Shown here in pieces: positions 1 through 64,000 of a stretch of 64,000 bases of DNA. Both the position numbers and the translations under genes were made by a program. Where the stretch lies: assembly GCA_030838475.1 (NCBI GenBank), contig JAUZFP010000051.1:1-64000 (forward strand), written 5' to 3'. Every line of letters begins with the position of its first letter. Position 1 is the first letter of the stretch. The notes under the pieces were generated by a model, which saw only the letters and a list, made by a program, of their open reading frames with translations, did not search any database and was not told the origin of the DNA. Source of the stretch: Actinomycetota bacterium (GTDB taxonomy: Bacteria; Actinomycetota; Actinomycetes; Actinomycetales; Microbacteriaceae).

Positions 1-86
1 CATACGTCCAGACAACCTGGTGAGTACTGTTCACTTGCGAGAATGGGCCATTTGAGAAAATGGGCCGGGCACAGAAAGAGGATTGC

Positions 87-1631
87 GTGACCGATCGGAC
101 CCCACCGGTCCTTCGCCCCGAGCATCCGCAGGCTCGCCCGCTCGCCGGGCTCCTCGAGGAATTCGGCCTCACGGCGCAGGGTTCGAGCGACGGCGTCGAG
201 ATCAGCGGCGTGACGCTCAGCACTGCGGATCTGCATCCCGGTGACCTCTACGTGGGGATTCGAGGCGCGAATAGTCATGGTGCGAGTTACGCTCAAGCCG
301 CCCGCGACGGTGGGGCCGTTGCGATCCTGACTGACGCCGAGGGGGCAGGGATCGCCAAGGACGCCGGGCTCCCGATTCTCGTGGTGCCGTCACCCCGCGA
401 GGCGCTGGGCGAAATCTCCGCGTGGGTCTACCGCACCGCCGAGCGCCCCCCGCTTCTCTTTGGAACGACCGGAACGAACGGCAAGACCTCCACGTCCTAC
501 CTCCTGGAGGGCATCCTGAGGCAGCTCGGGCTGGTGTCCGGGCTGAGCTCGACCTCCGAGCGGCACATCGGCGACCTCTCGGTCGTCTCCCGCCTGACGA
601 CGCCGGAAGCGAGCGAGATGCACGCGCTCCTCGCCCGAATGCGTGAGAGTCAGGTGCGCGCGGTCGCGGTCGAGGTGAGCGCGCAGGCGCTGTCCCGCAA
701 CCGAGTCGATGGCATCGTGTTCGATGTCGTCGCCTTCACCAATCTCAGTCACGATCACCTCGACGACTACGCCGACATGGAGGAGTACTTCCAGGCCAAG
801 CTCGCGCTCTTCGAGCCCGAGCGGGCGAAGCGCGGAGTGGTATCCCTCGACACCGCGTGGGGCCAGCGGATCGTCGATGCCGCGCGTATCCCGATCACGA
901 CGATCTCGGCGACGGCGGGTGTCGACGCGGAGTGGATCGTCACCATCGATGACGAGCGCGCGGCGTACACCGAGTTCACCGTGACCGGTCCGGAGGGCAG
1001 GTCTCTCACGACGCGCGTGCCGCTCATCGGCTGGCACATGGCGGCCGATGCAGCTCTCGCAATTGTCATGCTCGTCGAGGCGGGCTTCGAGCTGGAGGCC
1101 ATTGGCCACGCGCTCGATGAGCATGATGGGATCGTCGCCTATCTCCCCGGCCGCACCGAGCGCGTCTCGGGCGAGCATGGGCCCTCCGTGTACGTCGACT
1201 TCGGCCACAGCCCGGACGCGTTCCTCAACACCCTGGCCGCGGTTCGCAAGTTCACCCCGGGTCGCACGATCATGCTCTTCGGCGCCGACGGTGACCGCGA
1301 CGCGTCGAAGCGGCTCGAGATGGGCCGCGTCGCGGCGGACGGCTCCGACATTCTCGTCATCACCGATCATCACCCCCGGTTCGAGGATGCCGCCTCGATT
1401 CGGAAGGTGCTGATCGAGGGTGCACTGCTCGCCGAGCACCAGCCGCAGATCCTCGAGGTGAGCCCGCCGGAGAAGGCGATTCGGGCCGCCGTCGCTCTCG
1501 CAACCGAGGGCGATTCCATCCTCTGGGCCGGGCCGGGACACCAGGACTACCGCGATATCGAGGGTGTTCGAACCCCGTATTCGGCGCGCGACGAGGCGCG
1601 AGCGGCGCTTCGAGAGGCGGGCTGGGCGTGA
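87..1631 (+). CDS. murE: UDP-MurNAc-tripeptide synthetase (MurE)
   Basis: A cytosolic Mur ligase that adds the third stem-peptide amino acid to UDP-MurNAc-L-Ala-D-Glu using ATP. The protein is about 514 residues, normal for MurE. The P-loop GTNGKT lies near residues 128-133, followed by the central-domain NLSHDHLDDY stretch. The GTG at 87 is preferred to the ATG at 60 because AAAGAGGA sits just before it. The stop overlaps the murF start, so the genes are translationally coupled. The C-terminal specificity motif, DNPR in diaminopimelate-adding enzymes, reads DHHPR here (residues about 427-431). The amino acid added is therefore uncertain, and a diamino acid other than meso-DAP or homoserine, as in B-type peptidoglycans of Microbacteriaceae, is plausible. 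Confidence 0.95.
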   Translation: MTDRTPPVLRPEHPQARPLAGLLEEFGLTAQGSSDGVEISGVTLSTADLHPGDLYVGIRGANSHGASYAQAARDGGAVAILTDAEGAGIAKDAGLPILVVPSPREALGEISAWVYRTAERPPLLFGTTGTNGKTSTSYLLEGILRQLGLVSGLSSTSERHIGDLSVVSRLTTPEASEMHALLARMRESQVRAVAVEVSAQALSRNRVDGIVFDVVAFTNLSHDHLDDYADMEEYFQAKLALFEPERAKRGVVSLDTAWGQRIVDAARIPITTISATAGVDAEWIVTIDDERAAYTEFTVTGPEGRSLTTRVPLIGWHMAADAALAIVMLVEAGFELEAIGHALDEHDGIVAYLPGRTERVSGEHGPSVYVDFGHSPDAFLNTLAAVRKFTPGRTIMLFGADGDRDASKRLEMGRVAADGSDILVITDHHPRFEDAASIRKVLIEGALLAEHQPQILEVSPPEKAIRAAVALATEGDSILWAGPGHQDYRDIEGVRTPYSARDEARAALREAGWA

Positions 1632-3043
1632 TTCGGCTGAGCCTCGCCGACATCGCTCAGATCGTCGGCGGGCGACTGGATGCTGGCACGGACCAGAACG
1701 CGACGGTGGATGGTCCCGTGCACACCGACTCACGGCTCGTCGTCCCCGGCGCGATCTTCTTCGCGCTGCCCGGCGCGGTGACCGATGGGGCGCTGTTCGC
1801 CGAGGCGGCGGTCGCCGCCGGCGCGGCGCTGGTGATTGCCGAGCGGGAGCTCGAGCTCGACGCACCCGTGATCGTCGTACCGGATGGCGTGGCCGCGCTT
1901 GCCGCGCTGGCGACCGACATTGTCGCCCGGGTGCGGGCCGGTGGGACCCTGTCCGTCGTAGCGATCACCGGTTCGAACGGAAAGACGACGACGAAGAACC
2001 TGCTGCGGGCGATCCTCGGAGGCCTCGCGCCAACCGTCGCCCCGCAGGGGTCCTTCAACAACCACGTGGGTGCCCCGATCTCCATGCTCGGGATCGACTA
2101 CGACACCCGATACCTCGTGGTCGAGATGGGGGCGAATCACGCGGGCGAAATCGCGCGCCTGGTTGCGATCGCCAACCCCGACATCGGCGTGGTCCTCAAG
2201 GTCGGTCTCGCCCACGTGGGCGAGTTCGGGGGAATCGACGCCGTTCAGCGGGCTAAGAGCGAAATGGTGACCGATTTGCGTGCGGACGCGGTCGCGCTCC
2301 TGAACGCCGACGACGACCGGGTTGCGGCGATGGCGGGCGTGACCGCGGCGACGGTGCGCTGGTTTGGGCTGTCGGCCACCGCAGATGTACGCGCGGAGGA
2401 CATCGAGGCGACCTCGACGGGCACGCGATTCACTCTCGTCGTCGGCGACCTACGGATGCCCGTCCGACTTCGCATCCTCGGCGAGCACCACGTGCAGAAC
2501 GCTCTCGCGGCCCTCTCGGTCGCTCGCGAGCTCGGCCTTGACCTCGCTGCGGCCGTCGCGGCGATCGAGGCGGTTGCTCGCGCCGAGCGCTGGCGGATGG
2601 AACTGTTGCTGCCCCCCTCCGGCGCGATCGTGATCAACGACGCGTACAACGCGAGCCCGGACTCAATGGCCGCAGCGCTCAAGACGCTGGCTCAGGTGCG
2701 CGGGGAAAACGACCGGACCATCGCGGTGCTCGGTGAGATGGCCGAGCTGGGGGAGTACTCCGACGAGGAGCACGACCGGATCGGTCGGCTCGTGGTTCGC
2801 CTGAACATCCGCAAACTGATCGTGGTCGGGCATGCGGCACGCCACATCCATAATGCCGCGGGCCTCGAGGGATCGTGGGACGGGGAGTCCGTTTTCGTCG
2901 AGACGCCGGATGAGGCATACGATTTGCTCCGTGAAGACTTGGGCACCGGTGACATTGTGCTCGTGAAATCGTCAAAATCGGCGAACCTTCGATTCCTCGG
3001 CGATCGGCTCGGCGGGGTCAGCACGGTCGGGTCTGCGGCATGA
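1628..3043 (+). CDS. murF: UDP-MurNAc-tripeptide--D-Ala-D-Ala ligase (MurF)
   Basis: Adds D-Ala-D-Ala to complete the cytoplasmic UDP-MurNAc-pentapeptide. The 471-residue length fits the family. It has the Mur ligase P-loop GSNGKTTT near residue 115, the [10 protein letters not shown] stretch of the central domain, and the C-terminal [12 protein letters not shown] motif typical of MurF. The GTG start at 1628 overlaps the murE stop by four bases, and its own stop overlaps the mraY start as ATGA. This placement, between murE and mraY, is standard for the cluster. Confidence 0.97.
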
Positions 3044-4179
3044 TTGGCCTTCTCGTCGGAGCCGGCTTCTCGCTCGCCTTCACCCTCTTCCTGACTCCCG
3101 TGTTCGCCCGCCTGGCCAAGCGACTGAACTGGGGACAGTTCATCCGGGACGACGGCCCGCAGAGCCATCACGCCAAACGCGGCACACCCACCATGGGCGG
3201 AATTGTTTTCATTGTCGGCTCGGGTCTCGGATACCTGGTTGGGCATCTCGTCGAGCGCCGAATTCCGGCAATCGCCGGGCTGATGATCTTCTTCCTGATG
3301 GTGGGGATGGGCGTGGTCGGATTCATCGACGACTTCCTGAAGACGCGTCGTCAGCGAAGCCTGGGTCTCGGCGGCTGGGCAAAAATCGCCGGGCAGGTCA
3401 TCGTCGCTTCGATCTTCGCCGTAATCGCTCTCAACTTCCCCGACGCGAACGGTCTGACGCCGGCCGGATTTGCGGCGACGTCGCACAAGGCCGCCGAGGT
3501 ATTCATTTCCGGCGTACGGGACATCCACTGGCTCGACTTCATGACCTTCGGCATCGTGATCGGCGGCATCCTGTTCGCGCTGTGGTCGACCATCATGATC
3601 GTGAGCGCCTCGAACGGCGTGAACGTTGCCGACGGCCTCGACGGGCTCGCGACGGGGGCTTCGATCTTCGCTTTTGCCGCGTACATCTTCATCGGTTTCT
3701 GGGAGTCGAACCAGTCCTGCTTCAACAACGCCCGACTGCTCGATCCGAACGCCGCTCCCTTCTGCTATCCGGTGCGGGATCCGCTCGACATCGCGGTTGC
3801 GGCCGCGTGTATCACCGGTGCGCTGATCGGTTTCCTGTGGTGGAACACCTCGCCCGCGCAGATCTTCATGGGAGACACCGGGTCGCTCGCCCTCGGTGGG
3901 GCACTCGCGGGATTCGCCATCCTGAGCCGCACGGAGCTGTTGCTCGTCCTCATCGGCGGTCTCTTCCTGATCGTGACCGGCTCGGTGATCGTGCAACGGG
4001 TCTACTTCAAGCTCACGCACGGTAGGCGAATCTTCCTGATGAGCCCCCTTCAGCACCATTTCGAGCTGAAGGGCTGGGCCGAGGTGACCGTGGTCGTGCG
4101 GTTCTGGCTGATCTCCGCCATGTTCGTGGCGCTCGGCGTCGGCCTGTTCTATCTCGAGTGGATCACGCGCGCATCGTGA
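3040..4179 (+). CDS. mraY: Phospho-MurNAc-pentapeptide transferase (MraY)
   Basis: Integral membrane enzyme that transfers phospho-MurNAc-pentapeptide to undecaprenyl phosphate, making lipid I. The 379 residues hold about ten hydrophobic segments. The catalytic aspartate motifs are visible: DDFLKTRR near residue 96, [10 protein letters not shown] near 195 and [10 protein letters not shown] near 277. The cytoplasmic HHFELKGW motif is near the C-terminus. It overlaps murF by four bases at the start, and murD begins inside its stop codon. Confidence 0.98.
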
Positions 4180-5705
4180 GCGAGTCGGCCGCGCGCGTAT
4201 CGGGGCTGACCAGCTGGCACTCCGAGTGGAGCGGACTGCGGGTTGCGGTCCTCGGGCTCGGCGTCACCGGATTCTCGGTTGCGGACACCCTCATCGAGCT
4301 GGGCGCCAAGGTGTTCGTCCTCGCGGCGTCGGCGCGCGACCAACAGCGGCAGCTTCTCGACGTGATCGGTGGGCGATACCTCGAGCACGACCTCCGGAGC
4401 GTTCCGGATGAGTTCGTCGACTTTTCCCCGGAGCTCGTCGTCGTATCACCCGGTTTTCATCCGGACTCGCCCATCCTGGCCTGGGCGGCGGAGCACGCGA
4501 CACCGATCTGGGGCGACATCGAACTGGCCTGGCGCCTCCGCGACAAGGTTCTGCCTGCCGCCGAGTGGATTCTCGTGACGGGAACGAACGGCAAGACGAC
4601 GACGACCCAGCTCGCGACCCACATGCTCGAGGCGGACGGTCGCCGGGCGGCGGCGGTCGGCAACATCGGCATCCCCGTCCTCGACGCTGTCCGGTACCCG
4701 GACGGGTTCGACGTCCTCGTGGTCGAGCTGTCCAGCTACCAGCTGCACTGGCTGGGGCAGACACCGGAGGGCACGCTGTCGCCGTGGGCGAGCGTTTGTC
4801 TCAATCTCGCCGACGATCATCTCGACTGGCACGGTTCGCGCGACGAATATCGCGCCGCCAAGGCGAAGGTGTACACCAATACGCGCGTGGCGGCCATCTA
4901 CAACCGCGCGGATGAGGCGACCCGGCAGATGGTCGAGGACGCGGAAGTTGTCGAGGGGGCCCGCGCGATCGGGTTCGGCCTCGATGCCCCCGGGCCGAGC
5001 GATTTCGGAGTCGTTGACGGCATCCTGTGCGACCGCGCGTTCCTCGATAATCGCGCGACGACCGCTCTCGAGCTGACCACGCGCGCCGAGCTCGACTCCG
5101 TCGGACTCGGGGCTCCGCACAGCGTGGCGAACGTGCTTGCGGCGTCCGCGCTCGTTCGATCGTTGGGCGTGTCGCCTACGGTGGTGCGGGATGCCCTGCG
5201 CAGCTTCCGCCTGGACTCGCACCGCACCGAGGTCATCGCGACCAGGGACGGCGTCATCTGGATCGACGATTCGAAGGCGACGAACCCCCACGCGGCGGCC
5301 GCATCGCTGCGCGCACACGACTCGGTGGTGTGGATCGTCGGCGGGCTCCTCAAGGGCGTCGACGTCGATGAACTCGTGCGACTGCACGCCGGGCGGCTCT
5401 CAGCGGCCGTCGTCATCGGCGCGGATCGCACATCGCTCCTCTCGGCATTCGAGCGACACGCGCCCACCGTTGCCGTCTTCGAGGTCGACGAGACCGAAAC
5501 TAGGGATGTGATGCCGTCGGCCGTACGGCTAGCGGCGACGGCGGCGAAGGCTGGCGACGTCGTTCTGCTTGCGCCGGCCGCCGCATCCATGGACCAGTTC
5601 ACGGACTACAAGGACCGTGGCGAGCAGTTCGCGAAAGCGGTGCGCGAGGCGCTGGAAGGAACAACGGATGACGACGACCCGGGATCCGCGGAGCCCGCGC
5701 GGTAG
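4176..5705 (+). CDS. murD: UDP-MurNAc-L-alanine--D-glutamate ligase (MurD)
   Basis: Cytosolic Mur ligase that adds D-glutamate to UDP-MurNAc-L-Ala. About 509 residues, slightly long for the family. It shows the N-terminal Rossmann-like [12 protein letters not shown] segment, the P-loop [10 protein letters not shown] near residue 135, [11 protein letters not shown] in the central domain, and [11 protein letters not shown] in the C-terminal domain. I chose the GTG at 4176, which overlaps the mraY stop as GTGA, over the GTG six codons upstream, because this four-base overlap recurs across the cluster. The 3' end overlaps ftsW by 38 bases. Confidence 0.95.
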
Positions 5706-6906
5706 TTCGCGCGCGCATCCGGAGACCGAAGAATCGGACATCCAGAAGCGTTCCGGCAGTTCGGCGGCGATCGTGGTCGTTCAGAGGGTGTTCGGTGCCG
5801 AGACGGGCACGTTCTTCCTGCTCCTCGGAACCACGCTCTTCCTGGTCGCATTCGGCCTCGTGATGGTGCTGTCGTCGTCGTCGATCGAGGATGGCGCGAG
5901 CGCCGGACACGACTTCTTTAGTTCGTTTACCCGGCAGGGCCTGTACGCGCTGATCGGCGTGCCGCTGCTGCTGATCGCGTCGCGAATGCCGATCGGATTC
6001 TGGAAGAAGTGGGCCTGGCCGGCGGTCGTCGGCACGTCGGTGCTCCAGCTTCTCGTCTTCGTCCCCGGCATCGGATACGCGTTCCAGGGCAACAGCAACT
6101 GGATTCGGATTGGTTCGTTCACGGCCCAGCCGTCTGAACTGGTGAAGCTTGCGCTCATCCTGTGGGTGTCGTGGATCCTGGCCAGGAAGCGCTCCCTGCT
6201 CGACGACTGGAAACACGTCTTCCTGCCCATCGCCCCGGTCGCCGGTGTCGCCATCGGGTTCGTCCTGCTCGGTCGGGACCTCGGCACAGCGCTCATCATG
6301 GGGATGGTGGTTCTCGGTTGCCTGTTCTATGCGGGGGTGAGGCTTCGCATCGTCGGGGTCGCGGTCGTCGTCTCCGGCCTGATCGCCCTCATCTTCACCC
6401 AGGTGGGCTCCTCGCGTTCGAGTCGCATCGGCGCCTTCCTCAGCGGCTGCACGAACGCCGCTGACTACAAGCGCGACTGCTGGCAGTCCGTACACGCCTG
6501 GTGGGGAATTGCGTCCGGGGGGATCTTCGGCTCGGGTCTCGGCGAATCCAAGGTCAAGTGGAGCTGGCTTCCGGATGCCGACACCGACTTCATCTTCGCG
6601 ATCATTGGCGACGAGCTCGGTTTCATCGGTGCCGTGCTGGTGCTCGCGCTGTTCGTCGTCCTCGCGATCGCGTTCGTCCGCATCATCCGCATGTCGAGCG
6701 ATCCGTTCGCGAAGTTCGTGACGAGCGGCGTGATGATCTGGCTAATCGGCCAGGCGTTCGTGAACATCGCCGTGGTGCTCGGACTGCTTCCCGTTCTCGG
6801 CGTTCCGTTACCGCTCATCTCGGCGGGCGGGTCGTCCCTGATCGCCTCGCTCATTGGCATCGGCGTCGTCCTCTCGTTTGCGCGGCATCAACCGGTGCAC
6901 GAGTGA
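5668..6906 (+). CDS. ftsW: Lipid II polymerase / division protein FtsW
   Basis: SEDS-family membrane glycosyltransferase that polymerises lipid II at the septum, working with a class B penicillin-binding protein. The 412 residues begin with a polar tail of about 45 residues, then roughly ten membrane segments. Recognisable SEDS stretches are GNSNWIRIG-SFTAQPSELVKLALI, LLGRDLGTA, and the C-terminal LGLLPVLGVPLPLISAGGSS. The ATG at 5668 is chosen because GGAAGGA lies at the right distance before it. The start lies inside the 3' end of murD. Confidence 0.95.
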   Translation: MTTTRDPRSPRGSSRAHPETEESDIQKRSGSSAAIVVVQRVFGAETGTFFLLLGTTLFLVAFGLVMVLSSSSIEDGASAGHDFFSSFTRQGLYALIGVPLLLIASRMPIGFWKKWAWPAVVGTSVLQLLVFVPGIGYAFQGNSNWIRIGSFTAQPSELVKLALILWVSWILARKRSLLDDWKHVFLPIAPVAGVAIGFVLLGRDLGTALIMGMVVLGCLFYAGVRLRIVGVAVVVSGLIALIFTQVGSSRSSRIGAFLSGCTNAADYKRDCWQSVHAWWGIASGGIFGSGLGESKVKWSWLPDADTDFIFAIIGDELGFIGAVLVLALFVVLAIAFVRIIRMSSDPFAKFVTSGVMIWLIGQAFVNIAVVLGLLPVLGVPLPLISAGGSSLIASLIGIGVVLSFARHQPVHE

Positions 6907-7973
6907 CGACCTACCTGCTTGCCGGCGGTGGAACCGCCGGGCACGTCAACCCGTTGCTCGCGGTCGCGGATCGAATCCTGCAACGAAACCCAACCGACAC
7001 CGTGCTCGTGCTCGGCACCAGGGAGGGTTTGGAGGCGCGTCTCGTGCCCGACCGCGGATATGAGCTGCTGACCATCGAACGCCTGCCGTTTCCACGACGG
7101 CTCGGTCGCGCGGCGCTCGCATTCCCAGGGCGGTTCCGTCGCGCGGTCGCACAGACCCGGGGCTACCTGGTCGACCGCAAGGTGGACGTGGTGGTCGGCT
7201 TCGGCGGCTACGCCTCCGCTCCGGCGTACCGCGCCGCCCGTGCCCTCGGCGTGCCGCTCGTGATCCACGAGGCCAATGCACGTGCGGGTCTCGCGAACCG
7301 GCTGGGAGCCCGTTACACGGACCGCGTCGGGATCGTGTTTCCCGAGACGCGCCTGCGCTCGTCCACGGTGGTCGGCATGCCGCTGCGCCGCGAGATCGAG
7401 CAGCTGGACCGTGCGCTGAGCCGCCCGGACGCCGCGAAATTCTTTGGGCTGGATGCCGCGAAGCCAACCCTGCTCGTCACGGGTGGCTCGACCGGAGCGC
7501 GATCGATCAATCGAGCGGTGTTCGACGCGATTGATTCGATCCTCGCCACCGGCTGGCAGGTGCTGCACATTGCCGGCAACGGGTCGGAGCTTCCCGAGTC
7601 GCCCAGGGCCAACTATCACATCCTCAACTACTGTGACCGAATGGAGTTGGCGCTGGCGGCCGCCGACCTCGCCGTGGCGCGCTCCGGCTCCGTCACTCTC
7701 AGCGAGTTCGCGGCGGTCGGGCTTCCGGCCGTGTTCGTTCCGTACCCGGTCGGCAATGGCGAGCAGCGGTACAACGCGGCCGACGCCGTCCGGGTTGGCG
7801 GCGCGATCCTGGTCGATGACGCCGCCTTCACCCCCGAGTGGATTCGCGCGACGCTCGTGCCGCTCCTTCGCGATCGCGACGCGGTCGAGCGAATGTCCAT
7901 GGCGATCAGTCGGGTCGGCAGCAGGGATGGAGCAGATCGCATGACGGACCTGGTGCTGGGCGCCGCCCGGTAA
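6903..7973 (+). CDS. murG: Undecaprenyldiphospho-MurNAc-pentapeptide GlcNAc transferase (MurG)
   Basis: Peripheral membrane GT28 glycosyltransferase converting lipid I to lipid II with UDP-GlcNAc. About 356 residues. The N-terminal glycine-rich loop [13 protein letters not shown], the GFGGYASAP stretch, and the C-terminal nucleotide-binding region with [25 protein letters not shown] are all present. The GTG start at 6903 overlaps the ftsW stop as GTGA. Its TAA stop supplies the first bases of the apparent murC -10 element. Confidence 0.97.
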
Positions 7974-7976
7974 AAT
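7971..7976 (+). promoter_or_regulatory. -10 element TAAAAT of a leaderless murC transcript
   Basis: TAAAAT ends 8 bases before the murC ATG at 7985, and no Shine-Dalgarno sequence precedes that ATG. The hexamer starts with the TAA stop codon of murG. This gives murC a promoter of its own inside the cluster. No convincing -35 element was found. Confidence 0.55.
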
Positions 7977-7984
7977 CGACCCTG

Positions 7985-9382
7985 ATGATCAAGCCCGACC
8001 TCTCCCAGGAGCTGCCCGCGCAGCTCGGCTCCCTGCACTTCGTCGGAATCGGCGGGTCCGGCATGAGCGGGATCGCGCGACTCTTCCTCGCCGCCGGTCA
8101 CCGGGTTACCGGGTCCGACCGCGGCGAGAACCACAACACCGAGGCTCTTCGTGAGCTCGGCGCTACGGTCTCCATCGGTCACGACGCCGCGAACCTTGGC
8201 GACGCCGACACGCTCGTCTACACCGGCGCGCTCTGGCCAGACAATCCCGAGTATCTCGCGGCCGTCGAGCGCGGAATCCCGACCCTGCACCGCTCGCAGG
8301 CGCTGGCCTGGCTGATCAACGGGCAGCGTCTCATCGCCGTCGCGGGTGCGCACGGCAAGACGACGTCCACCGGAATGATCATCACCGCCCTTCGGGAACT
8401 GGGCGCCGACCCGAGTTTTGTCAACGGCGGCGTGATCGAATCCCTCGGTGTGAGTTCGGCGCACGGCGAGGGCGAGATCTTCGTCGTGGAGGCGGACGAA
8501 TCGGACGGAACTTTCCTGCTGTACGACACTGCCGTCGCCCTCGTAACCAACGTCGACGCAGACCACCTGGACCACTATGGTTCGCACGAGGCATTTGACG
8601 CGGCATTCGTGCGTTTCGCAAACGCGGCATCCGAACTCGTTGTGACCTCGAGTGACGACGTCGGTGCGGTCCGGATGACGGCGGGCCTGGTCGGCAAGCG
8701 GATCATCACCTTCGGCGAGGCCGAGACCGCGGACGTGCGCCTGCACAGCGTCACGACGGTCGGTCCGGTGACCTTTTCCGTTGCCTGGCAGGGTGCAGAT
8801 TACGAAATCCGGTTGCTCGTGCCCGGTCATCACAACGCTCGCAACGCCGCGGGGGCCTTCGCGGTCCTTGTCGGGATGGGATTCGACCCGGCCGGCATCG
8901 TCGCGGGGCTCGAGACATTCGGCGGCACGGAGCGCCGCTTCGAGTTGCACGGCGTGGTTCGGGGGGTCAGCGTGTACGACGACTACTCGCATCACCCCAC
9001 CGAGGTCGCGGTCGCACTCCGCGCCGCCCGCACGGTCGTCGGCGATGGTCGGATCATCGCGGTGCATCAGCCGCACCTGTACTCGCGCACGAAGATGATG
9101 GCGGGTGAGTTCGCGGAGGCTTACGAGTCCCTCGCCGATCACACCATCGTCCTCGACGTCTACGGCGCGCGGGAGGATCCCGTCCCCGGCGTTACGGGCG
9201 CTCTGGTCGCCGAACGGTTTACGGATCCCGCACGAGTGGACTATCTGCCCGACTGGCAGCAGGCCGCCGACCGTGCCGCCGCGCTGGCCGAGGATGGCGA
9301 CATCATCATGACGCTGAGTTGCGGCGACGTGTACCGGATCGTGCCCCAGATTCTCGCGTCCCTCGGGCAACGGCCTGCGTGA
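7985..9382 (+). CDS. murC: UDP-N-acetylmuramate--L-alanine ligase (MurC)
   Basis: Adds L-alanine to UDP-MurNAc, the first step of stem-peptide synthesis. About 465 residues with the N-terminal [16 protein letters not shown] Rossmann motif, the P-loop [11 protein letters not shown] near residue 120, [11 protein letters not shown], and [12 protein letters not shown] in the C-terminal domain. The ATG at 7985 fits the family N-terminus. It has no Shine-Dalgarno sequence but a TAAAAT hexamer 8 bases upstream, so a leaderless transcript is likely. The 3' end overlaps the ftsQ start as GTGA. Confidence 0.96.
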
Positions 9383-10332
9383 AACGCCCAGAGGGGTTCG
9401 ATCCGGCTCCCAAGCCGTCCGGACAGCCGCCCGCTCGGCGAAGGCCAGACCGGACAGTGGCGCCGGATCCGTCGCGCAACCGGGTGACACCCCTTGCCCG
9501 ACCCGCCGCTAAGGTCACCGTGGCGCGCGCGGAGAAGCCGCCGAGGCAGTCGAGGGCCACGGGGAGTGCCGAGCGGCGAGCCGCACGCGCCCAGGCGCGC
9601 CGTTTCACTCGTGGCACCCGGCGCCGCAGGCTCGCAATCGTGGGCGCAATCGGCGTCGTGACCGCGCTCGTCGCCGTTCTGGCGATCGCCGTGTTCTCGC
9701 CGATCCTCGCGTTGCGGACGATCCGGGTCGAGGGCACGACCGCCATCCAGGCCCCTACCGTGCAGGATGCGCTGTCGAGCCAGCTCGGGACCCCGCTCGC
9801 CCTGCTCGATGACGGAAGAATTCGGTCTGAGCTCTCGCACATCATCCTCATTCGCAGCTACGTCACGGAGGTCGTCCCCCCGGACACGCTTGTCGTTCGC
9901 ATCGTCGAGCGGAAGGCGATCGGCGCGCTGCGCACGGGGTCGAGCTATGAGCAGGTTGACCCCGCCGGGGTGGTCCTTGCGACATCGGCGACGCCGGCGG
10001 GTCTTCCGGTCATCCAGATTGGAAAGTCGGGCGTAAGCAGTGCCGGGTTTGCGGCCGCCGTCAAGGTGCTGCTCGCCATGCCGACGTCGGTTCTCGCCCA
10101 GGTCGGGTCGATCTCGGCGACCACACTGGACAACGTGAGCCTGACCCTTACGCAGGGCAACCAGACGATCATCTGGGGGAGTGCGACCCAGTCGGACCTG
10201 AAAGCCACCGCCCTTGCCATCCTGTTGAAGCGGTGTGTCGGCCAGCCCGTGCTCAACGTGACCGCGCCGCTCGCGCTCGCCTGTGGTCCGGCCCAGGTGG
10301 TCCCCACGTCGACTCCCACGCCCAAGCCGTAG
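9379..10332 (+). CDS. ftsQ: Cell division protein FtsQ (POTRA domain)
   Basis: Bitopic divisome protein that links early and late division proteins in the FtsQ-FtsL-FtsB complex. The 317-residue protein has a long basic, proline-rich cytoplasmic tail of about 90 residues, one membrane segment ([20 protein letters not shown]), and an extracytoplasmic POTRA domain starting [12 protein letters not shown]. An FtsQ/DivIB-like region follows. The C-terminus ends in a Thr-Pro-rich tail. The GTG at 9379 overlaps the murC stop. Confidence 0.92.
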
Positions 10333-10498
10333 GGCTGTGCATATCGGTGACACGCGGAGCGCCTGAGAGCTCATTCGCCCGCGACGACTTACCTTCAATG
10401 CAGGAAATACATACTGAGCATAACTTTAATCTTCAGCTAGAGGTTGAAGGTTGCAGTCATGCCCATATGGACAGCAGTGCCAGCGGAGGCCGGACAAA
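10333..10498 (+). promoter_or_regulatory. ftsZ leader/promoter region with competing inverted repeats
   Basis: A 166-base AT-richer gap between ftsQ and ftsZ. ACCTTCAA (10391-10398) is the exact complement of TTGAAGGT (10444-10451). The right arm can also pair with CTTCA at 10431-10435, so two hairpins compete. TAACTT at 10421-10426 resembles a -10 element, but no well-spaced -35 element was seen. A separate ftsZ promoter here is likely, since ftsZ usually needs more expression than the upstream genes. Confidence 0.4.
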
Positions 10499-11629
10499 GT
10501 GACATCGAACCAGAACTACCTAGCGGTCATAAAGGTGGTCGGCATCGGCGGCGGCGGCGTCAACGCCGTCAACCGGATGATCGAGCTCGGCCTTCGAGGT
10601 GTGGAATTCATCGCGATCAACACCGACGCCCAGGCGCTCCTGATGAGCGACGCGGACGTCAAACTCGACGTCGGGCGTGAGATCACCCGCGGACTCGGCG
10701 CCGGCGCCGATCCGGAGGTCGGCCGTCGCGCGGCGGAGGACCACGCCGAGGAGATCGAAGAAGCACTCGCGGGCGCAGATATGGTGTTCGTCACGGCCGG
10801 AGAGGGCGGCGGCACCGGAACCGGCGGAGCGCCCGTTGTGGCGCGCATCGCAAAGTCCATCGGCGCGCTGACCATCGGTGTCGTCACCAAGCCGTTCGAG
10901 TTCGAGGGCAAGCGCCGATCGGCCCAGGCCGAGGCGGGGGTTTCGTCGCTCAAGAGCGAGGTCGACACCCTCATCGTCGTCCCCAACGATCGCCTGCTCG
11001 AAATCAGCGATCGTGGCATGAGCATGCTCGAGGCCTTTGCGACGGCAGACCAGGTACTCCTTGCCGGCGTTCAGGGCATTACCGACCTGATCACGACTCC
11101 GGGGCTCATCAACCTCGACTTCGCCGACGTGAAGTCGGTCATGCAGGGCGCGGGCTCCGCACTCATGGGTATCGGCTCAGCACGTGGAGCCGATCGGGCC
11201 ATCAAGGCGGCGGAACTCGCTGTCGCGTCACCCCTGCTCGAGGCCAGCATCGATGGTGCGCACGGCGTGCTTATCTCGATCCAGGGCGGATCCAACCTCG
11301 GCATCTTCGAAATCAATGACGCCGCGCGCCTGATTCAGGAGGCCGTGCATCCCGAGGCCAACATCATCTTCGGTGCCGTCATCGACGACACCCTCGGCGA
11401 CGAGGTTCGGGTCACCGTGATTGCGGCCGGATTTGACGGCGGCGAACCCTCGGTGAAGAGCCGCGACACCCGTCGCAGCAGCTTCGTTGGGGCCGGTGCA
11501 CCCATCAAGGAGAACGCGGCAGAGGCGGGTGCCGGATGGAGCGAGGGCGAACACCCGGTTACGGCGCCCGTCGACCACGCCTTCGACGACGATGACGACG
11601 ACCTGGACGTTCCCGACTTCCTGAAGTAG
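10499..11629 (+). CDS. ftsZ: Cell division GTPase FtsZ
   Basis: Tubulin-like GTPase that forms the cytokinetic ring. 376 residues. The GTP-binding signature [13 protein letters not shown] is near residue 105, the T7 catalytic loop [11 protein letters not shown] is near 205, and the C-terminal conserved peptide [12 protein letters not shown] is intact, which in actinobacteria contacts SepF. The GTG at 10499 has GGAGG 9 bases upstream. ftsA is absent, as is normal for this phylum, so SepF is the expected membrane tether. Confidence 0.98.
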
Positions 11630-11635
11630 CGGCGC

Positions 11636-12319
11636 GTGAACGAGGATTCGGGAACGCTCGAGGAGCGACTCTCGCGTGTTCGCTCCCAGGTTGCGGATGC
11701 GGCGGTCGAGGCGGGACGGGATCCGTCCGCCATCACAACGATCGTGGTCACCAAGTTCCACCCGGCCTCCCTCGTGCGCGAGCTGGCCGCGCTTGGCGTG
11801 ACGGATGTCGGGGAGAATCGACAGCAGGACGCCGGCCCAAAGGCGGCCCAGCTTCGTGACCTTGCCCTCACCTGGCACTTCATCGGGCAGCTGCAGAGCA
11901 ACAAGGTGCGGGCCGTGCTCGAATACGCGAGCGTCGTGCAGTCCGTCGACCGTGCGTCTCTGGTGGATGCCCTGGGCGCCGCGAGAATTCCACTCCAGGT
12001 CTTCCTTCAGCTGAATCTCACCGACGACCCGGGTCGCGGGGGAGTGGCGCCCGATGGACTCGAGCAGTTGGCCGAGCGGGTGCTCGCCTCGGATGCCCTG
12101 ACCCTGCGCGGTCTCATGGCCGTCGCACCGCTGGGCGAGGAACCGAGAGCCGCATTCGCACGAGTTCGAGAGGCATCGGAACGGCTGCGTCGGGTTGCGC
12201 CGGATGCCGATGCGCTGTCGATGGGGATGTCCGGAGACTTTCGCGAGGCCGTGGCCGAGGGTGCGACACACCTGCGCATCGGAACGGCAATCACCGGGAA
12301 TCGCCCGGACGCCGGTTAA
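11636..12319 (+). CDS. YggS/PLPBP family pyridoxal phosphate-binding protein
   Basis: A PLP-binding protein of alanine-racemase-like fold, thought to control PLP availability rather than catalyse a reaction. The 227 residues carry VTKFHPASL with the PLP lysine near residue 42, the signature [13 protein letters not shown] near 80, and [13 protein letters not shown] near the C-terminus. It starts at GTG 11636, seven bases after ftsZ, and sits between ftsZ and sepF as in most actinobacteria. Confidence 0.93.
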
Positions 12320-12368
12320 TCTCAGCATTAGAGACTTCGCAACAACCAGTATTTCCAGGAGGCACACA

Positions 12369-12830
12369 ATGGCAAACCCACTGCGCAAGACAATGGTCTA
12401 TCTCGGTCTTGCCGACGAGGAGTTCGACTACGAGGACGAGGGGCCATCGGCGCCCATCGCACCGGTCGCCCATGCGGCGCCATCTGCTGGTCGCGCGCCA
12501 GTGACCCCGCTGCGACGAACGGCGGCCAAGACCACAGGGTCAGGAGACATGAACGAGATCCTCACCGTGCACCCGCGCCAGTACAAGGATGCGCAAGTCA
12601 TCGCCGAGAACTTCCGCGAGGGCATCCCGGTCATCATCAACCTTTCGCAGATGTCGGAGCCCGACGCGAAGCGCCTTATTGACTTCGCCAGCGGTCTCTC
12701 GCAGGGCCTCTACGGCAAGATCGAGCGGGTCACCAACAAGGTCTTCCTGCTGTCGCCGGCGCACGTCGCCGTGAGTGGCGAACCCGCCACCGTCGACGGA
12801 GAACTCGAGGCATCCTTCTTCCAGCAATAA
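12369..12830 (+). CDS. sepF: Cell division protein SepF
   Basis: Membrane anchor for FtsZ in Gram-positive bacteria. 153 residues: an N-terminal amphipathic helix ([17 protein letters not shown]), an acidic and Ala-Pro linker, and a C-terminal SepF core from about residue 60 ([20 protein letters not shown] ... [14 protein letters not shown]). The start at 12369 is fixed by AGGAGG at 12356-12362. It follows yggS with a 49-base gap. The usual downstream yggT is not present. Confidence 0.95.
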
Positions 12831-13062
12831 CCCCCAAAACTGGTGTGAATCTGGCGCCGGGAGTTCACAGGGGTACTCTGGGGGTTGCAACCGTTGAACG
12901 CACCCGTGGGTAACGTTGCTAGCGTTAGCTGTTCGTTACAGTTCGAACGCGTCCAAGCGGTCGAGTATTGATCGTGCACTGTGGGACACGGTTCGTCGGA
13001 AAACACCTGTTTGACGATGACCGCTCACACTGATTTGAGAGAAAGTTATTGAGGTGACGGCG
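12831..13062 (+). promoter_or_regulatory. divIVA upstream region with nested hairpin
   Basis: No gene in this 232-base gap. A nested hairpin is at 12910-12939: outer stem GTAACG (12910-12915) with CGTTAC (12934-12939), inner stem GCTA/TAGC around a GCGT loop. GAGG at 13051-13054 is the divIVA ribosome binding site. Promoter elements are not clear enough to call. Confidence 0.35.
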
Positions 13063-13860
13063 ATGGCTTTGACACCGGAAGATGTTGTCAACAAGCGGTT
13101 CCAACCGACCAAATTCCGCGAGGGATACGACCAGGACGAGGTCGATGACTTTCTCGATGAGGTCGTCGTAGAGCTTCGCCGCCTCAACCAGGAGAACGAG
13201 GAGCTTCGCCAGCGATTGATTGCTAGCGACTCCCGCATCAGCGAACTTCAGCGCAGCGGAGCACAGCCCGCGCCGACCGGTTTCGACCAGCCCGTCGCAT
13301 CCGCGCCCGCACCGGTGCCTGCTCAGGCACCCTTCCAGGCTGCTGCGGCGAACGATCCGAGCATCGACCCAAGCAACACCAACAACCTCCTTCAGTTGGC
13401 CCGTCGCCTCCACGAGGAGCACGTACGCGAGGGTGTCGAGAAGCGTGACGCACTCATCGCCGAAGGTCACGCCCAGGCCGGTCGCGTCGTTGAGGAAGCC
13501 AACACCCAGGCCGGTCGTGCCCTCGACGAAGCCACCACCCAGGCCGGTCGTGCCCTCGAGGATGCAAACGCCCAGGCCGCCCGACTCGTCGAAGAGGCCC
13601 AGACGCAGACCCGGGAGCGCATCTCATCGCTCGACCAGGAGCGCGTCGCGCTCGAGGGCCGAATCGAAGAGCTTCGCAACTTCGAGCGCGAATACCGCTC
13701 CAAGCTCAAGGGCTACATCGAGGGCCAGCTCCGCGAGCTCGACTCGAATTCCGCAGTCCTGACCGGAGCGGGCGCCCCGGCCGCCGCGGTACAGGGCCAG
13801 AACTACGGTGGCCAGATTGCGCCGCCGCCCGCCAACTACCCGGGCTTTGCCGGCAACTGA
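13063..13860 (+). CDS. divIVA: Polar growth scaffold DivIVA (Wag31)
   Basis: Coiled-coil protein that marks negatively curved membrane and recruits the polar elongation machinery in actinobacteria. 265 residues. The N-terminal lipid-binding domain MALTPEDVVNKRFQPTKFRE is followed by a first coiled coil, a Pro/Ala-rich linker (residues about 70-100), a long second coiled coil and a Gly-Pro-rich tail. The coiled coil contains four 33-base units at 13471-13602 coding 11-residue repeats such as TQAGRALDEAT. ATG 13063 is preferred to GTG 13054, which lies within the ribosome binding site. Confidence 0.95.
   Translation: MALTPEDVVNKRFQPTKFREGYDQDEVDDFLDEVVVELRRLNQENEELRQRLIASDSRISELQRSGAQPAPTGFDQPVASAPAPVPAQAPFQAAAANDPSIDPSNTNNLLQLARRLHEEHVREGVEKRDALIAEGHAQAGRVVEEANTQAGRALDEATTQAGRALEDANAQAARLVEEAQTQTRERISSLDQERVALEGRIEELRNFEREYRSKLKGYIEGQLRELDSNSAVLTGAGAPAAAVQGQNYGGQIAPPPANYPGFAGN
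13471..13602 (+). repeat. Four tandem 33-bp units inside divIVA
   Basis: Four in-frame units at 13471, 13504, 13537 and 13570. Each encodes an 11-residue hendecad of the type (A/T)QAGR-(V/A)-(V/L)-(E/D)-x-A-x. Units two and three are nearly identical at the DNA level, so copy number could change by slippage or recombination. Confidence 0.85.
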
Positions 13861-14425
13861 TTCGCGCGCGAAGGCCAGTGCCTCGAGACTCAGCATTCGA
13901 GTTCTCGTCGTACTGGCCCTCGTCGCGTTAGGCGTCTATGCCCTCGACCAGACCGCAAAGTATTTCATCGTCAAGAACCTGACCGAGGGCCAGCAGGTCA
14001 ACATCCTTGGCGATATCCTGCAGTTCCACTACGTCAAGAATTCCGGAGCCGCGTTCTCGCTGGGGACCGGCATGACCTGGCTGTTCTCGATCGTTGCCGC
14101 CGCGGTTGCGGTGTTCATCATCCTGTACGCGCGTCGAATCCGATCGTTCGCCTGGAGCATCCTGTTCGGGCTGCTGCTCGGTGGAACCCTCGGGAACCTC
14201 AGCGACCGCCTGTTGCGCCCTCCGCACTTCGGTGAGGGGCACGTCGTCGACTTCATTCAGGTCATCGGTTTTCCGGCGATCTTTAATATCGCGGACAGCG
14301 CCATCGTGATCAGCATGGGTCTGTTCATTCTTCTGACGATCCTCGGCGTTCGCCTCGATGGGCACCGCGCGCGCAAGCCGATCGCCGCGGCTCCGAAAAC
14401 GTCGGCTACCGACAGCTCGAAGTAG
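13808..14425 (+). CDS. lspA: Lipoprotein signal peptidase (LspA)
   Basis: Membrane aspartyl protease that cleaves prolipoproteins at the lipobox cysteine, in the same pathway as Lnt at 52096-53670. Up to 205 residues with four membrane segments. The conserved [21 protein letters not shown], and the catalytic region HVVDFIQ ... [12 protein letters not shown] with both aspartates are visible. The start is uncertain: GTG 13808 overlaps divIVA by 53 bases, and a TTG at 13847 would also keep all motifs. Neither has a good ribosome binding site, so coupling to divIVA is likely. Confidence 0.93.
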
Positions 14426-14430
14426 CCGGA

Positions 14431-15351
14431 ATGGAATCGCGGAGCCTTCCTGTGCCGGATGGGCTGGCGGGCGAGCGCGTCGACGCGGGCCTCGCGAAGC
14501 TACTGGGATTCTCGAGGACGTTCGCGGCTGAGGTCGCCGAGTCGGGTGGCGTGACGATCGATGGCGTACTCGCGGGGAAGTCTGATCGCCTCATCGCCGG
14601 TGCGTGGCTCGAGGTGGAATGGCAGCAGCGGGAACCGCTCACCGTGACCTCGACGCCGGTGAGCGATCTCCGGATCGTGTACGAGGATGACGATTTCGTG
14701 GTCGTCGACAAGCCGGTCGGTGTCGCCGCGCATCCATCGCTCGGCTGGGAGGGACCCACCGTTCTCGGAGCTCTCGCGGCCGCCGGCATCCGGGTGTCCA
14801 CCTCGGGAGCCGCGGAGCGCGCCGGCATCGTGCACCGGCTGGACGCGGGCACGAGCGGACTCATGGTCGTCGCGAAGAGCGACCGCGCGTACACCGAACT
14901 CAAGCGCCAGTTCCACGACCGCGAGGTCGTGAAGATCTATCACGCCGTCGTGCAGGGACATCCCGACCCGCTGGCGGGCACGATCGATGCGCCCATCGGT
15001 AGGCATCCCGGCAGCTCCTGGAAATTCGCCGTCACAGCAGAGGGCAAGGACTCGGTCACCCACTACGAAACGATCGAGGCGTTTCCGGGCGCGTCACTGC
15101 TCGAAATCCACCTCGAGACGGGCCGGACGCATCAGATTCGCGTGCACATGGCGGCCCAGCATCACCCGTGCGTCGGCGACGCCATGTACGGGGCAGATCC
15201 CACCCTGAGCGCCAGGCTCGGACTCACGAGGCAGTGGCTGCACGCGATGAAACTCGGCTTCCGACACCCCACGTCGGGCGAGCAGCGCGAGTTCGAATCG
15301 AATTACCCGGCCGATCTTCAACACGCGTTGGACGTTCTCCGCGAGTCGTAG
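14431..15351 (+). CDS. RluA/RluD family pseudouridine synthase
   Basis: Isomerises uridine to pseudouridine in RNA, most likely 23S rRNA, by analogy with RluD. 306 residues with an N-terminal S4 RNA-binding domain (residues about 15-75) and a catalytic domain. The catalytic aspartate motif [17 protein letters not shown] is near residue 137, and [11 protein letters not shown] is near 232. It starts five bases after lspA, the usual neighbour in Gram-positive bacteria, so both are probably on one transcript. The exact target uridines cannot be read from the sequence. Confidence 0.92.
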
Positions 15352-15399
15352 AGCCACGGGCTTAAGCTGGAGGACACCCTCAGCGACCAGAGAGATATC

Positions 15400-18942
<3,543 letters not shown>

Positions 18943-18954
18943 GCGGACAGGCCT

Positions 18955-19028
18955 CGGTGTTTTCGTCCGTTTGGGACGATTTCACCTGCGCGCCCGGGTG
19001 GATTTGTCCCAAACGGAGCAAAACGCCG
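18955..19028. terminator. Long inverted repeat between convergent genes, probable bidirectional terminator
   Basis: Arms 18955-18977 and 19006-19028 are 23 bases each and pair with three mismatches. The inner twelve bases, TCCGTTTGGGAC and GTCCCAAACGGA, are perfect. The 28-base loop contains a further CACC/GGTG pairing. It fills the gap between dnaE (+) and the flavin reductase gene (-) and could stop transcription from both sides, though U-tracts are short. Confidence 0.6.
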
Positions 19029-19032
19029 GGAA

Positions 19033-19557
19033 CTAGACGACGCTGCCGGGGGAGCGGTACGAACGCTCGTGGTAGAGCAGCGCCTCGTCCTCCGGTCCGA
19101 GGGCGCCGGTCTCGATCTGGACCACGATCACCGCGTTGTTGAAGACCGGATGGACCTCGATGATCCTGCCCAGCATCCACGAGGTAACACCCTCGAGGAT
19201 GGGGACGCCGTAGAGGCCGGGCTTCCAGTGGTTGCCCTCGAAACGCACCGAATTATCGGCCGAGAGCTTCTCCGCGAGGTGCCGGGTACGCGGACCGAGG
19301 GTGTGGATCGCGACGTGGTTGCCCACCGTCATGGCGGGCCAGGCGCTGGCGACCTGTGCCATGTTGAACGTGGCAAGCGGGGGAACGGCGGCGAGCGAGG
19401 CGAGCGACGTCGCCGTGAATCCCACCGGCTTGCCATCCGGACCGAGTGCGGTAACCGCGGCGACTCCCGCCGCGTGACGCCGAAAGACCCGCTTGAAGGC
19501 GTCGAGATCATCGACGGCAACTTCCTGCGGTTCGGGATCCTGTTTTTCCTGGCTCAT
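19033..19557 (-). CDS. Flavin reductase family (FMN-binding split barrel) protein
   Basis: Likely reduces free FMN or FAD with NAD(P)H to supply a partner monooxygenase. The 174 residues match the flavin reductase domain: RRHAAGVAAVTA at the start of the barrel, PVGFTATSLASLAAVPPL and FNMAQVASAWPAM in the flavin-binding region, and ALLYHERSYRS near the C-terminus. No partner monooxygenase is adjacent. The nearest candidate in the window is the DszA/NtaA-type enzyme at 37910-39232. Convergent with dnaE and divergent from hisD with an 80-base gap. Confidence 0.85.
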   Translation of the reverse strand: MSQEKQDPEPQEVAVDDLDAFKRVFRRHAAGVAAVTALGPDGKPVGFTATSLASLAAVPPLATFNMAQVASAWPAMTVGNHVAIHTLGPRTRHLAEKLSADNSVRFEGNHWKPGLYGVPILEGVTSWMLGRIIEVHPVFNNAVIVVQIETGALGPEDEALLYHERSYRSPGSVV

Positions 19558-19622
19558 ACGCTTGATTCAAGTGTGCTGTGCGCACGACTATTCCGCCAAC
19601 CGGACCACCCCTCGCCGCTCGG

Positions 19623-19628
19623 TAGCAT
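19623..19628 (+). promoter_or_regulatory. -10 element TAGCAT of leaderless hisD
   Basis: TAGCAT ends 9 bases before the hisD ATG at 19638. No Shine-Dalgarno sequence is present. This places the transcription start at or next to the ATG. Confidence 0.5.
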
Positions 19629-19637
19629 TGTCAGGCC

Positions 19638-20945
19638 ATGATGCACACCCTTGATCTTCGCAACACCCAGTCCACGCGAGCGGAGCTCGCTCGACTTGCC
19701 CCTCGCGCGAGCATCGACGTGACCTCCGCATCCGTGGCCGCCGCCGAACTCATCGCGGATGTCCGGGCACGGGGGACCGACGCCCTACTCGACCAGGCCG
19801 AGCGGTTCGACGGCGTCCGGCCCCTGCAGATTCGCGTCCACGCCGCGGAAATCGCGGAGGCGATCAAGCGCCTCGACCCGGTCGTGCGCGGCGCGCTCGA
19901 GGAAGCCATCGATCGCGTGACCACAGCGACGAAGGCACAGGTGCCCGAGCCGACCGTCACCCAACTGGCGGCCGGCGCCGAGATCATCCAGCGGTGGCAG
20001 CCCATCACCCGGGTCGGTTTCTACGTGCCCGGGGGCAAGGCGGTGTACCCGTCGAGCGTGGTCATGAACGTGGTCCCGGCTCACGTTGCCGGGGTCGGAT
20101 CGGTCGCGATCGCGTCGCCGCCACAGAAGGCGTTCGATGGGGCGGTTCACCCCACGATCCTTGGCGCGGCCGGGCTGCTCGGTGTCGAGGAGGTCTACGC
20201 GATGGGTGGAGCGGGAGCAATCGGCGCGCTCGCCTACGGGGTTGCCGAACTCACGCTCGACCCGGTCGACCTGATCACGGGTCCGGGCAATGTCTACGTG
20301 GCGGCGGCCAAGCGGCTCGTTCGCGGCGACGTCGGGATCGACTCAGAGGCTGGACCGACCGAAATCCTGATCATCGCGGATGAGACGGCGGATGCTCGCC
20401 TGGTCGCCGCAGACCTGGTCAGTCAGGCCGAGCACGACGAGCACGCCGCGGCGGTGCTGGTCACGCCCTCCGAGCAGCTGGCCGTTGCCGTCTCGGCCGA
20501 GTTGGACAGGCTCGCCGCATCCACCCACTCGTCGGTACGCGTCACCGCTGCGCTCAAGGGACCGCAGTCGGCGATTGTGCTCGTCAACGACCTGGTGGCG
20601 GCTGCCGCGTTCAGCAACGCCTACGGCCCGGAGCACCTCGAGATCCAGACCGAGGAGCCCGGGAGCGTGCTCGACCTGATCGAGAGCGCGGGCGCGATCT
20701 TCCTTGGCGCGTATTCACCGGTCAGCCTCGGCGACTATCTCGCCGGCTCCAACCACGTTCTGCCCACGGGCGGCCAGTCGCGTTTTGCCTCCGGCCTTGG
20801 CGCGTACACGTTCCTGCGCCCGCAACAGGTCGTGCGCTACGACCGGGACGCTCTCGCCGCGGTCGAGAAGCAGGTCGTGGCGCTCTCGCACGCCGAGGAC
20901 CTGCCAGCCCACGGCGACGCGGTGGAAGCGCGCTTCCGGGCTTAG
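19638..20945 (+). CDS. hisD: Histidinol dehydrogenase
   Basis: Catalyses the last two steps of histidine biosynthesis, L-histidinol to L-histidine, with NAD and zinc. 435 residues, normal size. GFYVPGGKAVYPSSVVMN, MGGAGAIGALAYG and the signature EAGPTEILIIADE ... QAEHDEHAAAVLV with catalytic histidines are present. The C-terminal EHLEIQTEEP and GDYLAGSNHVLPT stretches also match. No other his gene is in the window. It is followed by nrdR with a 30-base gap. Confidence 0.96.
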   Translation: MMHTLDLRNTQSTRAELARLAPRASIDVTSASVAAAELIADVRARGTDALLDQAERFDGVRPLQIRVHAAEIAEAIKRLDPVVRGALEEAIDRVTTATKAQVPEPTVTQLAAGAEIIQRWQPITRVGFYVPGGKAVYPSSVVMNVVPAHVAGVGSVAIASPPQKAFDGAVHPTILGAAGLLGVEEVYAMGGAGAIGALAYGVAELTLDPVDLITGPGNVYVAAAKRLVRGDVGIDSEAGPTEILIIADETADARLVAADLVSQAEHDEHAAAVLVTPSEQLAVAVSAELDRLAASTHSSVRVTAALKGPQSAIVLVNDLVAAAAFSNAYGPEHLEIQTEEPGSVLDLIESAGAIFLGAYSPVSLGDYLAGSNHVLPTGGQSRFASGLGAYTFLRPQQVVRYDRDALAAVEKQVVALSHAEDLPAHGDAVEARFRA

Positions 20946-20960
20946 CGACGCTCGCTGACG

Positions 20961-20966
20961 TATCCT
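20961..20966 (+). promoter_or_regulatory. -10 element TATCCT of leaderless nrdR
   Basis: TATCCT ends 9 bases before the nrdR ATG at 20976, with no Shine-Dalgarno sequence between. No clear NrdR-box is visible near this promoter. Confidence 0.5.
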
Positions 20967-20975
20967 GTATACGCC

Positions 20976-21440
20976 ATGTTCTGCCCCTTCTGCCGCCACC
21001 CAGACAGCCGCGTCATCGACTCGAGAACGAGCGACGATGGACTGTCAATTCGGCGACGCCGGCAGTGCCCGGAGTGCGGACGACGCTTCTCGACCACCGA
21101 GACCGCCAGCCTCACCGTGATCAAGCGCAACGGCGTGATCGAGCAGTTCAGCCGGGAGAAGATCGTGAGCGGCGTGCGCAAGGCCTGCCAGGGACGCCCC
21201 GTCACGGACACTGATCTCGCGGTCCTCGCCCAGAAGGTCGAGGAGACCATCCGCGCGACCGGCGCCTCGCAGATTGAGGCCAACGACATCGGGCTGTCGA
21301 TTCTTGCGCCGTTGCGCGAGCTCGACGAGGTGGCATACCTTCGATTCGCGAGCGTCTACCAGGCCTTCGAATCGTTGGAAGACTTCGAGACAGCAATCAC
21401 GCTGTTGCGCGTCGAGCACGACACGGCCGACGCCGACTGA
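20976..21440 (+). CDS. nrdR: Transcriptional repressor NrdR
   Basis: Repressor of ribonucleotide reductase genes that senses dATP/ATP. 154 residues. The N-terminal zinc ribbon has two CxxC pairs (FCPFC and CPECG), followed by RRFSTTETA and an ATP-cone from about residue 48 ([21 protein letters not shown]). The length matches the family. Lies between hisD and pyrD. Its regulated nrd genes are not in the window. Confidence 0.96.
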
Positions 21441-21458
21441 GTCCCTCGCCCCAGCCGG

Positions 21459-21464
21459 TAGCCT
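21459..21464 (+). promoter_or_regulatory. -10 element TAGCCT of leaderless pyrD
   Basis: TAGCCT ends 9 bases before the pyrD ATG at 21474 and no Shine-Dalgarno sequence is present. The spacing equals that seen for hisD and nrdR. Confidence 0.5.
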
Positions 21465-21473
21465 GATCCCGGC

Positions 21474-22505
21474 ATGTATCGCGCACTCTTTCGCCTGGTC
21501 CTCAGGCACATGGATCCCGAGCGGGCGCACGGCCTCGCCTTCGCGGTGATCCGGATTCTCGGACTTCCCGTCTTTCGTCAGGTCGCCGCGGCGTTCACGC
21601 GTCCGGTACCCGGGCTTGCCGTTGACGCACTCGGCCTGCACTTCTCGTCGCCGTTCGGCGTCGCCGCGGGCTTCGACAAGGAGGGTCTCGCCATCCTCGG
21701 ACTTCGCGCGCTCGGGTTCTCGCACGTGGAGGTCGGAACTGTTACCGCGATCGCCCAGCCCGGCAACGAGCGGCCGCGGCTTTTTCGGCTTATTCCCGAC
21801 CGCGCCGTGATCAACCGGATGGGGTTCAACAACCACGGCGCAGCGGTCGTCGCGAGCCGCATCGAGCGGGTGCGTCGGGGTCGCAATCGGCCCATCATCG
21901 GAATCAACATCGGCAAGAGCCGTGTCGTCGAGGTCGAGGCGGCAATCGACGACTACCTGGCGAGTGCGCGGCAGCTCGCGCCTCTCGCGGACTACCTGGT
22001 CGTCAACGTCAGTTCGCCCAACACTCCCGGTCTGCGCGGCCTTCAGGAGCTCGACAGGCTGCAACCGCTCCTGACTGCGGTCGCCGCCGCGGCCGGAACC
22101 GTCCCCGTGCTCGTGAAGATCGCGCCGGATCTGACAGATGAACAGGTGACGTCGATCTCGAAGCTCGCCGTAAAGCTGGGCCTAGCTGGCCTGATCGCGA
22201 CCAACACGACGCTGTCGCGGGACAACCTCGTGACATCCGCTTCGGTCGTCGCGTCGGCGGGCGCCGGCGGGCTCTCCGGTGCGCCGCTCGCGGGACGATC
22301 CCTCGACGTGCTTCGACTCGTTCGCGCGGTCGTGCCCCCCGAGTTCTGTGTGATCTCGGTCGGGGGAGTGGAGACCGGCGCGGATGTCGCGGCTCGCCTC
22401 GCGGCCGGCGCCACCCTGGTGCAGGGCTACACGGCGTTCCTCTACCGCGGCCCGTTCTGGGCGCGATCGATCAATCGCGAACTGGCGCGTCTGCGCTCGA
22501 GCTAA
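21474..22505 (+). CDS. pyrD: Dihydroorotate dehydrogenase (quinone), class 2
   Basis: Oxidises dihydroorotate to orotate in pyrimidine synthesis, passing electrons to the quinone pool. 343 residues, FMN enzyme. The N-terminal extension (residues 1 to about 40, with RALFRLVLRHMDPERAHG) is the membrane-associating helix that defines class 2. NRMGFNNHG, NVSSPNTPGLR with the class 2 catalytic serine, KIAPDLTDEQ, and TNTTLSRD are present. Converges on the DUF3043 gene. Linked through quinone to the respiratory chain genes nearby. Confidence 0.96.
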   Translation: MYRALFRLVLRHMDPERAHGLAFAVIRILGLPVFRQVAAAFTRPVPGLAVDALGLHFSSPFGVAAGFDKEGLAILGLRALGFSHVEVGTVTAIAQPGNERPRLFRLIPDRAVINRMGFNNHGAAVVASRIERVRRGRNRPIIGINIGKSRVVEVEAAIDDYLASARQLAPLADYLVVNVSSPNTPGLRGLQELDRLQPLLTAVAAAAGTVPVLVKIAPDLTDEQVTSISKLAVKLGLAGLIATNTTLSRDNLVTSASVVASAGAGGLSGAPLAGRSLDVLRLVRAVVPPEFCVISVGGVETGADVAARLAAGATLVQGYTAFLYRGPFWARSINRELARLRSS

Positions 22506-22621
22506 CCCGAGTCGGCACCATCGAATTTGCAGTAGTTGCTGCAAACCCCTGGTCTTGGAGCATTTGTTGCAAAGTCGAGCAGCGCCAGGCGCTCCAACCG
22601 CCTCGCGTGGCTTCGCTCAAA
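22506..22621. other. Convergent gap with a perfect 7-bp inverted repeat
   Basis: TTTGCAG (22526-22532) and CTGCAAA (22539-22545) form a perfect inverted repeat with a 6-base spacer. A second TTGCAAA lies about 25 bases downstream, followed by the palindrome AGCGCCAGGCGCT. Lying between the ends of pyrD and the DUF3043 gene, it may be a terminator, but it lacks a U-tract. Confidence 0.4.
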
Positions 22622-23197
22622 CTAGCTCGGGTACTGGCCGCGCTTGACCTGTGGCTTCGGGATGCGCATCGCGCGCAACTGGAAGTTTCGGGTAGCGGCA
22701 TAGAGACCGATGCGGTCGACGTTGCCCGCGCCGAACTTGGCCGCGAGCCGGCGACGAACCAGCACCGTCGCGACGATGCAGTCGATCACGACGAGCGCAA
22801 CCGCGGCGTAGAGCCCGATCTCCAGCGCGACCGTGTACGCGGCGCCGATGAAGCTGATGATGAAATACAGCACCAGCAGGGGGATGGCGAGTTCGCCAAA
22901 GCCCCAGCGGGAGTCGATGTAGTCGCGGATGAAGCGCTTCTGCGGGCCCCGGTCCTTGAGGGGGAGATACTTTTCCTCGCCGTTGGCCATGCCGATGCGG
23001 GCCTTCTCGCGCTGCGTGCGCTGCTGGTCCTTCGACAGTGCCCGCGCCTCGGGAGTCTTGCCACCCACGAGCGGTCGCTTTCGGGCGGCCTCGCGTTCCT
23101 TGCGCGTCGGGGTCGCGTGACCCTTGGGGGCGATCGGATTGTTGGCGAGTTCCTCGGCCGCGGCGCGGTCCGCTTCGCTCTGTACCTGCTTGGCCAC
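22622..23197 (-). CDS. DUF3043 family membrane protein
   Basis: Actinobacterial protein of unknown function. 191 residues: a highly charged, basic N-terminal half (TRKEREAARKRPL ... RGPQKRFIRDYIDSR), then two membrane segments (ELAIPLLVLYFIISFIGAAY and IGLYAAVALVVIDCIVATVL), then a basic tail ending KRGQYPS. GTG 23197 is chosen because AGAAGGA lies six bases before it. An upstream in-frame start exists but extends over the divergent promoter. It diverges from the M20 dipeptidase with a 40-base gap. Confidence 0.85.
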   Translation of the reverse strand: MAKQVQSEADRAAAEELANNPIAPKGHATPTRKEREAARKRPLVGGKTPEARALSKDQQRTQREKARIGMANGEEKYLPLKDRGPQKRFIRDYIDSRWGFGELAIPLLVLYFIISFIGAAYTVALEIGLYAAVALVVIDCIVATVLVRRRLAAKFGAGNVDRIGLYAATRNFQLRAMRIPKPQVKRGQYPS

Positions 23198-23224
23198 GAG
23201 AAGTCCTTCTATCAACGGGAGCCT

Positions 23225-23230
23225 TAAGAT
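23225..23230 (+). promoter_or_regulatory. -10 element TAAGAT of leaderless M20 dipeptidase gene
   Basis: TAAGAT ends 7 bases before ATG 23238. The nearest purine-rich stretch, GGGAG, is too far upstream to be a ribosome binding site. The whole divergent gap is only 40 bases. Confidence 0.5.
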
Positions 23231-23237
23231 TACTCGC

Positions 23238-24647
23238 ATGACCGAATCGGGATCGCCCAGTACCGCAATCGAACTGCTCGAGCAGCTCACCGACGCCGTC
23301 CAGGCCGGACTTCCGCGGGCGATCGCCGACCTGTCGGACCTCGTTCGCATCCCGTCCGTCTCGTGGGACGGCTTCGATCCGTCCCACGTTGCCGACAGCG
23401 CCGCAGCCGTCAAGGCACTCCTCGAGGGGCTCGACGTCTTCGAGTCGGTTGAGATCTCACAGGCCAAGAATGCGACCGGAGACGGCCTCGGCCAGCCTGC
23501 AGTGCTCGCGTCGCGACCGGCGCGCAACGGCAAGCCCACCATCCTGCTATACGCGCACCACGACGTACAGCCCCCCGGAAAGGACGAGGACTGGGACTCG
23601 TCACCGTTCGAGCCGACCGTGCGCGGCGACCGCATTTACGGCCGGGGAGCGGCAGATGACAAGGCCGGAGTGATGGCGCACGTCGCATCCATTCGCGCCC
23701 TCACCGCCGTTCTGGGATCCGACTTCGATCTCGGACTCTCGGTCTTCATCGAGGGCGAGGAGGAGAACGGCTCGCGCTCGTTCAAGAATTTCCTCGTCGA
23801 CCACCACGACCAGCTGGCCGCAGACGCGATCGTGGTCGCCGACTCGGACAACTGGAACACCACGACGCCCGCGCTCACCATCGCCCTCCGCGGCAACGTC
23901 AAGTTCCACCTCAAGGTCTCGACACTCGATCACGCCTCGCACTCCGGCATGTTCGGGGGAGCGGCCCCCGACTCGATGCTCGCCACGATCAAGCTGCTGG
24001 CAACCATCTGGGACGAGAACGGATCGGTCGCGGTGGAGGGCATGACCTCGTACGACATGGATACCCCCGAGTACACGGAGGAGCTGTTCCGCGAGGAGGC
24101 GGCCCTGCTCGACGGCGTGAGCCCGATCGGGACCGGCAGCATCCTGTCGCGCATCTGGGCGCAGCCGACGGTCACCATCACGGGCATCGATGCTCCGACG
24201 GTGATCAACGCATCGAACACGCTGTCGGCATCGACGACCGTCGTCATCAGCTCGCGCATCGCCCCCGGGCAGAAGGCGAGTGACGCCTACGAGGCGCTCG
24301 TAAAACACCTGCGTGCGAATGCCCCCTTCGGTGCCAGGCTCGAGATCTCCGAGGTCGACCTCGGCGACCCGTTCCTGGTCGACACCAAGGGCCAGTCGGT
24401 GGCGGATGCGCGTGCCGCCATGTTCGAGGCATGGGGAGTCGAACCGGTCGACACCGGGATCGGTGGATCCATCCCGTTCCTCGCCGACCTGGTCGAGCAG
24501 TTCCCCGAAGCCGAAATCCTCGTGACCGGCGTCGAAGATCCCGATTCGCGTGCCCACAGCCCAAACGAGTCCCTCCACCTCGGTGTATTCCGGCGCGCAA
24601 TCCTCACCGAGGCGCTCATGCTGGCAAAGCTCCAGAACCGCGCATAG
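23238..24647 (+). CDS. M20 family dipeptidase
   Basis: Cytosolic zinc di- or aminopeptidase. 469 residues. The metal site is read from LYAHHDVQPPGKDEDW near residue 105, GRGAADDKAGVMAHVASI near 138, and the EGEEENGSRS motif near 173 with the catalytic glutamate. A dimerisation domain lies between about 210 and 360, and the last metal histidine is in SRAHSPNESLHLG. The substrate is not predictable. The start is set by the leaderless promoter. Confidence 0.9.
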   Translation: MTESGSPSTAIELLEQLTDAVQAGLPRAIADLSDLVRIPSVSWDGFDPSHVADSAAAVKALLEGLDVFESVEISQAKNATGDGLGQPAVLASRPARNGKPTILLYAHHDVQPPGKDEDWDSSPFEPTVRGDRIYGRGAADDKAGVMAHVASIRALTAVLGSDFDLGLSVFIEGEEENGSRSFKNFLVDHHDQLAADAIVVADSDNWNTTTPALTIALRGNVKFHLKVSTLDHASHSGMFGGAAPDSMLATIKLLATIWDENGSVAVEGMTSYDMDTPEYTEELFREEAALLDGVSPIGTGSILSRIWAQPTVTITGIDAPTVINASNTLSASTTVVISSRIAPGQKASDAYEALVKHLRANAPFGARLEISEVDLGDPFLVDTKGQSVADARAAMFEAWGVEPVDTGIGGSIPFLADLVEQFPEAEILVTGVEDPDSRAHSPNESLHLGVFRRAILTEALMLAKLQNRA

Positions 24648-24676
24648 ACTTCATTACAGACTTAGAAGGAGCACCA

Positions 24677-25039
24677 ATGACCGACACGCTCACTACCTCC
24701 GCGCCAACCGCCCACGGCGTCGGCCTGACCGACGCGGCTGCCGACAAGGTGCGCAGCCTGCTCTCCCAGGAGGGTCGCGACGACCTGCGCCTGCGCGTTG
24801 CGGTTCAGCCCGGTGGATGCTCCGGCCTGATCTACCAGCTCTACTTCGACGAGCGCGTGCTCGACGGCGACGCGACGGTCGGCTTCGGCGATGGCGTCGA
24901 GGTCGTCGTCGACAAGATGAGCGTGCCGTATCTCGACGGTGCCAACATCGACTTCGAGGACACCATCCAGAAGCAGGGCTTTACGATCGACAACCCGAAC
25001 GCTTCGGGCAGTTGTGCGTGTGGAGACAGCTTCCACTAA
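24677..25039 (+). CDS. erpA: A-type iron-sulfur carrier (HesB/IscA/ErpA family)
   Basis: Carries Fe-S clusters to apo-proteins such as the Rieske protein encoded nearby. 120 residues with the three conserved cysteines: GGCSG near residue 53 and CACGDSF at the C-terminus. The ATG at 24677 has AGAAGGA upstream. It is followed by a strong terminator, which separates it from the cytochrome oxidase genes. The symbol erpA is by family resemblance. IscA-type naming would be equally possible. Confidence 0.88.
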   Translation: MTDTLTTSAPTAHGVGLTDAAADKVRSLLSQEGRDDLRLRVAVQPGGCSGLIYQLYFDERVLDGDATVGFGDGVEVVVDKMSVPYLDGANIDFEDTIQKQGFTIDNPNASGSCACGDSFH

Positions 25040-25076
25040 GTTCATTGATCACGCTGGGCTAGCTTCCAGACAAACG

Positions 25077-25103
25077 AAGATCGGGTCGAATCGACCCGAT
25101 CTT
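25077..25103 (+). terminator. Rho-independent terminator after the Fe-S carrier gene
   Basis: A 27-base near-perfect palindrome: AAGATCGGGTC and GACCCGATCTT form an 11-bp stem around GAATC. TACTTGTTT follows as a T-rich tail. It isolates the erpA-like gene from ctaC. Confidence 0.85.
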
Positions 25104-25148
25104 TACTTGTTTGCGGCCCGGTTGGGCGGGGCGGCTCGTAACGCGCGA

Positions 25149-25156
25149 TATAGACT
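25149..25156 (+). promoter_or_regulatory. Probable ctaC promoter -10 (TATAGACT)
   Basis: TATAGACT lies about 40 bases before the ctaC GTG, after the terminator. TTGGGC at 25122-25127 is a possible but too distant -35. AGAGG before the start indicates a leadered transcript. Confidence 0.4.
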
Positions 25157-25195
25157 TGGGACTGCAATCAGTCCGTTAGCTCCGAGAGGCTCAAG

Positions 25196-26053
25196 GTGCT
25201 CCGTAACCGCCGTTTTCGCTGGGCTGTAGTTCCAGCCGCGGTCGTCGTCATCCTCGCTCTTGCGGGTTGTACGCAGCAGCAGGAGTTCGGTTTCCTGCCC
25301 ATCACATCGCTCAATACGACCAATCACACGAGCGAGGTGGTCGGTCTCTGGAACACCTCGTGGATCGTCCTCATGGGCGTCGGGCTGCTGACCTGGGGCC
25401 TCATCATCTGGGCCGCGGTGGTCTACCGTCGGCGCAAGGGCCAGACCGGCCTCCCCGTGCAGTTGCGCTACAACATGCCGATCGAGATTTTCTACACGAT
25501 CGTGCCCCTCATCCTTGTTCTCGGCTTCTTCGCGTTCACCGCGAAGACACAGAACAACATCGAGACGCCGCCGACCGCGGCGCCGCAGGTCAAGATCGAT
25601 GTGTACGGCCAGCGCTGGGCGTGGACCTTCGACTACATGAACGAGAAGACCTACAGCCCGGGGATCCAGGCGCAGACCGAGGCGAGCACGGGCGCACTGA
25701 CCCAACCGCTGAACACGCTGTACCTTCCGGTCGACAAGCGCGTTGAGATCAAGATCCTTTCGCGGGATGTCGCCCACTCGTTCTGGATCGTGAACTTCCT
25801 CTACAAGAAGGACATGATCCCGGGCAAGGCCAACTACATGTACTTTATTCCGGAGAAGATCGGAACGTACCAGGGCAAGTGCGCGGAGCTCTGTGGCCAG
25901 TATCACTCGCTCATGCTCTTCCAGGTCAAGGTCGTCTCAGACGCCGACTACAAGGCCTACATCGCCGCCCAACGCAAGATTTACCCCGGACTCCTGGGCG
26001 CCAACTACAACGCGAACACCAACCTGCCGGGCACCGGCGCACCGAAGGGTTAA
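25196..26053 (+). CDS. ctaC: Cytochrome c oxidase subunit II (CtaC)
   Basis: CuA-bearing subunit of the aa3 oxidase that receives electrons from cytochrome cc. 285 residues. The signal peptide ends in the lipobox LALAGC, so it is probably a lipoprotein. Two membrane segments follow (near 50-75 and 95-115). The CuA site [12 protein letters not shown] is near residue 225 and the [11 protein letters not shown] histidine near 187. Starts at GTG 25196 after AGAGG. First gene of ctaC-ctaD-ctaF. Confidence 0.96.
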
Positions 26054-26058
26054 GCACC

Positions 26059-27792
26059 ATGACCGCGACAGTGTCGTACACCGCTCTCGAGCGTCAGGCC
26101 GGCGTCGGCCGCGCACCGACCACGCGCAAGGGCAACGTGGTCCTCGGCTGGATTACCACCACCGACCACAAGACCATCGGCTACCTCTACCTGATCACCT
26201 CGTTCCTCTTCTTCTGCCTCGGCGGTGTGATGGCCCTGGTCATTCGCGCCCAGCTGTTCGAACCGGGTGAGGCGCTGGTCGGAACGCCGGAGCAGTACAA
26301 CCAGCTGTTCACGATGCACGGCACGATCATGCTGCTGATGTTCGCGACGCCACTGTTCGCCGGATTCACGAACGTGATCATGCCGCTGCAGATCGGCGCA
26401 CCGGATGTCGCGTTCCCCCGTCTTAATGCGCTGGCCTACTGGTTCTTCCTGTTCGGCTCGCTGATCGCAGTGGCCGGCTTCCTCACCCCGCAGGGTGCGG
26501 CATCCTTTGGCTGGACCGCGTACGCGCCGCTCACCTCGACGACCTTCACGCCCGGGCTCGGGGGAAATCTCTGGGTATTCGGACTAGCCCTGAGCGGTTT
26601 CGGCACGATTCTCGGTGCCGTGAACTTCATCACGACGATCATCACCATGCGCGCGCCGGGCATGACCATGTTCCGGATGCCGATCTTCACCTGGAACGCG
26701 CTCGTCACGTCGATCCTCGTGCTGATGGCGTTCCCGATCCTGGCCGCCGCGCTGCTGGCCCTGGGCGCCGACCGAACCGTCGGGGCCCACGTGTTCGACG
26801 CGGCAAACGGGGGAGCGCTGCTCTGGCAGCACCTGTTCTGGTTCTTCGGGCATCCAGAGGTCTACATCATCGCGCTGCCGTTCTTCGGAATCATCAGCGA
26901 AGTGCTGCCCGTGTTCAGCCGCAAGCCGATCTTCGGCTACAAGACGCTGATCTACGCGACCATCTCCATCGCCGCCCTGTCCGTGACCGTGTGGGCGCAC
27001 CACATGTACGTGACCGGGTCGGTGCTGCTGCCGTTCTTCTCGTTCATGACAATGCTGATCGCCGTTCCGACCGGCGTGAAGATCTTCAACTGGATCGGCA
27101 CCATGTGGCGCGGATCGGTCACGTTCGAGACCCCGATGATCTGGGCGATCGGCTTCCTGATCACCTTCACGTTCGGCGGCCTGACCGGCGTCATCCTCGC
27201 GTCGCCGCCGCTCGACTTCCACGTCTCCGACACCTACTTCGTGGTCGCGCACTTCCACTACGTCGTGTTCGGAACCGTCGTGTTCGCCATGTTCAGCGGC
27301 TTCTACTTCTGGTGGCCGAAGTGGACCGGCAAGATGCTCAACGAGCGGCTCGGCAAGATCCACTTCTGGCTCCTGTTCATCGGATTCCACACGACGTTCC
27401 TGATCCAGCACTGGATCGGCGTCGAGGGCATGCCAAGGCGGTACTGGAGTTACCTGCCCGAAGACGGCGTCACCTGGATGAACCAGGTCTCGACCATCGG
27501 CGCCATGATTCTCGGAATCTCCATGCTGCCGTTCCTTTACAACGTCTACATCACCGCCCGTCGCGCCCCCAAGGTCACCTCCAACGACCCGTGGGGTTAC
27601 GGACGCTCGCTCGAGTGGGCGACCTCCTGCCCGCCGCCGCGGCACAACTTCGTCTCGATCCCGCGCATCCGCTCGGAATCCCCGGCATTCGACCTGAACC
27701 ACCCAGAGGCGGAGATTCCGGTCGGCACCGGACCGTTCAAGGATGCGCCGGACGAGCTCGTCTACGACCTGGCCAGTGGAGGCGTTAAGTAA
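26059..27792 (+). CDS. ctaD: Cytochrome c oxidase subunit I (CtaD)
   Basis: Catalytic subunit with low-spin heme a and the heme a3-CuB site, which reduces oxygen and pumps protons. 577 residues with twelve membrane segments. [18 protein letters not shown] holds a heme a ligand, [18 protein letters not shown] the CuB histidine with the Tyr cross-link, [10 protein letters not shown] the two other CuB histidines, and [10 protein letters not shown] the heme a/a3 ligands. ATG 26059 lies five bases after ctaC. Confidence 0.98.
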
Positions 27793-27794
27793 CC

Positions 27795-28235
27795 ATGGGT
27801 GCAACCTGGAAACTGTTTCTCATCCTCGCGATCTTCTGTTTCGCGGCCTGCGCCGGCTACATCGTGTGGGGCATTTGGGACCCGACCTTCGGCAACGCGT
27901 CCGACCAGGGCGGCTGGGAGCCGGTCGGCGCCGTCGGACTCGCCCTCGTCGGGGCGCTCTGCACGCTCATCGCCTTCTATACGAACCGCCTGCACCACGC
28001 GCAGGGTGGTGAGCTTCCCGAGGACCGCAACGACGCTCTCATCGACGACGGCGAGGCCGAGCAGGGCTTCTTCAGCCCGTGGAGCTGGTGGCCGGTAACG
28101 CTCGGTGCATCCATCGCCCTCATGTTCCTGGGTCTCGCGATCGGCAACTGGATCTGCTTCATCGCCGTACCGCTCGTCGCCGTCAGCGTCATCGGGCTCA
28201 TCTACGAGTACCAGCGCGGCAACTTCGGGCACTAG
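27795..28235 (+). CDS. ctaF: Actinobacterial cytochrome c oxidase subunit IV (CtaF)
   Basis: Small accessory subunit of the actinobacterial aa3 oxidase. 146 residues with four membrane segments, for example LFLILAIFCFAACAGYIVWG and a C-terminal pair near 95-140. It is placed two bases after ctaD. The sequence ends YEYQRGNFGH, typical of the family. A strong terminator follows. Confidence 0.94.
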   Translation: MGATWKLFLILAIFCFAACAGYIVWGIWDPTFGNASDQGGWEPVGAVGLALVGALCTLIAFYTNRLHHAQGGELPEDRNDALIDDGEAEQGFFSPWSWWPVTLGASIALMFLGLAIGNWICFIAVPLVAVSVIGLIYEYQRGNFGH

Positions 28236-28254
28236 CCGCACAACATCTCGCCGG

Positions 28255-28278
28255 GGCCGTCCTTCGGGGCGGCCTTTG
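28255..28278 (+). terminator. Rho-independent terminator after ctaF
   Basis: GGCCGTCC-TTCG-GGGCGGCC forms an 8-bp stem, with one G-U pair, closed by a UUCG tetraloop and followed by TTTG. It ends the ctaCDF operon. Confidence 0.85.
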
Positions 28279-28301
28279 TGCATTTTCCGTGGGTATCAGG
28301 C

Positions 28302-28636
28302 TCCGCCAAGCGAAAAGCAGCACGGATCGGGATGTCCGCCGCTGTATTCGCGGTTGGCTCGAGCATTGCGGTCGAAGCTTCGCGTTCAACAGGACGAATC
28401 CGGGGTTCGGAACCTTCCACAGGAGTAATTCGACCCATTTGGTCGGCACTTCCGGTTGAACGAGCACGCCGGGAGGAGATTTTCGCGGACTCGCACCAGA
28501 GGAGGAGATCTTGGTCTGCCGGCGACCGGATGTCCTCCTCAAGGCGGGTGGCCGTCCCGAATACGGGTCTTTGGGACGCGACAAACCTCGTAAACCGGCA
28601 CCCCGCCGACATCCGTGCAGCCTTTTGTTTGGCGGA
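28302..28636. repeat. 335-bp non-coding element with imperfect terminal inverted repeats
   Basis: The 468-base gap between ctaF and qcrB contains arms 28302-28327 and 28611-28636. These pair 22 of 26 bases as inverted repeats (TCCGCCAAGCGAAAAGCAGC and its counterpart), and similarity continues inward with a 6-base indel. Inside are two direct copies of GGAGGAGAT (28472, 28501) and a hairpin GAGGAGGA/TCCTCCTC (28499-28540). Weak ORFs on both strands have no ribosome binding site and no recognisable protein. It may be a decayed MITE-like element or a structured RNA. Confidence 0.5.
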
Positions 28637-28660
28637 ATCCAGAACCCTGCGGTGGAACGC

Positions 28661-28690
28661 AAAAGGGCCGCCCCAATGGGACGGCCCTTA
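28661..28690 (-). terminator. Rho-independent terminator of ctaE-qcrCAB
   Basis: On the minus strand GGGCCGTCCC-ATT-GGGGCGGCCC makes a 10-bp stem with one wobble pair, followed by TTTT. The stem resembles that of the facing ctaF terminator. Confidence 0.85.
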
Positions 28691-28703
28691 GTACGTGGAC
28701 GAG

Positions 28704-30374
28704 CTAGTGGTGACCGGATTCGATCTCGGTGCCGGAGTCACCCTCGAGGGCTCCGTGGCCCGCGTGGTGCTGCTGCTCGAGTTCGTGCGTGGTGACGGGG
28801 GTGATGCGGTCCTCGAAGAACCAGCCAGACAACACCGATCGTGCGCGCTCGAGCGGCGAGATCTGGCCCTTCGCGTTGGGACGGAGCATCAGCGGCTTGT
28901 AGTCTTCGAAGCTGACCAGGCGCCAGCGTTCGTAGTCCGTCAGCTGCTCGTGAACCTCGATGTACTCGCCACCGGGCAGACGCACGATACGACCGCTCTC
29001 GTAGCCGTGGAGGGCAATCTCGCGGTCCTTCTTCTGGAGTCCGATGCAGAGTCGCTTCGTGACCAGGTACGCGATGATGGGCCCGACGATGAGCAGGATC
29101 TGCAGAGTAAGGATGACGCCCTCGACGGTGAGACTGAAGTGGGTGGCGATGAGGTCGGAACTTGCCGCCGCCCAGAGGACCGCGTAGAAGACGACTCCCG
29201 CAGCACCAATGGCGGTGCGGGTCGGCGCGTTGCGCGGCCGGTCGGCGATGTGGTGCTCGCGCTTGTCGCCGGTCACCCAGCTCTCGATAAATGGGTAGAT
29301 CGCGACCAGCACGATGAACAGTCCCAGCACGACGATCGGTAAGAAGACGTTGAGCGCGAACGTGAAGTCGCCGATCTGGAACCCGAGCCCGGACGGAACG
29401 AGGCGCAGTGCACCGTCGGCGAAGCCGATATACCAGTCCGGTTGGGTGCCCGCCGAGATCGGGGACGGATCGTAGGGCCCGTACAACCAGACCGGGTTGA
29501 TGGTGAAGAACGTCGCCATGAGCACGATCACACCGAAGACGATGAAGAAGAAGCCACCCGCCTTGGCCGCGAACACCGGCATGATCGGCACGCCGACGAC
29601 GTTGTCGTTGGTTTTGCCGGGGCCGGCGAACTGGGTGTGTTTGTTGATCACCAGCAGCAGTAAGTGCACGCCGAGTGCGGCGACAAGGATGGCCGGCAGC
29701 AGCAGAATGTGCAGCGTGTACAGGCGTCCAACGATGGCTGTGCCAGGGAATTCACCACCGAACAGCAGGTACGACGTAAACGTTCCGATCACCGGGATGC
29801 CCTTGACCAGGCCGTCGATGATGCGAAGGCCGTTTCCCGAAAGCAGGTCATCCGGCAGCGAGTAGCCGGTGAAGCCCTCGGCCAGCGCAAGGATGAACAG
29901 CACGAAGCCGATGACCCAGTTGAGCTCACGCGGCTTGCGGAACGCGCCCGTGAAGAAGATGCGCAGCATGTGCAGGCCGATGGATGCGACGAAGAGCAGG
30001 GCCGCCCAGTGGTGGATCTGCCGCATGAGGAGTCCGCCACGGATGTCGAAGCTGAGGTGCAGCGTCGAGCTCATCGCGGCCGACATGTCGATTCCCTTGA
30101 GCGGCAGGTAGCTTCCGTCGTACGTCACCTCGGCCATCGAGGCCTGGAAGAAGAACGTCAGGAACGTGCCGGTGAGCAGGATGACGATGAAGCTGTACAG
30201 CGCGACTTCGCCGAGCATGAACGACCAGTGGTCGGGGAAGATCTTGCGACCGAGTTCGCGAACCAGTCCTGAGATGCTCGTGCGCTCGTCGATCCAGTTG
30301 GCCGTCGTCTGCGTGACCGACTTCCGCTCGGGGACTACCGCTCCGCCACGTGTCTCGCTGGTTGTGGTGGTCAT
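28704..30374 (-). CDS. qcrB: Cytochrome bc1 complex cytochrome b subunit (QcrB)
   Basis: Membrane diheme cytochrome b that oxidises menaquinol. 556 residues, longer than the classical protein because of the actinobacterial C-terminal extension (last ~120 residues, hydrophilic). The heme-binding region LMRQIHHWAALLFVASIGLHML and second pair in YTLHILLLPAILVAALGVHLLLL are present, as is a quinol-site stretch NPVWLYGPYDPS. ATG 30374 overlaps the qcrA stop as ATGA, so I prefer it to the GTG five codons upstream. Confidence 0.97.
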   Translation of the reverse strand: MTTTTSETRGGAVVPERKSVTQTTANWIDERTSISGLVRELGRKIFPDHWSFMLGEVALYSFIVILLTGTFLTFFFQASMAEVTYDGSYLPLKGIDMSAAMSSTLHLSFDIRGGLLMRQIHHWAALLFVASIGLHMLRIFFTGAFRKPRELNWVIGFVLFILALAEGFTGYSLPDDLLSGNGLRIIDGLVKGIPVIGTFTSYLLFGGEFPGTAIVGRLYTLHILLLPAILVAALGVHLLLLVINKHTQFAGPGKTNDNVVGVPIMPVFAAKAGGFFFIVFGVIVLMATFFTINPVWLYGPYDPSPISAGTQPDWYIGFADGALRLVPSGLGFQIGDFTFALNVFLPIVVLGLFIVLVAIYPFIESWVTGDKREHHIADRPRNAPTRTAIGAAGVVFYAVLWAAASSDLIATHFSLTVEGVILTLQILLIVGPIIAYLVTKRLCIGLQKKDREIALHGYESGRIVRLPGGEYIEVHEQLTDYERWRLVSFEDYKPLMLRPNAKGQISPLERARSVLSGWFFEDRITPVTTHELEQQHHAGHGALEGDSGTEIESGHH

Positions 30375-31453
30375 ACGTGACGCTCCCAATAATCTGGCCC
30401 CACCGGTTCGTGGAAGTCACTTCGTGCGATCAGGTATCCCTCGCTGTCGATCGTGATCGGGAGCTGGGGGAGTGGACGTCGCGCCGGGCCGAAGATAACC
30501 CGGGCCTCGTGGGTCATGTCGAACTGCGACTGGTGGCACGGGCACAGGAGGTGGTGCGTCTGCTGCTCGTACAGTGCCACCGGGCATCCGACGTGGGTGC
30601 AGATCTGCGAGTAGGCGATGATGCCCTCGTAGTTCCAGGTCTCCCTGCCCTTGGTGACGTGCAGGTCTTCCGGCTGCAGGCGCATGAGCAGCACCGCCGC
30701 CTTCGCCTTCTGCTCGAGGGCGTCGCTGCGCTGGTTGAGACCCTCGGGGATGACATGGAATGCGGAGCCCAGGGTGACATCGGATGCCTTGATCGGGACG
30801 CCCGTTGGGTCGTGGGTAAGCTTGACGCCCTTCTTCCACATGGTGTGGTTGAGCAGCGCCGTCGGATCGGTGTCCGGAGCGAGACCGCGGAACAGCGCGA
30901 CGGCCGGAACGGGGGTCAGAACGAGTGCGCCGATGAGGCTGTTGCGGATGAGCGTGCGGCGCCCGAACCCGGACTCCTGGTCGCCGAGCTCGAAGACCTC
31001 GACCGCCTTGGCGCGGGTTTCTTCCGTGCCGCGCGTACCGTGACGGTATTCGACGCTCTCGTCTTCGCGCATGAGCTGCTTCGCCCAGTGCACCGCCCCG
31101 AGGCCGATTCCGAGGAGGCCGAGCGTGATGCCGAGGCCAAGGAAGAGGTTGTTCTCGCGGATCGATCCGAAGTCGCCCGGCACGATCGGGAAGACCATGT
31201 ACGCCGCGAGGGCGAACACGCTGCCGATGATCGACAGGAAGAACAGGAAGGTGACCTGGCGCTCCGCGTTCTTGTCCTTCTTCGGGTCAAGATTCGTCTG
31301 GCGGGGGTTGTGCGGCGGAAAGCCGGGATTCTCGACCGAGTCCAAGGGAACAACGCCCGTCCCGCTCTCGCTGGAGAGCGCAACCGTCGAACCAACCGGG
31401 GAGCCGGCAGCGCCACTGTCGGGTGTTGTCACACCGTCGTCGTGCTGTGCCAT
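30371..31453 (-). CDS. qcrA: Rieske iron-sulfur subunit (QcrA)
   Basis: Carries the 2Fe-2S cluster of the bcc complex. 360 residues. Three membrane segments lie in the first 230 residues, as in actinobacterial QcrA, unlike the single anchor of other Rieske proteins. The cluster motifs CTHVGC and CPCHQSQFD are near residues 290 and 310. The N-terminal 60 residues are polar and low-complexity. The gene overlaps qcrB by four bases. Confidence 0.97.
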   Translation of the reverse strand: MAQHDDGVTTPDSGAAGSPVGSTVALSSESGTGVVPLDSVENPGFPPHNPRQTNLDPKKDKNAERQVTFLFFLSIIGSVFALAAYMVFPIVPGDFGSIRENNLFLGLGITLGLLGIGLGAVHWAKQLMREDESVEYRHGTRGTEETRAKAVEVFELGDQESGFGRRTLIRNSLIGALVLTPVPAVALFRGLAPDTDPTALLNHTMWKKGVKLTHDPTGVPIKASDVTLGSAFHVIPEGLNQRSDALEQKAKAAVLLMRLQPEDLHVTKGRETWNYEGIIAYSQICTHVGCPVALYEQQTHHLLCPCHQSQFDMTHEARVIFGPARRPLPQLPITIDSEGYLIARSDFHEPVGPDYWERHV

Positions 31454-31504
31454 GCTCTTCCCTTTCGCGCTGTGATTGAGGTTCGTCCCGCAGTCCCGGC
31501 CACG

Positions 31505-32320
31505 CTAGTTGGCCTTCGCCGTCAGCCAGATGGTGACGCCGACGATGGCACCCAGGCCGAAGATCCAGAGGAACAGACCCTCCGATACGGGGCCGAGGTT
31601 GCCGAGGTCAAGTCCACCCGGAGACGGGTTCTTGTCCAGGTACTTGAGGTACGTGATGATGTCGGCCTTCTGGCTCGGCGTGATGTTCGCGTCGTTGAAG
31701 ACCGGCATGTTCTGTGGTCCGGTGATCATCGCCTCGTAGGCGTGGAGCGCGGAGACGCCGCTGAGCGACGGGGCGTACTTGCCCTCGGTGAGCGCACCGC
31801 CGGCGCCGGCCACGTTGTGGCACATCGCACAGTTGATGCGGAACAGCTCGGCGCCCTTGGCAGCGTTGCCGGTACCGCCGAGGTACTGCTTCGACGGAAT
31901 CCCCGGTCCGACCGCCTTCGACCCGACGAACTCGGCGAGCGCCAGGGTCTGCTGGTCGGTGAACTGTGACGGCTTCTCTTCTTCCTGCGGGCCCGACGCC
32001 GCTGCGGGCATCCGGCCGGTGGAGACCTGGAACTGTACTGAGGCGGCGCCCACGCCGAGGAGCGACGGAGCCTGCTGCGTGCCTTCGAGGTTCATTCCGT
32101 GGCACGTGGCGCAGTTGGCCTGGAACAGCTTCGAGCCCTCGGTGAGCAGCTGCTGGTTCGCCGCCGTCGTCGAGGCGCTGGCGGTCGTGCTGAACAGCGC
32201 GTACGCACCGCCGGTGGCGACCAGGCCGATCAGAATCAGGGCAATGGATGCGAGCGGGGAACGGCGGCCCGTCTTGCGAGGCTTGCGGGCAAGCGGGCTG
32301 ATGTCGGTCGACTTACGCAT
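31505..32320 (-). CDS. qcrC: Diheme cytochrome c subunit (QcrC)
   Basis: Membrane-anchored cytochrome cc that passes electrons directly from the bcc complex to the aa3 oxidase, replacing soluble cytochrome c. 271 residues: N-terminal anchor (IALILIGLVATGGAYALF), heme sites CATCHG near residue 70 and CAMCHN near 165, and a C-terminal membrane helix. ATG 32320 is chosen because AGGAA precedes it. A GTG at 32341 touches the ctaE stop and is the alternative. Confidence 0.96.
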   Translation of the reverse strand: MRKSTDISPLARKPRKTGRRSPLASIALILIGLVATGGAYALFSTTASASTTAANQQLLTEGSKLFQANCATCHGMNLEGTQQAPSLLGVGAASVQFQVSTGRMPAAASGPQEEEKPSQFTDQQTLALAEFVGSKAVGPGIPSKQYLGGTGNAAKGAELFRINCAMCHNVAGAGGALTEGKYAPSLSGVSALHAYEAMITGPQNMPVFNDANITPSQKADIITYLKYLDKNPSPGGLDLGNLGPVSEGLFLWIFGLGAIVGVTIWLTAKAN

Positions 32321-32341
32321 GTGCGGTTCCTGTGTCTTCAC

Positions 32342-32971
32342 TTATTTCAGCAGGTATATAACGGCGAACAATGCGATCCAAACGACATCGACAAAGTGCC
32401 AGTAGTACGAGACGACGATCGCGCTGGTCGCCTCCTTGTGGCCGAAGTTCTTGGCGGAGTATGCGCGCCCAATGACGAGGAGGAAGGCGAAGAGTCCCAT
32501 CGTCACGTGCAGGCCGTGGAAGCCGGTCGTGAGGTAGAACGCCGACCCGTAGGCGTTCGATGAAATCGAGATGTTCTCGCTTGACAGGGTCGCGTATTCG
32601 AAGATCTGCAGGACGACGAAGACCGCGCCCATTGCGTAGGTGACGAAGAACCACTCGACCATGCCCCAGTCGGTGGGCTTCCAGCTCGTGCGTCGGGGCT
32701 GCAGTCGTTCTGCCGCGAAGACACCGAACTGGCACGCAAACGATGACGACACGAGGATGAGCGTGTTGGTCAGCGCGTACGGGACGTTCAGGTGGCTGGT
32801 CATGGAGGCCCATAGAGCGGGCGACGTCGAGCGCAGCGTGAAGTAGATGGCGAAGAGTCCCGCGAAGAACATCACCTCGCTACCCAGCCAGACGATCGTT
32901 CCGACCGCGACAATACTCGGACGGTTCACTGAGGAAATACCGACCGGGCGAGTAAGAGAGGTGCTCGTCAC
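32342..32971 (-). CDS. ctaE: Cytochrome c oxidase subunit III (CtaE)
   Basis: Core subunit III of the aa3 oxidase. 209 residues with five membrane segments ([36 protein letters not shown], and [20 protein letters not shown] among them). The C-terminal [22 protein letters not shown] is characteristic. GTG 32971 is chosen because CATAAT lies six bases upstream. It leads ctaE-qcrC-qcrA-qcrB and diverges from trpD. Confidence 0.95.
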
Positions 32972-32977
32972 TGTTCC

Positions 32978-32983
32978 ATTATG
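32978..32983 (-). promoter_or_regulatory. -10 element CATAAT of leaderless ctaE
   Basis: On the minus strand CATAAT ends six bases before GTG 32971. The same hexamer and spacing occur before the YchJ-like and ArsR-SRPBCC genes. It drives the ctaE-qcrCAB operon. Confidence 0.5.
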
Positions 32984-33037
32984 TCCGATATCGAAGCCCG
33001 ATTCGGCCAGATCGGCCGCCAGTCGCACACCAATCGT

Positions 33038-33043
33038 TAGGAT
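33038..33043 (+). promoter_or_regulatory. -10 element TAGGAT of leaderless trpD
   Basis: TAGGAT ends seven bases before ATG 33051. With the ctaE promoter it shares a 79-base divergent gap. Confidence 0.5.
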
Positions 33044-33050
33044 TTCGGAC

Positions 33051-34106
33051 ATGCCCTCCGATCACACCTGGACCAGCATCCTCAGCCACCTCGTAGAAGG
33101 CTCGGATCTGTCAATCAGTGAGTCCACATGGGCTATGCAGAGTGTGATGGCGGGGGAGGCAACGCCGGCCCAACTGGGCGGCCTCCTGGTGGCGCTGCGC
33201 ATCAAGGGCGAGACCGTCGACGAGATTGTCGGGTTTCGGGATGCCGTTCTCGCGAACGCGCTGCCGCTCGACGTCGATCCGATGGTTCTCGACATCGTCG
33301 GAACTGGCGGCGACCCGTACGGCGCCGTGCTCAATATCTCGTCGATCGCTTCGGTGATTGCGGCGGCGTCGGGAATCCCTGTGGTCAAGCACGGCAATCG
33401 TGGCGCGAGTTCGGCCTCCGGCGCATCGGATGTGCTCGCCGCGCTCGGTCTCAATCTCGACATTCCTCCGGCGCGAGTGGCAGAGGTCCTGCGCGAGACG
33501 GGAATCACGTTTGCCTTCGCGGCCCTATTCCACCCGGGCTTTCGTCACGCGGGACCAACTCGCAGGGAGCTGGGGATTTCCACCCTGTTCAATATCCTCG
33601 GCCCGCTCTGCAACCCTGCTCGGCCCGAGGCGTCGGCGGTCGGGGTCGCGAGTCTCGACCGGGTGCCCCTTGTGGTTGGTGTATTTCAGACCCGGGGCGC
33701 GACCGCGCTCGTCTACCGCGGCGATGACGGCATCGACAAGCTCACGACCACCGGCCACAGCCACATCTGGGAGGTTTCGCGCGGGTTCGTGACCGAGCAC
33801 GACCTCAACCCGGTCGAGCTGGGAATTCCGGTGGCAGACATTTCGTCGCTCCTGGGTGCGGACCCCGAGCACAACGCCGCGGTCGCCCGGGCCGTTCTCG
33901 CCGGCGAGACGGGGCCCGTGCGCGACATCGTGCTGCTTAATGCGGCAGCCGGCATCTCGGCATTCGAGCTCGCCGAGGATCCCGATCTGAATCGCGTCCC
34001 GATCGTGGATCGACTCGCACGTTCGATGGAAACGGCTGCGGCCACCGTCGATTCCGGTCAGGCGGCGGCCAAGCTCGAGCAGTGGGTCGCCGCGACGAAC
34101 GCTTAG
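33051..34106 (+). CDS. trpD: Anthranilate phosphoribosyltransferase (TrpD)
   Basis: Second step of tryptophan synthesis: anthranilate plus PRPP gives phosphoribosyl-anthranilate. 351 residues. The PRPP site [14 protein letters not shown] is near residue 84, [17 protein letters not shown] near 112, [10 protein letters not shown] near 157, and [13 protein letters not shown] near 182. It stands alone. The trpG/trpE-type pair is 11 kb away. Its last four bases overlap the convergent lactate monooxygenase-like gene. Confidence 0.96.
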
Positions 34107-35377
34107 CTCGCGCGAGTAAGCGAGTCGGGGCCGAGGTCCGCGATCGATGTGTTTCCGCTCAGTCCAAGACTGAGGTCGAACTCGGCCAACAGGTTGCGGA
34201 GCACGGCCTCCGCGCCCGCGGAGCCCCCGATCGCCAGCCCGTAGACCCATGGTCGCCCGACGAGCACCGCGCTGGCCCCGAGCGCGAGCGCGATCAGGAT
34301 GTCCGAGCCGCTTCTGATACCGCTGTCGAACAGCACCGGCACCCGGGACTTCACCCGCTTCACGATCGCCGGGAGGGCATCGAGCGACCCGATCGCCCGG
34401 TCGAGTTGGCGCCCGCCGTGGTTGCTGACGATGATGCCGTCCGCGCCGTGCCGGATCGCGAGCTCTGCGTCATTCGGGTGCTGGATGCCTTTCAGGAGGA
34501 TGGGCAGCTTCGTGCGTTTTCGCACAAACTCGAGGTCGGCCCAGGCGAGCGACGAACGGGAGAAGACCTCGAGGAACACGTCGACAGCGGTGCGGGGTTC
34601 CTTTGAGCGCAGGTTGGACCAGAACGAGCCGGGGTAGTGCCGGGTCATGTCGAGCAGTGTCCGAAGAACGGCGCCGTTGATCCGCGGCGTCTCGCTGGCC
34701 GCCGCCGCCGCGACGCGCTCCTCGACCAAGCGACGGAAGACCGGATCACTCGTGTACTGCGCGATGCCCAGTCCGTGCGCAAACGGCAGGTACGCGACGT
34801 CGAGGTCACGCGGTCGCCAACCGAGCATGTGGGTATCGAGAGTGATGACGATGGCTTCCGCGCCGGCGTTCTCTGCGCGCGCGATCAGGCTCTCGACCAG
34901 TTCGTCCGAGCTGCTCCAATACAGCTGGAACCAGTGCGGTGCTCCCGGTGTCGCCGCGAAGGTCTCTTCGAGGGCAATCGATGCCTGGTTCGATGCGACG
35001 TAGGGGATGCCGAGCGCTGCGGCGGCGCGCGCAATGCCGAGATCGGCCTCGGGATGCGCCAACTCCAGCACTCCAACGGGAGCCGCGATCACGGGGGAGG
35101 GGTAGCGGTGTCCGAATAGGTCTACAGACAGGTCGCGAGCGCTGACGTCGCGGAGCATTCGCGGCACGATGTGCCACGCGTCGAAGGCGGCCGCGTTCGC
35201 ATCGGTCGTCTTCTCGCGGCCTGCTGACCCGGCAACGTAGGCGAAGGCGTCGGTGGACATGACGGATCGGGCGGCCGCCTCGAGTGCGTGCCAGTCGGCG
35301 GGGACCAGCGGCATCCGGCCGACCGCGCCGCCACGGTAGATCGCGGACTGTGTGTCGCGCCCAATGCTCGCCGCCAT
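34103..35377 (-). CDS. Lactate 2-monooxygenase-like FMN-dependent alpha-hydroxyacid oxidase
   Basis: FMN enzyme of the L-lactate oxidising family. 424 residues. ITLDTHMLGWRPRDLDVAYLPF, the GIAQYTSDPVF insert, LLKGIQHPNDAELA and SNHGGRQ with the catalytic His/Arg, then FDSGIRSGSDI and GASAVLVGRPWVYG, match mycobacterial lactate 2-monooxygenase more than lactate dehydrogenases. That enzyme turns lactate and oxygen into acetate, carbon dioxide and water. Substrate remains to be tested. The start has GGGAG upstream. Overlaps the trpD 3' end. Confidence 0.85.
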   Translation of the reverse strand: MAASIGRDTQSAIYRGGAVGRMPLVPADWHALEAAARSVMSTDAFAYVAGSAGREKTTDANAAAFDAWHIVPRMLRDVSARDLSVDLFGHRYPSPVIAAPVGVLELAHPEADLGIARAAAALGIPYVASNQASIALEETFAATPGAPHWFQLYWSSSDELVESLIARAENAGAEAIVITLDTHMLGWRPRDLDVAYLPFAHGLGIAQYTSDPVFRRLVEERVAAAAASETPRINGAVLRTLLDMTRHYPGSFWSNLRSKEPRTAVDVFLEVFSRSSLAWADLEFVRKRTKLPILLKGIQHPNDAELAIRHGADGIIVSNHGGRQLDRAIGSLDALPAIVKRVKSRVPVLFDSGIRSGSDILIALALGASAVLVGRPWVYGLAIGGSAGAEAVLRNLLAEFDLSLGLSGNTSIADLGPDSLTRAS

Positions 35378-35431
35378 TGCCAGCTCCCTTGCTTCGAATC
35401 GAGACTAGCGATTCGAGGGGACCTCCCGAGG

Positions 35432-36052
35432 CTACGCCTGCTCGTCCGAGGCGTCCGTTTCTTCCTTGTCGGCTGCGCGTGCAATCTTCAGTGCGGTCGC
35501 CCACCAGTGGAGGTCTTCGAGCAGGGCATCAAGACGGGGCGCGAGTGGCTCCAATACCTCGTCCGGATCCCCGCCGCCGCGGATGCCCATCACGTAGTTT
35601 CCCAGCAGGTTTACGGTCGGGCGAACCGATGCCATGTCGAGCTCGTCGACGACCTGGCGAAGCTGCTCGATCGCGCGGGCACCGCCAGCGTTGCCGTAGC
35701 CGAGGAACGAGATGGGTTTGCGGTTCCATTCGGCGAAGTAGCTGTCCAACGTGTTCTTAAGTGCTGCCGTGTAGCCGTGGTTGTACTCGTTGGCGATCAC
35801 GAGGAATCCGTCGGCCGCGTCGAGCTTCTCGCCGAGGACGCGCTCGGCCTCCGTCGCGTACTCTCGCGGCGTCATCGCGGGCGAGCCCGCGCGGTCGTAG
35901 AACGGAAGCTGGTGGTCTCGAAGGTCGACGACCTCGAACGTAAAGTCGGTGCGCTTCGCGGTCTTGGCGACAACCCAGTTCAGCGGGTAGTCGGCGAAGC
36001 GGGCTGCCCGCGTGCTGGCGACGAGGATGACGATGTGGGGAGTAGTGGACAT
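35432..36052 (-). CDS. NADPH-dependent FMN reductase family protein
   Basis: Flavodoxin-like oxidoreductase. 206 residues. The N-terminal beta-strand and phosphate loop (HIVILVASTRAARFADYP) and FLVIANEYNHGYTAALKNTLD with FLGYGNAGGARAIEQLR are the usual FMN-binding parts of this family. The C-terminus is acidic and charged. Probably a quinone or FMN reductase. It sits between an FMN enzyme gene and the YchJ-like gene, all on the minus strand, with a promoter of its own. Confidence 0.85.
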   Translation of the reverse strand: MSTTPHIVILVASTRAARFADYPLNWVVAKTAKRTDFTFEVVDLRDHQLPFYDRAGSPAMTPREYATEAERVLGEKLDAADGFLVIANEYNHGYTAALKNTLDSYFAEWNRKPISFLGYGNAGGARAIEQLRQVVDELDMASVRPTVNLLGNYVMGIRGGGDPDEVLEPLAPRLDALLEDLHWWATALKIARAADKEETDASDEQA

Positions 36053-36058
36053 GTCCCC

Positions 36059-36064
36059 AATCTA
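36059..36064 (-). promoter_or_regulatory. -10 element TAGATT of leaderless FMN reductase gene
   Basis: On the minus strand TAGATT ends six bases before ATG 36052. The GGGGA between them is too close to the ATG to act as a ribosome binding site. Confidence 0.4.
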
Positions 36065-36071
36065 GCCGCCG

Positions 36072-36470
36072 TCAGTCTGTGACGGTTCCGTCGACGTAGT
36101 ACCAGGTCTTTGCCTCGCGAACGAAGCTGCTGTTCTCCCGCTGGTGCAGGCGCATCCCGTCGCGCCGGTACGTCGCCCGAAATTCGACAGTGCCTTCGTT
36201 GTCGAGCATGCCGCCGCGGGTTCGGCCCAGAATCTCGAGGCCGAGCCACTGGGTGTCGGCGTCGAGCACGAGGGTCGGTGGACGGGTCGACGGATGCCAG
36301 GTCGCTAAAAGGTACCCGGGATGCCGCGCGACGTACGCGGTGTAACGCGAGCGCATCATCCGCTCGGCCGTCGGCGGCTGGGCGGTCGCCTTCAGGAACC
36401 GGCCGCAGCACTCGCCGTAGGTGAGGCCGGTGCCGCAGGGGCAGCGTGTGGAGTCGTCGATCTCGGGCAC
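36072..36470 (-). CDS. YchJ-like (UPF0225) protein with SEC-C zinc motif
   Basis: Small protein of unknown role. 132 residues. The N-terminal SEC-C metal-binding motif reads CPCGTGLTYGECCG. The rest is a YchJ domain of NTF2-like fold (RMMRSRYTAYVARHPGYLLATWHPS). GTG 36470 is chosen because CATAAT lies six bases upstream. The longer reading would run through the divergent metY promoter. SEC-C proteins are often linked to protein quality control, but nothing local supports this. Confidence 0.85.
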   Translation of the reverse strand: MPEIDDSTRCPCGTGLTYGECCGRFLKATAQPPTAERMMRSRYTAYVARHPGYLLATWHPSTRPPTLVLDADTQWLGLEILGRTRGGMLDNEGTVEFRATYRRDGMRLHQRENSSFVREAKTWYYVDGTVTD

Positions 36471-36476
36471 GGGCCA

Positions 36477-36482
36477 ATTATG
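36477..36482 (-). promoter_or_regulatory. -10 element CATAAT of leaderless ychJ-like gene
   Basis: CATAAT on the minus strand, six bases before GTG 36470. Hexamer and spacing equal those at ctaE. Confidence 0.5.
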
Positions 36483-36587
36483 CGCGCTGGGGCGGAACGT
36501 AACAGTACTTAGTATTTGCGAGGAGTTTTCGCGTCTCGTGGCATCCTGATTCGATTGCGTACATTGGCCGAATCGGAAGGGGCAATC

Positions 36588-37913
36588 ATGACGCTGTCCC
36601 AGACGGTCAGTAAGGACCAGGGCGACCAGGAGCGTGGCTTCGCCACCCTGCAGCTGCACTCTGGGGATCGGCCCGGGTCGGGCGTGACCCCTCGCGCCAC
36701 TCCCATCTACCTCACCGCCGGTTTCGTTCTCGAGGATTTCGACCAGGCCGCGGACCTGTTCGAGAACGGCGACGGGTACACCTACACTCGCGTCGCAAAC
36801 CCGACGGCCGAGGCGGTGGAGCAGAAGGTGGCGCTCCTCGAGCGTGGGGCGGAGGCACTTTTGGTGTCGAGCGGCCAGGCCGCCGTCGCCATCACGCTGC
36901 TCGGCCTGCTCGAGGCGGGGCAACACGTGCTGTCCTCGTCCAGCATCTACGAGGGCACTCGCGGCTTCCTGCTCGACAACCTCGCCCGCATGGGCATCGA
37001 GACGGACTTTGTGGATGATGCGAACGATCCGCGGGCCTGGGAACGGCTCATCCGTCCCACCACCCGCGCCCTGTTCGCTGAGTCGATTCCGAACCCCAAG
37101 AACGACATCTTCGACATCGCAGCGATCGCCGAGGTAGCGCACGCGCACGGTATTCCGCTGATCATCGACAACACTCTGGCGACGCCCTACCTCCTTCGGC
37201 CCCTCGAACACGGCGCCGACATCGTGGTGCACTCCGCGAGCAAGTTCCTGGCCGGCCACGGGGCCGTCCTGGGCGGGGTCATCGTTGACAACGGAAAGTT
37301 CGACGGGGACGGGAGCGGCAGTCTGTTTCCCCAGTTCATCGAGCCCGCCCGCCTCGGCGGCCCGAGCTTCGTCGATCGCGAGGGTGGACTCGCGCGTATC
37401 GCTTACCTGCGGGACGTCGTGGCCCTCCGATTCGGTCCGACACCCTCTCCGCTCAACGCCTTCCTGATCAACCAGGGCATCGAGACCCTGTCCCTACGAG
37501 TCGAGCGCCAGTCGGCGAACGCGCTCGGCGTCGCGCGCTGGTTGGAGCAGCAACCCGAGGTGCACTCGGTCGACTACTCCGGCCTCGAGTCGAACCCGTT
37601 CCATACGCTTGCCGAGAAGTATCTGCCGGTCGGACAGGGATCGGTGTTCTCGTTCACGCTTCGCGGCGGACTGGATGCCGCTCGCCGCTTCGTGAACGCA
37701 CTCGAGATCTTCACCCACATGACTCACCTGGGCGACGTGAAGTCACTGATCCTGCACCCGGGTACCACCAGCCACAACCAGCGCACCGATGACGAGCTCA
37801 GCCAGGGTGGCATTTGGCCCGGGACATTGCGCCTCTCGATCGGCATCGAGGACCTTCCCGACCTCCTGCGCGACCTCGACCGCGGCCTCGCCGCTGTACG
37901 CTCGGGCTCGTGA
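36588..37913 (+). CDS. metY: O-acetylhomoserine sulfhydrylase-type PLP enzyme
   Basis: Makes homocysteine, or methionine if methanethiol is used, from O-acetylhomoserine. 441 residues of the Cys/Met metabolism PLP family. [49 protein letters not shown] and the PLP lysine in [11 protein letters not shown] (about residue 219) are seen. DLSIGIED-like [17 protein letters not shown] lies near the C-terminus. GGAAGGGG precedes ATG 36588. The next gene starts inside its stop, so the two are co-translated. Confidence 0.9.
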
Positions 37914-39232
37914 GCAAGCAGCAACATTTCGGCTGGTTCCTGGCCCGCGGATTCGGTCCGCACGGCTGGGGTCATCCCTACCTCGACTGGAACTATCGCT
38001 GGACCGAGCCCGCCCTGTACCAGCAGTCGACGCGGGACCTGGAGCAGGCCGGTTTTGACCTGCTGATCATCGAGGATGCGCCGTCGATGGGCAATCCGTC
38101 GACAATCGATCTGCGCATCCGTCAGGCGTTCGGCGGTCCAAAACACGACCCGCTGCTGCTCGCGCCGTACCTGTTTGATGCGACATCCAACATCGGCGTC
38201 GCACCGACCGTCAACCCCGCCGCCTACCTGCCGTACACGGCCGCCCGCCAGTTCGCGACGCTGCAGCATCTCAGCGGGAACCGGCTCGGGCTGAACGTCG
38301 TCACCGACACCGGCAGCGCGCGGCACTTCGGCGCCGAGCCGCAGCTGTCACACGATGCCGCGTATGACCGCGCCGAGGAGTGGCTGGCGGGCATTCGTCG
38401 GCTCTGGGGCAGCTGGGGCAAGGATGCGCTCATTGCCGATCCCGCCCGCGGTCGCTATGCCGACGGGGCACGGCTCGACGCGGTGCAGCATCGCGGGGAG
38501 TACTTCGCCTTCGATGGTCCGCTGAACGCAATACCGTTTGCCGAGGGTGATCCGACGATCGTCTCGCCCGGCGGCTCGGGTCGCGGGCTGGGCTTCGCAG
38601 GAGCGAATTCGGATGTTCAGCTCGCGCTGGCGCCGCTCGATGTGGAGAGCGTCCGTGCCTATCGCGGTCGCATTCATGAGGCGGCGCGGGAGCGGGGGAG
38701 GGATCCTCGCGACATTCAGATCCTGTTTGCGATCCAGCCGGTCCTGGTGTCGAGCGCCGAGGAGGCCGATCGCCTAGTGGCCGAGTCGGCGAATCCGAAC
38801 GACGCGGCCATCCTGACGATCGCGGAGCGGCAGTCCAGCGACCTCGAGACCGACTTGACGATCCTCGATTTTGAGAAGCCGTTGGATGTCCGCGTCTTCG
38901 GCGACCACGTCTCGCAGGGCAGCATCAAGCGTTTGATCGGCAAATACGACCCGGAGAAGACCCCGCTGAAGACCCTGTTGGGGGCGCAGGCCCGACTGGG
39001 TCGAATCACCGACGGTTCCGGTTTCGTTGGGACGGCGGGAGAGTTCGCCGATCTCATCGAAGACCTTGGCGACTCGGCCGACAACGACGGCATTCTGCTC
39101 TGGGGAGACCTGCATCCCGTGACGGTGCATCGAATGTTGGACGAACTGGTGCCCATTCTTCGTCGTCGTGGCATCCTCCGCACGGAGTTCGGCGGCGGCG
39201 GCGGCCTGCGCGCGAACCTCCACGACTTCTAG
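37910..39232 (+). CDS. NtaA/SnaA/DszA-type FMN-dependent monooxygenase
   Basis: Bacterial luciferase-like monooxygenase using FMNH2 and oxygen. 440 residues. The family features are the N-terminal WNYRWTEPALYQQSTRDLEQAGFD, TVNPAAYLPYTAARQFATLQHLSGNRLGLNVVTD, and GRGLGFAGANSDVQ. Known relatives oxidise dibenzothiophene sulfone, dimethyl sulfide or chelators. The GTG at 37910 overlaps the sulfhydrylase stop, which points to sulfur-compound use. It needs a flavin reductase; one is at 35432 and another at 19033. Confidence 0.87.
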   Translation: MSKQQHFGWFLARGFGPHGWGHPYLDWNYRWTEPALYQQSTRDLEQAGFDLLIIEDAPSMGNPSTIDLRIRQAFGGPKHDPLLLAPYLFDATSNIGVAPTVNPAAYLPYTAARQFATLQHLSGNRLGLNVVTDTGSARHFGAEPQLSHDAAYDRAEEWLAGIRRLWGSWGKDALIADPARGRYADGARLDAVQHRGEYFAFDGPLNAIPFAEGDPTIVSPGGSGRGLGFAGANSDVQLALAPLDVESVRAYRGRIHEAARERGRDPRDIQILFAIQPVLVSSAEEADRLVAESANPNDAAILTIAERQSSDLETDLTILDFEKPLDVRVFGDHVSQGSIKRLIGKYDPEKTPLKTLLGAQARLGRITDGSGFVGTAGEFADLIEDLGDSADNDGILLWGDLHPVTVHRMLDELVPILRRRGILRTEFGGGGGLRANLHDF

Positions 39233-39246
39233 AGAAGGAACGCGGG

Positions 39247-40158
39247 ATGTCTCTGGACGAGCGCATCGGAATACTGGGCGTCGGCCGGATGGGCCTCCCG
39301 ATTGCGCACAACCTGCTCGCGGCGGGGTATGTCGTCACGACGTTTGACACGGACGCCACTAGATCGGCAGCTGCGGGTGGCGCCGTCACGGAGACCGCGG
39401 CCGGGCTGGCCGAGGGCAGCGACATCCTCATTACGGTGCTTCCGGGCATGGCGGAGATCGAGGGGGCGATGATCGGCGCGGGCGGACTCATCGACTACCT
39501 GCCGCCGGGCGCGCTGTGGCTCGACCTCACCAGCAATGACCCGAGGATTGCGCACTCGATTGAGGAGAGCGCTTCCGCTCGAGACATCCAGTCGGTGGGA
39601 GCGCCGATGGGCGGGGGAGTGTCGGCGGCCAGGGATGGCTCGCTGCAGTTCTTTGTTGGTGGGGCCAATCGAGCGGTCGACCGCGCGCGACCGGTGCTCG
39701 AGGCCCTCGGGTCGGTTGACCATGTTGGCGAGGGGATCGGGGACGGGTACCTGACGAAGCTGCTTGCGAACCTGCTCTGGTTCGGTCAGGCGGTGGCGGT
39801 GACAGAGGCGATGCTGCTCGGAAAGGCACTCGGTCTTTCGCCGGCAGTCCTTCGCGACCAGCTCGCGGCGAGTGCCGGCGGCAGCGTGTTCATCGACGAG
39901 TACCTCGACCGGCTGCTGGCCGGCGACTACCTGGAGACGTTTGGGATCGACCGCTGCGTCGAGGAACTGGAGACGCTGGTCTCTCTTGCCCGGGGCGCGA
40001 ATGTGCCGTTCGAGCTGTCCTCAATGGTCGCTCGGTTGCATCGCGACGCGCTAGAACGGTTCGGAGCGATCGACGGCGAGTTGTTGGCTGCCAGACTGCT
40101 CGAAGAGCGCGCCGGCACCGTGCTCAGAGCGGATGTCAGCAGACCGAGCTCGGAGTAG
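39247..40158 (+). CDS. NAD(P)-dependent beta-hydroxyacid dehydrogenase (6PGDH-like)
   Basis: 3-hydroxyisobutyrate dehydrogenase superfamily. 303 residues. GVGRMGLPIAHNLLAAGYVVTTFDTD is the Rossmann motif. MGGGVSAARDGSLQFFVGG matches the substrate-binding segment, and GDGYLTKLLANLLW holds the catalytic lysine. AGAAGGAA precedes ATG 39247, 14 bases after the monooxygenase, so it closes a three-gene operon. The 3' end overlaps the convergent lipase gene by 23 bases. Confidence 0.87.
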   Translation: MSLDERIGILGVGRMGLPIAHNLLAAGYVVTTFDTDATRSAAAGGAVTETAAGLAEGSDILITVLPGMAEIEGAMIGAGGLIDYLPPGALWLDLTSNDPRIAHSIEESASARDIQSVGAPMGGGVSAARDGSLQFFVGGANRAVDRARPVLEALGSVDHVGEGIGDGYLTKLLANLLWFGQAVAVTEAMLLGKALGLSPAVLRDQLAASAGGSVFIDEYLDRLLAGDYLETFGIDRCVEELETLVSLARGANVPFELSSMVARLHRDALERFGAIDGELLAARLLEERAGTVLRADVSRPSSE

Positions 40159-41347
40159 ACCCCTTCGAGAGTTGGGCGAAGAACTGCATCACGGTGGGCA
40201 TGGCTCGCAAGGCGACCAGGCCGTGACCCGTTTTCGGAATACGGATGAAGTTCACTCGCGTGCCGATGCTGCACTCGTGCGTGACGAACGCGCTCGTCGC
40301 CGTTGGACGAACGAGAGTGTCGGTCTCACCCTGGGCGACCAGGAGGGGCACGGTGAGAGGCGTCTGACCTGGCGTGTTCTGTTGCAGCAGGTCCGCCCAC
40401 GGCTGGGTTGTGGCCGGATCGCCGGCCAGGTATCCACCGAGAAGCTTGCCCGCGCGAGAGTGCAGCTCGTCGTGGCCGGTCACGAGACAGAGCTTGGCCA
40501 TGATCGGAGTTGCCCGGACTCCTGCCGGTGTCAGGATCGTGTCGAGCGAGGTCCCCGGCACCGTCGACCGATACACGGTCGAAAACGCCTGGAACGCATA
40601 CGAGGCAATGGTCACGCCCGAGACGTCACCAATATCGTCCTTGAGTAATGCGCCGAGGTCGGTGGCCGGGGCGGCGACCGCAACGCCCTCGAGGTGAAGT
40701 TCGGGGGAGTAGGTGGGGGCAAGCTGGGCGGCGAACAGGGCGGCCTGGCCGCCCTGTGAGTGACCCCACAACAGCAGGTTCGCGCTGGCGTGTGTGGCCG
40801 GGATGTCTCGCGCGGCCCGAGCGGAATCCAGCACGCTGTTTCCCTCGCTCACTCCGATCAGGTACGAGTCGGGTCCGGCGACGCCCATCCCGGGATAGTC
40901 GGTTGCGGACACGACGTATCCCGCCTTCAGCAGCGTGGTCAGCCCCTCGATGACGTCAAAGGGCGCGATGTTCGAGGACGGGCCGCACTGCTGCGCGGCG
41001 CCGGTGGTGGGATGTCCCCACGCGACGATCGTTCGTCCGCCTGTCGGGGGAGTGGACGCGGGCGAAATCACCGTTCCGGAGACGAGGATGTCTCGCCCAT
41101 TCAGATCCCTCGAGTGGTAGATCACTCGCCAAGCGACGGCCCCGTTCGGCGCTCCGAGGAGCTTCTGCTGACGAAAGATGGTTCCGGGCTTGGCGGCCGG
41201 AACGTGCTGTGGAAGTCGGTAAAAGGCGGTATTGGTCAGGATGTTGGCGGCCCCACCGGAGATCCGGCGGACCGCGGTAGGCGTGCATCCCACCACCACG
41301 AGGGCGCACAACAGCACAATCGCAAGCACCACATACCCGCGCCGCAT
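40136..41347 (-). CDS. Secreted lipase-like alpha/beta hydrolase lipoprotein
   Basis: Secretory lipase (LIP) family. 403 residues. The N-terminus is a signal peptide with lipobox VVVGC near residue 21, so it is probably a lipoprotein. The nucleophile elbow is GHSQGGQAA near residue 195. The acid lies in the GETDTLV region, and the histidine in PKTGHGLVAL. The family hydrolyses esters or lipids outside the cell. It converges on the dehydrogenase gene. Confidence 0.87.
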   Translation of the reverse strand: MRRGYVVLAIVLLCALVVVGCTPTAVRRISGGAANILTNTAFYRLPQHVPAAKPGTIFRQQKLLGAPNGAVAWRVIYHSRDLNGRDILVSGTVISPASTPPTGGRTIVAWGHPTTGAAQQCGPSSNIAPFDVIEGLTTLLKAGYVVSATDYPGMGVAGPDSYLIGVSEGNSVLDSARAARDIPATHASANLLLWGHSQGGQAALFAAQLAPTYSPELHLEGVAVAAPATDLGALLKDDIGDVSGVTIASYAFQAFSTVYRSTVPGTSLDTILTPAGVRATPIMAKLCLVTGHDELHSRAGKLLGGYLAGDPATTQPWADLLQQNTPGQTPLTVPLLVAQGETDTLVRPTATSAFVTHECSIGTRVNFIRIPKTGHGLVALRAMPTVMQFFAQLSKGSTPSSVC

Positions 41348-41442
41348 GCTTCGCCCCTTCGTCGCCCGGTCTCAGTGTGACCCTTCGCGGCAATCGGTGC
41401 CAGTAGATTCGAGGGCAGACGATGTCGGGAGGTGGCTCACGG

Positions 41443-41838
41443 ATGAGCACGGTTGCGCAGAAGCTGGGGATCAAGCCGGACGCCATCGTCGCGGTTGGCG
41501 GACACCCGGTGTCCGAGGTACGCGAACTGCTCGGCCAATTACCCGACGGCGTCACTGCGACGCAACGATCCGGTGCAGCGGCCGATCAGGTTCTACTTGT
41601 CGCCGACGGCCTCGCGGATCTCGCGTCGATGCTTGACGGGGTGTGGGACGAGGTCGCACCGGGTGGTCGGCTCTGGGTGTGGTACCGCAAGGGCGCCAAC
41701 CGGTCGCGAGCGCAGGGGAGCGAGGCACGACTCCATCGGGACACTCTCCAGACCGTTTTGGCGGAGCACGGGATGGATGGCGTCACCCTCATCTCGGTGG
41801 ACGACACCTGGTCGTCCATGCGGGTGCGCAAGCTCTAG
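41443..41838 (+). CDS. DUF3052-like small protein
   Basis: 131 residues, function unknown. The pattern MSTVAQKLGIKPDAIVAV, a DQVLLVADGLADLASML segment, GRLWVWYRKGAN and a C-terminal SVDDTWSSMRVRKL resembles the actinobacterial DUF3052 family, though the match is distant. GGGAGG lies ten bases before ATG 41443. An upstream ATG at 41422 would add seven residues. TAGATT at 41404 may be its -10. Its last four bases overlap the convergent ArsR-SRPBCC gene. Confidence 0.6.
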   Translation: MSTVAQKLGIKPDAIVAVGGHPVSEVRELLGQLPDGVTATQRSGAAADQVLLVADGLADLASMLDGVWDEVAPGGRLWVWYRKGANRSRAQGSEARLHRDTLQTVLAEHGMDGVTLISVDDTWSSMRVRKL

Positions 41839-42665
41839 GCGGGAGTGTTCTTCGCCATCCGCGCGTCGCGCGCGTCGGCGTGGAAGTCCCAGGGCGGCTG
41901 AGGGAGCACGTCGCCGGTCTCAAGCAGCGTCTTGAGGTTGGCAAACACGGTCGGCCAGCCGGCCCCGATGGCATGGAGTTCGTCGATCGTTCGAAGTCGC
42001 GAGTGCGTGACGGTGAGCTTGACCACGTCCAGTGAGGACTCGATCTCGAAGGTGACCAGGCTCGGCTCGAAGGTTGGGTCGTCTAGCCGCGTGGGATCGT
42101 CGAAGCCGAACGCGAGCCGGTAGGGGCGGTCGACTTCCACGACGACCCCTGCCGCGTCGGAGATGCCCGAGCCGTCGGTGCGAACGTGGTCGACACGACT
42201 ACCGACGACCCAGTCCGAGCTCTGCGAGTGACCCCAGAAGCGTCCGGTCTGCTCGGAGTCGGTGAGAGCGCGCCACACCTGCTCCGGTGTCGCGCGAATG
42301 TAGGTCGTGTACACGTAGTCCGGGATGGCTCCGGGATTGGGTTCCGTCATGGCATAGTCCTCCGCTCGTTCTTTGATGCGCCCGAGGGCGGCCAGGGTCG
42401 GCTCCTCGAACTTCCAGATCCAGCGGCTCTGGATCTCGTTGATGGGGACGGTGTTGAGGTAGTGCAGTTTGCGCCTGCCGTCACGCAGCGACGTGATGAG
42501 GTTCGCGGCCTCCAGCTGTTCGAGATGCTGGCTGACCGACTGACGCCGCATGTCGAGACCGTCACAGAGTTCGTTGAGCGTCAGCCCGGGCCGCTCGTGG
42601 AGTACATCGAGCAGGCGACGACGGCTCGGGTCTGCAAGCGCCTTGAACACGGTGTCTACATCCAT
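41835..42665 (-). CDS. ArsR-type regulator fused to an SRPBCC (AHSA1) domain
   Basis: 276 residues. Residues 1 to about 95 are a winged-helix ArsR domain (VFKALADPSRRRLLDVLHERPGLTLNELCDGL, recognition helix RRQSVSQHLEQL). No metal-binding cysteines are seen. Residues about 110 to 260 are an AHSA1/START-like domain (YIRATPEQVWRALTDSEQTGRFWGHS), which has a ligand-binding cavity. The fusion suggests a regulator that senses a hydrophobic ligand. ATG 42665 lies six bases after CATAAT, inside an inverted repeat, so autoregulation is likely. Confidence 0.88.
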   Translation of the reverse strand: MDVDTVFKALADPSRRRLLDVLHERPGLTLNELCDGLDMRRQSVSQHLEQLEAANLITSLRDGRRKLHYLNTVPINEIQSRWIWKFEEPTLAALGRIKERAEDYAMTEPNPGAIPDYVYTTYIRATPEQVWRALTDSEQTGRFWGHSQSSDWVVGSRVDHVRTDGSGISDAAGVVVEVDRPYRLAFGFDDPTRLDDPTFEPSLVTFEIESSLDVVKLTVTHSRLRTIDELHAIGAGWPTVFANLKTLLETGDVLPQPPWDFHADARDARMAKNTPA

Positions 42666-42671
42666 CAACTC

Positions 42672-42697
42672 ATTATGCAGGCGATTACCTGCGTAAT
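42672..42697 (-). promoter_or_regulatory. Operator and -10 of the ArsR-SRPBCC gene
   Basis: A 26-base dyad: ATTA-T-GCAGG-CGATTA-CCTGC-G-TAAT. Only one position per arm fails to pair. The minus-strand -10 CATAAT (42672-42677) is part of the left arm and ends six bases before the ATG, so a bound dimer would block the promoter. Confidence 0.7.
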
Positions 42698-42833
42698 ACA
42701 AGACTGTCATTGGAAGCCTCAGGGGAGCGCGCTCGCTCGCCGATGAGGACTGACTCAGCTGGGAGTCGTTGCCAATGTGATCGTCAAGAGAGGCAAAAAG
42801 CGGACCCGAGAATCGGCGTCCGGGGGAGGGATT

Positions 42834-43136
42834 ATGTATTGCGCATCCGTCATGTATCCCATCGACGCCGAGAATTTCGACATCGACTATTTCGCCACAC
42901 GGCACGCTCCAATGTTCGCTGCGTCCCTCGGAGACAACTGCGTCAGGTTCGAGGTTCACCGTGCGCTGGACACGCCGGGCGCACCGACGCCGCCCTTCGT
43001 CGCGGCTGCATATTTCTGGGTACGGTCCGCCGAGGAGTTTGGAGCCTCACTGGCGGCGAACGGCGAGGCGGTGTACCGGGACATCCAGAATTTCAGTAAC
43101 ACTCAGCCCAGCCGAGGATGGGCTGAAGTCCTGTAG
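42834..43136 (+). CDS. EthD family protein
   Basis: Small ferredoxin-like-fold protein of the EthD family. 100 residues. CASVMYPIDAENFDIDYFATRHAPMFAASLG is the family opening, and RSAEEFGASLAANGEAVYRDIQNFSNTQP closes it. Members support ether degradation or polyketide cyclisation, but many have no known role. A run of G and A (42822-42830) precedes ATG 42834 at rather short spacing. It diverges from the ArsR-SRPBCC gene and could be its target. Confidence 0.75.
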   Translation: MYCASVMYPIDAENFDIDYFATRHAPMFAASLGDNCVRFEVHRALDTPGAPTPPFVAAAYFWVRSAEEFGASLAANGEAVYRDIQNFSNTQPSRGWAEVL

Positions 43137-43177
43137 CATTTCCCCGAACGTGACACGATTTCTAGGAGGTGAGCCCG

Positions 43178-43237
43178 ATGTACACAATGTCCACTCTGGG
43201 TGCTCCTAACGAGTTCACGATCGCGCGATTGACGTAG
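43178..43237 (+). CDS. 19-codon small ORF with ideal ribosome binding site
   Basis: Encodes MYTMSTLGAPNEFTIARLT. CTAGGAGGT ends eight bases before the ATG, the best Shine-Dalgarno match in this part of the window. No family is recognised. It sits 41 bases after the EthD-like gene and 44 bases before the patatin gene on the same strand. It could be a leader peptide, a small functional peptide or a peptide precursor. No modification enzyme is adjacent. Confidence 0.5.
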   Translation: MYTMSTLGAPNEFTIARLT

Positions 43238-43281
43238 CCGTCGCGGGGAGCGCCTGCCAGCACTCTCAGAAAGCTACGACT

Positions 43282-44181
43282 ATGAATCATTCACTTCAGC
43301 ACAACACCGCACTCGTCCTCGGCGGCGGGGGATCGACGGGCAACGCCTGGCTGATCGGCGTTATCGCCGGCCTATTCGAATCAGGTCTGGACGTCACGAC
43401 AGCCGACCTAACCGTTGGGACTTCGGCCGGATCAACAGCGGCGGCTCAGATAGCGGGGGCGACGCCGACCGAGCTCCTCGCCGCAACGCTCGCGCCCGTA
43501 CCCCAGCAACAGGCCGGTCCGGGTGGATCCGGTCGAGGACAGAATCCGGCAAGACCGGTCGTGGACCATCTGGCACGGGTACACGGCATCATCGCCGCGT
43601 CCCGGGACGCGGCCGACATGCGTCGCAGGATGGGCGCGTCCGCCCTCGATCTGGATGCCGCATCCGACGGGTCCTGGCAGGAAAAGTGGCGCGCCACCGT
43701 CGCCTCGCGGCTTCCCAATCAGCTCTGGCCGGAACGAACGGTGAACATCACGGCGGTCGACGCCGGATCCGGTGAAGGGGTGGTGTTCGACCGCCACAGC
43801 GGGGTCGACCTGGTGGATGCCATCGCAGCCAGTTGTTCCAGCAGTATTCCTTTCAGGATCGGAGACCACCGGTACATCGACGGCGGCTACCGTACCAACG
43901 CCGAGAATGCCGATCTGGCAGCCGGATACGGGCGAGTGCTCGTGCTGTCGCCGTTCGGTGGCCGATCACTGGTGCCAGCGGAGTGGGGCGTGCATCTCGC
44001 GACACAGGTCGAGGAACTCCGTGCGGGCGGCAGCAGGGTCGAGACAATCTTCCCAAACGGCAGTTCCGAACACTTGTTCGGCGTCAATGGGATGGACCTG
44101 TCGCTGCGTCCCGCCGCGGCACAAGCCGGCTCCGAGCAGGGGAGAACTCTCGCCGACCAGCTCGCCGACTTCTGGGGGTGA
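43282..44181 (+). CDS. Patatin-like phospholipase family protein
   Basis: Ser/Asp dyad lipid hydrolase. 299 residues. The oxyanion loop is LGGGGSTGNAW near residue 13, the nucleophile motif GTSAGS near 47, and the catalytic aspartate in IDGGYR near 195. A Gly-rich insert lies near 78-92. No signal peptide is seen, so it should be cytoplasmic. Its ribosome binding site is poor, which would fit coupling to the small ORF upstream. Confidence 0.88.
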   Translation: MNHSLQHNTALVLGGGGSTGNAWLIGVIAGLFESGLDVTTADLTVGTSAGSTAAAQIAGATPTELLAATLAPVPQQQAGPGGSGRGQNPARPVVDHLARVHGIIAASRDAADMRRRMGASALDLDAASDGSWQEKWRATVASRLPNQLWPERTVNITAVDAGSGEGVVFDRHSGVDLVDAIAASCSSSIPFRIGDHRYIDGGYRTNAENADLAAGYGRVLVLSPFGGRSLVPAEWGVHLATQVEELRAGGSRVETIFPNGSSEHLFGVNGMDLSLRPAAAQAGSEQGRTLADQLADFWG

Positions 44182-44212
44182 CACTCAAGGGCCTAAATTC
44201 GGCTTACTTGAC

Positions 44213-44226
44213 ATAATGTACATTAT
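44213..44226. promoter_or_regulatory. Perfect 14-bp palindrome ATAATGTACATTAT
   Basis: Self-complementary over all 14 bases, in the gap between the patatin gene and the D-threonine aldolase-like gene. It overlaps TTGACA (44209-44214) and contains CATAAT, the -10 hexamer seen elsewhere. It is likely an operator for a dimeric repressor. The regulator is unknown. Confidence 0.55.
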
Positions 44227-44259
44227 CAGCGTTGGAGTATGAACGGAATTGTGCGGCAA

Positions 44260-44265
44260 TACGAT
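44260..44265 (+). promoter_or_regulatory. -10 element TACGAT of leaderless aldolase-like gene
   Basis: TACGAT ends seven bases before ATG 44273. There is no Shine-Dalgarno sequence. Confidence 0.4.
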
Positions 44266-44272
44266 AACGGGT

Positions 44273-45349
44273 ATGAAACCGGCTTCGACGGTAGCCCGAG
44301 CGCCGACGCCAGCACTGGTCATTGACGAGACCGTCCTTGACGCGAACATCGCGCGCATGGCGGACTTCACGGCACGTGCTGGGCTCTCGCTGCGCCCACA
44401 CGTAAAGACCCACAAGTCGATCGAGATCGCACGGCGACAGCTCGCGGCGGGTGCCGTCGGGATTACGGTCGCGACGCTGTCTGAGGCGCTGATCTTCTCC
44501 GAAGCCGGATGCACGGACATCTTCGTCGCGTACCCACTCTGGCTCGACGAGACCAAGGCGGAGATGCTCGGGCGCGTACTCGAGCACAGTTCGGTGCTGG
44601 TCGGCGTCGACTCTCTCGAGGGTGCCGTGCAAATAGCGGGCACCGGACTCGGCCAGACAGGTCGCCTTACCGTTCTGATCGAGATCGATTCCGGGCATCA
44701 CCGAAGCGGTGTCCTGCCCGCCGAGGCAGGGGTCCTCGCCAGGGCAGTCAGGGATGCCGGTCTCGAGGTCACCGGAGTTTTCACCTTCCCCGGCCACAGT
44801 TACTCCCCGGCGACCAGGCAGAGCGCCGCACAGGATGAACACCGGGCGTTGTCGGTCGCCGTGGCATCCCTCGCCGACCAGGGAATCGACGCGCACGTGG
44901 TGAGTGGCGGATCGACTCCGTCACTGGAATTCACCGAACCGTCCGTTCTCACCGAGGTGCGCCCGGGCGTGTACGTCTTCGGCGACGCGCAGCAGTGGGA
45001 GCTGGGAACGATCGAACCGGGCACAATCGCACTCACCGCGATCGCGACCGTGGTGTCCCGCTCCCCCGGCCATCTCATCCTCGACGCGGGAAGCAAGGTA
45101 CTCGGCGCCGATCGGGGCGCCTATTCGACCGGGTACGGGCGCCTGCTCGACTACCCGGATGCCCGCATCAGCGCCCTGTCTGAGCACCACGCCACGGTCA
45201 CCGGCGTCGCACTCGAGCGAGGAGCCCGGGTGCGGGTGGTTCCCAACCACTCCTGCGCGGCGGTCAATCTCGCCGACGAATACCTCGTCGCTTCCCCCGA
45301 TGGCAGCGCCAGGTGGTGGCCGGTCAACGCCCGAGGCAGAAACCGCTAG
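44273..45349 (+). CDS. D-threonine aldolase / D-serine dehydratase-like PLP enzyme
   Basis: Alanine racemase fold-III enzyme with a DSD1-type C-terminal domain. 358 residues. TPALVIDETVLDANIARMADF and LRPHVKTHKSIEIAR hold the PLP lysine (about residue 46). EIDSGHHRSGV, FTFPGHSY and SGGSTPSLEF follow. The C-terminal metal site reads PNHSCAAVNL with His and Cys, as in D-serine dehydratases and D-threonine aldolases. The substrate is probably a D-beta-hydroxy amino acid. It is convergent with trpG. Confidence 0.87.
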   Translation: MKPASTVARAPTPALVIDETVLDANIARMADFTARAGLSLRPHVKTHKSIEIARRQLAAGAVGITVATLSEALIFSEAGCTDIFVAYPLWLDETKAEMLGRVLEHSSVLVGVDSLEGAVQIAGTGLGQTGRLTVLIEIDSGHHRSGVLPAEAGVLARAVRDAGLEVTGVFTFPGHSYSPATRQSAAQDEHRALSVAVASLADQGIDAHVVSGGSTPSLEFTEPSVLTEVRPGVYVFGDAQQWELGTIEPGTIALTAIATVVSRSPGHLILDAGSKVLGADRGAYSTGYGRLLDYPDARISALSEHHATVTGVALERGARVRVVPNHSCAAVNLADEYLVASPDGSARWWPVNARGRNR

Positions 45350-45361
45350 CCGAGGTTCGGG

Positions 45362-45955
45362 CTACGCGGACACCTTCTGCTGCTCCGCGACCCGTCGCGT
45401 AAAGTTACGGAACAGCTCGAGACCGTTCGCGGTGAGGATACTTTCCGGGTGGAACTGAACCCCCTCGACGAGGTCCGTGCGGTGGCGCAGGGCCATCACG
45501 TACCCGTCATCGCGGGAACGCGCGGTCACGAGAAGCTCCGCGGGAACGGTCTGCTCCTCGACGATGAGCGAGTGATAGCGGGTAGCCAGGAAGCCGGGCT
45601 CGAGGCCCGCGAAGACTCCGGTGCCGTCGTGATCGATGGTGCTCGTCTTCCCGTGCATCTGGTGAGCGGCCGGTGCGACGGTGGCGCCGTACGCCGTCGC
45701 GATGCTCTGCAGGCCGAGGCAGACGCCCAGCACCGGCTTGACGCCGCGAAGCTCGAGCACCATCTCGACGTGCCCCGAGTCCTCCGGCGTGCCGGGTCCT
45801 GGTCCGAGCAGGACAAAGTCCGAGTCGTGTTCCAGCGCATCCGCTGGGCTCAACTCCCCCGACCTCACGACGTCGGTGTCGACGTCGATCATCCTGAGGT
45901 ACTGGTAGATGATGTGCGAAAAGCTGTCGTATGCGTCAATCAGTAGCGCTCTCAT
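45362..45955 (-). CDS. trpG: Glutamine amidotransferase subunit of anthranilate/aminodeoxychorismate synthase
   Basis: Class I glutamine amidotransferase that feeds ammonia to the adjacent chorismate enzyme. 197 residues. LLGPGPGTPED, the nucleophile in GVCLGLQSIA (about residue 79), and the His-Glu pair in VQFHPES are present. ATG 45955 overlaps the stop of the upstream component I gene as ATGA. The TrpG and PabA forms cannot be told apart from sequence alone. Confidence 0.88.
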   Translation of the reverse strand: MRALLIDAYDSFSHIIYQYLRMIDVDTDVVRSGELSPADALEHDSDFVLLGPGPGTPEDSGHVEMVLELRGVKPVLGVCLGLQSIATAYGATVAPAAHQMHGKTSTIDHDGTGVFAGLEPGFLATRYHSLIVEEQTVPAELLVTARSRDDGYVMALRHRTDLVEGVQFHPESILTANGLELFRNFTRRVAEQQKVSA

Positions 45956-47469
45956 GCCGCATCTCCATTCGTGATCGCGCGGATCGTGGAACCCATCTTC
46001 GCAAGAGTCTCGAGCCATTCGCTGTCCGGCGCAGAATCGACGACGATTCCCGCGGATGCCCGCGCCGAATATCCCTCCGGCGTGGCGACGATGGTGCGGA
46101 GGCTGAGCGCCAGATTGGTGAACCCGCCGAAGCCGAGAACGCCGAAGACGCCGGCGTAGATCCCGCGACGGGACTTCTCGAGTGTCTCGATGATTTCCAT
46201 CGCACGGATTTTCGGTGCGCCCGTGACCGTGCCAGCAGGGAACGTCGCGCGGATGACGTCGTACGCGTCCCGGCCAGCCTCCAGAGTCGCCGTCACAGTC
46301 GACACGAGATGGAACACGTGCGAGTATTCCTCGACGTTCATCAGGTTTGAGACGGCCACCGATCCGGGAACGGCAACCCGACCGAGGTCGTTGCGGCACA
46401 GGTCGACGAGCATGATGTGCTCGGCCGCCTCCTTGGGGTCCTGTTGGAGCCACTCGACCGATGCGGCATTCTCGGTCGGATCCGAGGTCTTGCGCGCGGT
46501 TCCGGCGATCGGCCGCATCGTGAGCAGCGTGTTGTCGACGCGCACGTGCAACTCGGGGCTGCCGCTGATGACCGCGAGTTCCCCGAGCGGCAGGAACGCC
46601 ATGTAGGGCGACGGGTTGATGGCGCGAAGCCGGCGATAGACGTCCAGGTCACGTCGCGGTGCCGCGACGTGGATGGGATGGCCGAGCTGCACCTGGTAGA
46701 TATCGCCGGCGTGGATGTGCTCGAGCGCGACCCGCGCCCGCTCGACGTATTCGTCCTGGGTCATTGTCGCGGTGCCGGACTTTGCCACAGCCACGGGCGC
46801 GATCGCGGCGTCGTTCTCGGTGGCGATGTGCGGTGCCTCGGCCGCGAGCGTGACGATCCGTCCCCCGTCCGGACGGTCCCAGAGTTCGCTCGACGCGACG
46901 GTGAGCACCCCCCTGTCGGCGGGCAGGTCGATGTCGATCGTCGCAGCGTAGACGCGAAACACCATGTCCGGGTCAGTGCCACGCTCCGTGATCAACTCGG
47001 GCAGGTTCTCCATGTACTGCACGGCGTCATAGCTCAGCACGGTGACGAATCCGAATCCGAAGCTCGCGTCGTCGACATCCGGGACGTCGAATCCGGACTG
47101 CAGGTGCCGAAGCGCGGTCCAGACATCCGTCCTCGCATCGAGAGTGTGCGATCCACTCGGCGTGGTGGTCAGGGTGTCGAGTTCGGAGAGCCGCGCGTCG
47201 GCCCAGGCGACCAGCGTGGGGACCCCGGCCAGCGCGATCACGCCGTCGCGTACCGTGACGTCGAGGAGCGGTGAAATGCCGATCATCGCGCGGTTGGTGT
47301 CGGCGGCCGGACCACCGAGCGACTCGAACAGGCACACCTCGTTCTCGCCGAAAATCTCGCGCAGATGTACAAACACGGAGAACGCACTGTCGCCGTCAAT
47401 CGGCCACGCGGTGAGCTGCACAGCGAGTGCGTTGCTCAGTACTGGCGTCATGCTTCGGTCGGTGCTCAT
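45952..47469 (-). CDS. trpE: Anthranilate synthase component I / aminodeoxychorismate synthase family
   Basis: Chorismate-binding enzyme. 505 residues. The C-terminal catalytic domain has IHAGDIYQVQLGHPI, NPSPYMAFL, MRPIAGTARKT, LVDLCRNDLGRVA, FPAGTVTGAPKIRAMEII and AGIVVDSAPDSEW. The N-terminal domain (1 to about 200) is diverged. The family tells only that it aminates chorismate, so PabB is an alternative to TrpE. ATG 47469 is chosen, though an ATG at 47451 is also possible. Overlaps trpG by four bases. Confidence 0.85.
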   Translation of the reverse strand: MSTDRSMTPVLSNALAVQLTAWPIDGDSAFSVFVHLREIFGENEVCLFESLGGPAADTNRAMIGISPLLDVTVRDGVIALAGVPTLVAWADARLSELDTLTTTPSGSHTLDARTDVWTALRHLQSGFDVPDVDDASFGFGFVTVLSYDAVQYMENLPELITERGTDPDMVFRVYAATIDIDLPADRGVLTVASSELWDRPDGGRIVTLAAEAPHIATENDAAIAPVAVAKSGTATMTQDEYVERARVALEHIHAGDIYQVQLGHPIHVAAPRRDLDVYRRLRAINPSPYMAFLPLGELAVISGSPELHVRVDNTLLTMRPIAGTARKTSDPTENAASVEWLQQDPKEAAEHIMLVDLCRNDLGRVAVPGSVAVSNLMNVEEYSHVFHLVSTVTATLEAGRDAYDVIRATFPAGTVTGAPKIRAMEIIETLEKSRRGIYAGVFGVLGFGGFTNLALSLRTIVATPEGYSARASAGIVVDSAPDSEWLETLAKMGSTIRAITNGDAA

Positions 47470-47520
47470 GCTCAAGTGTCGCAGCAGTGACGGCACCGCT
47501 TCAAATCAGCGTCGAATCTC

Positions 47521-47994
47521 TTACGAGCGCAGGTCCACGTAGCGTCTCAGCGCCTCGGATGCTGCCTCGTGGTCGACGACGTCCGGCTCCCCGGACATGG
47601 TGATCGTCCCCACGAGGGTGCCATCGACATAGATCGGGATCGAGCCGCCGTGAGCCTTCATTGCGTCGTGGTCGAACGGGAGATCGGTGAACGGAATGCC
47701 GGTCGCCTCCTGGCGCAGCTTGACCAGCAGCGAGCTATCGCCGAAGTGATTCACCACGGCGGCCTTGCCGGACAGCCACGGGTCATTGCCCGCCCCGGTC
47801 GTGCCAAGGCGGGCACGGTATACCAGATAGTCGCCGATCACGATGTCGACCGAGAGGCTCACTCCCCACTCCTGCGTCACGGCGGCGGCGAGGGTGCCGA
47901 GCTCGAAGGCGTCCTCGCTCGTAAAGTGGTCGAGCTCGATTCGCCCGGCGGCCTCGAGCTGCTCGAGCGTGTATTCGGGGATGGCGTGGGTCAT
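47521..47994 (-). CDS. HbpS/GlcG-like (UPF0303) protein
   Basis: 157 residues of the heme-degrading or HbpS-like domain family. YTLEQLEAAGRIEL, DIVIGDYLVYRARLGTTGAGNDPWLSGKAAVV, LPFDHDAMKAHGGSIPIYVDGTLVGTITMSG match the fold. No signal peptide is visible, unlike secreted HbpS, so it is more like the cytoplasmic UPF0303 proteins whose role is not settled. It is two bases from the Nudix gene stop and probably shares its transcript. Confidence 0.8.
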   Translation of the reverse strand: MTHAIPEYTLEQLEAAGRIELDHFTSEDAFELGTLAAAVTQEWGVSLSVDIVIGDYLVYRARLGTTGAGNDPWLSGKAAVVNHFGDSSLLVKLRQEATGIPFTDLPFDHDAMKAHGGSIPIYVDGTLVGTITMSGEPDVVDHEAASEALRRYVDLRS

Positions 47995-47996
47995 TG

Positions 47997-48455
47997 TTAC
48001 GTCTCTCGTTCGAATCGGTGATGGGACACGAGCTCCAGCAGGTGTGCCGGCTCATAGGGTTCGTGGGTGGTTGTCAGGTCCCCGAGCGTCCACCAGCGGG
48101 CGTCGAGCGTGTCCACGCGTTCGCTATCCGTCCAGCCCTCGTCCGATGGGTCAAAACGGGTAGTGTGCACGACGTAGTACTCGGCGTGCCCGGTGTCGTG
48201 ATCTGCGTCGTCCCATTCGACGACGAAGTCGTACTGCCAGACCGGTTCGCCCGGATCGGTGATCGCGAGTCCGGTCTCCTCAAACAGCTCACGGATTGCG
48301 GCGTCGGCGTGGGTCTCCCCCGGATCGACTCCCCCGCCTGGCGTTACCCACCGCGCCAAGCCACTCGTGTCCGGCGCGGTGGTCAGAAACAGCAGGATGC
48401 TTCCGCTCTCGTCGAAGAGCAGGATGCGCGACGTGAGACGGTGCCCGATCGTCAT
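47997..48455 (-). CDS. Nudix hydrolase
   Basis: Hydrolyses nucleoside diphosphates linked to another moiety. 152 residues. The Nudix box GGGVDPGETHADAAIRELFEETG is complete (near residues 46-68) with the metal-binding REL-FEE core. The sequence DESGSILLFLTTAPD precedes it. The substrate cannot be assigned. ATG 48455 follows the SDR gene by 10 bases, so the SDR, Nudix and HbpS-like genes may form one operon. Confidence 0.88.
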   Translation of the reverse strand: MTIGHRLTSRILLFDESGSILLFLTTAPDTSGLARWVTPGGGVDPGETHADAAIRELFEETGLAITDPGEPVWQYDFVVEWDDADHDTGHAEYYVVHTTRFDPSDEGWTDSERVDTLDARWWTLGDLTTTHEPYEPAHLLELVSHHRFERET

Positions 48456-48465
48456 TGGGCGGGAC

Positions 48466-49254
48466 TCAGGCGCCGAAATCGCTGACGTCGCCAACGTAGC
48501 GAGTGTTGTTTTCCGGCACGGGATCGACCGCCGCGAGCGCAACCTCCGCGGCGAATTCGCTCACGTCGTACAGGCGTCCCGCTGCCTCACGTCGCTGCCC
48601 GATCGCTCCCGGGTTTGCGCGCTCAAGGAGGGTTGCGGTGATCGTGCCCTCGATCATGTCGCCCGAGACGACGACGAACCCGATGCCGGCGTGGGCCAGC
48701 GCCGGGATCTGGTCCCGCAGCGCATCCTCGCCCGCTCGCTTGCTCAACGCCACCGGCAGGTACTCGGGCATCGTTTCCGTGGTCTTGATGAAGTGGGCCT
48801 GATGACTGGTAACGAACACGATTCGTGAGCCGTCGTGCAGCAACGGCCGCGCAGCGTTTAGCAGCTCGACCTGGGCGTCGCGGTTGAGCCGCATCGCGTA
48901 GTCCTCGCCCATGCCGGACTCCATACCGCCGGACGCATTCATGACCAGGATGTCGAGGCCCCCGAGCTGCGCCTGGATCGCCGCGAACATCCCCGCGAGA
49001 GACTCGGGATCAGTCAGATCGGCACCGATCGCGATCGCCGTGCCGCCCGCGGCCTCGATCGCCGCGACGAGCTTGAGGGCGCGCGCCTCCTTGTTGCGAT
49101 AGTTGATGACGACCGTTGCCCCCGCCGCGGCGAAGTACTGCGCGGTGTCGGCGCCGATGCCCCGGGACGAGCCGGTCACGAGTGCGCGCTTGCCTGCGAG
49201 GGAGCCTGCGGCCAGCGGGCCCGCAATTGGAGAGTCAGTCACGAAAGACGACAT
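48466..49254 (-). CDS. Atypical short-chain dehydrogenase/reductase
   Basis: 262 residues. The cofactor loop TGSSRGIGADTAQYF and NYRNKEARALKLVAAI suggest NADP(H) use. NASGG replaces the usual NNAG. FVTSHQAHF gives the catalytic serine. The YxxxK motif is altered: the lysine in VALSKRAGEDALR has valine four residues before it, and the nearest tyrosine (PEYLPVA) is three residues further back. It may use a shifted tyrosine or be inactive. ATG 49254 is preferred to a GTG-like upstream start. Confidence 0.83.
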   Translation of the reverse strand: MSSFVTDSPIAGPLAAGSLAGKRALVTGSSRGIGADTAQYFAAAGATVVINYRNKEARALKLVAAIEAAGGTAIAIGADLTDPESLAGMFAAIQAQLGGLDILVMNASGGMESGMGEDYAMRLNRDAQVELLNAARPLLHDGSRIVFVTSHQAHFIKTTETMPEYLPVALSKRAGEDALRDQIPALAHAGIGFVVVSGDMIEGTITATLLERANPGAIGQRREAAGRLYDVSEFAAEVALAAVDPVPENNTRYVGDVSDFGA

Positions 49255-49353
49255 TACAGCCACCCTGCGAGAGCCAGTTTTCTGAGTAACACATTCTGAG
49301 TAGTGCGAGTGATACCGTCAATCGAGCGACACACAGGAGGGCTTACGCGTCCC

Positions 49354-49824
49354 ATGGATTTCCTAACTACATACGCATGGATTATTTGGCTAGTGGTGAT
49401 CCTCGTGTTCGTGATCCTCGAAGTGATCACGATCGATTTCACCTCACTCATGCTGGCCGTTGGCAGCATCGGCGGACTGCTCGCGAGCCTCTTCCACTCG
49501 CCCTTCTGGCTTCAGATCGTGATCGCGGCGGTGATCTCGCTCCTGCTGTTGTTCACGGTCAGACCGCCGCTCAAACGCGCTCTCGGTCGTGGCTCGGATC
49601 ATGCGAAGACGCTTGTCGACGCGTTGATGGGCATGAAAGGCGTTGTGACGCTCGACTTCAACGGCAAGCCGAATATCGTCAAGCTCGCCAACGGCGAGAC
49701 CTGGACCGCCCAGCGCGCACAGACCTCAGAACCCGAACTCAAGGAGGGCGACCGCGTGGTCGTCACAGCCATCGATGGGTCGACGGCAATCGTCGAACCC
49801 GAGACAAGGACCGCCAAGAAATGA
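49354..49824 (+). CDS. NfeD family membrane protein
   Basis: 156 residues: two or three N-terminal membrane segments (WIIWLVVILVFVILEVITI, LMLAVGSIGGLLASLF, LQIVIAAVISLLLLFTV) and a C-terminal OB-fold domain from about residue 85 (GMKGVVTLDFNGKPNIVKLANGETWTA). This is the short NfeD1b form. It pairs with the SPFH protein downstream, and NfeD-SPFH pairs act in membrane microdomains. AGGAGG at 49335 lies 13 bases before ATG 49354, which is a long spacing. Confidence 0.88.
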   Translation: MDFLTTYAWIIWLVVILVFVILEVITIDFTSLMLAVGSIGGLLASLFHSPFWLQIVIAAVISLLLLFTVRPPLKRALGRGSDHAKTLVDALMGMKGVVTLDFNGKPNIVKLANGETWTAQRAQTSEPELKEGDRVVVTAIDGSTAIVEPETRTAKK

Positions 49825-50783
49825 ATGGCAACAACATCGTGCTCCAGGTAATCCTGGGGATCGTCATCCTCTTCGTGATCATCTTCGTGATCGTCACGAT
49901 CTTCCGCGCCATCAAGATCGTGCCGCAGGCGACGGCCGGCATCGTCGAGCGCCTCGGCAAGTACCACAAGACGCTGACGCCCGGCCTGAACCTCCTCGTG
50001 CCGTTCATCGACCGGATGCGGCCGCTTATCGACATGCGCGAGCAGGTCGTGTCGTTCCCGCCCCAGCCCGTCATCACCGAGGACAACCTGGTGGTCTCGA
50101 TCGACACCGTCGTCTACTTCCAGGTGACGGATGCTCGTGCCGCGACGTACGAGATCCGCAACTACCTGGGGGCCGTCGAGCAGCTCACCACCACCACGCT
50201 TCGTAACGTGGTCGGTGGCCTGAACCTCGAGCAGGCACTGACCAGCCGCGACAACATCAACGGCCAGCTCCGCATCGTCCTCGACGAGGCCACGGGCAAG
50301 TGGGGTATCCGCGTTGGACGTGTCGAGCTCAAGGCGATCGACCCGCCCCTCTCCATCCAGGACTCGATGGAGAAGCAGATGCGCGCAGAGCGTGACAAGC
50401 GCGCCGCCATCCTTACTGCCGAGGGCACCAAGCAGGCCGCGATCCTCCAGGCCGAGGGTGCACGGCAGGCGGCCATCCTGAACGCCGAAGGCGACGCCCG
50501 CTCGCAGGTTCTTCGCGCAGAGGGCGAGGCGAAGGCCATCGAGACCGTCTTCGGTGCGATCCACGCCGGAAACCCCGACGCTCCCCTGTTGGCGTACCAG
50601 TACCTGCAGACCCTCCCAAAGATCGCAGAGGGGGAAGCCAGCAAGCTCTGGATCATCCCGAGCGAGCTGAGCGAGGCCCTCAAGGGCATCGCGGGTGGGT
50701 TCTCTGGTTCGATGAACCCGGGTACGGCGTCAGACAGCACCCCGGCGAACCGATCGCGCGCGACCGCGGTTCCGAAGAAATAG
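49821..50783 (+). CDS. SPFH/Band 7 (stomatin/QmcA-like) protein
   Basis: 320 residues. N-terminal membrane anchor (LQVILGIVILFVIIFVIVTIF), SPFH domain from about 30 (IVPQATAGIVERLGKYHKTLTPGLN), and a coiled coil with 11-residue repeats of the form AAIL-x-AEG near 205-245. The ATG overlaps the nfeD stop as ATGA. The pair probably organises membrane domains or controls a membrane protease. No FtsH gene is in the window. Confidence 0.92.
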   Translation: MNGNNIVLQVILGIVILFVIIFVIVTIFRAIKIVPQATAGIVERLGKYHKTLTPGLNLLVPFIDRMRPLIDMREQVVSFPPQPVITEDNLVVSIDTVVYFQVTDARAATYEIRNYLGAVEQLTTTTLRNVVGGLNLEQALTSRDNINGQLRIVLDEATGKWGIRVGRVELKAIDPPLSIQDSMEKQMRAERDKRAAILTAEGTKQAAILQAEGARQAAILNAEGDARSQVLRAEGEAKAIETVFGAIHAGNPDAPLLAYQYLQTLPKIAEGEASKLWIIPSELSEALKGIAGGFSGSMNPGTASDSTPANRSRATAVPKK

Positions 50784-50784
50784 C

Positions 50785-51561
50785 GTGGCGAAACCCGAAA
50801 AGAGTTCGACCCGCTCCGCGTGGTTCGAGCCGGCACTGCCGCGTCTGCTCGCCCACCGCGGCCTGGCCGTTGACGCCCCGGAAAATACCCTGCTCGCGTT
50901 TGTGAAGGCGCTGGCCGCTGGGGCGACCTATCTCGAGACCGACGTGCACGCGAGCAAGGACGGTGTCGCGGTGCTCTCGCACGACCCGAACCTGGTTCGC
51001 ACGGCGGGACACAAGGTGCGCGTGAACCAACTCACGCTGGCCGAGCTTCGCAAGATCGATCTCGGCGAGGGCCAGACGTTCTCGACACTCGCCGAGTTGC
51101 TGGACGCGTTTCCCGAAGCGCGCTTCAACATCGATATCAAGTCGCTGGATGCCGGGCGACCGGCCGCCGAGGCGATCCTGAAGGCAGGCGCCACAAATCG
51201 CGTGCTGATCACCTCGTTCAACGCCAAGCGCCGGCACTCCGCGGTGAAGCTTCTTCCGGGAGTCGCGAGCTCGTGCTCCCCCGGGGAGATTGTTGTTGCG
51301 GTGATTGCGGCAAAGCTGCGACTGTCCGCGGTCGTACGGTGGGCCCTGCGTCATGTGACTGCCGTGCAGGTGCCCGTGCGCAGTGCCGGGGTGCGGATTG
51401 CGACCAGGGGCGTCATCTCCCGTTTTCACGCTGCCGGACTCGAAGTTCACATCTGGACGATCAACGACGTTGCTCAGATGAAGCGCCTTCTCGATCTCGG
51501 CGTCGACGGCCTGTTCACCGATCGCATCGATCTCGCTCTCGGTTTGGTCAAGGGCACCTGA
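50785..51561 (+). CDS. Glycerophosphodiester phosphodiesterase family protein
   Basis: Cleaves glycerophosphodiesters to glycerol-3-phosphate and an alcohol. 258 residues, TIM barrel. LLAHRGLAVDAPENTLLAF holds catalytic His and Arg, YLETDVHASKDGVAVLSHDPNL holds the metal-binding Glu/Asp and second His. The C-terminal WTINDVAQMKRLLDLGVDGLFTDRID completes the barrel. No signal peptide, so cytoplasmic. GTG 50785 is one base after the SPFH gene. Confidence 0.9.
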   Translation: MAKPEKSSTRSAWFEPALPRLLAHRGLAVDAPENTLLAFVKALAAGATYLETDVHASKDGVAVLSHDPNLVRTAGHKVRVNQLTLAELRKIDLGEGQTFSTLAELLDAFPEARFNIDIKSLDAGRPAAEAILKAGATNRVLITSFNAKRRHSAVKLLPGVASSCSPGEIVVAVIAAKLRLSAVVRWALRHVTAVQVPVRSAGVRIATRGVISRFHAAGLEVHIWTINDVAQMKRLLDLGVDGLFTDRIDLALGLVKGT

Positions 51562-51575
51562 TAACTGGGCAATCC

Positions 51576-51642
51576 GGCGAATCCTTCCCTGCCAATTAGC
51601 TGGGAACTTCCTGCAAACCGCAGGCGGTTGAAAGGATTCGCC
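51576..51642 (+). other. Hairpin-rich region before rbpA
   Basis: GGCGAATCCTT (51576-51586) pairs with AAGGATTCGCC (51632-51642). Inside, CCTGC/GCAGG (51610-51624) and AACCG/CGGTT (51616-51629) are mutually exclusive stems. It could end the GDPD transcript or shape rbpA expression. Confidence 0.45.
51602..51629 (+). promoter_or_regulatory. ECF sigma (SigR/SigH-type) promoter candidate for rbpA
   Basis: GGGAAC (51602-51607), 19 bases, then GTT (51627-51629). This fits the GGAAT-N18/19-GTT pattern of SigR-type sigma factors, with C in place of the last T. In Streptomyces coelicolor rbpA belongs to the SigR regulon. A TATAAC at 51656 may be a second, housekeeping promoter. Confidence 0.5.
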
Positions 51643-51695
51643 CAGCCAAGGGGTTTATAACTTGGAGTGCGAAAGCGGAGTAAGGAGGCCACACA

Positions 51696-52061
51696 ATGGC
51701 AGACCGTAGTTTGCGCGGCATGCGACTTGGAACACAGAGCCTTCAGAGTGAAGAGGGCGTCGAATTTTCGCCGCGAAAGAAGAGCGTGTACCGCACGCCA
51801 GATGGAACAACGTTTGAGGTAGTTTTCTCGGCCGAGGCCGAGGTTCCCGAGGTCTGGGAATCGCCGAAGAGCGGCCAGGAGGGTGTCCTCCTTGACAGCG
51901 CCGGCGAGACGATCAAGACCGAGCAGGTCGACGTCAAGGCGCCCCGTAGTCACTGGGATATGTTGCTGGAGCGCCGCACGCGTGCGGAGCTCGAGGAACT
52001 GCTTCAGGAGCGACTGGACTTCCTGCGTGCCCGTAAGGGTGAGCACAAGATAGGAGCCTGA
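51696..52061 (+). CDS. rbpA: RNA polymerase-binding protein RbpA
   Basis: Actinobacterial transcription factor that binds the principal sigma factor and RNA polymerase and stabilises open complexes. 121 residues. The N-terminal part MADRSLRGMRLGTQSLQSEE, the core domain with VEFSPRKKSVYRTPDGTTFEVVFSAEAEVPEVWE, and the sigma-interacting helix near HWDMLLERRTRAELEELLQERL are seen. AAGGAGG precedes ATG 51696. The core lacks the zinc-binding cysteines of some homologues, as is common. A terminator follows. Confidence 0.95.
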   Translation: MADRSLRGMRLGTQSLQSEEGVEFSPRKKSVYRTPDGTTFEVVFSAEAEVPEVWESPKSGQEGVLLDSAGETIKTEQVDVKAPRSHWDMLLERRTRAELEELLQERLDFLRARKGEHKIGA

Positions 52062-52082
52062 CGTACCTCGTCGGGTGGTATG

Positions 52083-52119
52083 AGAGCGTCGGCGCCTAGC
52101 GCTGGCGCTCTTTTCTTTT
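52083..52119 (+). terminator. Rho-independent terminator after rbpA
   Basis: AGAGCGTCGGCG pairs with its counterpart ending CGCTCT at 52111 in about 12 bp with two wobble pairs. TTTTCTTTT follows. It overlaps the lnt stop codon at 52096-52098. Confidence 0.8.
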
Positions 52120-53670
52120 GCGCGTTGAGATCGACGCAACGATGAGCCCACCGAGTCCGAGCACGGAGACAAGCTGCTCGATGGGCTCCCCCAGCCACGT
52201 CGCCGGCGTGATGGTGGTGCTGAGCGGCACGGTAGCGACCAGGGCGCCGGCCTTGTAGGTCGGGAGTTGTGACACGGTCTTGCCGTTCGGCAGGACGATC
52301 GCAGTTGTTCCAACGGTCGAGTCGTTCACGAGCGAACGGCCGAGCTCCATGGCTCGGATGCGCGCAATCTCCAGTTGTTGGATGCTCTCGTCGGTGTGGC
52401 CGAAATCCCCGTTGTTGGTTTGGGCGATGAGGATCTGGGCGCCGGATTTGATCGAGTCCCGCATCACCGTGTCATCCGTGATGTCGAAGCAGATGTCGAT
52501 CCCGGCGATGACCCCATTCACGTTGAAGACCGTATCGGTCGTTCCGGGCGTGTAGTCCCGGCCGACGAGGTCGATCAGGCCGGGCGCGAACGCGCGCCAG
52601 ACGGCGCGGTCGGGCACGTACTCGCCGAACGGGACGGGGTGCTTCTTGTCGTAGTGGTCGACGGCGCCCTTGCCCGCCTCCCACAGCAAGGAGGTGTTGA
52701 AATATTTGGAGCCGCGGTGCTGGATGGTTCCGGCCAGCAGCGGAGCGTGCATCCGGGTGCTGATGTCGTCGAATTCGGTCGCGGCGATATCCTCGTCGGG
52801 CGCGTGGTCGGCGGCGACGGGATCGATGTCGCTCGCGCCCTCGGGCCAGATGACCATGTCGACGCCCTTGCGGCCGAACAGCGGGACCGTCGCCTTGTAC
52901 TGTGCGGCGAGCAGATCTCCGTAGTCGTGCGGGTCGAAATACCCGGCAGGACCGGCGCCCTGCACGGCCGCGACGGTGGTCGTGCCCTTCAGGGCGATCG
53001 GATACGCGGGAACCAGGACGATGAGGGCGATGGCACCGACCACGAGAATCCCGCGAACGAGTTCGGGTACGGCTATGACGAGCACTGCTTCGAGGGCCAG
53101 CGCCACCAGGAACACCATGACGAAACTCACGCCGGAGATGCCGATCCACGAGAACAGGCTCGAGAAGGGGCTCTGCGACTGCGACTCGGCGACGCGGGCC
53201 CAGGAGAAGCCGCCATACGGCCACACACTCGCGATTCCCTCGCGCAGGGTCCACAGGCCGGCGACTACCGCGGGACGCCAGCCGAGACGCCCGAGCGGCG
53301 AGATCCAGACCAGCGGGACCACCCGATACGCGATCGAGATCAGGACCGCTCCGCCCCCGACGAAGATCGACTCGAGAGTGGACAGGGCCGCGAGCGGGAC
53401 GGGCCCGAGGAACAGGGCCGCCCACCCGATCTGTACGAGGTAGAAGGTGAGTCCGCCGACGAATCCGACCAGAAACGCCCCGCCGGGACGCCTCCCGCGA
53501 AGGCTGACGAGGAAGATCCCAATTCCGACGAAGGTGAGCGGCCACCAGGAGACATCCGGGAATCCCGCGTCCATGATGGGACCGGATGTTGCCGCCAGCA
53601 GAACGGCGGCCCAGAGCGGACGCACCCGCACGTCCGCCATCACCGCGGTCGGGCGAAATTCACGGTTCAT
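52096..53670 (-). CDS. lnt: Apolipoprotein N-acyltransferase (Lnt)
   Basis: Adds the N-terminal acyl chain to lipoproteins, the step after LspA. 524 residues. Six or so membrane segments fill the first 210 residues. A nitrilase-like domain follows with the catalytic Glu in VIWPEGASD, Lys in YDKKHPVPFGEYVP, and Cys in IAGIDICFDITDD. A C-terminal helix ends it. ATG 53670 has TAGGAT nine bases upstream. An ATG ten codons in is the alternative. Confidence 0.93.
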   Translation of the reverse strand: MNREFRPTAVMADVRVRPLWAAVLLAATSGPIMDAGFPDVSWWPLTFVGIGIFLVSLRGRRPGGAFLVGFVGGLTFYLVQIGWAALFLGPVPLAALSTLESIFVGGGAVLISIAYRVVPLVWISPLGRLGWRPAVVAGLWTLREGIASVWPYGGFSWARVAESQSQSPFSSLFSWIGISGVSFVMVFLVALALEAVLVIAVPELVRGILVVGAIALIVLVPAYPIALKGTTTVAAVQGAGPAGYFDPHDYGDLLAAQYKATVPLFGRKGVDMVIWPEGASDIDPVAADHAPDEDIAATEFDDISTRMHAPLLAGTIQHRGSKYFNTSLLWEAGKGAVDHYDKKHPVPFGEYVPDRAVWRAFAPGLIDLVGRDYTPGTTDTVFNVNGVIAGIDICFDITDDTVMRDSIKSGAQILIAQTNNGDFGHTDESIQQLEIARIRAMELGRSLVNDSTVGTTAIVLPNGKTVSQLPTYKAGALVATVPLSTTITPATWLGEPIEQLVSVLGLGGLIVASISTRKRKERQR

Positions 53671-53679
53671 AGAGCTCGC

Positions 53680-53685
53680 ATCCTA
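53680..53685 (-). promoter_or_regulatory. -10 element TAGGAT of leaderless lnt
   Basis: On the minus strand TAGGAT ends nine bases before ATG 53670. Its first three bases are the TAG stop of helY. Confidence 0.5.
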
Positions 53686-56115
53686 CGCAACGCTGCTGTA
53701 CGCAACGATGCCGCGGAAGATCGAATCCAGCGCCTTCCGCGCGGTGGCGCCGACGGGCGAATCCGCGACCACGGAGAGTTGGTCGAGCAGGTCGATGGTC
53801 TGCTTGCTCCACCGTACGAAGTCGCCCGCGGCGAGATCGGCGATGGTCAGGGCCGAGTCAAGGGAACCGCCCTGAGCCCACTTGTGCATGGCCAGGGTGA
53901 GGCCGGTCGAGAGCGGGTTCGTGCCGGGCAGCCGGTGGTCGCGCTCGAGGTCATCCAGTCGCGCCCACAGGTCCGTCGTTCGGTCGAAGGCCTCGCGGAA
54001 CGGGCCACCGGGAAGATTTCGATCGTTCGGTGCGCCCTCGTCCCGACGCGGCTCGAAGATGAGCGATGCGGCCATGGCGGCCAGCGATGGGGCGTCGAGG
54101 TGGTCCCACAGGCCCTGCCGCAGCGACTCGGCGACGAGCAAATCTCGCTCGCCGTAGATGCGTCGGAGGGTTCTTCCCGGGGCCGCAACGCTCAGGCTGC
54201 CGTCTTTCCCGACGACGAGGTAATCGAGCTCGACGAGAACGTCCGTCACTCGATCGAAGACCTTGGCCACGGCTCCCGTGCGCGTGCGTATCTGGGCCGT
54301 GAGCTGATCGGTCTCGCGCTTCAGCTTCCACCAGCGCTCGGCCCACCGTGCGTGCGCCTCACGCTCCGGACAGCTGTGGCAGGGGTGCTGCTTGAGACGC
54401 GTCCGCAGTGCCGTGAGCTGGCGCTGGCGCTTCTCGCGCTCGCCCCTGCCCTTCTGGTCGTCTCGCGTATTGGTCTTGCGTTCGAGGTCGGTCAGTTCGC
54501 GCCGGATCGTCGAATACTCGACGAAGTTACCGAGGTGGCAGGTCATTGCCTTCGCGTAGCCCGCGAGCGACTCCTGCTGGGTGCGCACCTTCCGCGCCAG
54601 GTCGACGACGGCGCGATCGGCCTGGAACTGGGCAAAGGATGACTCGAGGATCTCGCGCGTGCGATCGCGCCCGAACTGCTCGATGAGGTTCACGGCCATG
54701 TTGTAGGTCGGCGTGAACGACGAGTTCAGCGGGTAGGTTCGGCGACTGGCGAGGGATGCCACCGCCTGCGGGTTCAGCCCGTCGACCCACTGGATGACCG
54801 CGTGGCCTTCGACGTCGATGCCTCGTCGGCCAGCACGCCCGGTCAGCTGGGTGTACTCCCCCGGCGTGATCGGCACGCGCGCCTCGCCATTGAACTTCTC
54901 GAGCTTCTCGAGGATGACGGTCCGGGCAGGCATGTTGATACCGAGCGCAAGCGTCTCCGTCGCGAATACCAGCTTGACGAGCTTCAGTCGGAAGAGTTCT
55001 TCGACGACCTCCTTGAAGGCGGGCAGCATGCCGGCGTGATGTGCAGCGACGCCTCGCTCCAACCCCTCGAGCCACTCCCAGTAGCCGAGCACCGCGAGAT
55101 CCTCATCACGCAGCGTGCGGCAACGCTCCTCGACGATGGCGCGGATCTCATCCCGTTCGCTCGCCTGGGTCAGCCGCACGCCGGCTCGCAGCACCTGCCG
55201 GACCGCCGCATCGCATCCCACCCGGGAGAAGATAAAGAAGATCGCCGGCAGGAGATTGCGCGACTCGAGGAGCGCCACCAGGTCGGAGCGGTCCATGCGG
55301 ACGTTGTCCTGCCGTCCGCCGCGCGAGTGGTAGCGACCGACGTCCCGGGTCTGCTTCGCATTCAGGTTGCGACCGCCATAGTTGGCCATCTGCGCGAGCT
55401 CGGGATTAACGCGGTTTGTCGCCGCGAGTCCCGAGGAGTCGAATAGGTCGAGAAGTCGGGTGCGCACGAGGACGTGCTGTTCGAGCGGTACCGGCCGCTC
55501 CTCGGAGACGATCACGTCGGTGTCGCCGCGAACCGCCTGCAGCCAGTCGCCAAACTCCTCGGCGTTGGAGACCGTCGCGCTCAGGGAAACCAGTCGCACG
55601 GACTGCGGAAGGTGGATGATGACCTCCTCCCACACGGCGCCACGGAAGCGGTCGGCGAGGTAGTGCACCTCGTCCATGATCACGTGCGAGAGGTTCTTCA
55701 GCAGGCCGGAATCCGCGTAGAGCATGTTGCGGAGTACCTCCGTGGTCATGACCACGATGCGCGCGCCCGAGTTGATATTGGTGTCGCCGGTCAGGAGTCC
55801 GACCTCGTCGGGGCCGTACTCGTTCACCAGCTCCTGGAACTTCTGGTTGCTGAGCGCCTTCATGGGCGCGGTGTAGAAGACCTTGTCGCGGGAGTCCTGC
55901 ATCGCGAGGTAGATCGCAAACTCGGCGACGATCGTTTTCCCCGCTCCGGTCGGGGCGGCGACCAGGACGCTATTTCCGCGCTCGATCGAGGAGCACGCGG
56001 CGATCTGGAAGTCGTCGAGATCGAAGCGCTGGTGAGCGCGAAATGCCTCGAGCATGGGAAGTTCGTTGCGCGAACGGGAGGCCGCGAACCGCTCGGCCGG
56101 GGAGAGATCTGTCAT
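53683..56115 (-). CDS. helY: Ski2-like DEAD/DEAH-box RNA helicase (HelY)
   Basis: Superfamily 2 helicase of the Ski2/Mtr4 type. 810 residues. Motif I APTGAGKTIVAEFAI near residue 52, Ia APMKALSNQKF, II DEVHYLAD near 145, III SLSATVSNA, and VI QLTGRAGRRGID near 425 are all present, followed by a C-terminal domain with a CHSCPERE cysteine pair near 580. It is thought to act in RNA processing or DNA repair. ATG 56115 lies seven bases after pafC. Confidence 0.94.
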   Translation of the reverse strand: MTDLSPAERFAASRSRNELPMLEAFRAHQRFDLDDFQIAACSSIERGNSVLVAAPTGAGKTIVAEFAIYLAMQDSRDKVFYTAPMKALSNQKFQELVNEYGPDEVGLLTGDTNINSGARIVVMTTEVLRNMLYADSGLLKNLSHVIMDEVHYLADRFRGAVWEEVIIHLPQSVRLVSLSATVSNAEEFGDWLQAVRGDTDVIVSEERPVPLEQHVLVRTRLLDLFDSSGLAATNRVNPELAQMANYGGRNLNAKQTRDVGRYHSRGGRQDNVRMDRSDLVALLESRNLLPAIFFIFSRVGCDAAVRQVLRAGVRLTQASERDEIRAIVEERCRTLRDEDLAVLGYWEWLEGLERGVAAHHAGMLPAFKEVVEELFRLKLVKLVFATETLALGINMPARTVILEKLEKFNGEARVPITPGEYTQLTGRAGRRGIDVEGHAVIQWVDGLNPQAVASLASRRTYPLNSSFTPTYNMAVNLIEQFGRDRTREILESSFAQFQADRAVVDLARKVRTQQESLAGYAKAMTCHLGNFVEYSTIRRELTDLERKTNTRDDQKGRGEREKRQRQLTALRTRLKQHPCHSCPEREAHARWAERWWKLKRETDQLTAQIRTRTGAVAKVFDRVTDVLVELDYLVVGKDGSLSVAAPGRTLRRIYGERDLLVAESLRQGLWDHLDAPSLAAMAASLIFEPRRDEGAPNDRNLPGGPFREAFDRTTDLWARLDDLERDHRLPGTNPLSTGLTLAMHKWAQGGSLDSALTIADLAAGDFVRWSKQTIDLLDQLSVVADSPVGATARKALDSIFRGIVAYSSVA

Positions 56116-56122
56116 CGAGCGT

Positions 56123-57100
56123 TCACTGGTACCGGCTCGCGCCCGCCGCCGCCCACTCGCGAACGGCGGCACGGGCATCCGGTGGGCCGATCACAATGGC
56201 GACACCGGGCATGCTCGAGATCAACCGCTTGAGACCGTGATAGTGCGAAACGCGAACGGATGTCCGCAGCCGACCGTCCTTCTCGACCGTGACCGCGCCG
56301 TCGGGGATGTAGTCGGCGAGGAGGGGCGCCGCGCTCGTCGCAATGTCGATGGTGACGATCAGGTCGTCCGCGGAGCCTTCGAACAGGGTGTCCGGAAGCT
56401 TCACGTCGGCCGCACCGTGGGTGATCGGCTCGGTTGTGACACGCGGGTCGGAGATGCGGTCGAGTCGAAACGTGCGAACGGCCTCGCGGAGGTGGCACCA
56501 GGCGCGGAGGTACCAGTCCGCGTCGAGCGACTCGATGCGCAGTGGATCGACGCGACGACGCTCGCGTTCGCCACGCGAGTTCAGGTAATCGAATTCCATC
56601 TGGACGCCGGCATCCACCGAATCGCGGACCAGGGCCAGCGTCTCGTCTGTTCCGCTCGACTGCACGGTGAGTTGGCTCGGGGTTGCGGATGCGCCTCGCG
56701 ACAGCTTTGCGCTCAGCGTGGCGATGGCTGTGCGGTCCGCGTGTTCCGGCAGCGATGACAGGTACTGAAGCCCGGCGATGAGCGCGGCGGCCTCGCGCGC
56801 CGAGAATCGCGGGGAGTCGTCGATCGCGACCCGGTGCGTCAGCACGATCTGGTCGTTTTCTTCCAGGTCGTCCCACGAGATGTCGAACAGGTCCTCGTGC
56901 TGGTACTGGGCCGTCTCGCCCGGGATGCCGGAGACACCGATAAGCCGCACTGCCTCGCGAATCTGTTCCTTGGTCATCCCGAAGTGCGCTGCGGTCTCCT
57001 CGACGCTCACTCGATCGTGATCCATCAGGTACGGCACGAGTGAAAGCAGGAAGGTGAGCTTGTCCTGCGCCTGCAGCGGTTGTGGTTTCTGCTTAGCCAT
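56123..57100 (-). CDS. pafC: WYL-domain transcription regulator (PafC)
   Basis: 325 residues. N-terminal winged-helix (LLSLVPYLMDHDRVSVEETAAHFGMTKEQIREAVRLI), a WYL domain near 150-220 with DADWYLRAWCHLREAVRTFRLDRI, and a C-terminal WCX domain. In mycobacteria PafB and PafC form a heterodimer that activates the LexA/RecA-independent DNA damage response. The gene overlaps pafB by eight bases. tatA and tatC, usually between pafC and helY, are absent. Confidence 0.92.
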   Translation of the reverse strand: MAKQKPQPLQAQDKLTFLLSLVPYLMDHDRVSVEETAAHFGMTKEQIREAVRLIGVSGIPGETAQYQHEDLFDISWDDLEENDQIVLTHRVAIDDSPRFSAREAAALIAGLQYLSSLPEHADRTAIATLSAKLSRGASATPSQLTVQSSGTDETLALVRDSVDAGVQMEFDYLNSRGERERRRVDPLRIESLDADWYLRAWCHLREAVRTFRLDRISDPRVTTEPITHGAADVKLPDTLFEGSADDLIVTIDIATSAAPLLADYIPDGAVTVEKDGRLRTSVRVSHYHGLKRLISSMPGVAIVIGPPDARAAVREWAAAGASRYQ

Positions 57101-58097
57101 TGGTCACCGCACCATGATCCGCCGCGGTAAGCAGCAGTCGGTCTCGCACGGCGTCCCGGAGCTCGTCGGGCGAGCGAACGAGCACCTCGGGCCCATACCC
57201 GGCAAGCTCGTCGGCGAACAGGTCGATGTCGGAGTAGTGCAACGTCAGTGCGTCACCCGACGCCGTCGTGCTCGGGCGTTTGCTCAGTCGCGTCGCCGCA
57301 TCCGAGCCCGGCTCGACCTCGACGATGGCATAGCGGCTCTCCCAGATTTCGTCGAGCTCGGCCTTCGCGGCCTCGGTGGCGGATGCCGGAAACGGCGGGT
57401 ATTTGGTGTTGGTCGTCGTGATCGGCGTGACGATTCGACGGAGCAGGAAGTTGCGGGTGCCGCCGGCGTCCTGGTCTTCGCCGTGCAGCATCCAGCGACC
57501 TTCGCGCTGGATGAGCGCGATCGGTGCCACCGTTCGAACACGTGCCTCCTGCTCCCCTGGCTTCAGATAGCCGAACCGGATGATGACGTGTTTGTCGAGG
57601 GCGGCCGAGAGCGGTTCGAACGCCACGTCGCGGACGCGCAGCCGGGGCGCGTACCCGATCATCGGTTCGTCGGTGACGACGCCGAGCGAACGCAGCTTCA
57701 GGATGGCGCGGCGCGATTCCCCCGAGATAGACCCCTCACGCCAGACCATCGCGGCCAGATTGAGCAGCGTCGTCTCCTCCGGCGAGAAGGAGATGTCGGC
57801 GGGCAGCTCGTAGTCGCCGCGCGGGATGCGGTAACGGAGGTTCTGGTTGTTGCCGGCCTGGCCTGGAGAGTCCAAGGTCTCGAGCGGGACGCCGAGATCC
57901 CGGATGTCGTCCTTGTCACGTTCGAACTGGCGCTCGAGATTCGCGTTGTCACCCGAGGTCGAGTAGCGCTGGCGGTAGCCCTGCACCGTCGATAGGATCT
58001 CGTTCTTGGTCAGCCCGGCCTCGGTCGCGAGCAGCGCGAGGACCAGGCTGAAGAGTCGCTCTTCAACCGGGATTCGCGCTGGGGCGGCTGCTGACAC
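57093..58097 (-). CDS. pafB: WYL-domain transcription regulator (PafB)
   Basis: 334 residues, same architecture as PafC: winged helix (RLFSLVLALLATEAGLTKNEILSTVQGYRQRY), WYL domain with EGRWMLHGEDQDAGGTRNFLLRRI, and WCX domain. The partner of PafC in the DNA damage regulator. GTG 58097 has AAGGA nine bases upstream. The name recalls linkage to pafA, but no pupylation gene is in the window. Confidence 0.92.
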   Translation of the reverse strand: MSAAAPARIPVEERLFSLVLALLATEAGLTKNEILSTVQGYRQRYSTSGDNANLERQFERDKDDIRDLGVPLETLDSPGQAGNNQNLRYRIPRGDYELPADISFSPEETTLLNLAAMVWREGSISGESRRAILKLRSLGVVTDEPMIGYAPRLRVRDVAFEPLSAALDKHVIIRFGYLKPGEQEARVRTVAPIALIQREGRWMLHGEDQDAGGTRNFLLRRIVTPITTTNTKYPPFPASATEAAKAELDEIWESRYAIVEVEPGSDAATRLSKRPSTTASGDALTLHYSDIDLFADELAGYGPEVLVRSPDELRDAVRDRLLLTAADHGAVTNG

Positions 58098-58162
58098 GAA
58101 AGTTATTCCTTGTGAGGTAAGGACACCCGGCCAGTGTCGTGAGTGTGGTTGTGGGCTACTGC

Positions 58163-59194
58163 CTAGTATGTGCCGAGAATGTCGTAGACGAAGATCAACG
58201 TTCCCGAGGGGTATCCGCTCGGCGCCTTGCCGGAGGGATACCCCGCCTTAGGCGGCACCACCACGAGGACCTGGCTGCCGACCCGCTGGCCGACGAGCGC
58301 CTTGACCGATCCCTTGTCGAGGAACTGTCCGCCGGCGTTGGCGGCCAGCGCCTTCAGGGAATAGAACCGCGGTGTGTGGTCGGTCCAGGTCGAGTCGAAT
58401 GTCGTCGTCGGAGCGGGATCCGTCCACGAGACACCCTGGACCTGGAGCAGGACCTTCTGGCCGGCCTTGACCTTCTCCCCGCTTCCGCCACGGACGAGCT
58501 CCGTCTGGAGTGTCTTGGGCGGCTCCTGCAGGTCGAGCGTGAGGCCCGGAGTCCCGTCGCCAGAAGTGACGACCGAGGGAAAGCCGGACTGAAGCGGCTG
58601 CAGGATGCCGGTCGCACGCCCGCGGAAACCGTCGCCGATGTCGGTGACGAGAACCATGGTGTCCGTGCCAGCCAGACTCTGAGCACTGGCTGCCGAGGCG
58701 CTGCCGTAGACCTGTGCGGCCGTGAGCACGGTGACAATTCGCGAGCCAACCCGGGCACACTGCAACGCCTTAGTGACGGTCAGCGGCAGGACGGTCGACT
58801 TGTCGCCAACGGGCACCTGCACGGCGGTCGCCTTCGAGTAGGCCGCCGTCTGAGCCGTTGCCCCGACCAGCTTGCCAGTTTCGCCGACATACAGGACCGA
58901 CGAGATTTCGGCGATGTCGCCCTTCCCAAGTATCAGCCCGGTGCCCTGGTGGAGCACAGAATTCTCGACCTTTGACGCCTTGGTCGGAGTCGGGACGTGA
59001 ACCTTCGGCTTGGTGCCGATCGCCCCGCTGGCCGAGATCGACTCAGAGGCTGCGCCACCGCCGAAGGCGGGCACGCATCCCTGCACCTGCGCCGGCAGGT
59101 CGCTGCATGCGGCAACGCTGGCAACGAAGGCTGAGGCGAGCAGAATCGCGGCCAACTTGCGCACGACACCAGTTTTCGATCGGTCCTGAATCAC
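58163..59194 (-). CDS. FKBP-type peptidyl-prolyl isomerase lipoprotein
   Basis: Extracytoplasmic prolyl isomerase. 343 residues. The signal peptide ends in the lipobox SVAAC near residue 30. Two FKBP-like domains appear, a degenerate one (about 75-170) and a more typical C-terminal one with SGEKVKAGQKVLLQVQGVSW, TFDSTW and the end PPKAGYPSGKAPSGYPSGTLIFVYDIL. FKBP genes next to pafA and pafB are common in actinobacteria. It has its own promoter in the 3' end of trmI. Confidence 0.88.
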   Translation of the reverse strand: MIQDRSKTGVVRKLAAILLASAFVASVAACSDLPAQVQGCVPAFGGGAASESISASGAIGTKPKVHVPTPTKASKVENSVLHQGTGLILGKGDIAEISSVLYVGETGKLVGATAQTAAYSKATAVQVPVGDKSTVLPLTVTKALQCARVGSRIVTVLTAAQVYGSASAASAQSLAGTDTMVLVTDIGDGFRGRATGILQPLQSGFPSVVTSGDGTPGLTLDLQEPPKTLQTELVRGGSGEKVKAGQKVLLQVQGVSWTDPAPTTTFDSTWTDHTPRFYSLKALAANAGGQFLDKGSVKALVGQRVGSQVLVVVPPKAGYPSGKAPSGYPSGTLIFVYDILGTY

Positions 59195-59199
59195 GTGAA

Positions 59200-60213
59200 T
59201 TACTCTAACGGTTCTGTGTCTGGCGAAATGCTGTCCCCCGCCGCAGCGGAGGCCGCCGCGCGAGCCTCACGGATGGACTTGCGGAGGCTCTTGTCGCTCG
59301 CCGTGCGATCGCCGAGAGCGCCCGGCGTCCACACCTCCACGTCGTCGTCGGAGTAGTCGGATTTGGATGCACGGCGCGCGACCTCCGGCAGCCGGGCTCC
59401 GGGAGCCAGGCGCCTCGTCGCGATCAGGAATCCGGTGTGTCCGATCATCCGGTGGTCTGGCCGCACCGCGAGTCCCTCGACGTGCCACGTGCGCACCATG
59501 GTTTCCGCGGAGTCCGGCGCCGTGAACTGGCCCGTGGCCCGGATCGCTTCGGCCGTTCGCGAGAGTTGGGTGACGGTCGCGACGTAGCAGAGCAGCACGC
59601 CGCCCGGGGTGAGAACGTCGGCGGCCGCGTCGATGCATTCCCACGGGGCGAGCATGTCGAGCACCACCCGATCGACGGATCCGGCATCGACTGCCGACGG
59701 TACCGCCTCGACGAAATCACCGACGGTGATTGACCAGTTGGCGGGAACGGCCCCCAGGAAGGCCTCGGCGTTCGCCTGCGCGATGTCCGCGAATTCCTGC
59801 CTGCGCTCGAACGAGTGCAGCGTGCCATCCGGTCCGATCGCCCGAAGCAACCAGAGCGCGAGCGCGCCAGAGCCGACGCCCGCCTCAACGACGACCGCGC
59901 CGGGAAAGATGTCGGCCATTCCGAGAATCTGGGCGGCATCCTTCGGGTAGATGATCGCCGCCCCACGCGGCATCGACATCACGAAGTCGGTGAGGAGCGG
60001 ACGGAGCGCGAGGTAGTCGACTCCCGTGCTGCTCGTAACAACGGAGGCGTCCGGCTGACCGATCACGAGGTCGTGATCGAGGATTCCCGTGTGCGTGTGA
60101 AATTCGCCGTGGGTTTCGAGGGTGATGGTATTCAGCCTGCCCTTCGGGCCGGTCAACTGAACGCGGTCGCCGGGCCGGAACGGGCCGCTCTGCCGGCGCA
60201 TGGCGTGGGTCAT
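59200..60213 (-). CDS. trmI: tRNA (adenine-N1)-methyltransferase (TrmI)
   Basis: SAM-dependent methylation of adenine 58 in tRNA. 337 residues. The N-terminal beta domain is followed by the Rossmann methyltransferase: YPKDAAQILGMADIFPGAVVVEAGVGSGALALWLLRAIG near 95-130, DRVVLDMLAPWECIDAAADVLTPGG near 200. The last 60 residues are a charged tail. ATG 60213 has AGGAG upstream and overlaps the HAD gene stop as ATGA. Confidence 0.94.
   Translation of the reverse strand: MTHAMRRQSGPFRPGDRVQLTGPKGRLNTITLETHGEFHTHTGILDHDLVIGQPDASVVTSSTGVDYLALRPLLTDFVMSMPRGAAIIYPKDAAQILGMADIFPGAVVVEAGVGSGALALWLLRAIGPDGTLHSFERRQEFADIAQANAEAFLGAVPANWSITVGDFVEAVPSAVDAGSVDRVVLDMLAPWECIDAAADVLTPGGVLLCYVATVTQLSRTAEAIRATGQFTAPDSAETMVRTWHVEGLAVRPDHRMIGHTGFLIATRRLAPGARLPEVARRASKSDYSDDDVEVWTPGALGDRTASDKSLRKSIREARAAASAAAGDSISPDTEPLE
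59202..59207 (-). promoter_or_regulatory. -10 element TAGAGT of leaderless FKBP gene
   Basis: On the minus strand TAGAGT ends seven bases before GTG 59194. No ribosome binding site is present. Confidence 0.4.
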
Positions 60214-60887
60214 CGCCGTGCTCCTGACTGTGAGGCAGCCAGAACCTGGGCAAGGTCCTCCACACCGCGACCGGAGAGGGTGGGCCACACGGCGAATGTG
60301 CCGTCATCGATCAACGGAAGGTTGAGAGGTACGCCGATCGCCGCGGCGCCTGCGGCCAATGCCGACGCGACTCCCGGAGGGGAATCCTCAATTGCAACGC
60401 AGTCGGACGGGGCCACGCCCAGCAACTCGGCTGCTCGAAGGTAGGCGGCCGGGTGCGGCTTGCTGTGTTCGACATCGTCGCCGGCGACGACATAGTCAAA
60501 TGCGTCGAAGTCGATTGCATCGACGACCAGGTGCGCGAGCGTTCCGATCGACATGGTGACGAGTGCGGTGCGGACGTCGGCGGCGCGCAGTTCGAGCAGA
60601 AGTTCCCGCGCCCCGGGGCGCCACGGCAGCCCGCCGGACCGGATGCGCTCCGCCACGGTTGCAGTGAGGGAGTCGATGATCTCCATCTCCGTCAGTTTGA
60701 CGCCGCGTGATTGCAGCACGCGCGCCGAATGCCAAAGCCCCTGGCCCGCGAGCTGAATCGCCTCGTCAAACGACCAGGTTCCGCCGAACGAGGTGATGAG
60801 GTCGGTTTCGGCGTCTACCCAGAAGGGCTCGGTGTCGATGATGGTGCCGTCCATGTCCCAGAGAACGGCGGCGGGGAGAGCGGTCAC
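60210..60887 (-). CDS. HAD-superfamily hydrolase (phosphoglycolate/beta-phosphoglucomutase-like)
   Basis: 225 residues. Motif I is WDMDGTIIDTEPFW near residue 10, motif II TALVTMSIGTL near 105, motif III with SKPHPAAYLRAAELL near 147, and motif IV in CVAIEDSPPGVASALAAG near 172. A helical cap lies between motifs I and II. The substrate is unknown. It overlaps trmI by four bases. GTG 60887 is placed by the leaderless promoter. Confidence 0.88.
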   Translation of the reverse strand: MTALPAAVLWDMDGTIIDTEPFWVDAETDLITSFGGTWSFDEAIQLAGQGLWHSARVLQSRGVKLTEMEIIDSLTATVAERIRSGGLPWRPGARELLLELRAADVRTALVTMSIGTLAHLVVDAIDFDAFDYVVAGDDVEHSKPHPAAYLRAAELLGVAPSDCVAIEDSPPGVASALAAGAAAIGVPLNLPLIDDGTFAVWPTLSGRGVEDLAQVLAASQSGARR

Positions 60888-60895
60888 AACGCCCG

Positions 60896-60901
60896 ATTCT
60901 A
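60896..60901 (-). promoter_or_regulatory. -10 element TAGAAT of leaderless HAD gene
   Basis: On the minus strand TAGAAT ends eight bases before GTG 60887, without a ribosome binding site. Confidence 0.5.
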
Positions 60902-61002
60902 CGGTGCCGATCGAGCGCGGTTGGGCCCAAGTGGGATGACTCGGCCTATCCTTGTTAGAGAATGTGCGCTCGAAGTGATGCGTACGGCTAAGGATTTCTT
61001 AC

Positions 61003-61896
61003 GTGGCAGAGAGCTCAGGATTCACGACAGGTCGAATCCTCGTCGTGGCCTTCGAGGGCTGGAACGACGCGGGTGAGGCGGCCAGCGGAGTTGTCGAGAC
61101 GCTCAGGGCACAGCTCGATGTGTATCCCATCGCGGAGGTCGACCCCGAGGACTACTTCGACTACCAGTTCAACCGGCCAACAGTCGAGACCGACGACGAT
61201 GGTGCTCGCCAGCTGATTTGGCCCGGCGTGACGATTTACGGACCCACCACGCCGAGTTCGACGCCCGGAGCCGCAATCTACCTGATGCTGGGGACCGAGC
61301 CGTCCCGCGGCTGGAAGACGTTCACGGAGGAGATCTTCGAGGTCCTCGATGACGCCGAGATCACGGGCATCGTTTTCCTGGGCGCCATGCTGGCCGACGT
61401 GCCCCACACCCGGCCGATCTCGGTCTTCACGAGCAGCGAGAATTCGGATGTTCGGGAGGCGCTCGGCATCGAGCGAAGTAGCTACGAGGGGCCTGTCGGC
61501 ATTCTGTCCGTGCTCTCCGATGCGGCCGACAAGGCGGGAATCGCGACGGTCTCGATCTGGGCATCCGTTCCGCACTATGTTCACAACTCGCCCTCGCCGA
61601 AGGCGACCCTCGCGATGATCGAGAAGCTCGAGGAGCTCATCGACGTCGTTATTCCGCGCGGCGACCTTGTCGCTGAGTCCGAGGCCTGGGAGAACGGCAT
61701 CGACGCTCTCGCCGGCGATGACGAGGAGATGGCGGCGTACATCGAGCAGCTCGAGCAGGCGCGGGACACCGTCGACTCCCCCGAGGCGAGCGGCGACGCG
61801 ATTGCCGAGGAGTTCGAACGCTACCTGCAGCGGCGGGACGGTCGTGATGGCCGAGGTTCGGCCGGCGACGACCCGTGGCGGCCACCCGCGCCGTAG
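61003..61896 (+). CDS. PAC2 family protein
   Basis: 297 residues of the PAC2 (proteasome assembly chaperone-like) family. GRILVVAFEGWNDAGEAASGVVETL opens the domain, and TGIVFLGAMLADVPHTRPISVF and WASVPHYVHNSPSPKATLAMIEKLEEL follow. The last ~60 residues are acidic and charged. Bacterial members have no proven link to proteasome assembly, and no proteasome gene is visible here. GTG 61003 has AAGGA eight bases upstream. Its gene neighbour mshC is the usual one in actinobacteria. Confidence 0.9.
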   Translation: MAESSGFTTGRILVVAFEGWNDAGEAASGVVETLRAQLDVYPIAEVDPEDYFDYQFNRPTVETDDDGARQLIWPGVTIYGPTTPSSTPGAAIYLMLGTEPSRGWKTFTEEIFEVLDDAEITGIVFLGAMLADVPHTRPISVFTSSENSDVREALGIERSSYEGPVGILSVLSDAADKAGIATVSIWASVPHYVHNSPSPKATLAMIEKLEELIDVVIPRGDLVAESEAWENGIDALAGDDEEMAAYIEQLEQARDTVDSPEASGDAIAEEFERYLQRRDGRDGRGSAGDDPWRPPAP

Positions 61897-61906
61897 TGCG
61901 TCAGAT

Positions 61907-63124
61907 TTAGAGCTGGATCCCCAGTAGGGCGTCGATGGCCAGAATGTCTCCGTCGCTCGCGGGCGTCCCGCTTTCGATCGCGTGGTCAACGGCGTCGATT
62001 GCCCGCGCGGTATTCAGATCGTCGGCGATGGCCTCGCGGAGCACGGTCGTCAGCTCGAGCGTCCCACCCTCGACCGGGTTTGCGGCCCAGCCGCTCCACC
62101 GTCCGAGGCGCGCCGTCGCGGTCGCGAGGACGGCATCCGACCACTCCCAGTTGTCGCGATAGCGCTGCGCAAGGATGGCCAGGCGCAGGGCTCGAGGATC
62201 GATGCCGGAGTCGAGCAGCTCGTCGACGAGGACGATGTTGCCAACAGACTTGCTCATCTTCTCGCCCCGGAATGCGACGAGACCGGTGTGCGAATAGATG
62301 GAGGCCAGCGGGGTTCCGGTGAGCGCGATCGTGTGACCGGCGGTGAACTCGTGGTGCGGAAAGATCAGGTCGGCGCCTCCGCCCTGCACGGTGATTGGCA
62401 GGTCGAGGAACTCGGCGGAAATGACCGAACACTCGATGTGCCAGCCGGGGCGGCCCGGGCCCACAACGCTGGTCCAGCTGGGCTCGTCGTCGCGCTCGGC
62501 CTTCCAGAGCAGGGCGTCGAGCGGGTCGCGTTTACCCGGGCGTTCAGGATCACCGCCCCGCACCGCGCTCAGCGCGAGCATGCGGGCGCGATCGTATGAG
62601 CTCTCATCCCCCAGCATCCACGGCTCGTTCGCCTCCACGGCGGCCGTGTCGAAGTAGTAGTCGCCCTCGAGCACGTACGCGAGACCGCGGTCGGCGAGTG
62701 ACTTGACCGCGGCCGCGATCTCGTGGATGCGCTCCGTGACGGCGATGTAGTGATCGGGCGGAATGACCCGCAGTGCCTCCATGTCGACGCGAAAGCGGTC
62801 GGTCTGCGCCGCCCCAAGCTCGCGCCAGTCCATCCCTCGGGCGAGCGCGCGCTCCAGCAGCGGGTCATCCACGTCCGTCGAATTCTGGACGTAGCTGACG
62901 TCGAAGTCGGCATCGAGCCAGAGGCGAATAAGCGTGTCGTAGGCGACGTAGGTGGCCGCGTGGCCGATGTGTGTGGCGTCGTAGGGCGTGATGCCGCAGA
63001 CGTAGATGCTGGCCACGGCGTTCGGTTTGGCATCCAGAAGGCGCGCGGATGCGGTGTCCCAGATCCGCGGGACGGGAGCGCTGCCGGTGAGTCGCGGAAC
63101 CTCGGGTCGGCTCCAGGACTTCAC
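61907..63124 (-). CDS. mshC: L-cysteine:1D-myo-inositol 2-amino-2-deoxy-alpha-D-glucopyranoside ligase (MshC)
   Basis: ATP-dependent ligase of mycothiol synthesis, joins cysteine to GlcN-inositol. 405 residues, class I aminoacyl-tRNA synthetase fold close to CysS. YVCGITPYDATHIGHAATYVAYD has the HIGH motif and zinc cysteine, GPGRPGWHIECSVIS the second zinc ligands, FPHHEFTAGHTIA, and the KMSKS loop GEKMSKSVGNIVLVDELL. The absence of a CysS anticodon-binding domain and the length mark it as MshC. It implies mycothiol as the low-molecular-weight thiol. Confidence 0.94.
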   Translation of the reverse strand: MKSWSRPEVPRLTGSAPVPRIWDTASARLLDAKPNAVASIYVCGITPYDATHIGHAATYVAYDTLIRLWLDADFDVSYVQNSTDVDDPLLERALARGMDWRELGAAQTDRFRVDMEALRVIPPDHYIAVTERIHEIAAAVKSLADRGLAYVLEGDYYFDTAAVEANEPWMLGDESSYDRARMLALSAVRGGDPERPGKRDPLDALLWKAERDDEPSWTSVVGPGRPGWHIECSVISAEFLDLPITVQGGGADLIFPHHEFTAGHTIALTGTPLASIYSHTGLVAFRGEKMSKSVGNIVLVDELLDSGIDPRALRLAILAQRYRDNWEWSDAVLATATARLGRWSGWAANPVEGGTLELTTVLREAIADDLNTARAIDAVDHAIESGTPASDGDILAIDALLGIQL

Positions 63125-63130
63125 CCCTGA

Positions 63131-63136
63131 AGCGTA
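63131..63136 (-). promoter_or_regulatory. -10 element TACGCT of leaderless mshC
   Basis: On the minus strand TACGCT ends six bases before GTG 63124. The 23-base gap to the upstream gene leaves no room for a leader. Confidence 0.4.
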
Positions 63137-63147
63137 TCCCGCCGCGC

Positions 63148-64000
63148 TCAGTAGTTCGTGAGCAGGTCGCCGAGCACCCGACGGCCGAAGACGAGCGCGT
63201 CGAGCGGCACGCGTTCATCCACCCCGTGGAACAGGGCGGGAAAGTCGAGTTCTGGCGGGAGTTGGAGCGGCGCAAAACCGTATCCCGTAATGCCCAGCTT
63301 GGACAGCGCCTTGTTGTCGGTGCCGCCAGACAGCAGGTAGGGAAGCACCGGTGCCCCAGGGTCGGCCGCCTGAAGAGCGCCAACCATGGCATCCACGAGC
63401 GGGCCCTCGAAGCGGTTCTCGAGTCCGATGTCCTCGTGGAGCACCTCGAGCTCGACGTGCGGTCCGATCAGCTCGCGCACCTCCGCGAGAACGGATTCTT
63501 CCTCGCCGGCGAGGCAGCGGATGTCGACAAGGGCTTCCGCCACGTCAGGAATGACGTTGTGCTTGTAGCCGGCCTTCAGAAGCGTCGGGTTCGTCGTCGT
63601 GCGCAGCGAGGCCTGGATGAAGCCGGCCGCGGTACCGGTGCTGAGCACGAGCTCCTCGGGGCCGATCTGGGTCGCATCCACTTCCATGATTCGCGCGAGT
63701 TCGGTCACGAGTTGCTCCGTGGTCGCGGTGAGGTGCACGGGCCAGTCGCGTCGACCCAGCATGACGACGGCTTCCGCGAGACGGGTGATCGCGTTCGCGT
63801 GAATGACCCTGCTGCCGTGTGCCGCCGTGCCGCGCGCGGTGAGCTTGATCCAGATGAGCGCCTTCTCGCCGGTCTGCAGCAGGTAGGCGCGCGTCCCGTT
63901 CAGCATGACCGAGTATCCGCCGACCTCGCTTATCGCCTCCGTCGCGCCGGCGAACAGTTCCGGGTTGTTGTCGACGAGGTAGTGCGAGCCGTAGACGCCG
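63148..64000 (-). CDS. M20/M25/M40 family metallopeptidase, partial (N-terminus outside window)
   Basis: The last ~284 residues of a zinc peptidase. Reading into the window edge gives GVYGSHYLVDNNPELF. Then AHGSRVIHANAITRLAEAV is the dimerisation region, IPDVAEALVDIRCLAGEEE follows, and LPYLLSGGTDNKALSKLGITGYGFAPLQLP carries the final metal-binding segment. The N-terminal metal site (HxD) lies beyond position 64000. Same strand as mshC and 23 bases upstream of it. Confidence 0.88.
   Translation of the reverse strand, partial: GVYGSHYLVDNNPELFAGATEAISEVGGYSVMLNGTRAYLLQTGEKALIWIKLTARGTAAHGSRVIHANAITRLAEAVVMLGRRDWPVHLTATTEQLVTELARIMEVDATQIGPEELVLSTGTAAGFIQASLRTTTNPTLLKAGYKHNVIPDVAEALVDIRCLAGEEESVLAEVRELIGPHVELEVLHEDIGLENRFEGPLVDAMVGALQAADPGAPVLPYLLSGGTDNKALSKLGITGYGFAPLQLPPELDFPALFHGVDERVPLDALVFGRRVLGDLLTNY

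Follow-up and report, generated by a model that had tools for sequence, protein, structure and literature searches.

A composite palindromic repeat in the ctaF-qcrB gap of a Microbacteriaceae genome and the association of its module A with DUF559-type genes encoding a putative Vsr-fold nuclease

What is the 335-bp stretch of DNA that separates two facing respiratory operons in a member of the Microbacteriaceae, and what could have brought it there? The locus lies in a window of 64,000 nucleotides, the whole stretch that we analyzed (contig JAUZFP010000051.1 of assembly GCA_030838475.1, positions 1 to 64,000). An initial annotation had described a noncoding element with degenerate terminal inverted arms, flanked by two good terminators and possibly representing a decayed MITE-like element or a structured RNA. 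Much of that description held. The ctaF stop (28235) and the qcrB stop (28704) are 468 bases apart, the terminal arms pair at 22 of 26 positions, and their similarity extends inward, with a local alignment score of 22 versus a maximum of 15 among 300 shuffles. The repeated central word is also present, as GGAGGAGA at 28472 and 28501 and as TCCTCCTC at 28533. One of the two terminators was called by a scan (28253-28276, plus strand); on the other side, a GC hairpin is visible in the sequence at 28661-28690, uncalled by the scan. Specifically, the element consists of outer arms around two inner modules, A and B, each of which follows the same plan of a direct box, a second direct box, and an inverted box:

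27795-28235, plus strand: ctaF, named from its translation
28253-28276, plus strand: terminator of the ctaF side, a 10-pair hairpin followed by a T-rich tail, which flanks the element and is not part of it
28302-28327, plus strand: 5' outer arm, TCCGCCAAGCGAAAAGCAGCACGGAT, paired with the 3' arm; a related arm occurs in composite copies L002, L004, and L007
28382-28466, plus strand: module A, with CAACAGGA at 28387-28394, CCACAGGA at 28417-28424, and inverted TCCGGTTG at 28451-28458 (spacing 30 + 34)
28469-28551, plus strand: module B, with GGAGGAGA at 28472-28479 and 28501-28508 and inverted TGTCCTCC at 28531-28538 (spacing 29 + 30)
28573-28590, plus strand: conserved block, GGGACGCGACAAACCTCG (alignment A2), present in several composite copies and twice in L002
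28611-28636, plus strand: 3' outer arm, an inverted copy of the 5' arm; a related 3' end occurs in L003 and L007
28704-30389, minus strand: qcrB, named from its translation

The host genome contains further copies of the element at about 18 additional sites. The resulting set of about 19 comprises ten copies with both modules, six with module A alone, and three with module B alone (L027 to L029). In a plain DNA search of the host genome, the copies returned were diverged (71 and 67% identical). A model built from five copies, themselves among the 19 host places (model R1), matched 16 places with E ≤ 1.1e-6, of which ten cover both modules and six A alone, and the three B-alone places with E values from 2.6e-4 to 0.010. 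Module A of the window was matched by R1 and by a second model, R2 (78.1 bits at 28380-28470), and module B was matched by model R3 (66.3 bits). A weak, shortened module A match elsewhere in the window (52281-52342; 18.4 bits, E = 0.0014) may be due to chance.

Across copies, conserved boxes are separated by variable sequence at near-constant spacing. When boxes were sought within set ranges, and with L015 left out, the spacing between the first and second boxes of module A (R1-R2) was 30 in 15/15 host copies measured, and that between the second box and the inverted one (R2-R') was 34 in 13 copies and 35 in 2. For module B, the R1-R2 spacing was 29 in seven of eight host copies and 30 in the remaining one. 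The outer arms and the third block are present in several composite copies, with the arms degenerate or missing in some. With regard to a CGTC tag like the one at an end of the short CGTC REP hairpin, GACG adjoins box R in part of the copies only. The repeats are mainly extragenic and palindromic, often occur in mosaics, and in many cases are placed after a stop codon rather than before a start. Crude longest-ORF calls around the host copies were in error for at least two of them (L012 and L014) and were left out. The element is thus one composite copy of a dispersed, mosaic repeat family whose modules also occur alone.

These results preserve the spirit of the MITE-like label, in that the element belongs to a short, nonautonomous, noncoding, and dispersed repeat whose terminal inverted arms are degenerate. 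However, it does not qualify as a classical MITE. The best-conserved unit shared among copies is the pair of inner modules and not the arms, there is no link to a classical transposase, and the gene associated with the repeat (see below) is of the Vsr-like nuclease type (DUF559). By eye, we saw no target duplication in the repeat copies, and no clean empty site was found.

Five other species of the same genus had no convincing copy; their best matches (E = 0.0072 with R1 and 3.7e-4 with R2) were not counted. A DNA search gave two matches outside the host genome, both short (27 and 31 bases). The ctaF-qcrB interval had other contents in the three congeners examined. Other large palindromes or repeats were observed in the interval of relatives (L211, L214, and L221), for example GTCTGCCCCCGGGTGATGCG in genome G005, as though the gap served as a landing place. 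R2, which was built from 31 copies of module A, matched 83 of 398 genomes in the bacterial family at E ≤ 0.01. Matches below 1e-6 occurred in 11/398 genomes, 6 of which had contributed copies to the model. Because scoring covered no more than 10 places per genome, copy numbers outside the host are lower bounds. Module A also occurs in frame within the dnaX reading frame, with two copies in genome G065, one clear copy in G194, and none in G285. In two related species (L226, 2405-2741; L227, 2336-2706), the module A copies lie in the dnaX linker, a region that is hypervariable from one species to the next. Because the linker is so variable, it offers no clean insertion boundary.

Could the family have spread because it acts at the RNA level, either as a structured RNA or as a terminator of transcription in both directions at 3' ends? 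On either strand, the element folds better than any of its 100 dinucleotide shuffles (z = -4.46 and -3.35), and the position of several copies after stop codons would suit such a function. Against this, module A shows little covariation (two of eight pairs changed on both sides; 4/248 cells), and its boxes are conserved in sequence. Rfam had no family match inside 28302-28636 at E ≤ 1, and two modules lie within the dnaX reading frame of G065. An RNA function would also leave the gene-specific repeats around DUF559 genes, described below, unexplained. We consider an explanation at the RNA level quite improbable.

The copies of module A led outside the window to a candidate partner gene. Contig 81 of the host genome has two A copies separated by about 1 kb (7092-7182, plus strand; 8093-8183, minus strand), which enclose a gene at 7127-8047 whose product has an AbiEi-like N terminus and a weak DUF559-like end. 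A homologous gene in genome G113, with a product 39% identical to the contig-81 protein, is likewise enclosed by two A copies. We searched for both enclosed proteins in 32 genomes, 16 of them repeat-bearing and 16 chosen without the repeat. Six genes scored over 300 bits (590 to 303) in 6/32 genomes, and the next best scored 168 bits. All six of these clade genes, four of which were found independently of the repeat, fell in repeat-bearing genomes (6/16, compared with 0/16 without the repeat). In each of the six, a same-strand copy of module A preceded the match by 46 to 104 bp, and in L128 and L129 the module was also found downstream of the gene. Among 65 DUF559 loci, R2 at E ≤ 0.01 recovered the six clade genes along with three weak matches (L134, L157, and L164). 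A gene over 300 bits was absent from 10 of the 16 repeat-bearing genomes searched, which may reflect loss, incomplete assemblies, or another carrier. DUF559 paralogs are common in genomes without module A, too.

In Mycetocola miduiensis (L133/L207), homology of the clade gene in its frame extends only to query residue 221, while the upstream repeat is intact; this gene may be truncated or frameshifted. A module also occurs near the DUF559 genes of L094 and L098, but their products look unlike the clade proteins, and these genes were not used as evidence. For module B, repeats beside the DUF559 genes of L154 and L155 (GGGAGGGAGTTTTTC) looked by eye like good relatives. We dropped this candidate, and with it the claim of a partner for module B, because model R3 had no match at E ≤ 0.1 among the 65 DUF559 loci.

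DUF559 is a Pfam family of unknown function. The Pfam model scored above its cutoff for protein P0001 and below it for P0002. Among 14 members, MTES_1575 matched 12 at E ≤ 0.01 and AbiEi_4 matched 7. An AlphaFold2 model from nine relatives had a mean pLDDT of 74.3, with higher values at the C terminus. The C-terminal domain of the model resembles the homing endonuclease I-Bth0305I (Z = 12.7 over 95 residues; rmsd, 2.6), the putative endonuclease 3hrl (Z = 12.4), and Vsr of Escherichia coli (Z = 10.3), and its N-terminal domain resembles a winged helix with lower Z scores. Residues E194, D221, E231, D233, and H238 (P0002 numbering) are invariant or nearly so in the 14 members. Together, the conserved residues and the modeled Vsr fold fit what would be expected of an active nuclease. 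An MTES_1575 Vsr-type domain has been described in a fusion (PMC3710099), and a DUF559 protein of Caulobacter has been proposed to act in mismatch repair (PMC12907096).

The combination of a winged helix with upstream boxes could also be read as regulation: the DUF559 protein might be an AbiEi-like autoregulator, with the upstream boxes as its operator and the dispersed copies as additional binding sites or fossils of such sites. Module A always lies just upstream of the clade genes, the strict spacing of its boxes suits a protein-DNA complex, and half of the members match AbiEi_4. Yet the downstream copies in L128 and L129, the repeats on both flanks of most paralogs, and the many dispersed copies that follow a stop codon speak against an operator, as does the conservation of the catalytic residues. 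Overall, we regard autoregulation as unlikely.

Repeats on both flanks turned out to be common around DUF559 genes. We used a two-flank test, with no preset word, in which a 12-mer had to occur together with its inverse in one flank and both had to recur in the opposite flank. From 81 places, 16 that were partial or at a contig edge were left out; of the 65 kept, three had too short a flank, leaving 62 loci. Allowing ≤4 mismatches in total, 43/62 DUF559 loci were positive versus 0/80 control genes (Fisher P = 9e-22, a value that overstates independence because the 62 loci include orthologs), and 14/62 were positive with no mismatch. A single-flank hairpin test placed 59/129 DUF559 flanks at or above the 95th percentile of 220 control stretches; ordinary terminators also raise this score, so we relied on the two-flank test instead. 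The words differ between paralog lineages (e.g., GCGGATCAGG, GAACTACCGGAG, TGCACGGATCC, and TTGTCGAAAATTC). A second DUF559 gene of the host (contig 24, L158) and its apparent ortholog in congener G001 (contig 8, L191) occupy seemingly the same genomic place, and each is bordered on both sides by an inverted repeat of 15 to 17 bases; the two flanks of a gene have the same word, and the two species have different ones. DUF559/MTES_1575-type genes of the bacterial family thus commonly have a private inverted repeat on each side, with a word that varies by paralog.

We also applied the test to further sets of genes. Among nine further loci, three of them on Tsukamurella plasmids (L204 was left out for its short flank), 1/9 passed the strict cut and 7/9 passed a looser one (6 mismatches), compared with 0/80 and 7/80 controls. 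For plasmid-borne short DUF559 genes from other phyla (12 of 55 places), the counts were 3/12 (strict) versus 0/80 and 6/12 (looser) versus 7/80, and an 11-mer was shared in at least five copies in 6/12 versus 0/75. The same pattern on these plasmids is suggestive only, as the counts may be inflated by G or C runs. We further observed that in alphaproteobacteria, Deinococcus, and cyanobacteria, the short DUF559 genes of plasmid loci L242 to L253 often adjoin common GC-rich palindromes of the CCCTCTCCC..GGGAGAGGG type.

It is conceivable that DUF559 genes and palindromic repeats are simply neighbors without functional connection, sharing intergenic hot spots that tolerate insertions. The variability of the ctaF-qcrB interval in relatives and the many DUF559 genes without module A would agree with such cohabitation. 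A shared hot spot is hard to reconcile with a word that is particular to the gene lineage, that is the same on both flanks, and that differs between orthologs in both flanks at once, and we find chance proximity very improbable.

We favor a different explanation. The element is probably a nonautonomous, BIME-like mosaic repeat, with module A as the putative cognate site of the Vsr-fold nuclease in a pairing that resembles that of REPs and RAYTs but involves an unrelated enzyme. The repeat is associated with the gene, specific to its lineage, dispersed, and fixed in geometry. Recognition, cutting, and mobilization by the encoded protein are what we infer from this. The winged helix and the Vsr/I-Bth0305I-like nuclease would read the boxes, either as a duplex or as an extruded hairpin, and nicking or cutting by the nuclease would then allow repair to copy the repeat to new places. 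A gene together with its own repeats would constitute the autonomous unit. The copy in the window would be a nonautonomous composite that settled between two convergent operons, where it may do little harm.

Several known systems share parts of this arrangement. As described in PMC3733652, GTAG REPs and their BIMEs are likewise short, dispersed palindromes that form mosaics, are mostly extragenic, lie at 3' ends and occasionally inside replication genes, and have a RAYT gene flanked by its own repeat. In contrast to RAYT, which is an HUH tyrosine transposase, the flanked gene here is of the DUF559/Vsr type with a winged helix. Furthermore, a GTAG REP is one 20- to 40-bp hairpin with a GTAG tag, whereas the unit here has direct, direct, and inverted boxes with a spacing of about 30 bases and no conserved GTAG in the consensus of module A or B. 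With I-Bth0305I, the protein shares a catalytic fold, as modeled, and the character of a nuclease whose gene could spread by cutting; it differs in that its gene lies outside an intron, has multicopy repeats on both flanks, and encodes a winged-helix N terminus. CGTC REPs are dispersed palindromes as well and, in the same paper (PMC3733652), are said to "apparently lack a dedicated transposase," with their enzyme an open question. Of 12 plasmid records carrying this repeat, 8 were inspected and 6 were annotated, and in 0/6 did a CGTC REP adjoin an annotated DUF559 gene, a weak negative because dispersed copies need not adjoin the gene.

We found no paper linking DUF559, COG2852, or Vsr-type nucleases with palindromic repeats, as judged from literature listings whose coverage leaves out most subscription papers. 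The matching repeats that often lie on both sides of DUF559-type genes suggest an overlooked partnership between this nuclease family and mobile repeats. More tentatively, such a partnership may extend well beyond this locus. DUF559/MTES_1575-type Vsr-fold nucleases could perhaps be unrecognized, widespread repeat-cognate enzymes, each lineage having a private palindromic repeat on both flanks of the gene that seeds nonautonomous mosaic copies, and they would then play a RAYT-like role for orphan palindromic repeats. If true, how palindromic repeats without an enzyme originate and spread could be tested directly with a single protein and one short piece of DNA, and it would become possible to study a nuclease/target pair whose specificity changes from paralog to paralog.
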